Shown here: one piece after another, positions 1 to 64,000 of the stretch
Position numbering within the stretch: position 1 is the first letter of the stretch
How the letters are laid out: every line of letters begins with the position of its first letter
Assembly: GCF_019393635.1 (NCBI RefSeq)
Contig: NC_057867.1
Location: forward strand, 4,901,821 to 4,965,820
DNA from: Dromiciops gliroides
Lineage: Eukaryota > Chordata > Mammalia > Microbiotheria > Microbiotheriidae
Length of the DNA: 64,000 nt
Reading direction: 5' to 3'
The notes under the pieces: model-generated
What the model was told of the DNA's origin: nothing
Databases searched by the model: none
What the model saw: the letters and a program-made list of their open reading frames with translations, nothing else
Position numbers and translations under genes: made by a program

Positions 1-1125
1 TTGTGGCTAGCTGGCACTCCCAGCTGGCTGCCCATGGCACTTGTACTCACTGGCTAACGAGTAGCTCATTTCCACTTGTTCCCGAGTATCCAAAAGAATA
101 CTACATTGGAAGGTAGAGGATTTGGGTTCAAATTCTGGCTTGGCCATTTACTGTGTGACCTCAGGACTTGGTTCCCTCTTCCAGCTCCATTCTGCAGTTG
201 GCTCATCCTGTGACCCTGTGCCCATCATGTTCAGTCTTGTCTGATCACGTCAGGCTCAAGCAGTGGGAAGTATTTGCAAAGTATCAGTGCTTCCTCAGTG
301 AGGGAAGAGCCCTTCCTGCCATTCTTATGAATTTGGAAAATGTGGCTCACTAGGTGGTGAAACCGGAGAGCCAGAAGCAGCATGGCAGCTGGGGTGGCAG
401 CAGGAGGCCTGGCTCAGGGCTCTGTGCTCTCCAGCTAACTTCCCTCTCCCTCTTCAGATGTTCCTGGGGCTCTCTTGTTTGTCTCTACTATCCCCTACTT
501 TGCATCATCTTCCTCCCTTCCTCCCTAAGTATGCTGTAAACAGCTTCCTGGGGGGCAGAGACTATCCTTTCGAAAACATGGGCAGTAGACACTTAATAAT
601 GTGTTTTCTTCTGGGCCTCAGTTTCTATGAAATGAGATCTGCCAGAGACTATTCATTGGCCCCTGCCAATAGCCAGAGGCCTGCTGAAAGGGTCCGTGCT
701 GATGATTTACCAAGCTATAAGAAACAAGTAGGTTGGTAGAAGCCATGGTGTCCCAGGTGTCCGGGACCAGCCAGGCCTTCCGACTGAGTCAGGAAAGGTG
801 GCAGCATGTAGCTTTCATACTACCCGCAGTGACCAGGAGGGGGAAAGCCCTGGGAGGCAGAGGGCTAACTCTTGTTCCCACTCCCACAATCAGCAGGACT
901 GTTGGCCTGCTGGGGGGGAGGGAGTGCATTAGAGCCAAGCAGGGCCATTGGGACCATTGGCAAATAGCATTCTGCCCACATACCAGAATTCTGGCTCTTC
1001 CCTGTGCACACAAGCCTCTCCATTGATGGTCAGGCCACTGTCCCCACTTTCAGGGCCAGGAGAATGGGCACTGCCCATTGTCCCTCCAAGGCCATTGCTC
1101 TATTATCATCCCTGCTTGGCCTGCC
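1..1125. other. No gene recognised; MIR-like relic near 115-345
   Basis: No exon, RNA gene or long conserved frame was recognised. Around 115-345 (+) there is a decayed tRNA-derived core of the MIR type, seen as a 'gggttcaaattctggc' box followed by 'tgtgtgacctcagg'. The rest looks like unique, moderately GC-rich intergenic DNA. Confidence 0.5.
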
Positions 1126-1700
1126 TTCTTTTTTTCCTAATAATAAGTTTATTTATTTATAATTTTCCCCAAGTTACATATAAAAACAAATTTTCACATT
1201 GATTTTTTAAAACTTTGTGTTCCAAATTCTCTTCCTCCCTCCCTCCCCACCCCTCCCTAAGAAATCAAGCAATTCAATATAAGTTATACCTGTGCAGTCA
1301 TGCAAAACATCTCCACATTAGTCAGGTTGTGAAAGAAAACAGACAAAATAACTTTAAAAAGAGGAACTAACAAAAAATATATACTTCAATATTTATTCAG
1401 CTACCATCAGTTCTTTCTCTGTAGATGGATTGCATTTTTCACACGTCCTTCTGATAGCATCCTGCTCATCATTTCTTTTTTTTTTTTTTAGTGAGGCAAT
1501 TGGGGTTAAGTGACTTGCCCAGGGTCACACAGCTAGTAAGTGTTTAAGTGTCTGAGGCCGGATTTGAACTCAGGTACTCCTGACTCCAGGGCCAGTGCTC
1601 TATCCACTGTGCCACCTAGCTGACCCCATCATTTCTTTCACAGTTACTATGGGTAACTGTATTACCTTCCATTCTATTCCCTCCCCTTGAAATTTACTCT
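1126..1700 (-). repeat. L1-type LINE 3' end fragment, split by a SINE
   Basis: The segment resembles the 3' untranslated end of an L1 read on the - strand, with the polythymidine side at about 1130 and a phrase like the L1 3' ends further right. The SINE at 1476-1626 splits it and the L1 sequence resumes after 1627. It is more diverged than the L1 copies in the Rag intron. Edges are approximate. Confidence 0.5.
1476..1626 (-). repeat. MAR1/WSINE1-type SINE
   Basis: A tRNA-derived SINE on the - strand with a T-run on its left (the poly(A) tail) and the complement of the SINE head on its right. The flanking 'catcatttct' is repeated on both sides, which is a target site duplication. This supports L1-driven insertion into the older LINE fragment. 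Confidence 0.85.
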
Positions 1701-2330
1701 GTTTTCTATCTTCTTTCACCCTATCCCTCATCAAAAGTGTTTTGATTCTTACTGCCCCCTCCCCCAATCTTCCCACCCTTCCTTCACCTCTCCCCCCTTA
1801 TCCCCTTTCCCTGGCCTGCCTTCTTTCACAGACAATCTAGCACCCCCCCCCTTTCTCCATCCCCATTACTGTCATTTACTGACCTCCAGGTCATCTTCCC
1901 AACTGGTTCAGTGCCTTTAGTTCCTGGCTCACAGTCTTCTTCTGTCCCATACACTGCTGTCCTCCTTGGGGACATCAGTATTATTTCCCCCCCCCCAGGG
2001 CAATGGGGGTAAAGCGACTTGCCCAGGGTCACACAGCTAGTGTCAAGTGTCTGAGTCTAGATTTGAACTCAGGTCCTTCTGAATCCAGGGTTGGTGCTTT
2101 ATCCACTACACCACCTAGCTGCCCCCGACATCAGTATTCTTGTTGACAACCACCCACTTTCTCAGCGGTAACCACCACCTTCTCCAGCTTGCTTCGGTCG
2201 CACACCAATGTGGTCACGACTTGCACCCGGCATCCTTCTTTCTGTCCATTGATAACATTGGAGAAGCTCAGGCCTCCAGTGTCTCCTTCGGGGGCTCTTC
2301 TCTCAATCTCCCCGTGAGTGAGTGTCACAG
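1700..2330 (+). repeat. L2/CR1-clade LINE fragment, split by a SINE
   Basis: Pyrimidine-rich, diverged sequence matches the pattern of the L2-clade pieces elsewhere in the window, in + orientation. The SINE at 1983-2126 interrupts it. No usable reading frame survives. Assignment is by eye and edges are approximate. Confidence 0.45.
1983..2126 (-). repeat. MAR1/WSINE1-type SINE with clear target duplication
   Basis: A SINE on the - strand whose poly(A) side now reads as a run of C. 'gacatcagtatt' stands at 1971-1982 and again at 2127-2138, giving a perfect 12-bp target site duplication. Confidence 0.9.
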
Positions 2331-3034
2331 GTTGGTGTTAGATAAGAGCAGCAGTGAGTGACAATCCACAATACATTTGGAATGTTAAGACTGGAAGGGA
2401 CCTTGGAAGAATCTAGTCCCTAGCTTCTTAAAGTGTGGGTCACGACCCCACATGGGGTTGTGTAACTGAATGTGGGGGTCTCAGAAACTTTGGCAGCAGT
2501 AAAAGGTTATGAGTGAAAAGAAGTCGTAAGTGGAAACAGTTTAGGAAGCCCTGATCTAGTTCAACCTCTTGTTTTACAGAAGAGGAAACAGCCTTAGAGA
2601 TGAGAAGAGGCTTTTCTGAGGGCAAATAGTGAAAGGTGAAGGCACCACACAAAGAGGGGTCTTCTTACTCCAAGCCCCTGCCCCCTAGCTCACTGCATCT
2701 CCTTGGGAGATGAACTGGCTCTGGTAGAGTTAGAAAAACCCTGTCCCTTTAGCATCCCAGGACAGATGAACTTGTGAGCATTGGTTTTGGGCATGAGCTT
2801 ATGGGCATTGTAGCTTTGGCAGGAAGGCAGAACCTGGCCATGAAGTCATTAAGACCAGTAAGTCTGAGGAGAGGCAGATAGCATGGGAACGACTAATCCT
2901 GGGTGGCCAGGTCTTAGTGAAAAGGGGTGCCCACTGGGGGAGATGCCACAAAGCAAAGAGGAAGGTCACCAGAGAGAGAGTGACACTAAAGAAAAAAATC
3001 AGTGTCTTTATTCCCCATCCTCTGACAATGTGAT
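2331..3034. other. Intergenic, old repeat relics, no gene
   Basis: Around 2380-2600 there is an old interspersed repeat with phrases such as 'gaagggaccttgg' and 'acagaagaggaaac', typical of marsupial LINE/SINE 3' ends. The remainder shows nothing recognisable. Confidence 0.35.
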
Positions 3035-3295
3035 ATGGTAAAATGTCATTGCACCTGGAATCAGGAGGGATCTGGGTTTGAATCCTGTCCCTGGTACTTA
3101 CTTTACAGGCTGTGTGACCTTGGGCAAGTCACTTACCTCTCAGTGCCCCAGGCAATTCTCTTAAACAAGGAAAGCATAGATCTGGTCCAGCCCCTCTCCC
3201 CCAAATACCTCCTGGGAGTGTTTTGATGATCAAGTGAGATCCTGCATGTAAAGCACTTGGCAAGCCTTAAAAGATTTTATAAATGCCAACTATAG
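3035..3295 (+). repeat. MIR-like SINE
   Basis: A tRNA-derived core, 'gggtttgaatcctgtc' then 'tgtgaccttgggcaagtc', is followed by a long tail with 'gtaaagcacttggcaagcc', as in full-length MIR-type elements. Read on the + strand. Confidence 0.7.
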
Positions 3296-3712
3296 GTTCT
3301 TTCTTCCCTTCATCCCTTTCCTCCCTTCCTTCCTTCTTTCCTCCTCCCTTCTCCCCTCCCTCCCTCCTTCCTTCCTCCCTTTTCCCCTCCCTCCTTCCTC
3401 CCCCTCCTGCCCTCCCTCCTTCCTCCCCCTCCCTTCTTCCCTCCCTCCCTCCTTCCTTCTTTCCTTCCTCCTCCCTACCTCCTTCCTTTCTCCCTTCTCC
3501 CCTCCCTTCCTTCCTCCCCCCTCCCTCTTTCCTTCCTTCCTCCTCCCTTCTCCCCTTCCTCCCTCCTTCCTCCCCTCCCTCCCTCCTTCCTCCCTCCTTC
3601 CTCCCCTCCCTCCCTCCTTCCTCCCTCCTTCCTTCTCCCCTTCCTCCCTTCTTCCTCCCCCCACCCTCTCTCCCTCCCTCCCTTCTTCCTTCCTTCCTAC
3701 CTTCCTCCTTTC
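3296..3712. repeat. Polypyrimidine (CCTT/CCCT)n simple repeat
   Basis: About 415 bp of nearly pure C and T on the + strand, built from irregular CCTT, CCCT and CCTTT units. Long frames on either strand here (Ser/Pro/Phe or Arg/Glu/Gly) are products of the repeat, not genes. Confidence 0.95.
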
Positions 3713-4662
3713 TGGACCTCACTTTCCTGGTTGGTAGTGCATGCCCCTTTCCCAAAGCCCTTTGGTATGGGACTCCTTCCTCTCATTTGTAGAGATGAAG
3801 ACCCTGTCCTGCAAAAGAGGCATGGCAAAGTGGGTGAGAGCTCCAGCCTTCAACAGTCGAGTCCCAGCACTCAACAAGTTTCAAGTCCTCTTTGGCTATT
3901 GGCTTGGGATATTTTACGGTTGTCATTTTCCCAGTCTTTTCTGTCAGCAGCCTGAAGTGGGATTGGCCTCTTCCATCTTCTCTCTTGAAGCTAGAAGACA
4001 GAAGCATCCAAAGCCACTCAGTGCTTGAAGATGAAGAAAACCCCCCAGGGAGGACTGACTGCCCAAGAAGGGAAGCTCTCACCTCTCCCCAACTCTACCA
4101 GCCCTTCCCTAAGGGCAGGGCATTCATCTGGGTCAGGGAGGAGAGTCCTGTACCAAACAACTCAGAGATAGGGCTTATGGAGAATAAAAGGCTTGGATCC
4201 CATGATCCTTCAGTGGTCTCCCAGCTCTCCCATTCTGCAACTGCTTTGGCTGCACTTCAGGTTGGCCTGTGAATGAGCCAGTGGGGTCGTCCTCATTTAC
4301 AGCCTTCATGATGGAAATGGGAAAAGTGAATGGTTTGGCTCTCTTCTGTCCATCAATTTCATCTGTACATGTGAGCCAGAGAATATTGATTCTGACTTAT
4401 GTAATCAGATTTGGGGGAAAGTCTTGATGCTGCTTAGGACTAGCATGGAAGCCTATCCTCTGGCCCGCAGGGGCTTTCAGTCCGAGATCAGATTCATGGA
4501 TCATTTCCCCTGTCTCTAAAGTAATCACAATTTCCAGTCAAATTAAAGTGGAGTGAACGGACGGGTCTTTTGTAGAGACAGGAAGGCTGCCTTTGTAATC
4601 TACTTTCTGGAAAGTGCTAAAAGTGAACAAGCTCAAAATGAATCTGTAAAAGGCAAACTGCT
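3713..4662. other. No gene recognised
   Basis: Unique-looking intergenic DNA. A 126-codon frame at 3892-4272 has no recognisable domain and no supported splice sites, so it is not called. Confidence 0.45.
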
Positions 4663-4838
4663 AGGGGGCAGCTAGGTGGCACAGTAGATAGAGCACTGGC
4701 CCTGGATTCAGGAGGACCTGAGTTCAAATCCCACCTCAGACACTTGACACTTACTAGCTGTGTGACCCTGGGCAAGTCACTTAACCCTCACTGCCCTGCA
4801 AAAAACCCAACCAAACAAAAAAACCTCTAGTTAAACAA
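4663..4838 (+). repeat. MAR1/WSINE1-type SINE
   Basis: A complete SINE on the + strand, head 'gggggcagctaggtggc' and an A-rich tail. 'aaaaggcaaactgct' stands on both sides (about 4648-4662 and 4839-4853), a clear target site duplication. Confidence 0.9.
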
Positions 4839-4853
4839 AAAGGCAAACTGCTG

Positions 4854-6229
4854 CCTTAGCTCCAAGGGTGACAGAAGAGCAAAATCTAGAATCTGGTGAA
4901 ATGCGTAAAATTGGGGCAGAGGAATTATCTGTTGTAATCATATCAACTGTGTTGAACTCAGCTACAAAAGCATGAGCTGTTAGCCAAGGAAAAGTTGCTG
5001 ACAAGCTGCTTATTTGGATTCAGCCCAAAGTTCTGAAGCACCTGCGCACTGCCGGGCATCCTGCTCTCACATGAAGGCAAACAGCAAAGGCATCAACCGT
5101 GCCCTGCTCTTCAGGATCTTCCATTCTGCTGTCAATGATTAGAAGCAAATAATGAAGTCAGAACTGTCCTCATTGCCTCCTGCCTCTCCTCCTCTCTGCC
5201 CCATCTATATGACTGGCACCACCCTGCTCCCTGGCACCTAGGCCAGAGCCCTTCTATCAGTCTCCACTCTTCCATCTCCCTTACCCACCCCCTTTCCTCC
5301 ATCACACATAGCCAAGTAGGTGACAGGGCCTATCAATTCCCCCTGCCCCAGATGGCCTTTCTCTGGGCACTGACACCACCTTCTTTCTGACCTTTATTCT
5401 CACTCTTTTTGGCAGGATTACCATAATTGCTGCCACTGCTTTTTTTTTTTTAATTTCGAAATTGCTTCTTACTAGCTCTTCCTATCCCTAGTCTCTTCTT
5501 TTTTCATCCTTCTTCCACTTACCATAGTGTTTTTCCTGTTCACAACCCTAAGAAATGGAATGGGGCAAGTCACTTAACCCTCATCGCCCCCCCCCCAAAA
5601 AAAAGAAGTGGAATGGAACTTAGGTTGGCATCTAATACCCTCCGCATGCCAGCTTGATGTTACCACATTGCAGTGTCCTAATGTCCAAAAATTCCACAGC
5701 TTTGGCTTGAATGATAACTGACCACTTTCGCTTTAGGGTGATAGAGAAATCTGGACTCTCACTTAGCCTCAGCCTGGCCCAGGCCTGTCATTACACTTCT
5801 CTGGCTATGTTCCCCCAGCCCACAAGGGGGCGATATCTTCCAAGTCTAGAGCCTCTGAGCTGCACTTTCCAGCCTGATTTCTGGAAACTCCCCTTTCTAC
5901 TGGCTGTCCTTCAGCCACACGGGTCATGCCTTTGTGCCTAGGAGGAAATCCTCCTGCTTATCCCCTTAATATAGTCTTCCTCTTTCTGCTCCTTTGAGGC
6001 CTGGCTCATGTGGCACTTCCTCCCCAAAACCATCCCTCATCCCTCCCAGGTCAAGCTTCCAGGCCGCTCCGTCAGGCCCCTTCTACACATTTCAACATTT
6101 GGGGCTGTTGGGAGGAGTCTCACTGCCTGCCCCCCTTCTCCACTAAGTCAAGTTTGTATGGAACTGTAAGGTTTACAAAGTGCTGTCTTGACTACAACAC
6201 ATGAGATAGGTAGTGTAAGCATTAATGTC
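4854..6229. other. Intergenic with a very short SINE stub; no gene
   Basis: Parts around 5160-5440 are pyrimidine-rich and may be an L2 relic. At about 5565-5601 there is a severely 5'-truncated SINE: only the last 30 or so bases plus an A tail, between near-identical 'aagaaatggaatgg' and 'aagaagtggaatgg'. No coding gene was recognised. Confidence 0.5.
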
Positions 6230-7540
6230 TCCATTGAGGTGAAGACGTCCACTGGACATGTCAGAAAGGCTGGTGGAGCTGCAGGATTGGAGGTCAGCAG
6301 AGAGGCTGGGGCAGCACAGGTAGATGTGAGGATCTGCAGCCTAGAGAAGGCCTAAACCCCTGGGATCTGGCAAGCTCATCAGGCTCACCAGGAGAGAGAA
6401 CAGAGGGCCCAGGACAGAACTCTGAGGGGCACCTATAGTTAGAGACCTGGAGGAGGATCTAGCAGAAGAGACAGAGAAGGAGCGCTCAGAGAGGGGGGAG
6501 GAGAACCGGGAGGGGGGTAGTGTCCCATAAACCTCGAGAGAAGAGCAGATGGGGAGGAGAGGGTGACTGCAGAGAGGTCAAGCAGAATGAGGACTGAGAA
6601 AAGGCCTTTCCATTGGGCAACTTTGGAGAGAGAGCTTTTAGTGCAATGATAAAGTTGGAAGTCAGATGGCAAGGGCTTAAGAGGTAGATGAGAGAGAGCA
6701 TAGGGACCTATGGCAGGTGGCCTTTTGGGGGAGTTTAGCCACCAAGGACAGAAGAAATACTGTGCAGGACGATAATTAGCAGGGATGGGAGACTCCCGTG
6801 ACGGTTCTTCAGGATGGAGAAACACTGGCCTGTTTGTGGGCAGCAGGGAAGCAGCCAGGAAAGAGGGAGAGATTGAAGATTAAAGAGAGAGAGCAAGGAA
6901 GGCAGAGGGGGTGACCTGCTGGAGGAGCCAGACTGGCAGGGGTGGGCCTTCGTCAGGAGTAAGACTTCATCCTCATGTGAGACAGTGAAGGAGACAGTGG
7001 GGGAAGGCACCTGGGTGATCGGAGATGAGGAAGAGGGGAGGAAAGGGCACTCGTGGCAAATGGCCTTCTTTTTTTTTTGTAAAGTAGGAGGCAAGATTCT
7101 CAACTGAGAGAAAGAGGGAGAGGGAACCATGGGAGGTTGGGGGAGGGATGAGAAGGTTGGGAAGAGTGCACAGTGGCAAACATCTACAGAACAACAGGAA
7201 ATGATTGCCAGGGGGAGATACCATATTACTGTCAGCTCCAGGGCATCTGGAAGTAGGCTTTGAAGGAGCTTGGGCTTCCTGGCAGCTGTGAGGTAGGCAA
7301 GTGGCCCAGATATGGGCACTACTTCTTCAAAGGCATGGATGCAGGAGACCAAGTGTAGTCAGCAAATGGCTGGTACGGCAGGGAGACAGGGACAAAAAAG
7401 GCTGCACTAGGAAATGCCCCTGGGAAGGTAGATGGGAGTCAGGTAGGAGGGGCCCAAAGGCCACCCAGAGCACTTTAGGTTTTCTCCTCCAAGGGGCAAT
7501 AAAGAGCCATGAAGATTGGGGGGGGGGTGCGACATAAGAT
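6230..7540 (-). repeat. L2/CR1-clade LINE, reverse transcriptase region
   Basis: A long LINE block on the - strand. Broken frames at 6439-7352 carry remnants of the L2-clade reverse transcriptase, including a decayed 'LLDLSA' motif near 6590 that corresponds to the conserved 'DLSAAFDTVDH' region. The same order of phrases recurs in the L2 blocks at 25000-26640 and 50110-52440. Stops and shifts show it is dead. Confidence 0.65.
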
Positions 7541-7900
7541 CTATGTTTTTGGAATATCACTTTGGCAGCTAGCTGCAGGGCAGAGATTGGAGAATGTCTG
7601 TGTGTCATACAAAGGAAACCTGGCCCACAGCCCCTTACAGAGGTTCTCAGTGGGGAGGGAAAATTCTCCCCAGTCTCCTGAGGAGATTGACACTTGGGGC
7701 CTGGGCCCGCCCACATTGCCATCTAGAGGCCCACTCAGGCTGCAGGCACCAGCCCTTTCTGTCTGAAGGAAGCTGCCTGCAAAAAGGGAACTAGCCAATG
7801 TAGCTCCGAGGAGGAATCGATTATTCCTTTAAATGCTTCTTCCTTCTGTCACTATTTTTAAAAAGGTCGTTGTGTCTATGAAGACAAAAAAAGAGCCACC
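7541..7900. other. Spacer left of the tRNA gene
   Basis: No gene recognised. The run of seven A at about 7886-7892 reads as TTTTTTT just downstream of the tRNA on the - strand and should act as its RNA polymerase III terminator. Confidence 0.5.
7886..7892 (-). terminator. Pol III terminator of the tRNA-Glu gene
   Basis: On the - strand this is a T7 run that begins 8 bases past the discriminator base of the tRNA. A run of at least four T downstream is the usual RNA polymerase III stop signal. Confidence 0.8.
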
Positions 7901-7972
7901 TTCCCATACCGGGAGTCGAACCCGGGCCGCCTGGGTGAAAACCAGGAATCCTAACCGCTAGACCATATGGGA
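7901..7972 (-). tRNA. tRNA-Glu (anticodon TTC)
   Basis: A complete 72-base tRNA gene on the - strand with no intron and no encoded CCA. The acceptor stem (TCCCATA with TATGGGA plus an A discriminator) pairs fully. The anticodon stem is CCTGG/CCAGG around the loop TTTTCAC, with anticodon TTC at 7937-7939, which reads GAA glutamate codons. The internal promoter is intact: an A-box-like TGGTCTAGCGG and the B box GGTTCGACTCC. A T7 run follows at 7886-7892. Stem pairing, both promoter boxes and a terminator argue for a working gene rather than a SINE-derived relic. It is not in a tRNA cluster within this window. Confidence 0.95.
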
Positions 7973-8363
7973 AACTGCTGGGAAGCAGCAGCGTCACTGC
8001 TCCTTTAAAGTAACACTTCCTGTTTCGCTGTGGCTCGCTGGCCCGGCCTTCTGCTCTGCCATCGGCCTGAGAGTCTTTGTTCTTGGTTTCTCTTTTGACA
8101 GAAAGAATGGAGGGGAAACAGTAGCCATGCTCAGGGAAGCAAGGGAGCTGCCTTCATTTGTTCAAGAACTGTTTGATCCAGAGTCTCTTATGGTAAAGCA
8201 CGAGGGAAGAGCCCTGGAAGGCAGCTCGAGCTCCCCGCACTGCCATCTGTCAGGGCACTGGCATGCGTCGATGATGTCTGAGCTGTCCTCATGGCACTGA
8301 GCTGTAGGGCCCACCAACTGCCAACCGAGCCATGTTCCTGCTTGGTGAAAGCCACGCCTTGAC
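7973..8363. other. Spacer, no gene recognised
   Basis: Sequence upstream (- strand sense) of the tRNA-Glu gene. It looks unique and shows no convincing exon. Confidence 0.4.
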
Positions 8364-9468
8364 AGAGAGAGACAGAGACAGAGAGGGTGAGATAAGAGAG
8401 AGAGAGAAAGGGAGAGACACACAGAGACAGAGACAAAGACAGAGATAGAGACAGAGACAGAGAGGGAGAGGGAGAGACAGAGAGAGACAAAGACTGAAAC
8501 AGAGAGGGAGAGAGAAAAACAGAGAGAGACAGAGACAGACAGAGAGAGAGACAGGGACACAGAGAGCAGAGGGTCAAAGACAAGATACATAGAGACAGAG
8601 AGGAAAAGGGAGAGCAGAGGGTGAGAGAGAGAGAAGTAGAGACAGAGAGAGAAAAAGAGAGACAGGCAGAGAAGGACAGAGACAGAGAGAGGAAGAGTGA
8701 CAGAGAAAGAGAGAGAGAAAGAGACAGGAGTAGAGACAGAGATAGTGAGAGACAGAGAGGGTGAGAGACACAGAGAGAAAGACAGATGGAGACAGACAGA
8801 AAAAGACAGGCAGAGGACAGAGAGAGAGGAAGAGTGACTGAGAGAAAGAGAGAGAGACAGAGAGGAGTAGAGATAGAGATAGGCAGAGACAGAGAAAGTA
8901 AGACAGATGGAGAGAGACAGTGGCAGAGGAAGAGTGACAGAGACAGAGAGAGAAAGAGACAGAGACAGAGAGGAGTAGAGACAGAAATAGAGACAGAGAG
9001 GGTGAGAGACAGATACAGGGAGAGAAAATAAGAGACAAGAGACAGGAGTAGAGACAAAGATAGAGACAGAGACAGGAGTAGAGACAGAGATATTCAGAGA
9101 CAGGGTGAGAGACAGAGACAGAGAGAGAATAAGAGAGTGACAGAGAGGGTGAGACACGGAGGAGAACAAAGGGGGAGAGAGAGAACAGAGACAAGATACA
9201 CAGAGAGACAGAGATAGAAAGAGACAGGCAGAGAAGAAAAGGGAGAGCAGAGGGTGAGAGACAGAGACAGAGAGGAGTAGAGACAGATAGAGACAGAGGG
9301 TGACAGACAAGACAGAGAGACAGAGACAGGCAGAGAGGAAAAGGGAGAACAGAGGGTGAGAGACAGAGACAGAGAGGAGGAGAGACAGAGGTAGCCAGAG
9401 ACAGAGAGGGTCAGAGACAGAGACAGAGTCAGAGAGAATAAGAGAGTGACAGAGGGTGAGAAAGGGAG

Positions 9469-9526
<58 letters not shown>

Positions 9527-9690
9527 ATGAGCACAGAGGGTGAGAGATGACACACAGAGTGAGACAGAGACAGAGAGACAGGCAGAGAGGAAAAGGGAGA
9601 GCAGAGGGTGAGAGACAGAAGAGACAGGAGTAGAGACAAAGATAGAGACAGGAGTAGAGACAGAGACAAAGAGCGTTTGAGATAGAGAGG
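8364..9690. repeat. GA-rich (GAGACA)n imperfect array, 1.3 kb
   Basis: About 1.33 kb of imperfect hexamer-like units (GAGACA, AGAGAC, GAGAGG) on the + strand, with a pure (GA)n core at about 9475-9525. Longer phrases such as 'gaggaaaagggagagcagag' recur at several places, so a higher-order unit of a few hundred bases may exist. The 511-codon Ser/Leu-rich frame on the - strand is a repeat artefact. Confidence 0.95.
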
Positions 9691-10039
9691 CACACATTAA
9701 ATCTTAGCCACTGCTAAGAGGCAGGGGTGCAGGGCTGGGTGAGTGGATGGCCTAGGCAAAGCACGCAGTGTTCAAAGTCAGGGCCATTCTGGAGCCCTGC
9801 AAGTGGGGAAAATGAGTACTTAGCTTCTGACTGTTTCACCACCCCCTGGGGGGCCATGTCACCCATTCCATTAAAGGGCCTGCTCAATACCTCCCTCTAG
9901 GGCTCAGTTCACCTAGCTATCCCTACAGGTCAAGCCCATCCCATAGCTGACCTCTAGTCACGCATCTCTGTGCTAACAGCTTTCATGCTGGGCTCATGGT
10001 CAGTAACATGCTGTGGTCTTCTTGAGCCCACCGGGAGTC
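9691..10039. other. No gene recognised
   Basis: Unique-looking intergenic DNA between the GA-rich array and an L2 fragment. Confidence 0.4.
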
Positions 10040-10198
10040 AGTCAGCCAACCAACAAGCATTTGTTAACCACTTCCTTTGAGCCAAACTCTGTGCTGGGTA
10101 CTGGGGGTACAGGGAAAACCCAAACAAAGCAGTCTCTACTGTGAAGGAGCTCACAAGTCTAACTGGGACACAAGCAGTACAAGAATAAATATATACAG

Positions 10199-10615
10199 AA
10201 GGCAGCTAGGTGGCGCTGCAGTGGATAGAGTGCTGAGCCTGAAGTAAGGAAGACCTGAATTCAAAAACCTACTCAGACACTCACTAGCTGTGTGACTATG
10301 CAAGTCACTGAACCTCTGTTTACCTCAGTTTCCTCACTTTTTTTTTTTGCGGGGCAATGGGGGTTAAGTGACTTGCCCAGGGTCACACAGCTAGTAACTG
10401 TCAAGTGTCTGAGGCCGGATTTGAACTCAGGTCCTCCTGAATCCAGGGCTGGTGCTCTATCCACTGTGCCACCTAGCTGCCCCATCCTCACTTGTTAAAT
10501 GAGGATAGTAATAGCATCTACCTTGCCGGCTTGTTGTGAAGATGAAATGATGAAATGAGAGAATATTTGAAAGTGCGTAGCATGCTGTAGCTTAATAAAT
10601 GTCTGTTCCCTTCCT
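10199..10615 (+). repeat. Long MIR-like SINE carrying a nested SINE
   Basis: The head 'aggcagctaggtggcgctgc' begins at 10199 and the element runs to 'aataaatgtctgttccc' near 10607. The internal phrase 'cctcagtttcctcac' is cut by a younger SINE on the opposite strand. Confidence 0.75.
10338..10484 (-). repeat. MAR1/WSINE1-type SINE nested in a MIR-like SINE
   Basis: A full SINE on the - strand with 'tcctcact' on both sides (near 10331 and 10485) as target duplication. It is therefore younger than the element at 10199-10615. Confidence 0.85.
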
Positions 10616-10979
10616 ACAAAAGAAATACAAAGTTGCTCAATCCAAGGGAAGGGAAAGGAGGGAGGGAGGGAACCAGTAGTTGGAGGAAATTGGAGACAGT
10701 CTCTCTGAGGTGGAGGTGAAGAGGGGGGTATGTTCTAGGAATGGGGAATAACCATTCAAAGGCTCACAGAAAGGAGTTTGGTTGTTTCCCAGAGTGGGAG
10801 GGAAGAAGCAATGAATGAAGCTAGATGATCACTTGGGGCTAGGCTGTGTTGGCCTTTAAAGGTTAAATAGCAGGGTTTATATTTGGTCCAAGCCTAGAGG
10901 CTGTAGGAAGCCACTGGAGTTTCCTGAGTAGGGGAGTCACATGGTCTGGTCTGCACTTAAGGAAAATTGCTGACAGCAG

Positions 10980-10981
<2 letters not shown>

Positions 10982-11055
<74 letters not shown>
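10982..11055. repeat. (GT)n microsatellite, about 37 units
   Basis: A pure run of GT dinucleotides of about 74 bp within the L2 block. A length polymorphism is likely. Confidence 0.98.
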
Positions 11056-11057
<2 letters not shown>

Positions 11058-11540
11058 GATGGACCGGAGTGGCTAAGAACCCTGAGGCAGTTAGGAGGCT
11101 GCTGCAATAATCCAGCCCAGAGATGATGAAGTCCTGAGCTAAGGGGGCAGCTGGGTGTGAATGGAAAGAAGGGCCCAAGTTGAAAGATGAGGTGGAGGCT
11201 GAGATGACAAACCGTGGCAACTGAGTGGATATTTGAGGTGAGGGAGAGCGGGGAGGCAGCAGTCTGGCGTTATAGACTGGAAGAAGGGGGCAAGTGTGGA
11301 AGAGGGGAGGGCTTGGTGGGGGGAAGATCAGGAGTTCAGTTTGGGATGGTGTGAGCTCCAGACGGCTGTGGGACCTTCTGTCCAAGTCAAGGTTGGTGAT
11401 GTGGGCCTGGAGCTCAGGAGAGAGACTGGGGCTGGGTATGTCATTCTGATCAAACATACCTGCCCATTGGACTCCTGGGGAACCATCGAACTGATTCCTC
11501 AGAGACAGTGCTTTTGAGGGATCTCCAAGCAGCCACATAG

Positions 11541-12727
11541 CAGCCCTGGGGAAATGTTCATATTCAAAAGAAGGGATGGGGGCGGGGTTAGGGTATCTAT
11601 CTGCCTTACTTATGGGGGAACTACCAAATATTTAGCATTTCTTGGCTCTCCAGCACTCTTGAGAAGGTCAGCTTTTAGTTTTATGTGTGGAAAAGTAGAC
11701 AAAGGGCTGGCCTCCAAGCCTACAGCCTCGGATGTAAGCTAGCTTTGTGACCTTGGGCCCTCGGTGGCCATGGGGTGGCTGCCTGTGCCCATCCACTATG
11801 GAGGGGCTGCTGCTCTATGGCATTTCCCCCTCCGAGAAACCTCCTACCCAAATAAGCCAGGGAACAAGAAGCATTTATTCAGCACCTAGTGTTTTATGAC
11901 AGTCCTTTTTCTCATCCAGCCTCAAGTCTGGGTAGATAGTGTACATTCATCAGTTGTAACCAAAAAAGTTCTGTAAAGCAAATACCAAGTGACTGGTGGG
12001 GGAGGGAATGTCCTGCCTGGAAAGACCTCTTGTGGCCTGTACAAAAGTGGAAACAGGAGGCCCGGGCTTGTGTCTGGGGAGCAGCAAAAGGGCCACTCAG
12101 CTAGGACAGAGAAGGGGTGAGGGGGAGCCAGGAAAGATGGCTCCGGGCCAGGTTGGGAAGGGCTTTGAAAGGCCTGGGAGCTTGTAGTTTATCCCAGAGA
12201 GGAAACTGGCTATGAGCTGCAGCAGTAGGTGGGTCTCCTCACCAAAAACAATTATTAGTGTTAAAGACTAGAGCTAATCGTTAAGGGTTAATTGCTCATT
12301 GGCAAACAAGAGGCAGCTCTCTAAATTCAGCCTCCAAGAGTGAACAAATGTTTCTTGGTCTGCTTGAACAAAACATTTGTGGGAATGTCTGTTGTCTTGG
12401 TAGAGCTAGTTCCTTGCCCTCAGCCTCAGTTTCTTCACCTGTAAAACGGGAATGATACTTGTGCCCCCTATGGCATAGAGTTGTTGTATGTAAAGGTTTT
12501 GGAAATTGTAAGGAAGTCTGAATTGGAAAGGCAGAAAGTGGAGGAGGGGAAGGGGAGTGGGGTGGTGGGGGAAGGGTGCAGACATTGGGCGATGGAGCTT
12601 GAACGAGGGAAACTCCCTGCAACTTGTCATTTAAGCTGGACACAGTTGGCCAACAGGTGCTTGGCTAAATTGTGCACTCCCATCATGCCTCACCTTCTAT
12701 GGAAAAGCATTTTTAGCTGCCTTAGAG
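11541..12727. other. Intergenic with L2 and MIR relics, no gene
   Basis: 12040-12200 carries an L2 phrase ('gggaagggctttgaaaggcc'), and 12400-12510 (+) a MIR-type tail ('cctcagtttcttcacctg'). Nothing coding was recognised. Confidence 0.45.
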
Positions 12728-12751
12728 GAGAGAGAGAGAGAGAGAGAAAGA

Positions 12752-12825
<74 letters not shown>

Positions 12826-12914
12826 AGGAAGAGAGTGAGGAAGGAAGAGAGTGAGGGAGGGGGAGAGAGAGAGAGGGAGGGAGAAAGGGATGGAGAGAGT
12901 GAGAGAGAGAGAGC
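12728..12914. repeat. (GA)n-rich simple repeat
   Basis: About 190 bp of GA dinucleotides grading into GGGA/GGAA units. Frames through it are repeat artefacts. Confidence 0.95.
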
Positions 12915-13359
12915 AAGCAAGCGAGCAGGCTCCATAAGTGTCTTGCTGTTCTCATTACAGGAGGAGCCTGGCAGAAGGTGGGGAGGGGGCATGGGGATGG
13001 GTGGAGCGTGTTATCTCTGGAGCTTGTTGTCACTCCAGAAAATTCTAAGCAAAACTCTCCCTTACGGAGGCAGCTCCAAAAGTATTTGGTTTCAAGACCC
13101 CTTTATACTCTTAAAAATGATTGACTGATTCTTCCCCCCTCCCTCAAAGTTTTTGTTTATGTGGCCTCTATCTATCCATATTTACCCTATTGGAAATTAA
13201 AGAGTCTTAGTGTTCTTGTGAAAAGTTCTGACCTTGTAGACTCCCTGAAAGGGTCTCACGGACCCCCAGGGGCTCCGGGACCACACTTTGTGAACCATTC
13301 CCTCAGGGTATAGCACATCATCCATCCTTTACCAAGTACCAACAAGCTAGGAATTTGGA
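12915..13359. other. No gene recognised; old repeat-like text
   Basis: 13080-13310 contains a phrase seen in old mammalian LINE tails ('tttcaagacccctttata', 'tgaaagggtctcacggac'). No exon was recognised. Confidence 0.35.
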
Positions 13360-13960
13360 TTAGAGTCGGAATCTTGCAAGCACCGCATTATGCACTAGGG
13401 AAGAGACAGAGACAAATAAGGTCTCTGTACTGCCCTCATGTTGCTTACAGTCTAACATGAGGGTTCGGCTTCATGCATGCCCAAACATGAAGCTATCTAA
13501 CAAATCCTATAATTATGTAACAAGTGGTTATGACAGAAGGTTGGGTGGGCACAAAGTGTTCTACTCAATGTGACAGGAAACTTTGTGGTCTTATTGGAGC
13601 TGCACCTCAAAGGATGAGGAGGGTTTCTAAAGAAAGGAATGGGGGAAAGGAGGAGGAGAGCATTTGAAGCACAAGGAATAGCTTGGACAAAGGATGAGAA
13701 ATGAAATTAGGATTGCCCAAGGTGTATGAGGGAAGAGGAGGAGGGGCGGGGGAAGGGAAGAGGAGGATCTTATGAGATCACATGGAGGGGCACCAAGTTT
13801 TGTGTGTTTGGGGGGAGGCTTTGAATGCCAGCTTGAAGAGTTTTGCATTGTGGGTGCTAGGAAGGAAGCCTTTGAAAAGTTCTCTTTGGGTCTAGGGCCA
13901 TTGCCCCTCCCCCAGTGCTGGGGATGTGGGGGGAGGAGGGGCTGGTTTAGAACTTCTTAC
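13360..13960 (-). repeat. L2-clade LINE fragment
   Basis: Phrases such as 'gtctctgtactgccctcatg' and 'aggaatagcttggacaaagg' match the L2-type blocks elsewhere in the window. No open frame of LINE origin survives. Confidence 0.45.
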
Positions 13961-14623
13961 TTTTAGGTTCAGATTTTCTGGTTGGTGTCTTGCCCCTACT
14001 TGTTGGCAGCTCCATGTTCCTTTTCGAAATGATCTGATAACAAGTCACCAGGGCCTCACTTTGTAGTCAAAAGCTGAACTGTTTAATTAGTAAAAGCAGG
14101 GAATAGCAAAGAAATTCAGCAGTAGCAATGTCAGGTTGGAGCCAGCCGCAGCCACCTGGGCTCCTTCCCACCTGCCCCAGGACAGATGGTTATCAGAACA
14201 GCCTGTTCCTACCCCCCAGTCCTAGGCCAACCTAGGGAGTGTTGGGCTGGTAACCTGCTCAGTCTGTAGGGACTTTCCTTAGCACAGCAATTTTGCCTCC
14301 TCCAGAAGGTGAAATCTGCCCTGGCTGTTGTTTCTCAACTAAAATTCAGGGTGACCTCTCAGTTGCTGAGGTCGTGGACCAGGGGTGAGGTCTCGGATGA
14401 TGTGGAGGCCGGTACAACATTCTCAAGTCTGCCCTTTGCTAGAAATGTGGGGCTCGGTCATTGACATTGATTGCATTGTTCCAGTGTTTGAGAGGAAGTG
14501 GGGAGGGACAGCAGAGCCCCAGCCTTCCCAGCTCCCAGCAGCACATGGTCATGGCCCACATTGGGCCTCCTTCTCACTCCAGTGCCCTTCAACCTTTCTC
14601 TGTTTTTCCTCCCTTCCCTCCAG

Positions 14624-15240
14624 GTTCCCTCTGGAAAGTCCATCTGCTACAACGTGGTCACCCATCTGGTGATTACGTGTCCTGGGTGCCACGCACCTCA
14701 GGAAAAAAGAGCACCTAGAATTTGTCCACTCCATCAGCTCGCTGGCCAGGTATGGACATATGCACAAGGAAGGGAGGAGTCCTAAGGTGGGGAAGCTGCC
14801 TCTAAGCTCAGTGAGACTCTGCTTGCTTCTTGGTGGGCCTTCTGCGTGGCTCTCTTTGATTTCCTCTCCCGTTCCCCAACCCCCCTTAACAATTCTCAAA
14901 ACTTCACTCTTCTCTCTTACTTTCTTTCCTCCCCAAGTCTCAGAGAAAGTGGTATCATCACTCAGCCGAACTGAGGTCAATGCAGTGACCAGTCTCAACT
15001 CTGGAGATGGGAGGCTGAGGCAGAGGCCTAATTCTGCCTCCTCCTCCACCTCTGACATGGTATGAAGTATATCTTCCTCCTCTTGGTATTCAGTGAGGCA
15101 GATGTCAGACAGGGTGATGTCACCACTATTGCTTTGACTTCCCTGTATTCCTTTGGTCATGTGGGAGTTGGTGGGGAATAGTTATTGGGAAATGACAGTG
15201 ATGTAAAATAATCAATAAAACCTTTCTTTAAAAAGGAAAG
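14624..15240 (+). pseudogene. Exon-like pair with poly(A) signal, unidentified
   Basis: Two segments look like exons of a + strand transcript. The first, 14624-14749, follows a strong pyrimidine tract ending in AG and is followed by GTATGG. The second starts at 14938 after another pyrimidine tract and AAG, and its frame ends at a TGA at 15063-15065. An AATAAA lies at 15214-15219. One frame (first codon at 14626) runs through both with matching phase, except for one TAG at 14716-14718. Its last 41 codons are Ser/Thr-rich and end in TSDMV. I do not recognise the protein. It could be the last exons of a gene, the remains of a dead one, or chance. The first exon is also open in a different frame, so the reading is not unique. 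Confidence 0.25.
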
Positions 15241-15244
15241 AGGT

Positions 15245-15533
15245 GGGGACAGCTAGGTGGCACAGTGGATAAAGCACTGGCCCTGGATTCAGGAGGACTT
15301 GAGTTCAAATCCGACCTCAGACACCTAACACTTGCTAGCTGTGTGACCCTGGGCAAGTCACTTCACCTTCATTGCCCCACAAAAAAAGGGGGGGCAGCTA
15401 GGTGGCCCAGTGGATAGAGCACCAGCCCTGGAGTCAGGAGGACCTGAGTTCAAATCCGGCCTCAGACACTTGACACTTACTGGCTGTATGACCCTGGGCA
15501 AGTCACTTAGCCTCACCAAAAAAAATAAATAAA
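15245..15533 (+). repeat. Two MAR1/WSINE1-type SINEs in tandem
   Basis: Two complete SINE copies in the same orientation, 15245-15387 and 15388-15533, each with a head 'cagctaggtgg' and an A-rich tail. The second starts directly after the tail of the first. Confidence 0.9.
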
Positions 15534-15539
15534 GGTCGA

Positions 15540-16510
15540 GGTGAAGACAGAGCAGATTCAGGAGGAATCTCTGAGGTAGTGACAAGACATTCAAAGAAGG
15601 GGGAATTGCAAATTTCAAGATTTTGGAGGCTTGGGGAAGGCCCAAGATGTGACCACCCCTGAGATAGAGGAGAGGCACAGGTCATGTGAGCCTGTGGAGG
15701 AGGCCTGGATGTCTGAAGGGTCACTGGTATGAACATTTAAAGAATGAGGGTAGAGGTGAGGTATTAGAGGAAAAGACTGAGAGTCAGAGACTGAACTAAT
15801 TAGAGAGAGTAGGTAACCTGGAGGCTGGGAGATGATGCCAACAAGCATCCCATCAGACTAATAGAAACAGATGGGGTGAATGAACTTCAGAGCAGGAGAG
15901 TTTGCCAAGTGGGGATGGCAGTGAGGACCCAGGAAGATGCTGCCTTCCCCTCCTGGCCCTAAGTGTCACTGGCATAAGGGAAGCAGCAACAGGTACTGAA
16001 GAGGGTGGCAAAGGATGAGGGACCTTCTGGGGAAAGCCAGATTTCCCTGAACAGCAGAAGGTGGAGGGAGTGTCAGAGGGAGGAGTCTTCTGCAGCAGAA
16101 CAAAGGGTCAAGTTGCAAGATAATTGGTCAATAAACATTTATGAAGTGCTTACTATGTGCCCGGCACTGTGCTAAGCTCTAGGGATTTGGAGAAAGGCAA
16201 AAACATGGTCCTGCCCTCTTAATTGGGAGGAGGGGGCAGAGCAACTTATAGATATGTACAGTGTAGATGGAAAGTAATCTCAAAGGGTAGGCACTATTAA
16301 TAGGGGAAGGAAGCTGGGGAAATCTAGGAGGAAGAAGAAAGGAGGGATGGCATTCCAGGCATGGGACACAGCTAGTGCAAAGACCTGGAGTTAAAAGATG
16401 ATGGAGCATAGTATGTGGGGAATAGCAGGTAGGTCAGTGTGACTATATTGTAGAATGCAAGGGAGGGAAGTAAAGTATAAGGAGACTGGGAAAGTGGGAA
16501 GGGGCCAAAA
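15540..16510 (-). repeat. L2-clade LINE fragments
   Basis: 15540-15860 and 16120-16510 match L2-type phrases on the - strand ('ataaacatttatgaagtgct', 'atggcattccaggcatggg'). 16140-16190 resembles the 3' end near other L2 copies. No intact frame. Confidence 0.5.
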
Positions 16511-17230
16511 TCATCAACATTTTTATATATCACTAACAAAAACTGTGAGGAAAATGTAGAAAAATAAATTCCATACAAGATAACGACAAAATGCATAAAA
16601 CATGTGGGAGTTTACCTAACATACAGGATTTAGATAAATATAGTTACAAAACAGTCTTTACAGAAATGAAGTCCTAAATAATTGGAGAGGCATCCATTGT
16701 TCATGGCTAGGCTGTACTAATATACTGAAAAACAATGAAACTACCTAAATTAATCTACAAATTTAGTACTATGTTAAACAAACCAGCAAGGTTTTACTTC
16801 ATAGGACTAGATAAAATAAAACCAAAATTTACATGAAGGAGCCAAAAGCCAGGAATTTCAAGGAACAGAATGGCTTTAAAAAATGGAATGGTGGGGGCGG
16901 CTAGGTGGCGCAGTGGATAGAGCACCGGCCCTGGAGTCAGGAGTACCTGAGTTCAAATCCGGCCTCAGACACTTAACACTTACTAGCTGTGTGACCCTGG
17001 GCAAGTCACTTAACCCCAATTGCCTCACTTAAAAAAAAAAAAAAAGGAATGGTGGGGGCCTAGCATTAAAAACTGTTTGGTACTGCAGTTAAAAAATAGA
17101 AGACTAGATCAGGAGAAAAGACTAGAGAAGCAAGACTACAAAAAGAGCTAATGAACATGGCAGCTCAGGGTTCAAGAAACCCAAGAGCCCAAACTAGGGA
17201 GGGGGTAGATTTCTTCTGAAAAGCAATGTG
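16511..17230 (+). repeat. Old L1 ORF2 fragment, split by a SINE
   Basis: An A-rich segment whose broken translations resemble a middle part of L1 ORF2 on the + strand ('ttttatatatcactaacaa', 'atacatgaaggagccaaaag'-like wording). It is far more diverged than the intronic L1 copies. A SINE interrupts it at 16893-17046. Confidence 0.5.
16893..17046 (+). repeat. MAR1/WSINE1-type SINE
   Basis: A full-length copy with a long A tail and 'ggaatggtggggg' on both sides (near 16883 and 17047), a clear target duplication. Confidence 0.9.
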
Positions 17231-18180
17231 ATGGAAAACTGGTTTAGCCCAAGAGCTTACACCATCACTTACTACAAATCCCAATTTCTAGACCCGAGGG
17301 TGTGGGTCCAGCATCTGCCCATTCCAGCTTGTGGCTCATCTGAGATGCATATGAACTTTGCTGCTCTGGGCTTAGACAGGTTTTTCTTCAGTTCTACCGC
17401 CTTCTTATCTGTTAAAGTGTGTACATTTTCAGAATTAGTCATTCACATGCATTGGCTATAAAGATCCGGGAGGTTCTAGGCAATCTATGACTCACTCTGC
17501 ACCTCCTGGTGCCCAATCCAGTCAGTCTATTTTGGCCTTCTCTGGAAGTCCCGCACAGTTATTTTGCTTCAAGGAAAGTTGCCTTCTCTTTGAGCATGCG
17601 GCTCTTCAGCTGATCTAAAGCTAAGTTTGGCTGCTGACCTCCTTAAGTGTTTTAATTATGTGCTTGGGGCAGAGCGGCCTTAGGACTGCTTTTACTAAGT
17701 CTGGTATCCCACTCAACTGCCCCCTTTGCTTAGGAAGAGCTAGAGGAATTCATTTGGGGCTACCTTCTCAATGGAGTCCACCAAAGCCCCTGAAACTGCC
17801 TCTGAGATCAGGAGTGTTGCAAACGATATCCACAGTCCTTTGCCAGACATTCCAGGACTGCCTTGTGCTCTTCCAGCAATACCCTTCACCCACTTCAGGC
17901 CCCAGACACACTGAACTGTTTGCTGCCCCCCTCACATTTCTTGACGTTTCCTACCACTGTGCTTTAGCTGTTGCTGCTCTGACCCTACCCCGCCTTGCCA
18001 TGCCCAAACTTAGGACTCAATTCACTGCTTTCTTTATTCTTAAAGCTGGAAGCAGTATCTTCACCTACCCTTTTACATTCTATTTGAATTCCACTTATGT
18101 GTAGAAGTCCTTACTTTCCTCAAAACTATAAACTCCTTCCTGGCAGGGACCACATTTTGTTGTTGTTGTTTTGGGACCAC
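17231..18180. other. No gene recognised
   Basis: A 148-codon frame at 17658-18104 (+) is open but shows no domain, has no supported splice sites and is not called. No RNA gene or young repeat was seen. Confidence 0.4.
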
Positions 18181-18181
18181 A

Positions 18182-18194
18182 TTTTCTTTCTTTT

Positions 18195-18261
<67 letters not shown>

Positions 18262-18624
18262 CCTTCTTTCTCCTTTCTTTCTTTCTCCTTCTTCCTTCCT
18301 TTTCTTTCTTCCTTTCCTTTCTTTCTTCCTTCCTTTCTTCCTTTTCTTTCTTTCTTTCTTTCCTCCCTTCTTTCCTTCTTTCCTTCCTTCTTTCCTTCCT
18401 CCCTTCTTTCCTTCTTTCCTTCCTTCTTTCCTTCCTTCTTCCTTCCTTTCTTTCTTTCCTTCTTTCTTTCCTTCTTTCTTTCCTTCTTTCTTTCCTTCTT
18501 TCTTTCCTTCTTTCTTTCCTTCTTTCTTTCCTTCTTTCTTTCCTTCTTTCTTTCTTTCCTTCTTTCCTTCTTTCCTTCTTTCCTTCTTTCCTTCTTTCCT
18601 TCTTTCTTTCTTTCCTTCTTTCCT

Positions 18625-18706
<82 letters not shown>

Positions 18707-18764
18707 TTCCTTCCTTCCTTCCTTCCTTCCTTCCTTCCTTCCTTCCTTCCTTCCTTCCTACCTT
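18182..18764. repeat. (TTTC)n / (TTCC)n microsatellite, 0.58 kb
   Basis: Nearly pure TTTC and TTCC units, with a long TTTC block at both ends, a mixed middle and a TTCC block at the right. A length polymorphism is likely. Phe/Leu/Ser or Lys/Glu/Arg frames here are artefacts. Confidence 0.98.
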
Positions 18765-18765
18765 T

Positions 18766-18888
18766 CTTTTTTGAGGGGCAGTGAGGGTTAAGTGACTTGC
18801 CCAGGGTCACACAGCTAGTTAGTATCAAATATATGAGGCCAGATTTGAACTCTGGTCCTCCTGAATCCAGGGCCACCTAGCTGCCCCC
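18766..18888 (-). repeat. MAR1/WSINE1-type SINE, slightly shortened
   Basis: A SINE on the - strand directly after the microsatellite. About 20 bp near its head are missing ('ccagggccacctagctgccc'). The microsatellite may have grown from its tail. Confidence 0.85.
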
Positions 18889-18946
18889 GACCACATTTTC
18901 TTAAGCTTCTTCTGTATATCACAAAGCTTCTAACACAATGCCTTGT

Positions 18947-19103
18947 CTTTTTTTTTTTTTTTTAGTGAGGCAATTGGGGTTAAGTGACTTGCCCATGGTC
19001 ACACAGCTAGTTAAGTGTTAAGTGTCTGAGGCCGGATTTGAACTCAGGTACTCCTGACTCCAGGGCCAGTGCTCTATCCATTGTGCCATCTAGCTGCCCC
19101 CAC
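18947..19103 (-). repeat. MAR1/WSINE1-type SINE
   Basis: A full SINE on the - strand with a long T-run on the left and 'acaatgccttgtct' on both sides as target duplication. Confidence 0.9.
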
Positions 19104-19551
19104 AATGCCTTGTCTATAGTAGCCACCTAAGAAATTGGTTGAACTTTTTAAAACCCACCCAGAAATAAGTGGAGGTTCCAGAGGTCACAGTAAAAGGGAG
19201 AGGACAGGGGAAGATAGGGTCTGGAAGGGGTTGAGATGATTGTGGAAAGTAGGGGGGAAATGGATTTTTTGTCCAGGCCAGGGTTTCTTAACCTGGGATC
19301 CGGGAACTTAAGAACAAATTGGATTCTTCAATAGAATTGGATTCTTTACTAGAATCAGTTTCCCTTACAATCCTGTGCATTTTACTTGATGCATTTACAA
19401 AGCTTCTTCTAGAGGGGGAGGGGCTTCCTCAGATGACCAAAGGACTCCATGACAATAAAGAGGTGAAGAAACCCTGGGCTGGATGACATGGGTTCCAGGG
19501 TCCACGGCAAATGCTGCCACAGCATGCCATTAATGCTGGTGTCTCTCCTAG

Positions 19552-19653
19552 GTGTATCCCCTTCAGCCGGTTGGAGCAAGGGATGGAGAGACTTAGGATA
19601 GTCTCTTCAGGGGCCGTCGTGAAGAGGAGGCCCCTGCCGATGGCACCTTTCAG
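19552..19653 (+). other. Exon-like island, unidentified
   Basis: A 102-base segment between 'gtctctcctag' and 'gtaggc', which are plausible acceptor and donor sites. It is open in one frame (first full codon at 19553), giving 33 residues rich in Arg and Val with both junctions in the same phase. I do not recognise it. No partner exon with matching phase was found nearby, so this may be chance. Confidence 0.2.
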
Positions 19654-19852
19654 GTAGGCACAGTGTTCTCGGCTGCTTGAGGTGGGGGGCCACTGGGAGG
19701 GTCCTGGGTTGCAGGAGGCTTCTATGGTCTCTATGTCTGTCAGATGGAGCTGCCGCAGGTGGAAGAAGGAGGCAGTGGGAGGGCTAGCCAGGGAAAGGGT
19801 CCACCCTGTTGGATCTGTTTGGCTTTGTTCTGGAAACTGGATTCTCAGCAGA

Positions 19853-20090
19853 AAGGCAGTGAGATGGCACTATGGTGGATAGGATGCTAGCCTGGCATTG
19901 GGAAGAGCCAAGTTCAAATCAAGCCTCAGAAACGTCCCTGCAGTGTGATCTTGGACAAGTAACTTGATGGTTGTTTGCCTCAGTTTCTTCATCTGTAAGA
20001 TGGGCCTTGTAGAAGCAACTGCCTCCTAGAGTTGTTGTGAGGATTGACTGAGGTGATTTTTCTGAAATGCTATGCAAATGGTAGTTATTG
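19853..20090 (+). repeat. MIR-like SINE
   Basis: Head 'aaaggcagtgagatggcac', tRNA-like core 'aagttcaaatcaagcctc' and tail 'cctcagtttcttcatctg' identify a long MIR-type element. Confidence 0.7.
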
Positions 20091-20414
20091 TCACGGGCTG
20101 CTATCAGGCAACCAGGTTTTGTCGGGCCCAACAGCTTGCAAAAGGTATCCAGGGCTCCAAGGGCTTAGGGTCCAGAGTAGCGAAGGAAGCACCTACATCA
20201 TGAAATCATGCTTAGAGGACTAAAGTCAATGGATCGCTCAGTTCCTCCTTCTCAAGGAGCTCCCAGCCTCATGGGAAAGGAGCACGCAAACGGCCATTTC
20301 CAGCCAAGCTCTGGACAGACAGGATAGATGGGAGAGAGCCTCAGAGGGAGGCGCTGGCCACAAGGCCGATTGCTCTGGCAGAAGGAAACAATTTGACAGA
20401 GACCTGAAGGAGGC

Positions 20415-20922
20415 TGTGATGTTTAAAATCTAAATTGTGGTCACCAAAAATTAAAAGGCTTCAGTACCAGTCTTTGGGCATTAAACATTTATTAGAACAT
20501 ACAGATATTTACAAAGAGTTCAGAAGGTTATGAAAAAGAAGTCCTACCTAGCCTAGAGTTCCAGCTTGGTTGGGTTCTTCCTGAAGTCCTCCTCCACAAG
20601 CCTGCTTTAATCAGGAACCCCTCCACAAGCTGTTTGTGGAAGCTTTTTTATAGTTCTGGAACAGAGGTGGTCCTTACACACTGCTTCAAGGTGATTGGTT
20701 GGTGTCATCCAAATCCATTGTCTTTGAAGGTGTTCTCAAGTTGAGTTCACAGTCTAGTTTCTGAGAACAATACCTTCTTAAGGGCTAGTCAGGTGTGATT
20801 ACACTCCAGTTAACTTGAAGTAGGCTTAATCAGCAGTCAATTACTCTCACTTGATGCAATCAGTCTTGATTAATCTCCAGGTGGGTCTTTGAGTATCTGC
20901 TAAATCCCATTATTTCATCACA
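20415..20922 (-). repeat. 3' LTR of the endogenous retrovirus
   Basis: 508 bp, the partner of 24476-24978. It ends CATCACA at 20415. AATAAA on the - strand lies at 20488-20493 and a TATA-like box at about 20643-20652. Confidence 0.9.
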
Positions 20923-20945
20923 TTCCCCCCTTTGTTTCTTCTAGG
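20923..20945 (-). promoter_or_regulatory. Polypurine tract
   Basis: On the - strand a purine-rich stretch ending AAAGGGGGGAATG stands directly before the 3' LTR, where plus-strand DNA synthesis of a retrovirus is primed. Confidence 0.7.
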
Positions 20946-22651
20946 AAGAGGTGTTCCTAGATGAAACAGTAAAAAATAATTAAGTCTTTGGAAGTCTTTT
21001 CTCAGTTCTCTTGTCTTCTTGGAGTGGTAAGATGTCATCAGGAGGAAGCTGGATTCTGGTCTGGAAAGCTGGATTCTTCTTCTTTAACTGTTTGAATTGC
21101 TGGATTTTTTACTAAACCTTAGCATAGCATTGTCACTGATCAAATTTAATACATTCCATTACATTCCCTCCTTTATATAATAGAGGGTTGAGGTAGTTAT
21201 GCAATCTATAACACTTCTTACCACCATGTGTCTGGATCAGAGCCAAATTTAGTAATGTATTCATGACACCTGAAAATGTTATGGAAAGGTTATCATTACC
21301 ACATCTCATGGTTTTGAGACATCCAGTAATTGTGCTAAGCCACAGGTGGATGGATTCTGACCATGCCATCAGACTTAGTGAAAGAAAAAGAAAACTTTTA
21401 GAAGGGAGAGAGGAAGAAACTGGACTGTGTCCAGCAATTGTGGTCTATATAGTTGCCATCATAAGCAAACCATAGACTTACATATACCTGTCTCTCCTCC
21501 TGTTGTATATATATTCTCTACAGGGCCTATATCAAACTCATTGTAAGAGTAGTTAGTCTCTGAGATGATAAGTTTCCATAATTCATAAATCTCATATTAA
21601 TTTCACCAAAACAGTATGATGGAAAAATGCATGTTATGCTGCATAACTGATGATGTACTTGTAATATATACAATAATTCCAAACCATACCTACAATATAC
21701 ATAGTCACAATGACATGCAAATGATAAATGAATGTAAATGACTGATAATATTAGACATTATTACATAATCTTCTTTTAGCAAGTATACACATTATCTTAT
21801 ATATGAATTCTCTATCTAGTATGACAGTAACAGATACTTAAAGTGATAAACAATTTATCAAAAAGAAATAAGACTCAATATTCAATATGTTCATTGATAA
21901 ACCAAGCAATAGGTTTCAATAACCTTTTTTAAAAAAAAAAACAGAATCCCATTTAAAAAAACTCATTAAAAACTCACAGTTCTCTCAAAAAAGAAAAAAA
22001 GAATTGTGGTAGCTTCTGAGGCCCAAGGGCCCCACTCACAGGATATACTTAAAATGTCTTTGAAAAGTTACTTAGTTTACAAAATTGAGTTAAAAAAAAG
22101 AAAGCAAAAGAAACAAAAGTCAAAAACAAAGCAAAACCAAAACCAAAAAGCAAAAGATTTGCTAAGCACTCTTTTGTGTTCTTAAGGAAACTTAAGTATA
22201 TGGGTAATCCCAGGCCTTTTCAATGCCTTTCAAAAAACAAAACAAAAAAATGGCTTTAAGGAACAAAGGTTAAGTAAGGGGAAGGGAAAAGGGGTGGGGA
22301 AGATTGAGGTAGGCCAGAAAACAAGGCCATGTTCTCTCAGTGGTTTACCTATAGAAGGAAAAGCTTGTTAAAGGTAAATTATTATGCTACTAGAGTTTGG
22401 GTATGCCACATTGTTTTAACTGGTTCCCCAATTCTCTGCACTCCAAAGTGGTAGGCGTTTCCGAATTGTTATTGATTTTTCTAATGCTGTCATAATGTTT
22501 TCTATGGTAGAAAATGTGGAGTTCTTTAGCATCGGCTTTGTTTGTACCATGGATTTGCCATAGGGGTTTATTCAACTGGTGAATGATTACATTCAGCTAG
22601 TTATGTTTTGCAAAGGCTACAATCACGTCTTTCCCAACAGAAGTACCAGCT
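20946..22651 (-). other. Proviral 3' region without a recognised gene
   Basis: About 1.7 kb between the Smr frame and the purine tract, AT-rich. Short frames at 22390-22575 and 21133-21369 (- strand) show no domain I recognise. It may hold decayed envelope, captured host 3' untranslated sequence (directly after the Smr stop there is an AATAAA-like 'AAATAAAGC'), or unrelated filler. No protease, reverse transcriptase or integrase motif was seen. Confidence 0.5.
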
Positions 22652-23218
22652 TTATTTTAGTATAACTTTCAAGCACCCTGGTTTAATTTCAGAGAACCTG
22701 AAATTGTGGCTTGTAAGGTATTTAATGACTGCTGGTTTGATTCTAGCAACTCCTCCTTGACTATGCTTTCCTCTTCCCATAATCACAGAGAGATATGGTT
22801 TACCACCATTCTGTTTATGCTCTTCAGTTTTTTGTTGCAATAAAGTTATTAAATGATTTATGGCTTCATCTACATGGAGTCCATGGAGGTCCAAAATATT
22901 ATTTGGTAGTAGAGAAGCATTGACTTTCTCAAATATCTTCATAGCAGCAGGATGGTTGGCTTCCCTCATCTTCTCCTTGTGGAGACTACCCTGCTGTGCA
23001 TAAAATGTGGCAACATTTTTTTTCCCCATGCGATAAGCTTCTTTTGCCTTGTTATAGCATTCCAATCTCTTTTGCTGGTGAAGGAGAGCCTCTGCCCTAT
23101 AGTCATCATACTTAAAGGGTTTTGTGCTGACCTTTAGATGCCTGACCTGAAAGCACTGGTGCCAGAATGTTCTGTTTAGCTCTATTTTCCTCACACGAGT
23201 CAAAGACATAATTCTCAA
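22652..23218 (-). CDS. N4BP2-like DUF1771-Smr protein captured by the provirus
   Basis: An intact 188-codon frame. From about residue 36 it matches the C-terminal end of N4BP2, a cellular protein with an N-terminal kinase and a C-terminal Smr domain. Residues 38-100 are the DUF1771 helical region (YDDYRAEA ... FEKVN). Residues 107-188 are the Smr domain, with its 'LDLHGLHVDEA' motif at 109-119 and 'GRGKHSQGG' at 148-156. The frame ends in 'KPGCLKVILK', like the host C-terminus as I recall it. Smr domains bind nucleic acid and some have nicking or endonuclease activity. There is no intron and no poly(A) trace on its 3' side, which fits capture from mRNA by the virus. Residues 1-35 overlap the end of gag in another phase. 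Relative to gag the frame is shifted by +1, so fusion, frameshift or independent expression are all open. Confidence 0.8.
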   Translation of the reverse strand: MRIMSLTRVRKIELNRTFWHQCFQVRHLKVSTKPFKYDDYRAEALLHQQKRLECYNKAKEAYRMGKKNVATFYAQQGSLHKEKMREANHPAAMKIFEKVNASLLPNNILDLHGLHVDEAINHLITLLQQKTEEHKQNGGKPYLSVIMGRGKHSQGGVARIKPAVIKYLTSHNFRFSEIKPGCLKVILK

Positions 23219-24281
23219 GGTCCTTAATTCTATCAGCTGTGAAGCTCCTCCAATATGGACATTGAGTCAGAAAATATTTGCATACTTCTGGCAGTGAATT
23301 ACAAACAAACATGTTGAGGATAATATAGGAATCTTTTAAATCAAATGGATTCAATCTGGTATATTGCCTGGCGGTCTCACAAAGCCTATCATAAAATCTG
23401 CTTGGTCTTTCGTTAGCCTCCTGAAATGTGCTCATAAATTTCGTCCAGTTTTCGGGTTTTTTAGAGCATAATTCCATTCCCTTCAGAAGTGTTTCCCTAG
23501 CATCTTTTAATCTTTGGAATTCCCTGTCGTTATTATAATTCCACTCTGGATCCCTTGGAGGCCATTCCATATCAGCCTGACCCATCGCAACAAGGGCATT
23601 TCCTGCTCAGATAACATCTGTAATCTCAGTTGGGGACAGTAAAGTTTCCAAAAGGCAAGTAACATCAGCCCAAGTGGGTTGATATGCATTAAATATAGTC
23701 CTTAACTGTGAAATTACAGTGTTTGGATTTTTCTCAAAACTAGGGATGATTGATTTCCATGCGCTCAAGTCACTTGGTCTAAAGGGGCTATGTTTTCTGA
23801 CTTGAATTGGCACTCCCTTTTTACTATATTCTATAGCTTCCTGCAGGGGGAGTAGTTTCTGCTGATCTGATTCTAAAGACTGGCCAATATCTGTTTCTGA
23901 AGCTGGGTTATCTCCAGCAGAGGGAGCTATCTTAGCATCTCCCTCGCCACGTGGTCTACCTTTAATCTCTTTCCACATTACAACCATGATAATAGCCATA
24001 ATGAGAGTTATAGTCATGTGAACTATCATAAGCATGGTATTAAAATTTATTTCAACTGCAGGCATAAAATTCCTACTAATATTAAACACATTTTCAGTGG
24101 AGACAGTTACTCCCATACCATTATACCAAAAAGATTTTGCTATGTGAATGAGGAGGGAACCAATAACACAATGAAGGAATATCGAGTAAGTTAGATGTAT
24201 AAGTTTGGACAGTATGCTACCCCAATACGTTCCAATGAGTAAAAACGAAAAAAGCAAAGGGAAAATGAGAAATTTAATCAT
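23112..24281 (-). pseudogene. gag: Retroviral gag, capsid region, one in-frame stop
   Basis: Two frames in the same phase (23607-24281, 224 codons; then from 23585 to 23112, 157 codons) are separated only by a TGA at 23607-23609. Residues 1-105 hold three hydrophobic segments (about 4-24, 28-52, 82-103) in place of a normal matrix, and the start is Met-Ile-Lys, without the Gly2 needed for myristoylation. A hydrophilic linker follows. From about residue 166 the sequence resembles the gammaretroviral p30 capsid, with a conserved 'QPTWADV' patch. The second part carries the major homology region at residues 54-73 (QEANERPSRFYDRL). No CCHC zinc knuckle follows; the frame ends just after capsid, at the junction with the host-derived frame. 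Gag normally builds the particle shell. This copy cannot make it in one piece without readthrough. Confidence 0.8.
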
Positions 24282-24454
24282 ATTTTGCCCTTTAAACTGG
24301 ACTGGCTTTTTCCCTTTAAAGCAAGGCTTTTAGAGGCTTAAAGGCTTTAAGGGAGATTAGGCAAATGAGGGAAAGTCAGTGGGGGTATTTAAGAGAAAGT
24401 CCACTAAATTAGGTGGCTCATAGCCAAACTAGGGAGGGTGGGAGGGTCCTTAAG

Positions 24455-24472
24455 ATCCCTTCATGGTTGCCA
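24455..24472 (-). promoter_or_regulatory. Retroviral primer binding site, tRNA unassigned
   Basis: On the - strand, 18 bases starting TGGCAACCATGAAGGGAT lie 3 bases after the 5' LTR. The TGG start and the place are right for pairing with the 3' CCA of a primer tRNA. I could not assign the tRNA from memory. Confidence 0.65.
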
Positions 24473-24475
24473 AAC

Positions 24476-24978
24476 TATGATGTTTAAAATCTAAATTGTG
24501 GTCGCCAAAAATTAAAAGGCTTCAGTACCAGTCTTTGGGCATTAAACATTTATTAGAACATACAGATATTTACAAAGAGTTCAGAAGGTTATGAAAAAGA
24601 AGTCCTACCTAGCCTAGAGTTCCAGCTTGGTTGGGTTCTTCCTGAAGTCCTCCTCCACAAGCCTGTCTTAATCAGGAACTCTCCCTCAAGCTGTTTGTGG
24701 AAGCTTTTTATAGGTCTGAAACAGAGGCGGTCCTTACACACTGCTTCAAGGTGATTGGTTGGTGTCATCCAAATCCATTGGCTTTGAAGGTGTTCTCAAG
24801 TTGAATTCACAGTCTAGTTTCTGAGAACAATACCTTCTTAAGGGATAGCCAGGTGTGATTACAATCCAATTAACTTGAAGTAGGCTTAATCAGCAGTCAA
24901 TTACTCTCACTTGATGCAGTCTTGATTAATCTCCAGGTGTGTCTTTGAGTATCTGCTAAATCCCATTATTTCATCACA
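24476..24978 (-). repeat. 5' LTR of the endogenous retrovirus
   Basis: 503 bp. It begins TGTGATG and its inner end reads CATCATA, one base off the outer 3' LTR end CATCACA. A TATA-like box (TATAAAAAGC, - strand) lies near 24703-24712 and AATAAA about 150 bases further downstream, in the usual U3-R order. Confidence 0.9.
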
Positions 24979-24982
24979 AGGC

Positions 24983-26640
24983 CATGAGGCAGAGGTGAAG
25001 AGGGGCAGCCTTTCAGACATGGGGGACATGGAGCCTTAGAACTGGGCCATGGGAAGACCCCTTTCTTGGCGGAATGAAAGATGGACAGGAATGAGAAGAG
25101 ACTTCAGGCCATACCCCTCTCCCCAGCAGCTATTGGGGCAGTCTGAGTGTGAGGGGCATTGTCAAGGGAAAGAAAGGATTTGACCACAGACTGGATGTGG
25201 AGGGTGAGATACAGAGTGAAAAATCAAGGGTAAAGTGGGAATTGGGAGCCTCATTGACTGAGAGGGTGGACACTGGTGTCCTCGATGGTCATAGGCAAGT
25301 TAGGAAGAGGGAAGAGCAGATAATGAGTTCAGTTTGGGGCATAGTGAATTTCAGATGTCAGACAACTGTTTTTGAGATACCTGATAGGCAATTGGCTATG
25401 CAAGGTAGGAGGTTAGCAGAGATAAGCAGATTTGAGAAATGTTGGTTGAATTCATGGAAGCCAAGGAGATCACCAAGCCAAATCGTCTAGAGGGAGGAAG
25501 GAAGAGGGCCTGGGACAGAACCTGGTGGACACCTGTGGTTAGAGGGTGTGATGTGGAGGAGGATCTGGCAAAGGAGACAGAGACAGCGACAGCCATCAGA
25601 GAGGGAGGAGAATGGGGGTGGGGCAGGGGAGAGACAGAGAAACAGACAGACAAAGACAGAGAGAGAGACAGACACAGAGAGAGAGAGACATAGAAAGAGA
25701 GAGACACAGAAAGACAGACATAGAGAGAGGGAGAGACAGAGTGAGAGAGAGCAAGACAGAGAGAGGGAGAGAGAGACAGACAGACAGATGGACAGAGACA
25801 GAGACACAGAGAGAGAGGGAGAGACAGGACAGAGAGAGACAGAGAAAGAGAGAGACAGATGCAGAGAGAGAGTGAGGACAGACAGAGAGAGACAAATAAA
25901 GAGACACACAGAGAGAGCGAGATAGAGACAGAGACAGACAGAGAGAGGACAGACACAGAGACAGAGAAAGAGATAGAGACAGACACAGAGAAAGGGGCAG
26001 AGAGATAGAGATGAGAGAAACAGAGACAGAGAGACAGACAGAGAGGACACAGAGAAAAACAAAGAAAGAGAGAGAAAGAGAGAGAGAGAGAGGGAGGGAG
26101 GGAGGACAGACACAGAGAGAGACAGACAGAGAGAGTCAGAGAGAGAGGTCTCAAAACCTAGAGAGAAGAGAATATTGAAGAAGAGAGAGTGACCAACAGT
26201 TTCAAAGGCTGCCGAGAGGTCATGGAGAATGAGGATTGGGAAAAGGCCACTGGATTTGGCAACTGAGGCCATCTTTGGAGAGAACTGTTTTGGTAGAATG
26301 ATGAGGTTAGAAGCCAGATCATGAAGGATTGAGAAGAGAGGAGAGAGAGTGGAGGCCCCAAGTGTAGATGGCCTTTCTGAGGAGTTTGGCCACCCAGGGC
26401 AGAGGAGAAAGTTACCAGGGATGGAAGGACCAAGTGAGGGGGGTTTGAGGCTAAGGGAGACATGGGTGTGCTTCTGGATAGCAGGAAGCAAGCAGAAGAC
26501 AGGGAAAGATTTAAGATCAGTGAGAGAGTGCTGGAGGAGATGAGAGGGAATGGGATCACTTGTGCCCCTAGAGCCCGAGCAGAAGGGCCACCAAACTATA
26601 TGACAGGATCCAGGCCAAGATGGCAGCACACAGTGTGCTC
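24983..26640 (-). repeat. L2/CR1-clade LINE with reverse transcriptase remnant
   Basis: A long L2-type block on the - strand. Near 26190-26260 a translation on the - strand keeps the motif 'HDLSAAFETVGHSLFFN', the conserved L2/CR1 reverse transcriptase region. Between about 25562 and 26150 the element is expanded by a GA-rich array. The block is dead. Confidence 0.75.
25562..26150. repeat. (GAGACA)n array inside the L2 block
   Basis: About 590 bp of GAGACA/GAGAGA units, like the array at 8364-9690. The L2 text on both sides is GA-rich ('ggagacagagacagcgacag' at its left end), so the array probably grew from the LINE sequence itself. Confidence 0.9.
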
Positions 26641-27690
26641 AGAGCCCTGTGTTGGTTTGGGGGAGTCTGTGGTTTGCCCTGGAAGTGCAAAGTCTTCCAC
26701 AGTTTGTCCCAATTTTCCAGGCTTCTTTCACATTGCTGGCCTCTGCAGTCAAACTGTATGATTTGTTGGGCTCCATCCATGTCCGCATTGCCCTGACTCC
26801 TGGTCTTTGCTCTTGTTGGCCTCTACCCCTGAGATGGCCTCCCCTGCCCCCATCTCTGCATTTTGAAATCCTACCCATCCTTTAAGACCTAGCTCCAATG
26901 TCATCTCCTTTAGGAAGCCTTCCCTGACACCCCAATCAGTGACAAGCCAGCTCCGCCTGACCTCATCTATCACTTGCTTTGCAGCTGTCTTATGCAGTCA
27001 TAATATATTACCTTGCAATGGAGTTATTTGTGTCTATATATCTTATCCCCCAGGAGATTGTGAGCTTTATGAGTGCAGACGCCAAGTCTTGGTGAAGCCT
27101 TGTATCTCCCCAATGCTTCCATAATGCCCTGCCCTCACTATTCTAAAGCAGCTGCTGGGAGACTGAAGAGGCTTCAGACACTGGCTGGTCTAAAGCTGTG
27201 TCCAACAACAATGCCCTCTGCATTCCCAACAAGTGCTCAGCAGCTTTTCCCAGAGACTTTTGGTGACTTTGAGCTCACTACCTCCCTGTCCATCAGGGCC
27301 CGAGTAGAGCAAGCCCAATCCCAATCCCTCACGTCAATAACAGATACTTAAAGGCTGATCTCTTCCCCCAGCCCCCTGTGCTTTCTGTGCTCTAAGGAGG
27401 GAGCAGAGTGAGAGGATGGGGAAAGATAGAAAAAGGAGGAGGGAGCAGTGAGGGGGGGGGGAGGGAACAGAATGAGTGAGGGGATGGGGGAGCTAGAGAA
27501 GGGAGAAGGGAGCAGAGAGGAGGAAGGAGGAGGAGTAAGAGAGAGGGGAAGGGGGGAAGAGGGAAGAGCCGTGAGGAAGGAGAGTAGGAAAGTAGGATAA
27601 GAGAGGAAGGAAGGCAGAAAGGAAGGGGGGCGAGGCAGACACAGGAGCATCTAGGATGTTGCCAGGGTTCGGGGCAAATGCACGTTCTGT
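26641..27690 (+). repeat. L2 3' end plus GA-rich DNA
   Basis: 26770-27130 (+) resembles the L2 3' region ('aggaagccttccctgacacc', 'gagattgtgagctttatgag'). 27131-27400 shows nothing clear. 27400-27640 is G/A-rich simple sequence. Confidence 0.55.
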
Positions 27691-28700
27691 CATCTCAGCT
27701 TGGTCTTCACCTTGTACCCCAGTCCTCTTCACTCTCTGATTTACTCCAGAGCCCTTTTCCCTGGGCATCTGTTGCAAAACTTTTCTCCTCTCCAGGCACC
27801 CATACCACAGCCAGCAAAAGGTCTTGCCTCATACTTTCCGGCCAGCCCAAGCTCCCTCTTCTCTCAGTCTACACCTCCAGTCATCTCCACCTCACCCCCA
27901 CTCTCTTCCTTTAGTCTCAGAGGAAGAGAAGATGGCCCTTCCCCTTTCATAAGTTTACCTGATCTGGGCCCTTGAGTCCATCCCTTCCTGTCTCCTGTAG
28001 ATATCACGCCCTCATTCCCTTCCCTCATCTTCAATCTCTCCTTCCCTACTGTTTACAAACATTCCCCATCCTAAAAAACCAACCCCCAAACCCCAACCCT
28101 TTCACTTGCTCTTACCTTATCCTCAAGGCGTCTTGGTTCTCTCCAGTTCATAGCTAAGCTTGTAGAAAGCTCATCTAGCCTCATTGCCTCCCTCTCCCCA
28201 AGTCGTGAGCACTTCTTCTCTTGCAGTCTGCCTCCCCCCCCCCACTCCACCCAAACTCCTTTCTCCAAGGTTACCAACAATCTGTTCAATCGGAAATGTC
28301 ACCTTTTCTCAATCTTGGTCCCTCTTTGGGTTAATCAACCTCTCTGCACACTCCCTCCCATCTCCTCCCCTGAGGAACTCTCTTCTCCCGAGGCTATTAT
28401 GCTCTGTCCCATCTCTGCCTCTGTGCCTTGGCATCCCTTGTCTGGAACGAACTCCTTCCCAACATCTGGCTCGTAGGACCCCAGCTTCCTTCCAGTACAA
28501 CTTAGGGGCCACCTCCTAGGGGAGATTCTTCCTCTTCCTCCCTCTGCCCGTCCCCATTTGGTAGCACATCTCTCTCTTAAAATTACTTTGTGTCTACTTA
28601 GCCCTTAGTTTGATTCCCCCTTGAGGATCAGGGTTGGTCTTTGTTTTGTCTTTGTATTTCTGATGCCTAGCCCGGGGCGTTTGCACATAGTAGGAGATCG
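27691..28700 (+). repeat. L2-clade LINE, 3' half
   Basis: A diverged L2 copy on the + strand, ending with the typical tail 'tgcctagcccggggcgtttg' / 'cacatagtaggagatcg'. No intact frame. Confidence 0.6.
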
Positions 28701-29829
28701 TTTAGTTGCTTGATCAATGTGGTCAGTGTGGCTGCTTCCCCTACTGAATCAACAACTGTCAAGCTCTCCCTTAGTAGGGGCTCTTTAAGAGTTACCAGGG
28801 CTGAAGAATGCCCTTCCTCAGAATCTTTCCAGCTTCGTAGTAACCAGCACACCTTGGATTGCACTGATAAATTAGGTCCTTGAAGAACCCTCGATCCTTT
28901 CCATATCAGTCTAACTCTCCCATTTGACAGATGACAAAATTGAGGTTCACAGGCATAAGTGTAGGATCATGGGCTGGGAATGCTGGGATATGTGGCCAGT
29001 CAGTGCTTGCCTGTGCTAACGGGATGCTAAGACTTGTAATCAAATGACTACATCCTAACTTACAAGCAGAGAACCATGGGAAGTGGAAGGCATTTATTGT
29101 GATAGTGTACATGTGCCACAGCTTCACAACCAGGGTACTGATTAGGGGCCACCTTTAATGGGAGTGGGGCAAAAGTATCTTTTTCTAGAGAGATGGCAGT
29201 TGTAGGTGAAGGATTCTGGGGTGTATCTGGAAGACAGCAGGGAGTGCTATAGACCTCGACAATGGAGGGGAAAGAGCATTAGGCTGTCAGTTTGACTTGG
29301 GTTCAGAGGCCCTCTGTGGCATGTTATCCATTTGCAATAAGTATTAGCGTCCCAAGGGTGCTCATTTGCAAATTGGGGATAACATTTGCCATAGCAGATT
29401 GTTGGGAGGATCACATGATGTGATGTGGAATGGATTTGTAAGTGATTTGTAAACTAGAAAAGGGTCCTGCTGATAGTGAAGAAAGGCCTGGCAACAACCT
29501 GTGCAAGTGCTGGAGGCAGCCACAGGAGCCAGGTCCCATTCCTATCCTCTAAGTGACCTTGGATATCTAACCTTGCTCTACCTCAGTTTCTTCCCGAGTA
29601 AAATCGGGAGTTTGACCTAGGTGGTTTCTGAGATTCCTTGGAGCCCTGATTGAGTGACCACATCACAGGCTCTCAAGAGTTAGGGAGGGTCCCCGGGAGC
29701 TGTCACAGGGCTTAGTACCCGACGATTGCTAGCCAGGGAGGCAGCTCCCGGGGACCCTTCTTGTCGTGTCGAGATGGTGCCAGCTGGGCAGTGTGCTCGC
29801 ATGTGCTTTGGTCGTCACTGGGGGGAGGA
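28701..29829. other. Intergenic with MIR-like relics, upstream of the Rag CpG island
   Basis: 28900-28960 (-), 29250-29460 (+) and 29560-29650 (+) carry MIR-type phrases ('cctcagtttcttcccgag'). No exon recognised. Confidence 0.45.
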
Positions 29830-30783
29830 GAAGCTGGAGGGCAGGTGGCCCGCTTGGCAGCCAGATCGGGGCTAGCGCAGAGAGCCCCGGATCTGGAGGC
29901 GGCAGCGTGCCCGGCTGGGGGCGAGGAGCCGCGCCTCCCTCTTCTCACCCGCCTGCAGGCGGGGCTGCCAGGCGGCCCGCCCGCCCGCCCGCAGCCGCCG
30001 CCGCCGCCGCCCGCTGCCCGCCGCAGTCCGGCTCCCCAGCGGCCAGGCGCGCAGGGTGCTGCCGCTGGGTGGGTGGCTGGCTGGCTGAGGGGGGACACGC
30101 CGGCACTGGCACGTTCCCGGGCCGCCAGCGTCTTTCCGGCCCGAAGGACAAAGGTCACGGGGTGCCAGGGCTGCACAATCAAGCGCCGAAAGGGGGCCGA
30201 GGCAGGTGCATCGCACACCTTCCCGGGGCCCGGGGCCGCGCCCGCGTGAGCGGAGCCGCCGCCACCACCGCGGCCGCGGCCGGGCGGGAGACAGCAGGCA
30301 GCCAGCGGGCGGGGCCAGCGGGCGGCAGTCCCCGCGGCGGCAGCCATGGCAGGCATGGCGGCCGCTCGCGGCAGTCCTTAGGGCCTCGGCGCTGCCGCAA
30401 CAGGAGCAGCGGCGGCTGGAGGAGGAGGCGGCGGCGCCTTCGGGGACTGCAGCAGCCGCCGCAGCCGCAGCCGCAGCCGCAGGGACAGCCGCCACAGCAG
30501 CCGCAGCAGCCGCAACCACCGCAGCAGCAGCAGCAGCCGCTGCCGCAGCAGCAGCAGCTACGAGCGGGCGCGGCCAGGGCAGGGGCGGCGGCGGCGGCGG
30601 CGGGAGCCCGGGCAGCAGCCGCAGCCCCAGCAGCAGCAGTAGCAGGGGCGGCGGCGGCGGGAGCCCGGGCAGCAGCCGCAGCAGCCGCAGCCCCAGCAGC
30701 AGCAGCAGCAGCCCGAGCAGCAGCAGCAGCAGCAGCAGCAGCCCCAGCCCCAGCCCCAGCCCCAGCAGCAGCAGCGGCAGCCC

Positions 30784-30818
<35 letters not shown>

Positions 30819-31295
30819 CCGCCGCCACCGGGGCCATGGGGGCGGGGCCGGCTGAGGCCGCGCGGAGCCGCCGCTACCTTAAGGGCCAACAGGCGGCCCC
30901 CGAGCTGAGCGCCGACGAGGGCGGCGGCGGGGACAGCGGGGACGGCAGCGGCGATACAGCTCCCAGCGCCGGCGGGGGCTCGGGGAGCACGGGCACGGGG
31001 GGCACGGGCACGAGCACGGGGGGCACGGGCACGGCGGCCGGAGGCGGCGGCCTGCTGCTGCGGGAAGGGGCCGATGGCAGCGGCAGCAGCAGCAGCGCAG
31101 GAGGAGGCGGATCAGAAGGAGGAGGCGGATCAGAAGGAGGAGGCGGAGGCGGTGACTGTGTCGGCGACGGGGATAGCGAAGCCGACGGCGACACTCTGGC
31201 CTTCCCCATGCACACTCTATGGTACGGTGTTCCGGGGCCCCAGTCACGTGACGGGGCCCCCCGGGGGGGTCCCGCCTGCTCCTCACGTGATCCCG

Positions 31296-31333
<38 letters not shown>

Positions 31334-32090
31334 TGCTGCCGCCGCCGCTGCCTCCCCAGCTGTAGCTGTAGCCGTAGCCGTTGGCATCGCGAGGCGCGCG
31401 CGGCCACCGTCCCCGGGGGGCGCGGGCCCTGGCAGACGCGGCCGCTCGCGGCCCTCCGAGCCGGTAGTGGCAGGTCAGAGGCCCCTGCTTCCGGTCCCCG
31501 CCCGTCACCGCTCCCCCACCGCTCTCCCCCAAAGCAGCCCCCAGCCCCGGCCTCGGCCCGGGCCCCGGCCCTGGCCCTGGCCCTGGCCTCGGCCCCGGCC
31601 CCGGCTCGGGCCCCGGCCGCCCCGCCGCCGCCGCCGCCGCCCGTGCCCGTGCCGGTGCCGGCGCCGTCTCTGGCCGATCTGCCGCGGAGTGCCCTGGCCG
31701 GCCGGCTCGGGGCCCGAGTCCGGGGAGACAGCTCGCCCCCGCTCCTGCCACCTCCTGCGTCCCCACCCCGGCCTGCCCCTGCTGCCCTGACCCCGACCCC
31801 GGCCCCTTTTCCTCCGCTCCCCCTGCTCCCTCCGCTCCCTCCTATCGGGCCGGCCTCCGGAGGATGGGGCCGCGACTTCGGCCGATGGGGCGCTCCGGCC
31901 TACCTGCTGGGGGCCACAGGGTCTGCGTAAGGGGACGGGAGGGGTCCGGGGGATGGCGGGTGGACGGGGCCAGCGCCGGGGGAGGGGACCGAGCCTGGGC
32001 CAGGGCTAGGGCTAGGGCCAGGGCGGGGCCGGGCCGGGCCGGGCTGGGCGGGCCCGCCCGAGCCGATAGATCGGCCTAGTACGGAGTCCG
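29830..32090 (+). promoter_or_regulatory. CpG island and probable promoter of the Rag gene
   Basis: About 2.2 kb of very GC-rich DNA dense in CpG, in sharp contrast to both sides. It lies just upstream of the first supported Rag coding exon on the same strand, so it is the likely promoter and first-exon region. It contains a (GCC)n run at about 31296-31332, CAG/AGC-rich tracts at about 30510-30830 and GGC-rich tracts. Long frames are open on both strands because stop codons are rare in such DNA, so open frame alone is weak evidence here. The exact start site cannot be read from the sequence. Confidence 0.8.
30836..31926 (+). CDS. RRAGB: Candidate first coding exon of RRAGB, N-terminal extension
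   Basis: An ATG at 30836 in a good start context (ggggccATGg) opens a frame that stays open to a possible donor at 31926/31927 (TCTGC|GTAAGG). The last two bases join the first base of the exon at 33108 to give GCG, then TGG GTG ATG, so the phase matches. Human RagB also has an extension that ends in Trp-Val just before the shared RagA/RagB core, which is what first suggested this join. Here the extension would be 364 residues, much longer than the roughly 33 of human RagB, and of low complexity: Gly/Ser-rich, then a run of Arg, then Ala/Pro-rich. The alternative is that this exon is untranslated leader and translation begins at the ATG at 33115. I favour the alternative slightly. Confidence 0.3.
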
Positions 32091-33107
32091 AGGTCAGTAG
32101 TTGTTACTGTGCACTGGAGAAACCCTCTGCTGGTACAGGTAACGGAGCTCCTGGCCCCGGAGCAGTCCGTCAGCACCAGGCTGGGATACAGTATCCATTG
32201 TGGTTACAATGTATCCAGCTCCCAGCCGGGCGCTGATTGCGGCAAGGTGCTGGGGCCCCTGCAGCCTCTCCCTTGCCCTGTTCCGGGGCAGTGATACTCC
32301 GGAGGAGGGGGGGGGGGAGGCTTACATTTAAGAGTGTGAAATTGATTCCACTTGGTTACAAATTAGGCTCCTTCTCTCACCCTTCCAGGATCATGGGGAA
32401 AGTGCACTCTTGGGGGCATTAGAGTGGAACAGCCTCTTTTTGTCACTAAGTGAAAGCGGACACATGCCAGGTTGTTCATGACAAGCAACATGGCTTACTG
32501 GCCTTGGGATTAGGCAGATCTGGGTTCAAAATCCTGCTCCGGAAGGCATCTGCCTAGCACTCAGCCTCTCAATGCCCTTGGGAGTTTCTGGAGGAACATC
32601 CTAAGTTTCTCCTGCTGATAGAATTAAGGTCTTTGTGTGTCCCTGTCCTCCCCAATCCCCTTACAATTTATAAATATTCCGCATTTATGGGGCACTTTAA
32701 GGTTTAAAAACGCTTTTCCTGTATTATCTCATTCAACCCTCCTGGGACCCCGTGAGGGAGATACTGTCATTCTCTTCATTTTACAAATTAGGAAGAGAGG
32801 TTCAGTGACTTACCCAATGATGATCAGAAAGAAGCAGGATTCGAATCTAGGTTTTCCAGGTGTCAAGTCCGACAGCAGATCCTCTGGGTCCCCATGCCTC
32901 TTCAGGACTCGCTGTCCTCAGGACAAGGTGGCTGAATAGCAAAGACCCTGGCTCCTGGGAGGAGACAAAAGGGGATGGAATTTAAGCCAACAGAGCCATC
33001 CATGTGGCACTAAGATTCCAGCGAGGCCCCTTCACAATTTTGCACTAATTCGAAATTATATTCCTTGTGATTGGACCATGGATGCTCTTTTCTTTTTCAA
33101 TCTACAG
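32091..33107. other. Intron or leader region; MIR-like relics
   Basis: Between the CpG island and the first supported coding exon. 32470-32600 (+) and 32680-32900 (-) hold MIR-type relics. No further exon recognised. Confidence 0.5.
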
Positions 33108-33141
33108 GTGGGTGATGCCAATCACAGCCATGAAGAAAAAG
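33108..33141 (+). CDS. RRAGB: RRAGB exon: start of the conserved Rag core
   Basis: A 34-base exon between 'caatctacag' and 'gtaagc'. From the ATG at 33115 it encodes MPITAMKKK, the conserved N-terminus of RagA apart from Ile3. The codons before that ATG, in the same frame, are TGG GTG (Trp-Val), the residues that precede this point in RagB. That coding trace upstream of the RagA start is the main reason for calling the gene RRAGB rather than RRAGA. The exon ends in phase 0. Rag GTPases are Ras-like proteins that work as RagA/B with RagC/D heterodimers on the lysosome and recruit mTORC1 when amino acids are plentiful. Confidence 0.85.
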
Positions 33142-36478
<3,337 letters not shown>

Positions 36479-37769
36479 CCAAACCACAGCTTTCAACAGT
36501 GGCCCTGGCACATGGCTTTAGAGGGCTCTTTCTTAAGAACACAGGCCTCTTTCCTTAGCAAACCAGACAACTGCCCAGAATGGCCACTGCTAGAGGAGGC
36601 CCTACTTGGCAGAAATGCCAGGGTAGGTGGCAAGGGCAAGGAGTAGGAATGGGCAGCTCATCAGCTGAGGCTGTTGAGCTTGCAGGCCCTCCGGGCATTG
36701 GAGAAAGCAGGTACAGATTTGGCTGATTGTATAGTGAACCACACCCTTTCCATAGTGCCTTCTATGGGGGCCATAGATGGGGCATCCCCTGTCACTGTAA
36801 AGGAGGAAGAGCTGAATACTTTCTAGAATCAAGAGTAGTCAGTGGTTGCTTTGTGGGGACTATCAGTGAGTGGGTAGAGAATAGCTAGACTCTCATTAGC
36901 AGTAAATGGCTTAAGGGACTGCTAGAATGAGAAGCCATGTTAGGCTAGCTACACATACTTGTGGCCAATGGTATCATCAGCTGCTCTTTTGTAGATCGAC
37001 CTGGGGGCTCCAGCCAGCCTCCCTTCCTCCCTCCCTACCACCTTCCCTCTCCCTCTCTTTCCTTTTAGGGTGCTCAGTCTGGTAAGTTTTGGGTTTCTTG
37101 GCCCAGGAGCCTTCAGGTCACATACTCAGCCTGACCCAACCTGACCCCAGCAAAATTTTGGCTTTTCTCTAGGCCCCAGGGGCAGGCGGCTTTATTTCAG
37201 ATTCTTTGGCTTTGTTTTTTGCTCTGTTTTCTTCTCTCTCTGAGACATGTACATAGAAGTTTGGAAATGGAGCTGGTGAGGTGGGAGGACAGAAATACAA
37301 TGTTGACAATTGCCCAGGGAGGTGTCTGTTTCAGCTTGGATAACTTGTGTACAGGGAGTTCTGGGAAGATACTTCTCAGTCACAGTAACCTAGTTACTCA
37401 TGTAACCATCGCGCTGTGATAACATTTGTATACATTTATCCATCAGCTTAAACATTCTCTTTTTTTCTTGCCAGGCAGCCTTTTGAGCACATTGGGTTTT
37501 TTCTTCCTTCCTTGAGCTATTTCTTTCTGTTTTCATTCCCTGATTAAAAAGCCTGGTGGCAGTGCCTGTCCTGGGGAGTGGAGGTGCTTTGGCACTCAGG
37601 GAAGCCCCCATTCTTCAGAGGTGGCCTAGTGTTAAGAGCATCCCCTTCCCCCATCCTTCCCCAGGCCCTTTTAAGCCTTTGTCAGCCTTAAAACACTTGA
37701 GGCATTCTCACTAAGTCCCAGAAGCATTGATCTGATAGGTGTGAGGTGGTACCTCAGAGTTGTTTTTTT
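36479..37769. other. RRAGB intron, unique part, no exon found
   Basis: The main non-repeat part of the long intron. I looked here for the 28-residue alternative exon known from RagB and did not see it. Confidence 0.5.
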
Positions 37770-37904
37770 GTTTTTTGGTATTTTGGGGTTTTTTTGGTGG
37801 GGCAATGAGGGTTAAGTGACTTGCCCAGAGTCACACAGCTAGTAAGTGTCAAGTGTCTGAGGCCGGATTTGAACTCAGGTCCTCATGAATCCAGGGCCCC
37901 CCGT
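37770..37904 (-). repeat. MAR1/WSINE1-type SINE, head missing
   Basis: A SINE on the - strand whose head is cut at 'ccagggcc', followed at once by the T tail of an L1. The L1 probably inserted into it. Confidence 0.85.
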
Positions 37905-40900
37905 TTTGTTTTTTTGAATTATAAAAGTATTTTATTATTTTCCAGTTACATGTAGAGATAGTTTTCAACATTTGTTTTTATAAAATTTCTAGTTTCAAAT
38001 TTTTCTCCCTCCCTGCCCCCTTCCCAAGACAGCAAGTAATCTGATATAGGTTATATATGTACAATATCATTAAACATATTTCTGCATTAGTCATGTTATA
38101 TAAGAAGAATCAGAGCAAAAAGGAAAAACCTCAAAAAAGAAAAACAACAGCACCAAAAACAAAAGAAATAGTATGGTTCAATCTGCATCCACAGTTCTTT
38201 TTTTTTTCTGGATTTGGAGAGCCTTTTCTATCATGAGTCCTTTGGAACTATCTTTGATCATCATATTGATGAGAAGAATCAAGTCTATCACAGTTGATCA
38301 ACACATAATGTTGATGATACTGTGTACAATGTTCTCCTTGTTCTGCTGTTTTCACTCATCATCAGTTCATGCAATAGAATTCCATTACATTCTTATACCA
38401 CAACTTGTTTAGCCATTCCCCAATTGATGGGCAGCCCCTCAGTTTCCAATTCCTTGCCACCACAAAAAGAGCAGCTATAAGTATTTTTGTACACATGGGT
38501 CCTTTTCCCTTTTTTATGATCTCTTTGGGATAAAGACCTAATAGTGGTATTTCTGGGTCAAAGGGTATGCATAGCTTTATAGCCCTTTGGGCATAATTCC
38601 AGATTGCTCTCCAGAATGGTTGGATCAGTTCACAGCTCCACCAACAATGCATTAGTACTCCAATTTTTCCACAGCTTCTCCAACATTTATTATTTTCCTT
38701 TGTTGTCATATTAGCCAATCTGATAGGTTTGTGGTGGTACCTCAGAGTTGTTTTAATTTGCATCTCTCTAATCATTAGAGATTTAGAGCATTTTTTCATA
38801 TGACAATAGATAGCTTTGGTTTCTTCATCAGAAAACTGCCTGTTCATATCCTTTGTCCATTTCTCAATTGGGGAATGACTTGCATTCTTAATGAATTTGA
38901 TTTAGTTCCTGATATATTTTAGAAATGAGGCCTTTAAAAGAAATACTGACTATAAAAATTGTTTCCCAGCTTTCTGTATCCCTTCTAATTTTGGATGCAT
39001 TGCTTCTGTTTGTACAAAACCTTTTTAATTTAATGTAATCAAAACCATCCATTTTGCATTTCATAATATTCTCTATCTCTTGTTTGGTCATAAACTGTTC
39101 TCCTTTCCAGAGATCTGAAAGGTAAATTATTCCTTCCTCTCCTAATTTACCTATGATATCACCTTTTATGTCTAAATCATGTACCCATTTTAGTATAAGG
39201 TGTAAGATGTTGGTCTATGCCTAATTTCTGCCATACTATCTTCCAGTTTTCCCAGCAGTTTTTGTCAAATAGTGAGCTTTTATCCCAGAAGTTGGAGTCT
39301 TTGGGTTTATCAAACACTGCATTTCTAATGTCATTTACTACTGTGTCTCCTGTGCCTAGCCTATTCCACTGATCCTCCTCTCTATTTCTTAGCCAGTACC
39401 AAATAGTTTTGATGACTGCCCGCTTTATAGTAGAGCTTCAGATTTGGTACAGCTATCCCACCTTCCTGTGCATTTTTTTTTTCATTATTTCCCTTGAAAT
39501 TCTTGACCTTTTGTTTTTCCAGATGAATTTTGTTATTATTTTTTCTAGCTCTATAAAATAATTTTTAGGTAGTCTGATTAGTATGGCACTGAATAAGTAA
39601 ATTATTTTAGGTAGAATTGTCATTTTTATTATATTAGCTCTGTCTATCCATGAGCAATTGATATCTTTCCAGTTATTTAGATCTGATTTGATTTGTGTGA
39701 AAAGTGTTTGGTAATTATGTTCATAGAGTTCCTGGGTTTGTCTTGGCAAGTAGACTCCCAAGTATTTTATATTATCTACTGTTACTTTAAATGAAACTTC
39801 TCTTTCTATCTCTTGCTGCTGGACTTTGTTGGTCATGTATAGAAATGCTGATGATTTATGTGGATTTATTATTTTGTGTGTGTGTGTGTGTGTGTGGATT
39901 TATTTTATATCCTGCTACTTTGCTAAAGTTGTTCATTGTTTCAAGTAGTTTTTGAGTTGCTTCTCTAGGATTCTCTAAGTATACCATCATATCATCTGCA
40001 AAGAGTGATAGTTTTGTTTCCTCCTTGCCTATTCTAATTCCTTTAATTCCTTTTTCTTCTCTGATTGCTAAAGCTAACTTTTCTAGTACAATATTGAATA
40101 ATAGAGGTGATAATGGACATCCCTGTTTCACCCCTGATCTTATTGGGAAGGCCTCTAACTTATCTCCATTACATATAATGCTTGTGGATGGTTTTAGGTA
40201 GATACTCCTTACTATTTTAAGGAAAGCTCCACCTATTCCTAAGCTCTCTAGTGTTTTTATTAGGAATGGGTGCTTTATTTTGTCAAAAGCTTTCTCTGCA
40301 TCTATTGAGATAGTCATATGATTTTGGTTAGTTTTCTTATTGATGTGGTTGATTATGTTCATAGTTTTCCTAATGTTGAACCAGCCCTGCATTCCTGGTA
40401 TAAATCCCACCTGGTTATCGTGTATTATCCTGGTGATCACTTGCTATAATCTCCTTGCTAATGTCTTATTTAAGATTTTAGCATCAATATTCATTAGGGA
40501 AATTGGTCTATAATTTTCTTTCTCTGTTTTTGCTTTGCCTGGTTTTGGTATCACCACCATATTTGTGTCATAAAACGAATTTGGTAGAACTCCTTCTTCA
40601 CCTATTTTCCCAAATAATGTGTATAATATTGGAATTAATTGTTCTTTAAATGTTTGGTAGAATTCACCTGTAAACCCATCTGGCCCTGGGGATTTTTTCT
40701 TAGGGAGTTTATTAATGGCTTGTTCAATTTCTTTTTCTGATAAGGGCTTATTCAAGGATTTTATTTCCTCTTCAGTTAACCTGGGCAGTTTGTATTTTTG
40801 TAAATATTTATCCATGTCATTTAGATTGTCAAATTTATTGGCATACAGTTGGGCAAAATAATTCCTAATTATTGCTTTAATTTCCACTTCATTGGTGGTA

Positions 40901-40917
40901 ACCTCTTTCATTTTTTC

Positions 40918-41077
40918 TTTTCTTTCTTTTTTTTTTTTAAGTAAGGCATTTTGGGGGTAAGTGACTTGCCCAGGGTCACACAGCTAGTAAGTATTAAGTG
41001 TCTGAGGCCAGATTTGAACTCAGGTACTCCTGAATCCAGGGCTGGTGCTCTATCCACTGTGCCATCTAGCTGCCCCA
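40918..41077 (-). repeat. SINE nested in the left L1 copy
   Basis: A SINE on the - strand flanked by 'acctctttcattttt' on both sides (near 40902 and 41078). Confidence 0.9.
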
Positions 41078-41638
41078 CCTCTTTCATTTTTGATGCTGGT
41101 AATTTGGTTTTCTTCTTTCTTTTTTTAAATCAAATTAACCAATGTTTTATCTTTTATTGTTTTTTTCATAATACCAGCTCTTAATTTTATTGATTTAATT
41201 CTATAGTTTTCTTGCTTTCAATTTTATTAATTTCTCTTTTAATTTTCAGGGTTTCTAATTTACTATTTAATTGGGGATTTTTACTTTGTTCTTTTTCTAG
41301 CTTTTTAAGTTGTATGCCCAATTCATTGATGTCCTCTTTCTCTTTTTTATTCATGTAAGCAGTTTGAGTTATAAATTTTCCCCTAAGCACTGCTTTGGCT
41401 GCATCCCATAGATTTTGGTATTTGTCTCATTATTGTCATTCTCTTAGATGAAGTTATTGTTCCTGTGATTTGTTGTTTGACCCCCTTATTCTTTAGAATG
41501 AAATTATTTAGTTTCCAATTAATTTTCATGGCTCTTTGTTATTTTCATTGCATAATGGTCTGAGAAGAATGCATTTACTATTTCTTCCTTTCTACATTTG
41601 ACTATAATAAAGTTTTGTGCCCTAATACATGGTCAAAT

Positions 41639-41776
41639 TTTTTTTTTTTTTAGTGAGGCAATTGGGGTTAAGTGACTTGCCCAGGGTCACACAGCTAGTG
41701 TCTGAGGCCGGATTTGAACTCAGGTACTCCTGACTCCAGGGCCAGTGCTCTATTCACTGCACCACCTAGCTGCCCC
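41639..41776 (-). repeat. SINE nested in the left L1, with L1 sequence missing
   Basis: A SINE on the - strand. On its left the L1 text stops at 'acatggtcaaa'; on its right it resumes at 'ttccttatctctttt'. In the right L1 copy about 325 bp lie between those points (46709-47033). Confidence 0.85.
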
Positions 41777-43486
41777 TTCCTTATCTCTTTTAATTAGATC
41801 TATTTTTGCCTTTGCTTTGTCTGACATAAGGATTGCTACCCCTGCTTTTTTTACTTTAGCTGAAGCATAATATATTCTGCTCCAACCTTTTACCTTTACT
41901 CTGTGTGTATCTCTCTGCTTCAAATGTGTTTCCTGTAAACAGCATATTGTAGGGTTCTGGTTTTTAATCCACTCTGCTCTTTGCTTCTGTTTTATGGCAG
42001 AGTTCATCCCATTCACATTCACAGTTATTATTGCTAACTGTCGATTCCCTTCCATTCTATTTACCCGCTTTGTACTTTACCTCTCTTCTTTCACCTTTAT
42101 TCCTCCTCACCGTTTTGCTTCTTATCCCTGCCTCCCCCAATATGACCTACCTTTTATCACCCCCTCCCTTTTCTCCCTTGCTTCTGCCCTCCCTTCCATC
42201 AGTTCCCCCTTTTCCCCTTACCTTTTTATGTCCCTAAAGAATAAGCTAAGTTTCTTTATCCAAATGAATGTGTATGTTATTCCCTCTTTGAATCAAATCT
42301 AGTGAGAATAGGGTTGAAACAATGTTCACCCCTCCCTTCTTTCCCTCTATTGTAATAGGTTTTTTTGTACCTCTTCATATGATGTAATTCACTCCATTCC
42401 ACCTTCCCTTTCCCCATAAACTCCCTTTTAACCCTTTAATTTTCTTTTTTTTCTGATAAAAGTATTTTATTTTTTTCCAGTTACATGTAAAAATAGTTCT
42501 CAATATTTGTTTATATGAGCTTTCCAATTTCAAATTGTTCTCCCTCCCGCCCCCCTTCCCTAGACAGCAGGTAATCTGATATAGGTGTTTTATATATATA
42601 TATAATAACATTAAACATATTTCTGCATTAGTCATGTTATAAGAGAAGAATCAGAACAATCAGGAAAAACCTCAAAATAGAAAAACAACAGCACCAAAAA
42701 CAAAAGAAATAGTATGGTTCAATCAGCATCTATACTCCACAGTTCTTTTTTTTTTTTTTCTGGATTTGGAGATCCCCTTCCATCATGAGTCCTTTGGAAC
42801 TCTTCTGTACCATTGCATTGGTGAGAAGAATCTAGTCTATCACAGTAGATCAACACACAATATTGGTGATACTGTGTACAATGTTCTTCTGGTTCTGCTC
42901 ATCTCACTCATCATCAGTTCATGCAGGTCCTTCCAGATTTCTCTGAACTCCTCCTGCTCATTGTTTCTTACAGCACAATAGAATTCCATTACATTAACAT
43001 ACCACAATTTGTTCAGCCATTCCCCAGTTGATGGACATCCCCTCAATTTCCAATTCCTTGCCAAGTACAGCTATAAATAATTTTGTACATGTGGGTCCTT
43101 TCCCCTTTTTTATGATCTCTTTGGGAAAAAGAACTAATAGTGGTATTGCTGGGTCAAAGGGTATGCACAGCTTTATTGCCCTTTGGGCATAGTTCCAAAC
43201 TGCTCTCCAGAATGGTTGGATCAGTTCACAGCTCCACCAACAATGCATTAGTGCTCCAATTTTTCCACAGCTTCTCCAACATTTATTATTTTCCATTTTT
43301 GTCATATTAGCCAATCTGATAGGTGTCAGGTGGTACCTCAGAGTTGTTTTAATTTGCATTTCTCTAATCAATAGTAATTTAGAGCATTTTTTCATATGGC
43401 AATACATAGCTTTGATTTCTTCATCAGAAAACTGCCTGTTCATATCCTTTGACCATTTCTCAATTGGGGAATGACTTGGATTCATA

Positions 43487-43636
43487 TATTTTTTTTTTTT
43501 AGTGAGGCAATTGGGGTTAAGTGACTTGCCCAGGGTCACACAGCTAGTAAGTGTTAAGTGTCTGAGGCCGGACTTGAACTCAGGTACTCCTGACTCCAGG
43601 GCCGGTGCTCTATCCACTGCGCCACCTAGCTGCCCC
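43487..43636 (-). repeat. SINE nested in the right L1
   Basis: A SINE on the - strand with 'ggattcatata' on both sides (about 43478 and 43637). Confidence 0.9.
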
Positions 43637-44931
43637 TGGATTCATATAGATTTGATTTAGTTCCCTATATTTTAGAAATGAGACCTTTATCAGAAGTACT
43701 GGCCATAAAAATTGTTTACCAGCTTTCTGCATCCCTTCTAATTTTGGATGCATTGCTTCTGTTTGTACAAAACCTTTTAATTTAATGTAATCAAAATCAT
43801 CCATTTTGCATTTCATAATATTCTCTATCTCTTGTTTGGTCATAAACTGTTCTCCTTTCCAAAGATCTAAAAGGCAGACTATTCCTTTCTCTCCTAATTT
43901 ACTTATGGTATCACCTCTTATGTCTAAATCATCTATCCATTTTGACCTTATTTTAGAATAAGGTGTAAGATATTGGTCTATACCTAATTTCTGCCATACT
44001 ATCTTCCAGTTTTCCCAGCAGTTTTTGTCAAATAGTGAGCTTTTATCCCAGAAGCTGGAGTCTTTGGGTTTATCAAACACTGCATTTCTAATGTCATTTA
44101 CTACTGTGTCTCCTGTGCCTAGCCTATTCCACTGATCCTCCTCTCTATTTCTTAGCCAGTACCAAATAGTTTTGATGACTGCCCGCTTTATAGTAGAGCT
44201 TCAGATTTGGTACAGCTATCCCACCTTCCTGTGCATTTTTTTTTCATTATTTCCCTTGAAATTCTTGACCTTTTGTTTTTCCAGATGAATTTTGTTATTA
44301 TTTTTTCTAGCTCTATAAAATAATTTTTAGGTAGTCTGATTAGTATGGCACTGAATAAGTAAATTATTTTAGGTAGAATTGTCATTTTTATTATATTAGC
44401 TCTGTCTATCCATGAGCAATTGATATCTTTCCAATTTTTTAGATCTGATTTGATTTGTGTGAAAAGTGTTTGGTAATTGTGTTCATAGAGTTCCTGGGTT
44501 TGTTTTGGCAAGTAGACTCCTAAGTATTTTATATTATCTACTGTTACTTTAAATGGAATTTCTCTTTCTATCTCTTGCTGCTGGACTTTGTTGGTCATGT
44601 ATAGAAATGCTGATGATTTATGTGGATTTATTTTATATCCTGCTACTTTGCTAAAGTTGTTAATTGTTTCAAGTAATTTTTGAGTTGATTCTCTAAGTAT
44701 ACCATCATATCATCTGCAAAGAGTGATAGTTTTGTTTCCTCCTTGCCTATTCTAATTCCTTTAATTCCTTTTTCTTCTCTGATTGCTAAAGCTAACTTTT
44801 CTAGTACAATATTGAATAATAGAGGTGATAATGGACATCCCTGTTTCACCCCTGATCTTATTGGGAAGGCCTCTAACTTATCTCCATTACATATAATGCG
44901 TGTGGATGGTTTTAGGTAGATTCTGCTTACT

Positions 44932-45072
44932 ATTTTGTTTTTGTTTTTTTTGCGGGGCAATGGGGGTTAAGTGACTTGCCCACTGTCACACAGCTAGTAA
45001 GTGTCAAGTGTCTGAGGCCGGATTTGAACTCAGGTACTCCTGCTTTATCCACTGCACCACCTGGCCGCCCCC
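44932..45072 (-). repeat. SINE nested in the right L1, internal deletion
   Basis: A SINE on the - strand lacking about 20 bases between 'actcctg' and 'ctttatccactg'. 'ctgcttactatttt' is repeated at both sides (about 44925 and 45075). Confidence 0.9.
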
Positions 45073-45785
45073 AACTGCTTACTATTTTAAGGAAAGCTCC
45101 ACCTATTCCTAAACTCTCTAGTGTTTTTATTAGGAATGGGTGCTGTATTTTGTCAAAAGCTTTCTCTGCATCTATTGATATAATCATATGATTTTGGTTA
45201 GTTTTCTTATTGATGTGGTTGATTATGTTGATAGTTTTCCTAATGTTGAACCAGCCCTGCATTCCTGGTATAAATCCCACCTGGTCATAGTGTATTATCC
45301 TGGTGATCACTTGCTATAATCTCCTTGCTAATGTCTTATTTAAGATTTTAGCATCAATATTCATTAGGGAAATTGGTCTATAATTTTCTTTCTCTGTTTT
45401 TGCTTTGCCTGGTTTTGGTATCACCACCATATTTGTGTCATAAAACGAATTTGGTAGAACTCCTTCTTCACCTATTTTCCCAAATAATGTGTATAATATT
45501 GGAATTAATTGTTCTTTAAATGTTTGGTAGAATTCACCTGTAAACCCATCTGGCCCTGGGGATTTTTTCTTAGGGAGTTTATTAATGGCTTGTTCAATTT
45601 CTTTTTCTGATAAGGGCTTATTCAAGGATTTTATTTCCTCTTCAGTTAACCTGGGCAGTTTGTATTTTTGTAAATATTTATCCATGTCATTTAGATTGTC
45701 AAATTTATTGGCATACAGTTGGGCAAAATAATTCCTAATTATTTCTTTAATTTCCACTTCATTGATGGTAACATCACCCCTTTCA

Positions 45786-45936
45786 TTTTTTTTTTAATTA
45801 GTGAGGCAGTTGGGGTTAAGTGACTTGCCCAGGGTCACACAGCTAGTAATTGTTAAGTGTCTGAGGCCGGATTTGAACCCAGGTACTCCTGACTCCAGGA
45901 CCGGTGCTCTATCCACTGCACCACCTAGCTGCCCCA
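45786..45936 (-). repeat. SINE nested in the right L1, same site as 40918-41077
   Basis: A SINE on the - strand. 'ccctttcattttt' stands on both sides. The insertion site is the same L1 position as that of the SINE at 40918-41077 in the left copy. Confidence 0.9.
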
Positions 45937-46351
45937 TCCCTTTCATTTTTGATACTGGTAATTTGGTTTCCTTTTTTTTTTTTTTATCAAATTAACCAAT
46001 ATTTTATCTATTTTATTGGTTTTTTCATAATACCAGCTCTTAGTTTTGTTGATTAATTCTATAGTTTTCTTGCTTTCAATTTTATTACTTTCTCCTTTAA
46101 TTTTCAGGGTTTCTAGTTTATTATCTAATTGGGGATTTCTAATTTGTTCTCTTTCTAGCTTTTTAAGTTGTATGCCCAATTCATTGATGTCCTCTTTCTC
46201 TTTTTTATTCATGTAAGCAGTTTGAATTATAAATTTTCCCCTAAGCACTGCTTTGGCTGCATTCCATAGATTTTGGTATGTTGTCTCATTGTTGTCATTC
46301 TCTTGAAGTTATTGATTGTTTCTATGATTCGTTGTTTGACCCATTCATTCT

Positions 46352-46535
46352 TTTTTGTTTTGTTTTGTTTTGGTTTTTCATTGTTGTTTTTTGTTTTTTT
46401 GCGGGGCAGTGGGGGTTAAGTGACTTGCCCAGGGTCACACAGCTAGTAAGTGTCAAGTGTCTGAGGCTGGATTTGAACTCAGGTACTCCTGAATTCAGGG
46501 CCAGTGCTTTATCCACTGTGCCACCTAGCCGCCCC
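46352..46535 (-). repeat. SINE nested in the right L1
   Basis: A SINE on the - strand with a long T/G-rich tail and 'cattcattctttt'-type duplication at both ends (about 46343 and 46537). Confidence 0.9.
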
Positions 46536-48761
46536 CCATTCATTCTTTAGAATGAAATTATTTAGTTTCCAATTGATTTTCAGTCTATTTTTCCATGGCT
46601 CTTTCTTACATGTAATTTTTATTGCATCATGATCTGAGAAGTATGCATTTACTATTTCTGCCTTTCTACATTTGACTATGATGTTTTTGTGCCCTAATAC
46701 ATGGTCAATTTTTGAAAATGTGCCATGCACTGCTGAGAAAAAGGTATATTCCTTTCTATCCCCATTCAATTTTCTACAGACATCTATCATGTCTAACTTT
46801 TCTAACATTCTGTTCACCTCTTTAACTTCTTTCTTATTTATTTTGTGGCTAGATTTATCTCATTCTGAGAGGGGGAGATCCAGATCCCCCACTAGTATAG
46901 TATTACTGTCTAATTCCTCTTGTAACTCATTTAACTTCTCCTCTAAGAACTTGGATGCTATACCACTTGGCGCATACATATTTAATATTGATATTGCTTC
47001 ATTATCTATAGTGCCTTTTAGCAAGATGTAGTTTCCTTCCTTATCTCTTTTAATGAGATCTATTTTTGCCTTTGCTTTTTCTGAGATAAGGATTGCTACC
47101 CCTGCTTTTTTACTTTAGCTGATGCGTAATATATTCTGCTTCAGCATTTTACCTTTACTCTGCTTCAAATGTGTTTCTTGTAAACAGCATATTGTAGGAT
47201 TCTGGTTTTTAACCCACTCTCTAATTCGCTTCCGTTTTATAGCAGAGTTTATCCCATTCACATTTACAGTTATTATTACTATCTATTCCCCTCCATTCTA
47301 TTTGTCCCCTTTGTACTTTTCCCCCCTTCTTTCACCCTTCTTTCACCTCCTCACCAGTGTTTTGCTTCTTACCCCTGCCTCCCCTAATCTGCCCTCCCTT
47401 TTTATCACCCCCCTCCCTTTTCTTTACTCTTTTCTCTCTTGCTTTTGCCCCCCTTCTATCAGTGCCCCCTTCCCTTTCCCCTTTTATTTCCCTAAAGAAT
47501 AAGCTAGGTTTCTTTATCCAAATGAACGTATATTTTATTCCCTCTTTGAATCAAATCTAATGAGAGTAGGGTTGAAACAATGTTCACCCCTCCCTTCTTT
47601 CCCTCTATTGTGATATGTTTTTTTTTACCTCTTCATATGTCATTCACCCCATTCTACCTTCCCTTTCCTCTTCTCCCTATAAGCTCCCTTTTTTAACCCC
47701 TTAATTTCTTTTATGTCATCACATCAAAGATAATTTATATTTATACCCTCTGTGTATAATCCTTCTGTCTGCCCAAATACATTTACAGTTCTCAAGAGTT
47801 ATAAGTATTATCTTCCTTTGTACAGATGTAAACATTTTAACCTAATTGAGTAACTTTTTTTCCCCCTGTTTAGCTTTTTAAACTTCTCTTGAATCTTGTA
47901 TGTTAAGATTGAATTTTCTATTCAGTTCTGGTCTTTTCCTCAGGAAACCTTGAAAGTCCCCAGTGTCATTGAACGTCCATCTTTTCCCCTGAAAGAGAAT
48001 GCTCAGTTTTGCTCGGTAATAGATTCTCGGCTGTAATCCAAGCTCCTTTGCCTTCCGGAATATCACATTCCAAGCCTTGTGATCCTTTAATATTGAAGCT
48101 GCCAGGTCCTGAGCAATCCTGACCATGGCTCCATGATATTTAAATTGCTTCTTTCTGGCTGCTTGGAGTATTTTCTCCTTCACCTGATAATTCTGGAATT
48201 TGGCTACAATATTCCTTGGAGTTTTCCTTTTGGGGTCTCTTTCAGGAGGTGATCGGTGGATTCTTTCAATGACAATTTTATCCTCTGATTCTATAATATC
48301 AGGGCAGTTCTCCTTAATAATTTCCTGGAATATGGTGTCTAGACTCTTTTTCTGATCATGGCATTCAGGCAGTCCAATGATTCTCAAATTGTCTCTCCTG
48401 GATGTGTTTTCCAGGTTGGTTGTCTTTCCAATGAGGTATTTCACATTTTCTTCTATTTTTTTTATTCTTTTGATTCTGCTTGACTGATTCCTGTTGTCTC
48501 ATGGATTCCTTATCTTCCAACTGTCCAATTTTAATTTTTAAGGAATTTTTTCTTTAATGAGATAATGCACCTTTTTTTTCCATTTGACCAAATGAATTTT
48601 TTAAGGCAGTGTTTTCTTCAGTGAGATTATGCACCTTTTTTTCCATTTGGCCAGATGAATTTTTTATGGAATTGTTTTCTTCAGGCAATCTTTGTGCTTC
48701 CTTTTCCAAGCTGCTGATTCTTTTTTCATAATTTTCTTTCGTTGCTTTCATTTCTTTCAAT

Positions 48762-49222
48762 TGCCTTTTTTTTTTTTTTTGGTGAGGCAATTGGGGTTAA
48801 GTGACTTGCCCAGGGTCACACAGCTAGTAGGTGTTAAGCGTCTGAGGCTGGATTTGAACTCAGGTCCTCCTGAATCCAGGGCCAGTGCTCTATCCACTGC
48901 GCGACCTAGCTGCCCCTCAATTGATTTTTTTTTTTTTTTTGGTGGGGCAGTGAGGGTTAAGTGATTTGCCCAGGGTCACACAGCTAGTGTCAAGTGTCTG
49001 AGGCTGGATTTGAACTCAGGTTCTCCTGAATCCAGGACTGGTGCTTTATCCACTGTACCACCTAGCTGCCCCTCAATCGATTTTTTTTTTTGGTGAGGCA
49101 ATTGGGGTTAAGTGACTTGCCCAGGGTCACACAGCTAGTAAGTGTGTAAAGTGTCTGAGGCCGGATTTGAACTCAGGTCCTCCTGAATCCAGGACCAGTG
49201 CTCTATCCACTGTGCCACTCCC
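48762..49222 (-). repeat. Three consecutive SINEs in L1 ORF1
   Basis: SINEs at 48762-48917, 48925-49073 and 49079-49222, all on the - strand, separated only by 'tcaattga'/'tcaatcga' type target duplications. The last lacks its outer head. Confidence 0.9.
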
Positions 49223-49421
49223 CTTTTGCCTGCGTGAGACTGACCTTTCCTGAAGTCTTCTAAATTAGCCCTGGTTGGAAGATTGTGTCTCTCTGTCTTT
49301 TTGTAGGTTCTGTGATTTCAGAATCCGTTTAGAGGCTTGATTTAATGTTCTTTTTGAGGGAACTGAAGGAGAGCTCAGGCAACTTCCTGGATTCTCTCTG
49401 CCATCTTTCCCTACATCGAGT

Positions 49422-50098
49422 CTTTTTTTTTTTTTTTAATGAGGCACTGAGGGTTAAGTGACTTGCCCAGGGTCACACAGCTAGTAAGTGTCAAGTGTCT
49501 AAGGTGGGATTTGAACTCAGGTCTTCCTGAATCCAGGGCCAGTGCTTTATCCACTGCACCACCCAGCTGCCCCTACATTGAGTCTTTTTTTTTTTTTTTG
49601 ATGAGGCAATTGGGGTTAAGTGACTTGCCCAGGGTCACACAGCTAGTGAGTGTCAGGTGTCTGAGGTCGGATTTGAACTCAGGTCCTCCTGAATCCAGAG
49701 CTGGTACTCTATCTACTGTACCACCTAGCTGCCCCCTACATTGAATTTTGTTTATTTGTTTGTTTGTTTGTTTTTAGGACAATAGGGGTTAAGTGACTTG
49801 CCCACTGTCACACAGCTAGTAAATGTCAAGTGTCTGAGGCCAGAGTTTAACTCAGGTCTTCCTGAATCCAGGGCTGATGCTCAATCCACTGCACCACCTA
49901 GCTGCCCCCCTACATTGAGGTTTGTTTGTTTGTTTGTTTTTTTATTTTTTTATTTTTTTAGTGAGGCAGTTGGGGTTAAGTGACTTGCCCAGGGTCACAC
50001 AGCTAGTAAGTGTTAACTTTTCTGAGGCCGGATTTGAACTCAGGTACTCCTGAGTCCAGGGCCGGTGCTCTATCCACTGCACCACCTAGCTGCCCCCC
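49422..50098 (-). repeat. Four consecutive SINEs at the L1 5' edge
   Basis: SINEs at about 49422-49574, 49582-49734, 49748-49907 and 49920-50098, all on the - strand. Each is separated from the next by a variant of 'ctacattgagt', the repeated target sequence. Confidence 0.9.
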
Positions 50099-52454
50099 TA
50101 CATTGAGTTTTAAAGAAAGCCAGGAGGCAGAGGTGAGAGAGAACACTCTAGGCATGGGGCGTTGCCATTGCAAAAGTACAGAGTTGGGAGATAAGAGTTT
50201 TATGTGCAAGGAAAAACAAGAAAGCCACTACTGTAGCTGGATCCCATAGAATATGGAGGAGAGGATGGTGTAAGAAGACTGACAAGGGAGAAAGGGGCCA
50301 GGGTACGAAGGGCTTTGAATGCCACCCAGAGCAGTTTGTTTGTGATCGTGGGGGTAAAAATCAACTTGAGTTGATCGACTAAGTGGGTGACATGGTGAGA
50401 ACTGTGCTTTAGAAAGGTCACTTGGGTGGGCAGTAAGGGCAGGGCAGCCTGCATATATTCAGCACTTCCTATGGCTCAGGCTAAGCCTTGGGGAAACAAA
50501 GAAAGGCAAAAACTAGGACCTCACATTCTAATAGGCAGAGACACATAAACAAGAAATATGGGAGACAATCTCCAGGGAGAGGTACTGGGGGTGGGGGTTG
50601 GGGGGGATGCTGGGAAAGTTCTCTTGTAGAAGGTGAGATGGAAACTGAGTCCAAGAGAACCAATGAAACCCCAAGGCAGAGCTGAGGGGGGAGAGATTCC
50701 CCGCAGGAGGGACACCCAGGGCTAAGGCAGAAAAAGGGGCCAGGTTTAGAAGGGCTTTGCATGCCAACTAGAGGATTTTCCATTTGATTTTGGAGGTGAT
50801 AGAGAGCCACTGGAAGTGCTTTAGGGCAGTCACTTTGGCTGCCAAATGGAGGATGGAGTGGAGTGGAGAGAGACTGAGACAGGGAGAGCAACCAGAATTC
50901 TGCTGTGATCTGCCAAGGCAAGATGATGGGGACCTGCACCGGGGCAGCTGCCCTGGGAGTGGAGATGTGAAGGTCGAGATGATTGCATGTGTTGGGGGCG
51001 TGGCAGTGAGGAGCTGACAAGCCTGGCTGACTGGAAGGATATGGGGACCCATGGCACAGGGAAAGGAAATAATGGGCATTATCTAATGAACTCATTCTCG
51101 GATGCCCGTGGGCCATCCAGCTTGAGATGTCAAGAAGGCAGCTGGTGACATTAGGTCGGACATTAGGAGAGCAATGAGGACTGCATCTATCTCTGCCTCT
51201 ATAGAATGAGGACTTGGTGCAGAGATGGTAACTAACCCATGGGAGCTTATGAGATGGCTGAGTAAGGTAGTGTAGAGGGAGGAGAGGAGAAGGTTGCAGA
51301 CAGAGCTCAGGCCAGTGGGACCCTCCAGGTTAGTGCAGGTGACTTGACTGAGAACCCAGCAAAGGAGACTGAGAAGAAACCATCAGAGGTGGGAAGAGAA
51401 CCAGGAGAGTGTTAGGGCTAAAATTCTAGCTAGTCTGTCTAAAATATCTGAGTGGTTGCCAATAAATTATAAGCTTTAGCAAGAGTTAGGCTTTTAAGCA
51501 TTTATTAAGGAGAATAAGAATTTGGTAAAGAGAGAGAGAAAGGCCTATATTCATCTATCTATTAAAGGGAGAGCACATTTCTAGCTCCCTTCTCCACCAG
51601 AGTCCTCACAAAAAGAGAGTGAGTCAGAGCGCCAGGCTCCCCCTTCTTCCTCCCACAAGCAAACGTCACTTCCTGAAGCCAAAGAAAAGATGCATGGTCT
51701 TGCCCTCAGAGACCTTCACCTCATGACAGAGTTTTTCTACAGTAAGTCTCCATCACAAGGTCTGAAAAACTTAAAAAGGAGGAAATGATGAACAACAGTG
51801 TCAGTGGCTGCAGTAGAAGTGGTGTCCTTGGTAATTAATCCCCCATATTTTACTTTAAGTCTTTCAAACTATTCTCCTTGGAAGGTGGTTCTTCCACTTC
51901 ACCAGATTGCCAGAGACAACAAAAGGCTAAGAATCCCTGAGTTAGGGAATGCAAGGGGGCACCACTTGTGGCTGGTGGCAAGATCAAGACAGTGATGATC
52001 ACCTCTGTGTGCGGCTCCAGTGGACCAGAGGAGGAAGTCATGGGAAAGAAGCAGATTGAGGAAATGGATAGTTAGGTTACTAGAGGAGAGAGCAATATGT
52101 GCTGCTGAAGACCCCGTATGCAAGGAAAGCAGCTATGGAGCAGAGAAAGGTAACGAACCGGGTAGAGAACTCATTGAGGAACGAGGGAGACTGCCCTAGG
52201 GGTCAGTAGCTTGATACTGGCCCACGGGGTCTGAACTAATGTGACCCTCCAAGGAGGAGCTTGCTGAGGTGTGGAGGCAGAGGGATCAAGGAGTATTCCA
52301 GATTCCTTCTCTCAGGCCATGATGAAGGAGCAAGAAGACCTGGCTTCTAATCCTGCCTCTGACTCACATAGGATGCATGCATCCTTTGCACTAACTTATA
52401 CTACCTGGTTGGAAATCCTACTCCTCTGGCCTTAAGCATTAAAAATGCTGAGCT
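50099..52454 (-). repeat. L2/CR1-clade LINE block with a solo LTR
   Basis: Diverged L2 on the - strand with phrases shared with 10616-11540 and 25000-26640 ('gaagggctttgaatgcc', 'agagccactggaag'). It is interrupted at 51410-51757 by an LTR, after which the L2 text resumes ('gatgaacaacagtgtc'). 52300-52440 is a MIR-like relic cut by the L1 at 52455. Confidence 0.65.
51410..51757 (-). repeat. Solo LTR related to the 20411-24982 provirus
   Basis: A 348-bp insertion in the L2 block. Read on the - strand it starts TGTGATGG and ends CTAACA. It carries AATAAATGCTTAA near 51497-51509, and the text around that signal aligns by eye with the R/U5 part of the provirus LTRs ('ggttgccaataaatt' against 'tggtcaccaaaaatt'). 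No internal proviral sequence is present, so it is a solo LTR. A target duplication could not be confirmed. Confidence 0.6.
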
Positions 52455-54199
52455 CTTGACAATTCTACCTCAATTAATTTACCTATTCAGTGCCATACCA
52501 GTCAGACTACCTAAAAGTTATTTTATAGAGCTAGAAAAAATCATAACCAAATTCATCCGGAAGAACAAAAGGTCAAGAATATCAAGGGCACTAATGAAAA
52601 AAATGCACAGGAAGGTAGACTAGCTGTACCAAATCTGAAGTCATCAAAACTATTTGGTATTGGCTAAGAAATAGAGTGGCAAATCAATGGAATAGTTACG
52701 TACAGGAGACATAGTAGTAAATGACTATAGTAATCTACTGTTTAATAAACCCAAAGACTCCAGCTTCTGGGATAAAAGCTTACTGTTTGACAAAAACTAC
52801 TGGGAAAACTGGAAGATAGTATGGCAGAAACTAGGCATAGACCAATATCTTATACCTTATACCAAAATAAGGTCAAAATGGGTACATGATTTAGACATAA
52901 AGGGTAATACCATAGGTAAATTAGAGGAAAGAATAGTTTACCTCTCAGATCTATGGAGTGGAGAACAATTTATGACCAAACAAGAGATAGAGAATATTAT
53001 GAAATGCAAAATGGATGGTTTTGATTACACTAAATGAAAAAGATTTTGTACAAACAGAAGCAGTGCAGCCAAAATTAGAAGGGAAGTAGAAAGCTGAGAA
53101 ACAATTTTTACAGCCAGTATTTCTGATAAAGGCTTCATTTCTAAAATATATCGGGAATTTAAAAAAAAGTTATAAGAATACAAGTCATTCCCCAATTGAG
53201 AAATGGTCAAAGGATATAAACAGGCAGTTTTCAGATGAAGAAATCAAAGTTACCTATTACCATATGAAAAAATGCTCTAAATCACTAGTGATTAGAGAAA
53301 TGCAAATTAAAACAACTCTGAGGTACCACCACACACCTATCAGATTGGCTAATATGACAAAAAAGGAAAATAATGAATGCTGGAGAAGCTGTGGAAAAAT
53401 TAGTGCACTAATGCATTGTTGGTGGAGCTGTGAACTGATTCAACCATTCTGGAGAGCAATCTGGAATTATGCCCAAAGGGCTATAAAACTGTGTATACCT
53501 TTTGACCCAGCAATATCACTATTAGGTTTTTATCCTGAAGAGATTATGGAAAAGGAAAAGGGACCCACATGTACAAAAATATTTATATCTGCTCTTTTTG
53601 TGGTGGCAAGGAATTGGAAATTGAGGGGCTGCCCATCAATTGGGTAATGGCTGAACAAGTTGTGGTATACCACAAATAATATAATGGAATACTATTATGC
53701 TGTAAGAAACGATGAACAGGCAGATTTCAGAGAAACCTGGAAGGACTTACATGAACTGATGTTGAGTAGGATGAGCAGAACCAGGACAATATTGTATACA
53801 GTATCAACAACATTTTGTGATGATCAACTGTGATAGATTTAACTCTTCTCAGCAAGACAATGGTCCAAGATAATTCCAAAGGATTCATGATGGAAAATGC
53901 TTTCCAAATCCAGAGAAAAGAACTGTGGAATCTAGATGTAGATTGAATCATACTGCCTCTACTTTTTTTGTTTTTCTTTTTTGAGGTTTTTCCCTTGTGT
54001 TCTGATTCTTTTACATCATGACTAATGCAGAAATATGTTTAATGTGATTGTACACATATAACCTATATCAGATTGCTTGCTTCTTGGGGAGGAGGGAGGG
54101 AGAAAAATTTGGAACTAGAAGTCTTATAAAAACAAATGTTGAAAACTTTCTCTACATGTAACTGGAAAGTAATAAAATATTTTTATGATTTAAAAAAAA
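52455..54199 (+). mobile_element. L1 fragment, ORF2 C-terminal half and 3' end
   Basis: A 5'-truncated L1 on the + strand. It begins inside ORF2, keeps a 127-codon open stretch at 53264-53647 (the C-terminal region of ORF2) and ends in an A tail at about 54199. 'tgctgagctc' stands before it (52445-52454) and after it (near 54201), its target duplication. Confidence 0.9.
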
Positions 54200-54682
54200 G
54201 TGCTGAGCTCAAACTTAGGAAGACCTGGGTTCAGATCCTACCTTGAATATTTAGTTGCTGGAACCAGGGCAAATCACTTTCTTCTCTGAGTGTTGATTTC
54301 CTCATCTGTTAGATTGGTGCCTGTGGTATCTTCCTTGTAGGGTCATGGTGATGCTCAAGGGAGATCATGAACATGAAGTCTTTGGCCAGGCACTGATGCA
54401 CACAAATGCACATGTGTTGCGCGTGCATGTGCACACACACACGCACACATGGGCCATTCAATCTGCAGTCTTGGTGAGCTCTTGGTGGGCAGCCACATTG
54501 GGGAAGGCCCTACCCTTGGTCAGCCTGAGTATCAGGAAAGAGACCTAGACTTTGTTATGGGGTTCTGGCTCTGTGCCCGTATACATTTTGCTTGCCTTTC
54601 CCAAGGCAGGCTCCCCTCTGTCCTTGGTGGAATGTCCACCTTTTCTTGCAGTGCTTCTAATTTTCTTCTGTTTCTTTTCCAG
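54200..54682. other. RRAGB intron, MIR-like remainder and short (CA)n
   Basis: The right part of the MIR-like relic that the L1 split, then a short CA-rich patch near 54433. No exon recognised before 54683. Confidence 0.5.
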
Positions 54683-54749
54683 TTGATGTGGAACATTCTC
54701 ATGTTCGATTTCTAGGAAACCTGGTACTGAACCTCTGGGACTGTGGTGG
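54683..54749 (+). CDS. RRAGB: RRAGB exon with switch I/II strands
   Basis: A 67-base exon between 'tttcttttccag' and 'gtaggt'. It completes Ile43 and encodes residues 44-64 ([21 protein letters not shown]) plus two bases of Gly65. It contains the end of switch I and the WDCGG motif, the G3 box in Rag proteins. The exon stands after an 18.4 kb intron filled by L1, SINE and L2 sequence, and only 480 bases downstream of the 3' end of an L1 on the same strand. Phase agrees on both sides. Confidence 0.95.
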
Positions 54750-55374
54750 GTAGGTATCATTTGCTTTCTCTGGTACCACACCAGTAGGGGTAACCACAGC
54801 AATAGGCACTGTCTGAGCAGAGACCATGCCTTGCCTTCCCCTGCTTAAGTTCTTCATGACTCCAAGCCCATTGCTCTTTCCCTGCAGTGTCATGAGGGTC
54901 AAAGTGGGGTACATACTGAGTTGTGTAACACACTGGAAGTTAGGTGGGCTGGTTAAAGGCACCCACCCAGGAGCCCCTCTCGCTGCAGGCTCTGCGGGTT
55001 CTAAGTTCCTTCAAGGGCTCTCTTTGGTGCCTGGAGCAGGACCTACATTTCGTCATCTACATCTTTGGCCTGGTAGTTGAGAAACATTTCCTGGTTTGAT
55101 AGCTCTGTGAGATTTAAGTTGTTAAACTACCTTAACCCATCTATTTCCTCCTCCTTTATTTGTCTAGTTCCTTGTCATCTGTTTGTATTTTTCTTGGCTT
55201 TTTCAGGGGAGGGGGGAGTAAGAGAATTTTTTTTTTTTTTTGCTGGGCAATGGGGGTTAAGTGACTTGCCCAAGGTCAAGGAAGAGACTCTTGGTATCAA
55301 ATACTTAGTAGAAGTTCCACATCTAGAATCCACAGGGGAGTGACCCAAATGCTCCAAATTAAAAGCCATCTCCC

Positions 55375-55689
55375 AAAGGAACTGTGAACTGATCCAGCCA
55401 TTTTGGAGAGAGATCTGGAATTATGCCCAAAGAATTATTAACCTCCCTATGCCCTTTGACCCAGCAATACCACTCCTACGTCTGCTTCCAAACATGCTTA
55501 GGGAGAAAGGAGAAGAACCTGTATGTTCTGAAATGTCTGTAGCAGCTCTCTTTGTGGTAGCAAAGAACTGGAAAGTGAGGGGATGCCCAACAATTGATCA
55601 AGTTGTGGTATAGGATTGTGCTTTAGGAAATGAAGAGCTCCTGATTCTTCTCTTATAACATGACTAATGCAAAAATGTTTGATGTTATT

Positions 55690-55748
<59 letters not shown>

Positions 55749-55893
55749 CTATATCAGATTGCCTGCTGTCTAGGGGAGGGGGGGAGGGGAGGGAGGGAGA
55801 AAAATTGGAAATTGGAAAGCTTATAAAAACAAATGTTAAACTATCTCTACATGTAACTGGAAAATAATAAAAATACTTTTATTTTAAAAAAGA
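55375..55893 (+). repeat. L1 3' end fragment
   Basis: A decayed end of L1 ORF2 followed by the L1 3' region and an A tail. It contains the AT microsatellite at 55697-55744. Confidence 0.8.
55697..55744. repeat. (TA)n microsatellite
   Basis: About 24 TA units in the 3' region of the L1 fragment. Confidence 0.97.
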
Positions 55894-56242
55894 AATGATG
55901 AGCTCAGTGATCTTAGAAAAACATGGAAAGACATACACGAAATAATGAAGAGCAAAATGAGCCAAGAATATGAACAAATAGCAGGCAGGGAAAAAGAAAT
56001 TCAAGCCATCAGAAGCATTCTTTAGTTTTGCTAAAAGGCTCTTGGTGTGATGGCTGCAAGCTGGGTGGAGGGGAAGCTTGGAGCTCTCACTGCTGGAGAA
56101 GGGAGATGGTCACACCTTGTCGCTGAAATGAGCTGGGTACTCTTTTCAGTGTTAGCAGGAGGATATGTTTTACATCCCATACCCCAAAAGGCACAGAGGC
56201 TCAGAGTTGGGGGGTCCTTTCTAGAAAAATCTCTGTTGTGAG

Positions 56243-56375
56243 GGGGCAGTTAGGTGGCTCAGTGGAGAAAGCACTGGTCCTGGATTCAGGAGGGCCTGAG
56301 TTCAAATCTGGCCTCAGACATTTGACCCTGGGCAAGTCACTTAACCCTCATTGCCCTGCAAAAAAAGAAAGGGGG
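56243..56375 (+). repeat. MAR1/WSINE1-type SINE
   Basis: A SINE on the + strand lacking about 10 bases near the middle. 'aatctctgttgtgag' is repeated at both ends (about 56227 and 56388). Confidence 0.9.
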
Positions 56376-56879
56376 GGGGAAAAAGACAATCTCTGTTGTG
56401 AGCTCTACTTCCCAGAAAGTCTTCTTGGGCAACACAGTCTCTGGTGGGTTCCTTGCCCTCTTGGCCCAATGTCAGTATGTGGGTTTTAATTCTAACCAAT
56501 AGCCTAGAGACATTTAGATTCATGCCCAACCACTTTAAACTTCCTTTTCCACAAAAGGAGCCTGCTGGTATCACTCATTTTTCCAAACTGAATCGTCAGA
56601 AGTTGAGCCTTGTCTCCTAAATCAGGTTGCATCTCCCAGTAGCCACCCCTTCAATCCCATTCCTATTTCATTCACAAGATACTGCCTGTCCTTTCTTCCC
56701 CGGAGGCATTCTAACTCTTCCCACCCACACAGATCTTTCCCTTCTTGGAAATCTCCAGGCCCCCACTCTTTGGATCACACATTTTGCCACCTCGTACATT
56801 GTGCCTTTTTTTCTTGAAGGTGTGTGCTTGCTTTTTTCAGCAAGTTTCCTTGAGTGATGGAAGGGGAAGGGAAATAAGT

Positions 56880-57100
56880 ATTTCTGTCATGCTTACCATG
56901 GGCCAGGCACTGTGCTAAACACTTCACAACACCCTGGGAGGGAGCTACTATTATTTCCCCTTTTTTCCAGTTGAAGAAATTGAGGCAGACTTTCCCAGGG
57001 TCGTCCACCTAGTAAGTATCTGAAGTTGGATTTGAACTCGGGTCTCCCTGGCTCCTAGCCCATCACTCTATTCACTGCAGTGCTGCCTAGCTGCCTCAGG
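56880..57100 (-). repeat. MIR-like SINE
   Basis: Read on the - strand: tail 'ccaggcactgtgctaaacac' at left and tRNA-like core 'gatttgaactcgggtc' at right. Confidence 0.7.
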
Positions 57101-58203
57101 AGGCCTGCTGTTTTCCTCTCTGGTGCCTCATCCAGAACCAGGTGGCATGGAGAGCACCTTTTCTTTCATTCATTCACCAAATGTTCCTTGAGCTCTTCCT
57201 CAGTCAGCGCTGTGCTCGAGGCAGGGGAGTGTGGCTGAAGAGGTCAGTGCAGATGGATGTGGAGGATGTGTTCCCTCTTCTAGAAGCTTGGGATGTCCTT
57301 GGAAAGATGAGGCCTGCACGTGTGAAACACTGGAACAGCAGGCATTTCAAGGGAGCCAGGGTCCAAATGAACAGTAGAAACTGGGCCTTCACAGAGGAAG
57401 AGGTGCATGGAGGTGGGTGGGGCAGGGTGGTGAAGCAGGCAGGGCCTGCTCCTTGTAGTTGATAGGGTAGGAATGGAATGGGGGGCATATCTTAGGGGCA
57501 AGGAAAGTGCAACAGCTGAGAACAAAGATGTGGAGGTGGGAAGGAGAATCTGATGTTCCTGGCCCAGCAAGTAGACTGGCCTGGCCACGCCACATTTGGA
57601 GGCTTTCTCTATCCTGCCATGGGGGTTTGAAATGTGGCCAAGCACATTTTGGTAACACATTGACCTTCTAAGTCCTATGAGAAGAGTGCTGTGTTTCTGA
57701 TCAAGGACTTGTATCCATTAAATGATGGAACAGACAGTGTAGAAAGTGTGTCCTAAAACCCCAAAGGGCAAGACTCTAAATTTCTATAATCATTTAAATA
57801 ACCCCCAATATTCCACAAAATATAGGAGGCTTGAATGTACTTGTAATGTACTATGGAAAATGCAAGTTTTGTGTCATAGATGTGACTCCTGTAACCCTAA
57901 TATGCTCAATGCCAGCCAGAATAACCGTGAAGCCCTGCTTCTTCCCACCATAGTCTTTCAGGGGAACTTTGGGGGCAGGAGGGAACTTTGGGATTAGTCT
58001 GCCTGAGGCTCCTCAGCTTCTTGGAGGGTTTGAGTTGATTCCTTTTCTCTGTGAGTTTTCTCATAACAAGAAGAATCCTTAACTATGGTCTTAGAGTCAA
58101 AGTTGAGATCCTTCCTGCAAATGGTTGTCATAGCATGGAAGTATCGCAAAGAGGAGGCTTGCAGCCCGGGGTGTATTTATCCTCTTGGTCTGTTTTTCCC
58201 CAG

Positions 58204-58426
58204 CCAGGACACCTTCATGGAGAACTACTTTACCAGCCAACGGGACAATATTTTCCGCAATGTGGAGGTTCTGATTTACGTGTTTGACGTGGAGAGCCGG
58301 GAGCTGGAGAAGGACATGCATTACTACCAGTCATGCCTAGAGGCCATCCTTCAGAACTCTCCTGATGCCAAGATCTTTTGCCTTGTGCACAAAATGGATC
58401 TTGTTCAGGAGGATCAGCGGGACCTG
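58204..58426 (+). CDS. RRAGB: RRAGB exon with Gln66 and the HKMD motif
   Basis: A 223-base exon between 'tgtttttccccag' and 'gtaaga'. Its first base completes Gly65, then it encodes residues 66-139. It starts QDTFMENYF; Gln66 is the catalytic-site glutamine whose Leu mutant locks RagA in the GTP state. HKMD at residues 127-130 is the Rag form of the G4 guanine-recognition box. The exon ends after QRDL in phase 0. The rest of the GTPase domain and the C-terminal roadblock-like dimerisation domain (about residues 140-313) must lie beyond 64000, since none of it was recognised in the remaining 5.6 kb. Confidence 0.95.
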
Positions 58427-59464
58427 GTAAGAAGCTGTGGCCAGGGCAGGTCTTGGTCCCCTTTCTTCAGGCAGTGTATTATGGGTTCCTTTTTTGGTCG
58501 TGTGGGCTAGAGGGCATAGTTGTAGTTATACAGCCCAGCCATGGGATGGCTCCAAAGAACCCTTACTTGATTGACAAGGGTCTCTCCCTTCCTCTGGGGG
58601 TGGGGTGGAGACCAGCACCTAGGACCTAGGACTGTACCACAGGAGGAGAGAAGTTTATGAAATTTCTTTGCTGGGCAGGTACCTGATCTATTCAGTTGTT
58701 TGGGGTGAGGGGTGGAAATGAGGATTACATGTTTATTCTGAGGTCACACTAACATTTAACAGGTTATTAATAAGTGTTTTAGTTGGAAGCCTTTTCTTTT
58801 GTTTTAGCTGAGAGGGAAAGGAAAGAAAACTAGGTAGTGGAGAACAGTAGCTATGCAGCTTTGCTGCAATTTCCCCACAAATTCAGTGGAAATAAGAAAA
58901 AAGTTTCAAAAGAATAGCCCAGTGTTGTCATGTCACTGATTCCAGCGCCTCGTCAGATGCTGATGTTCAGGGAGAGGGGCAAGGATGCGGTGGCACAGGC
59001 CGCCATCATCAGTTTAACAGACTGAATCCATGTCTAGGACTTCTGGGACTCCCAGAGCTCAGGGTGGAAATGCCTAGATCACAGCTGGTTCATCTTCATG
59101 AACGCACAGAAGGGGAAAGGCCTCAGTGTAGGGGCCAAAGTACCAGAATGGGCCAAAAGACATGCTGTTCAATCCCCCTTCATGGGAGGTGACACTTTGT
59201 CTCCAAGAGGAACAAAGCAGGGGAAGGGGGCAAGGTAAACAACCCAGGACAAGGCTGAGGGCCCTGTGCATGTGACAGGAATTGGGGGTTACTGGGGAAG
59301 GTGGAATATGGCACGCTTGGAAGTTACCTAGCAGCCAGGGGCTTAGGCCAGCCTTGGGATTCCAGCAGCTCAGCCTGTCCCATGAGGGGATGGCTGTGTT
59401 TAAGACACCAGTTGTGAAACCTTACTAAAATACTCTCATACACTCTTGTTTGCTTTTGTTTTTG

Positions 59465-59600
59465 TTTTGGTGAGGCAGTTGGGGTTAAGTGACCTGCCCA
59501 GGGTCACACAGCTAGTGTTAAGTGTCTGAGGCCAGATTTGAACTCAGGTCCTCTTGAATCCAGGGCCAGTGCTCTATCCACTGCTCCACCTAGCTGCCCT
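59465..59600 (-). repeat. MAR1/WSINE1-type SINE
   Basis: A SINE on the - strand lacking a few bases in the middle, with a T/G-rich tail on its left. Confidence 0.88.
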
Positions 59601-59721
59601 CGTACAATCAGAATATAGGTTTTGCTTTGGTTTTTGGATGCTAAAATGGACAAACCAGTCAAGGCTGACTTGAGTGCCTTCTATTTAGGTCTGTGGCCTC
59701 TTTGTCTCTCCTACTCCTTGG

Positions 59722-59912
59722 AATGGGGCAGTTAGGTGGCACTGCAGTGCCTAGAGCTTTGGCCCTGAGTTCAAATGTAGCCTCAGAGACTGGGCCTCAG
59801 TTGCTTCATCTGTCAAATGAGCTGGAGAAGGGAATGGCCAACCACTCCAGTATCTCTGCCAAGAAAACCCCAAATGGGGCCACAAAGAGTCAGACATGAC
59901 TGAACAACTGGA
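59722..59912 (+). repeat. SINE with an RTE-type tail (MAR4-like)
   Basis: A tRNA-like head is followed by 'ccactccagtatctctgcca' and 'agtcagacatgactgaacaa', the typical 3' end of RTE-mobilised SINEs of marsupials. There is no poly(A) tail. Confidence 0.75.
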
Positions 59913-60667
59913 CGGTAGCAACTTGGCAGTTAGGGCTAGGGCATTAACTGGTGGGCAAGACTCCTCATGAAAATCCCTTTCCCGTTGTTTCTCCTGCCAT
60001 CCCTTCCCATCTACCTTATCAGAGAATCATCCTATAGAACAAAAGAAAAATCCCAAGGGAAAGGCTTCCTGCACCAAGAAGGTCTGACAGCCCTAGGTCT
60101 GCGCTTGTGAGTCCTCTCCCCCCTCCCCCCTTACAGAGGATGGCAGCTTCTCCCCCTTCTGTGGATAACAATTCTTTGGAAGGGGGCAGCAATGCTGTTG
60201 CCACTTTCGCCATGGCTCTTCTGCCAGCTCTTCTGCTTCCTCCTGGCTCACCCATAGCAATCTCCTCTGCCCCCTTTGCCTCCCACTTTGCCTTTGAGAG
60301 GCCTAATCTCCCTCGATCACTTTTTCTGTCTCCCTCTCCCTTCCCTTCTCTCTGTCTGTTTCTCTCCCTTTCCCCTTGTCCTTCTCTTCCTCCCTTTGAC
60401 TCCTCCCCCATCTCTGATTCTGTGCCCTGGGGCCCAGGCAGTGCTGGCTTAGGAGGGAGAGAGGGAGGCAGGAAGTGAGACATCTGAGGTCACAGGCTGC
60501 CACAGCATCCTTAGCTCCTCCTCTTACAGATCTTAGGGAGCTGAGGCCCCAAGAAAAAAGTGACTCTTCCAGGGTCACACTGCTAATATGAACAACAGGG
60601 ATTCGATCAAAACCCAGGCAGGGCTTTGGACTCCTTAATCGTCTTTTTATGACTCCCAGTCCTTCAA

Positions 60668-60925
60668 GAGCCTAGGCAGCTAGGGAGCACCATGGAGCAC
60701 TGAGCCTGGAGGCCAGAGGACTTAAGTTTCAATTCTGCCTCAGGTACTTCCTAGCTGTGTGACCCTGGTCAAGTCACTGAACCTCTGCCTCAGTTTCTTC
60801 AACAGTAATATGGGGATCATAAAAGCACCTGCCTCCCAGGGGTGTGGTGAGGACCAAATGAGGTCACACTTGTAAAAAGCTCCCAGCACAGTGATGGGCA
60901 CATAGTAGGCACTTAAAAAGCACTC
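60668..60925 (+). repeat. MIR-like SINE
   Basis: Head 'aggcagctagggagcacca', core 'tgtgtgaccctggtcaagtc' and tail 'tgggcacatagtaggcactt' mark a long, diverged MIR-type element. Confidence 0.75.
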
Positions 60926-61269
60926 ATCTCCTTCCCTTAAAAGAACATTCTATGGCTCCATTGTGGTTTTAGGAAGTTCAGGCCCAAGAAGAGCAGCAAG
61001 AACCAGAGCAGCCCATTTGACTTCAGGCCCCCAGACTGTAAAGGGGCTTCTTGGATTCCAGCTCTTCAATGCCCATATTTGGAGTTTGAGCCATGTCTGA
61101 CCAGTGCCAGCTGCAGCAGCCCTGAGGAGAACCTCAGTGGTCAGACTGCATTTACATGCAGGAGAAAACCAAGCTGCTTTTTCTAATGGAAGGCTTTCCC
61201 AGGTAGCTTAGGAGCTGACACTGTTGTGAGGCCTGCACCTGTAGGTGGACAAGGCCATCAGGACCAGAG

Positions 61270-61710
61270 CTGCTCCCCCCTCTGCTCCCCTCTCTGTTCC
61301 CCACTTTGCCCCCCTCTCTGTTCCCCCCTCTGCTCTCCTCTCTGTTCCCCCTTCTGCTCCCCCCTCTGCTCCCCTTCTGTTACCCTCTCTGCTCCCCCCT
61401 TTGCTCCCCTCTCTGCTATCCCCTCTGCTCCCCCCTCTGCTCCCCTCTCTGCTCCCCTCTCTCCTCTCCCTTCTGCTCCCTTCTCTGCTCCCCCCTCTGC
61501 TACCCCCTTTGCTCCCCCCTCTGCTCCCCCTTCTGCTCCCCTCTCTGCTCCCCTCTCTGCTCCCCCTCTGCTCCCCCCTTTGCTCCCCTCTCTGCTCCCC
61601 CCTCTGCTCCCCTCTTTTCTCCCTTCTCTGCTCCCCCTCTCTGCTCCCCTCTCTGCTCCCCCTTTGCTCCCCCCTCTACTCCTCCCTTTGCTCCCCTCTC
61701 TGCTTAGCAG
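61270..61710. repeat. (CTCTGCTCCCC)n minisatellite
   Basis: About 440 bp of units of roughly 10-13 bp (CTCTGCTCCCC and variants with CCCCCTCTGCT, CTTTGCTCCCC, TTCTGCTCCCC). Units differ by single bases and by length. Long Ser/Pro/Leu frames over it are artefacts. Confidence 0.95.
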
Positions 61711-62749
61711 TGCACTTCTGAAAACCCTTGTCTTCTTAGCCCCAGAGCCAAGCACCGGCATTTCTTGCCTTTGGTTCCAGGGTCCCCTGAGGCATGTGCT
61801 CAGCGTACCCTTGGGTCTCCACAAGGCTCAGGTCTAGAGCCCTGCTGTCACCTGTTTTTCCAAGACCACTCACTCTGCATCAGGAGGACTATGCTTGCAG
61901 TTTGAGAAGGAAAAGGCACCTGGGGCCCATGGCCCCACTGGCCCAATAGCAGCTTTTACATCATATTGGGAAACCCAGCAGATTTGCTCTTTGGAAGTTG
62001 TGCTCATGTTAGCTGTGCGACCTTGAACAAGTAAGAGCTGTAAAAGGAAGACAAAGCTTCTTGGGCAGCCTGTGGCTTCAGATGCTTAGTCTCTGACTCA
62101 CTCACCTTGCTTGGGCCCTGGGACACAAAAGGGGTACATGACTCGTCCTAGAATTTCTTGTTTCAGGAAGTTAGTCCTCATTCCTGACCTAGAAGAAGAG
62201 AAAGGAGCAAGAGAAAGCAGAGAGAGTTAATTGCCTCTAACAAAGTGGGGACACTTCTGGGGGACAGGTGCCATCCTGGTCATTGTCTTACTGTGTGCTT
62301 TCTGTTGCTCATAGCTGACTGGCTTCTCAGGGCATTAACTGTCCCCTCACTTCCTTCTCAGCTCATTAGCCCTGCTCAGACTCTGCTTTTCTCCCTTCCC
62401 AACCTTAGCCCTGTCATTAACCAATTCATCTCCACAGTTCTTGAATAATACTCCCTCCCCATCCTCCAACCCTGGATTACTCTTCCCATCTACTCATGTG
62501 CTGTGGGCTGGAGCTGGAGGAGTCCTGCACTTGTTCTAAGCAAATACACCCAACATTCATGTTGTCCAACTGCAGCAAGGCAGTTCTAAGTTCTGAGCAT
62601 TTCTAATTTCTTTGCTATCTTGTTGCCCACAGAAGTGATCCCAAACTTTTTCTGTTCTCCTCAGGCCACCCTCTGCACCTCTTCCTCTATCTACTGTCCA
62701 TTGAGAACCTTGCTTCTTGCCTAAGAAAATGGAGGTCATTTGCTATGAG

Positions 62750-64000
62750 TTCCCTCTTCTCCCCTTCCCTTTTTCTCAGAACTCCTTGATATCACCTCCC
62801 ACTCTCTTCTTTTCTCCTAGTCTCTGATATTGAAGAGATCCTTCTCCTTGCTCAAGCCAAAACCCCTCTTCATGTGCCCTTCACCTTACCCTTTCCCAAC
62901 TTCTGATTGTCCCTCTCAGTAATTCCTACTGCCCCAGTTTTTAGCCTTTCTGATCCTGGTTCCTTCTCTCTCTTACTGCCTTTTCAACCAGAAAACAAAA
63001 TTTTTGTTTTGCTGGGTTGATAGCTCTGGTGAACCTGCGCCCCTCTCCCACCTGGGCCTCCACCACTCAAGGCTGCTTCCTGGTACCCAGCAGGGGTAAA
63101 CCAACCAAGTTCTGCCTCAGAATCAGCAGAGACCCCTGTAATCTCCCCTCAGATAACCACTCAGCCCTCTCACCAGATTGTGAGCTTAATTCCAGAAGAT
63201 GCTGGCACTGCAGCTGATTCAGAGGTTATGGAGGTCTCTTTCTCTGCCAAAGCCTGTCTGGGGCTGGATCTGTGTCAGCTCAACCTCGGAGCTGGGTTCC
63301 ACTCCTGTCCCAGCACAGCAGACCCCTCCTGCTGACCTTCTAAACCGTCTTTGGCTGGAAAATAATATCACCCCATCCTTTTGTGGGTTCTGCTGCTCCA
63401 GGTATTGTTATTTTTTTGAAGGGATTTAGAGGGATTTGGGGGAGAGCTCCAAGGAGTCACTGCCTGTCCTCCACCACCTTGGCTCCCTCTTACTGCCTTT
63501 GAATATGCCCAGGTTCCCCAATCCTCATAAAGCCTTCATTAGACCCTACTCTCCCCTTAAACTAGTGCCCTTAGCTCTTTTCTCTCATTAACTCCATAAC
63601 CTTTAGACATCTGGCTTCCAGCTTCATCATTCAACTGAAGCTACTTTCCCTGCAAAGTCTCCAGTGACCTTTTAATTGCCAGCTCTGATGGCCTGTTCTC
63701 GATCCTTATCCTACTTGACCTCTCTATTTCATCAGCCACTGTTGACCACCTTCCCTCTCCTGGTTGTTTTCTCCTGTTTGGGGTTTTGTAACTGTGTTCT
63801 CTCTTGGTTCTCCCTCTACATGTGTGATTGTTCATTTTCAGTTGTCTTTGATAGTCCCCTAACTGTTCTATTCTGGGTCTTTGTTTCTTCTCTCAGTGAT
63901 CTCGTCAGCCTCTTGTGGGTATAACTTCTCTCTAGGCAGATGATTCCCAGATCTATCCAGGCAACCCCAGTCTCTCCCCCTGAGCTTTTATTTATTTATT
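62750..64000 (+). repeat. L2/CR1-clade LINE
   Basis: A diverged L2 copy on the + strand that runs off the window. Broken translations near 63670-63930 resemble the reverse transcriptase part also seen, in the other orientation, at 6439-7352. 62994-63480 may be another insertion in it. Confidence 0.55.

Follow-up and report, generated by a model that had tools for sequence, protein, structure and literature searches.

A marsupial provirus with the spliced coding end of N4BP2 in place of nucleocapsid, pol and env, likely acquired by template switching

In the 64-kb window (the whole stretch of DNA that was analyzed), we found a 4.56 kb provirus, with its sense on the minus strand, in which the coding end of the host gene N4BP2 occupies the place of nucleocapsid, pol and env. 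The provirus is a broken, ancient marsupial retrovirus. We consider it very likely that its N4BP2 part was captured by template switching from a co-packaged, spliced N4BP2 mRNA, that is, by retroviral transduction or LTR-mediated retroposition. It is an anatomically clean candidate for this kind of capture in a marsupial.

The provirus is bounded by a 5' LTR of 503 bp (24476..24978, minus strand, TGTGATG...CATCATA) and a 3' LTR of 508 bp (20415..20922, minus strand, TGTGATG...CATCACA). The same four bases, GCCT, form the target-site duplication directly before TGTGATG on the 5' LTR side (24979..24982) and directly after CATCACA on the 3' LTR side (20411..20414). Over 503 aligned bases, with 2 gaps, the LTR pair differs by 12 transitions and 6 transversions (K2P 0.037). 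A few bases past the 5' LTR lies a probable primer-binding site that starts with TGG (24455..24472, minus strand, recognized by eye), and the polypurine tract AAAGGGGGGAA stands ahead of the 3' LTR (20923..20933, minus strand). Just ahead of this tract there is a 36-base inverted self-match (20933-20968, 83%), possibly a hairpin.

Gag is present as two pieces that share one frame and are separated by a single in-frame stop inside p30. The first piece (23607..24281, minus strand) consists of an N-terminal part without a family match followed by the start of p30 (Gag_p30, PF02093, residues 170-220, E 1.3e-6 in Pfam); the second (23112..23585, minus strand) holds the remainder of p30 (residues 5-104, E 4.6e-11) and reaches the junction with N4BP2. 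A 4-bp target duplication is typical of Class I ERVs, and together with the p30-type capsid it makes the element Class I-like (gammaretrovirus-type). The N-terminal part of gag gave no match to a matrix family (Pfam, E up to 10), and this end of the protein is either unusual for a p30-type virus or rearranged. Two strongly hydrophobic stretches were noticed by eye in gag before p30 (23607-24281, minus strand). Among 119 candidate proteins of roughly 330-1045 residues, no gag relative was found at E 1e-3.

As the earlier note had proposed, the N4BP2 frame lies on the gag strand between two LTRs, and the host sequence sits where nucleocapsid and polymerase belong. In detail, p30 lies upstream and runs straight into N4BP2, with one target duplication for the element overall. 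We saw no nucleocapsid, protease, reverse transcriptase, integrase or env in the element. A Pfam search of 15 downstream ORFs, chosen from 45 stop-to-stop ORFs on both strands, returned no retroviral family. The only Pfam matches of these ORFs were an MgtA leader peptide (E 0.98) and SieB (E 0.84), both far below their Pfam cut-offs, and remnants of env or pol between 20.9 and 22.65 kb were rejected on this selection of ORFs.

The frame that carries the host domains is an open frame of 188 codons on the minus strand (22652-23218), which begins with TTG, has its first ATG at codon 4 and ends at the N4BP2 stop codon TAA (22652..22654, minus strand); reading the plus strand from 22652 yields stops. 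DUF1771 matches residues 37-100 of this frame (66.6 bits, E 2.5e-18; Pfam curated cut-off 28.7 bits) and Smr residues 109-172 (31.6 bits, E 1.9e-7; cut-off 25.7 bits). All three PDB matches are to NEDD4-binding protein 2 (2vkc, 2d9i and 3fau; E 7.4e-59 and weaker). The intact DUF1771-Smr frame claimed from first reading is thus real and belongs to N4BP2, an identity on which the Pfam domains, the PDB matches and the alignments to marsupial N4BP2 agree. The claim does not hold for the beginning of the frame: its first 35 codons come from gag DNA in a different reading frame, and the alignment to N4BP2 is confined to the 153 codons between 23113 and the stop. The captured coding end therefore spans 22655..23113 (minus strand, intronless), from KYDDYRAEA... 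to the last residue, and includes both domains; its 5' edge at 23113 is certain to a few bases only.

The source of the insert was a spliced mRNA, judging from introns whose positions can be deduced from partial proteins of other species. A protein search with the insert gave 24 relatives among 65 candidates, and 17 of the 24 were examined. Several are short pieces that follow the common sequence and then depart from it, which seems to reflect an exon running into an intron: P0019, P0020 and P0023 depart after ...FYAQQ, and P0017, P0018, P0021 and P0022 after ...KTE or similar residues. Both departure points are passed unbroken in the window sequence, and the crossing of two inferred intron positions without introns indicates that the source was spliced, in keeping with the proposal made from the first reading. 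A splice border behind ...FYAQ agrees with an isoform from Macrotis in which the next 30 residues (41-70) are missing. The isoform takes up the sequence again behind ...LLP, which is also the end of P0016; we did not count a border at that place, as P0018, P0021 and P0022 read through it. A third border possibly lies near ...SHNF(R), where P0003, P0004 and P0010 all end.

The closest relatives that we saw are, by protein alignment, marsupial N4BP2 proteins. A second search, which scored only ~21 residues of the insert and is no census, returned 12 long proteins, all of them marsupial N4BP2, from 10 species. Over the 153 residues, 11 of the 12 are 90.8-92.8% identical to the insert; the remaining one, the shortened Macrotis isoform, reaches 75.2% with the gap counted. 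The comparison with marsupial proteomes suggested in the earlier note thus leads to marsupial N4BP2 as the source. At single positions the proteins group differently: asparagine at position 21 is common only to the window and to Macrotis and Sminthopsis (2 of the 12), whereas at position 97 Sminthopsis and Sarcophilus have aspartate and the window has glutamate.

The protein pieces also bear on the 5' junction. P0002 and P0020 part from the common sequence shortly before KKPKE, which implies that a host exon starts ~20 codons upstream of the junction. The junction would thus fall in mid-exon and not at a splice site, and its position inside an exon, supported through these pieces from other species, seems to us the better reading. 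Capture by read-through followed by splicing at an exon border was considered and rejected, as the last step only, because the junction seems to lie inside an exon; a read-through or splicing step before the final junction is possible.

On the other side of the insert, a T-rich stretch extends from the N4BP2 stop codon towards the 3' LTR (21175..22651, minus strand). It gave no retroviral Pfam match in the tested frames, and between 21500 and 22651 its GC content is 0.32 and its T content 0.38. The first part of the stretch is probably the 3' UTR of N4BP2. It is followed, ~240 bases ahead of the true polypurine tract, by a second stretch that resembles a polypurine tract and has an LTR-like start (21135..21174, minus strand), which aligns to the true tract and LTR start with a score of 34. 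This score was reached by 2 of 2000 shuffles and, among 327 overlapping windows taken across 20950-22650 (this place included), by 6; we take the six to be the windows that contain 21135-21174. Beyond these ~40 bases, likeness to the LTR was tried and is no better than chance (the score was reached in 189 of 500 shuffles), and the sequences upstream of the two purine tracts show no likeness to each other (422 of 500 shuffles reach the score). The LTR-like start means that the sequence would be viral again from there at the latest. Viral sequence thus probably resumes by 21135-21174, unless an old LTR was part of the host 3' UTR.

From this arrangement we infer the following course of events. 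A marsupial Class I-like retrovirus would have packaged spliced N4BP2 mRNA beside its own genome. Minus-strand synthesis would have started on the viral RNA at its 3' end, and reverse transcriptase would then have switched to the N4BP2 mRNA within the 3' UTR, continued through its last 153 codons and returned to the viral RNA at the end of p30. Such a product would keep the LTRs, the leader, gag as far as p30 and the polypurine tract, and would lose nucleocapsid, pol and env. Integrase supplied in trans would have inserted it, giving rise to the 4-bp target duplication.

A LINE-1-made processed pseudogene of N4BP2 that landed in an ordinary provirus, with pol and env lost later, would likewise be intronless and 5'-truncated, and it would share the orientation of the provirus by chance in one case out of two. 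Such a copy should carry its own target duplication and a poly(A) tail. Between the N4BP2 stop and the 3' LTR, however, no A-run exceeds 6 bases, so that no poly(A) is seen. When 56 bases about the 5' edge were compared with the downstream part for a target duplication belonging to the N4BP2 part, the best match was a 10-base word that spans the edge and recurs at 21843, as a LINE-1 origin would have it; a word of this length is near chance (10 bases were reached in 6% of 300 shuffles), and by eye 21843 is not directly preceded by an A-rich stretch. An insert with short duplications of its own keeps a small probability. A LINE-1 origin also requires a separate deletion of nucleocapsid, pol and env exactly beside the insert, and we regard it as improbable. 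Template switching can be extended, without conflict, to a replicating transducing lineage in which the gag-N4BP2 chimera was packaged and transmitted over several rounds with the aid of a helper, the provirus being one of several copies. The LTRs, the probable primer-binding site and the polypurine tract are kept, so that mobilization in trans may have been possible, and a slight excess of amino-acid replacements in the insert (quantified below) would fit error-prone replication before integration. This excess is marginal, however, and may stem from changes in the host's own N4BP2 or from LTR conversion. Further copies were sought in the window and in the viral_contigs collection: there is no second copy of the provirus within the 64-kb window, and in viral_contigs 5 stretches fitted a pattern by gag protein and 2 by N4BP2 protein, of which none was confirmed. 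One exact LTR word occurred 0 times in viral_contigs and 0 times in genome_contigs (a prokaryote collection, where little is expected). We hold the replicating lineage, as against a one-off chimeric product of reverse transcription, to be possible but doubtful.

The frame and the changes within it speak to whether the captured domain was ever used. N4BP2 is read in the +1 frame with respect to gag; neither read-through of a stop nor the usual -1 ribosomal frameshift can therefore join the two, and the latter, tried as a route from gag into N4BP2, is ruled out. At ten positions the insert has a residue found in none of the marsupial proteins that span the position (V10L, E46K, L55P, V58M, E59K, Q71N, V73I, V91L, T112M and N116K); 4 of the 10 positions fall in the stretch absent from the Macrotis isoform, where 9 species were compared. 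These replacements need at least 11 base changes, as Q71N needs two. The neutral expectation is 5.9 changes (half the LTR distance, 0.0184, times 320 effective non-synonymous sites), and the excess over it has P 0.04, or P 0.08 if 10 changes are counted; the count, made against marsupial N4BP2 proteins, may include changes of the host's own copy, and conversion between the LTRs would reduce their distance. An omega of 0.3 since integration is rejected (P 2.6e-6). Under neutrality the chance that no new stop arose since integration is ~0.75, so that an open frame does not speak for use. Given the little time since integration, an open frame with recognizable domains can persist unselected.

For residues of the Smr domain we used human numbers, set with a length of 1770 residues that we take to be that of human N4BP2; this puts the residues named here on the right letters. 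The TGxG motif, described as characteristic of family 2 Smr domains (the N4BP2/Cue2 type) in the part of PMC3200294 that was available, is TGRG in all 12 marsupial proteins and MGRG in the window, through T112M (human 1729). The LDxH motif, also taken from that source, is kept as LDLH (D1692), as are the DNA-contact residues given there (K1722, S1735, R1741, K1743 and R1756). In yeast, according to the accessible portion of PMC6598757, the Smr domain of Cue2 cleaves mRNA at collided ribosomes, and N4BP2 is its mammalian homolog. With this homology, the idea of a viral Smr domain is attractive; the N4BP2 insert gives no support for its use. A functional viral or domesticated Smr protein from this locus would be in line with the frame that is open to the native stop and with the retained LDxH and DNA-contact residues, but the shift out of frame with gag, the methionine in TGxG, the replacements at 10 otherwise constant positions, the rejection of omega 0.3 and the neutral expectation for the open frame all count against it, and we find such a protein extremely unlikely. 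The earlier suggestion that the Smr domain may have served in the particle or against host RNA or DNA thus finds no support in an insert that is out of frame, has an altered TGxG and changed at a neutral or faster rate. Most likely, as its sequence suggests, the N4BP2 part has drifted since integration as a pseudogene without protein function. It would be a highly speculative step further, and we give it very little chance, that a helper-spread marsupial transducing lineage carried the Smr end of N4BP2 (in mammals the relative of Cue2, a no-go-decay nuclease), that the provirus is a decayed member of this lineage and that the fragment possibly acted by dominant interference with ribosome-collision quality control.

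The kind of event is known. Acute transforming retroviruses of the gag-onc type are defective: their gag is fused to the coding end of a spliced host gene, and pol and env are lost. These traits are shared by the N4BP2 provirus. The host part of gag-onc viruses is usually in frame and yields a selected protein, whereas N4BP2 is out of frame here. LTR-mediated retroposition in metazoans was reportedly treated by Tan et al. in 2016. As described in the available part of PMC5408686, this process yields a chimera with a partial mRNA between LTRs, through template switching at short similarities, and the N4BP2 provirus resembles it in being a chimeric element with a partial mRNA between LTRs. According to the same part of that review, LINE1-linked copies dominate in mammals, while the N4BP2 provirus comes from a mammal and has a retroviral gag.

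Host genes inside ERVs have been described in crocodilians, where CrocERV31 holds a captured nectin3 and CrocERV29 a captured KIT-ligand (accessible part of PMC4299795). In both the CrocERVs and the N4BP2 provirus, host mRNA sequence lies inside an ERV; nectin3 was taken up at the expense of env, whereas the N4BP2 provirus lost nucleocapsid, pol and env and differs in its gene and its marsupial host. That source gives six insertions of nectin3 in one species and purifying selection on nectin3 and KIT-ligand, compared with one copy seen and no sign of selection for the N4BP2 insert. Among mammals, FAM8A1 was transduced by a human endogenous retrovirus (Jamain et al. 2001, as cited in the available part of PMC6987440); it is the one other mammalian ERV with a host gene copy that we met in the literature, and it shares this trait with the N4BP2 provirus while gene and virus differ. 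We found no case of N4BP2 or of an Smr domain as retroviral cargo in the open-licence PMC literature searched, mostly in the form of listings. In the available part of a survey of marsupial ERVs (PMC11334065), "host gene" and "captured" occur 0 times, and a paper found under N4BP2 and endogenous retrovirus concerns, in its accessible part, N4bp2l2 (PMC4859993). A paper that came up for Smr domains and retroviruses deals, by its abstract, with an HIV Nef peptide. The gene and the Smr cargo thus appear to be new, and the host group perhaps also.

Other features were observed elsewhere in the window. A reverse transcriptase fragment at 39856-40440 (minus strand; RVT_1, E 2.9e-32) is probably from a LINE, and a tRNA-Glu (TTC) gene or copy lies at 7900-7973 (minus strand, 63 bits in Rfam). 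The region 29700-31930 is very G+C-rich. It holds many imperfect repeats of trinucleotide type, and both strands have long frames made up of amino-acid runs; it looks like a CpG island with the first exon of a gene. At 18073-18876 there is a long, purine/pyrimidine-biased short repeat, with frames rich in K/E/R on one strand and in F/L/S on the opposite one. A repeat of 65-160 bases occurs in several copies between 15226 and 19109 (direct copies 76-85% alike, inverted arms 84-97% complementary) and is probably a dispersed SINE.
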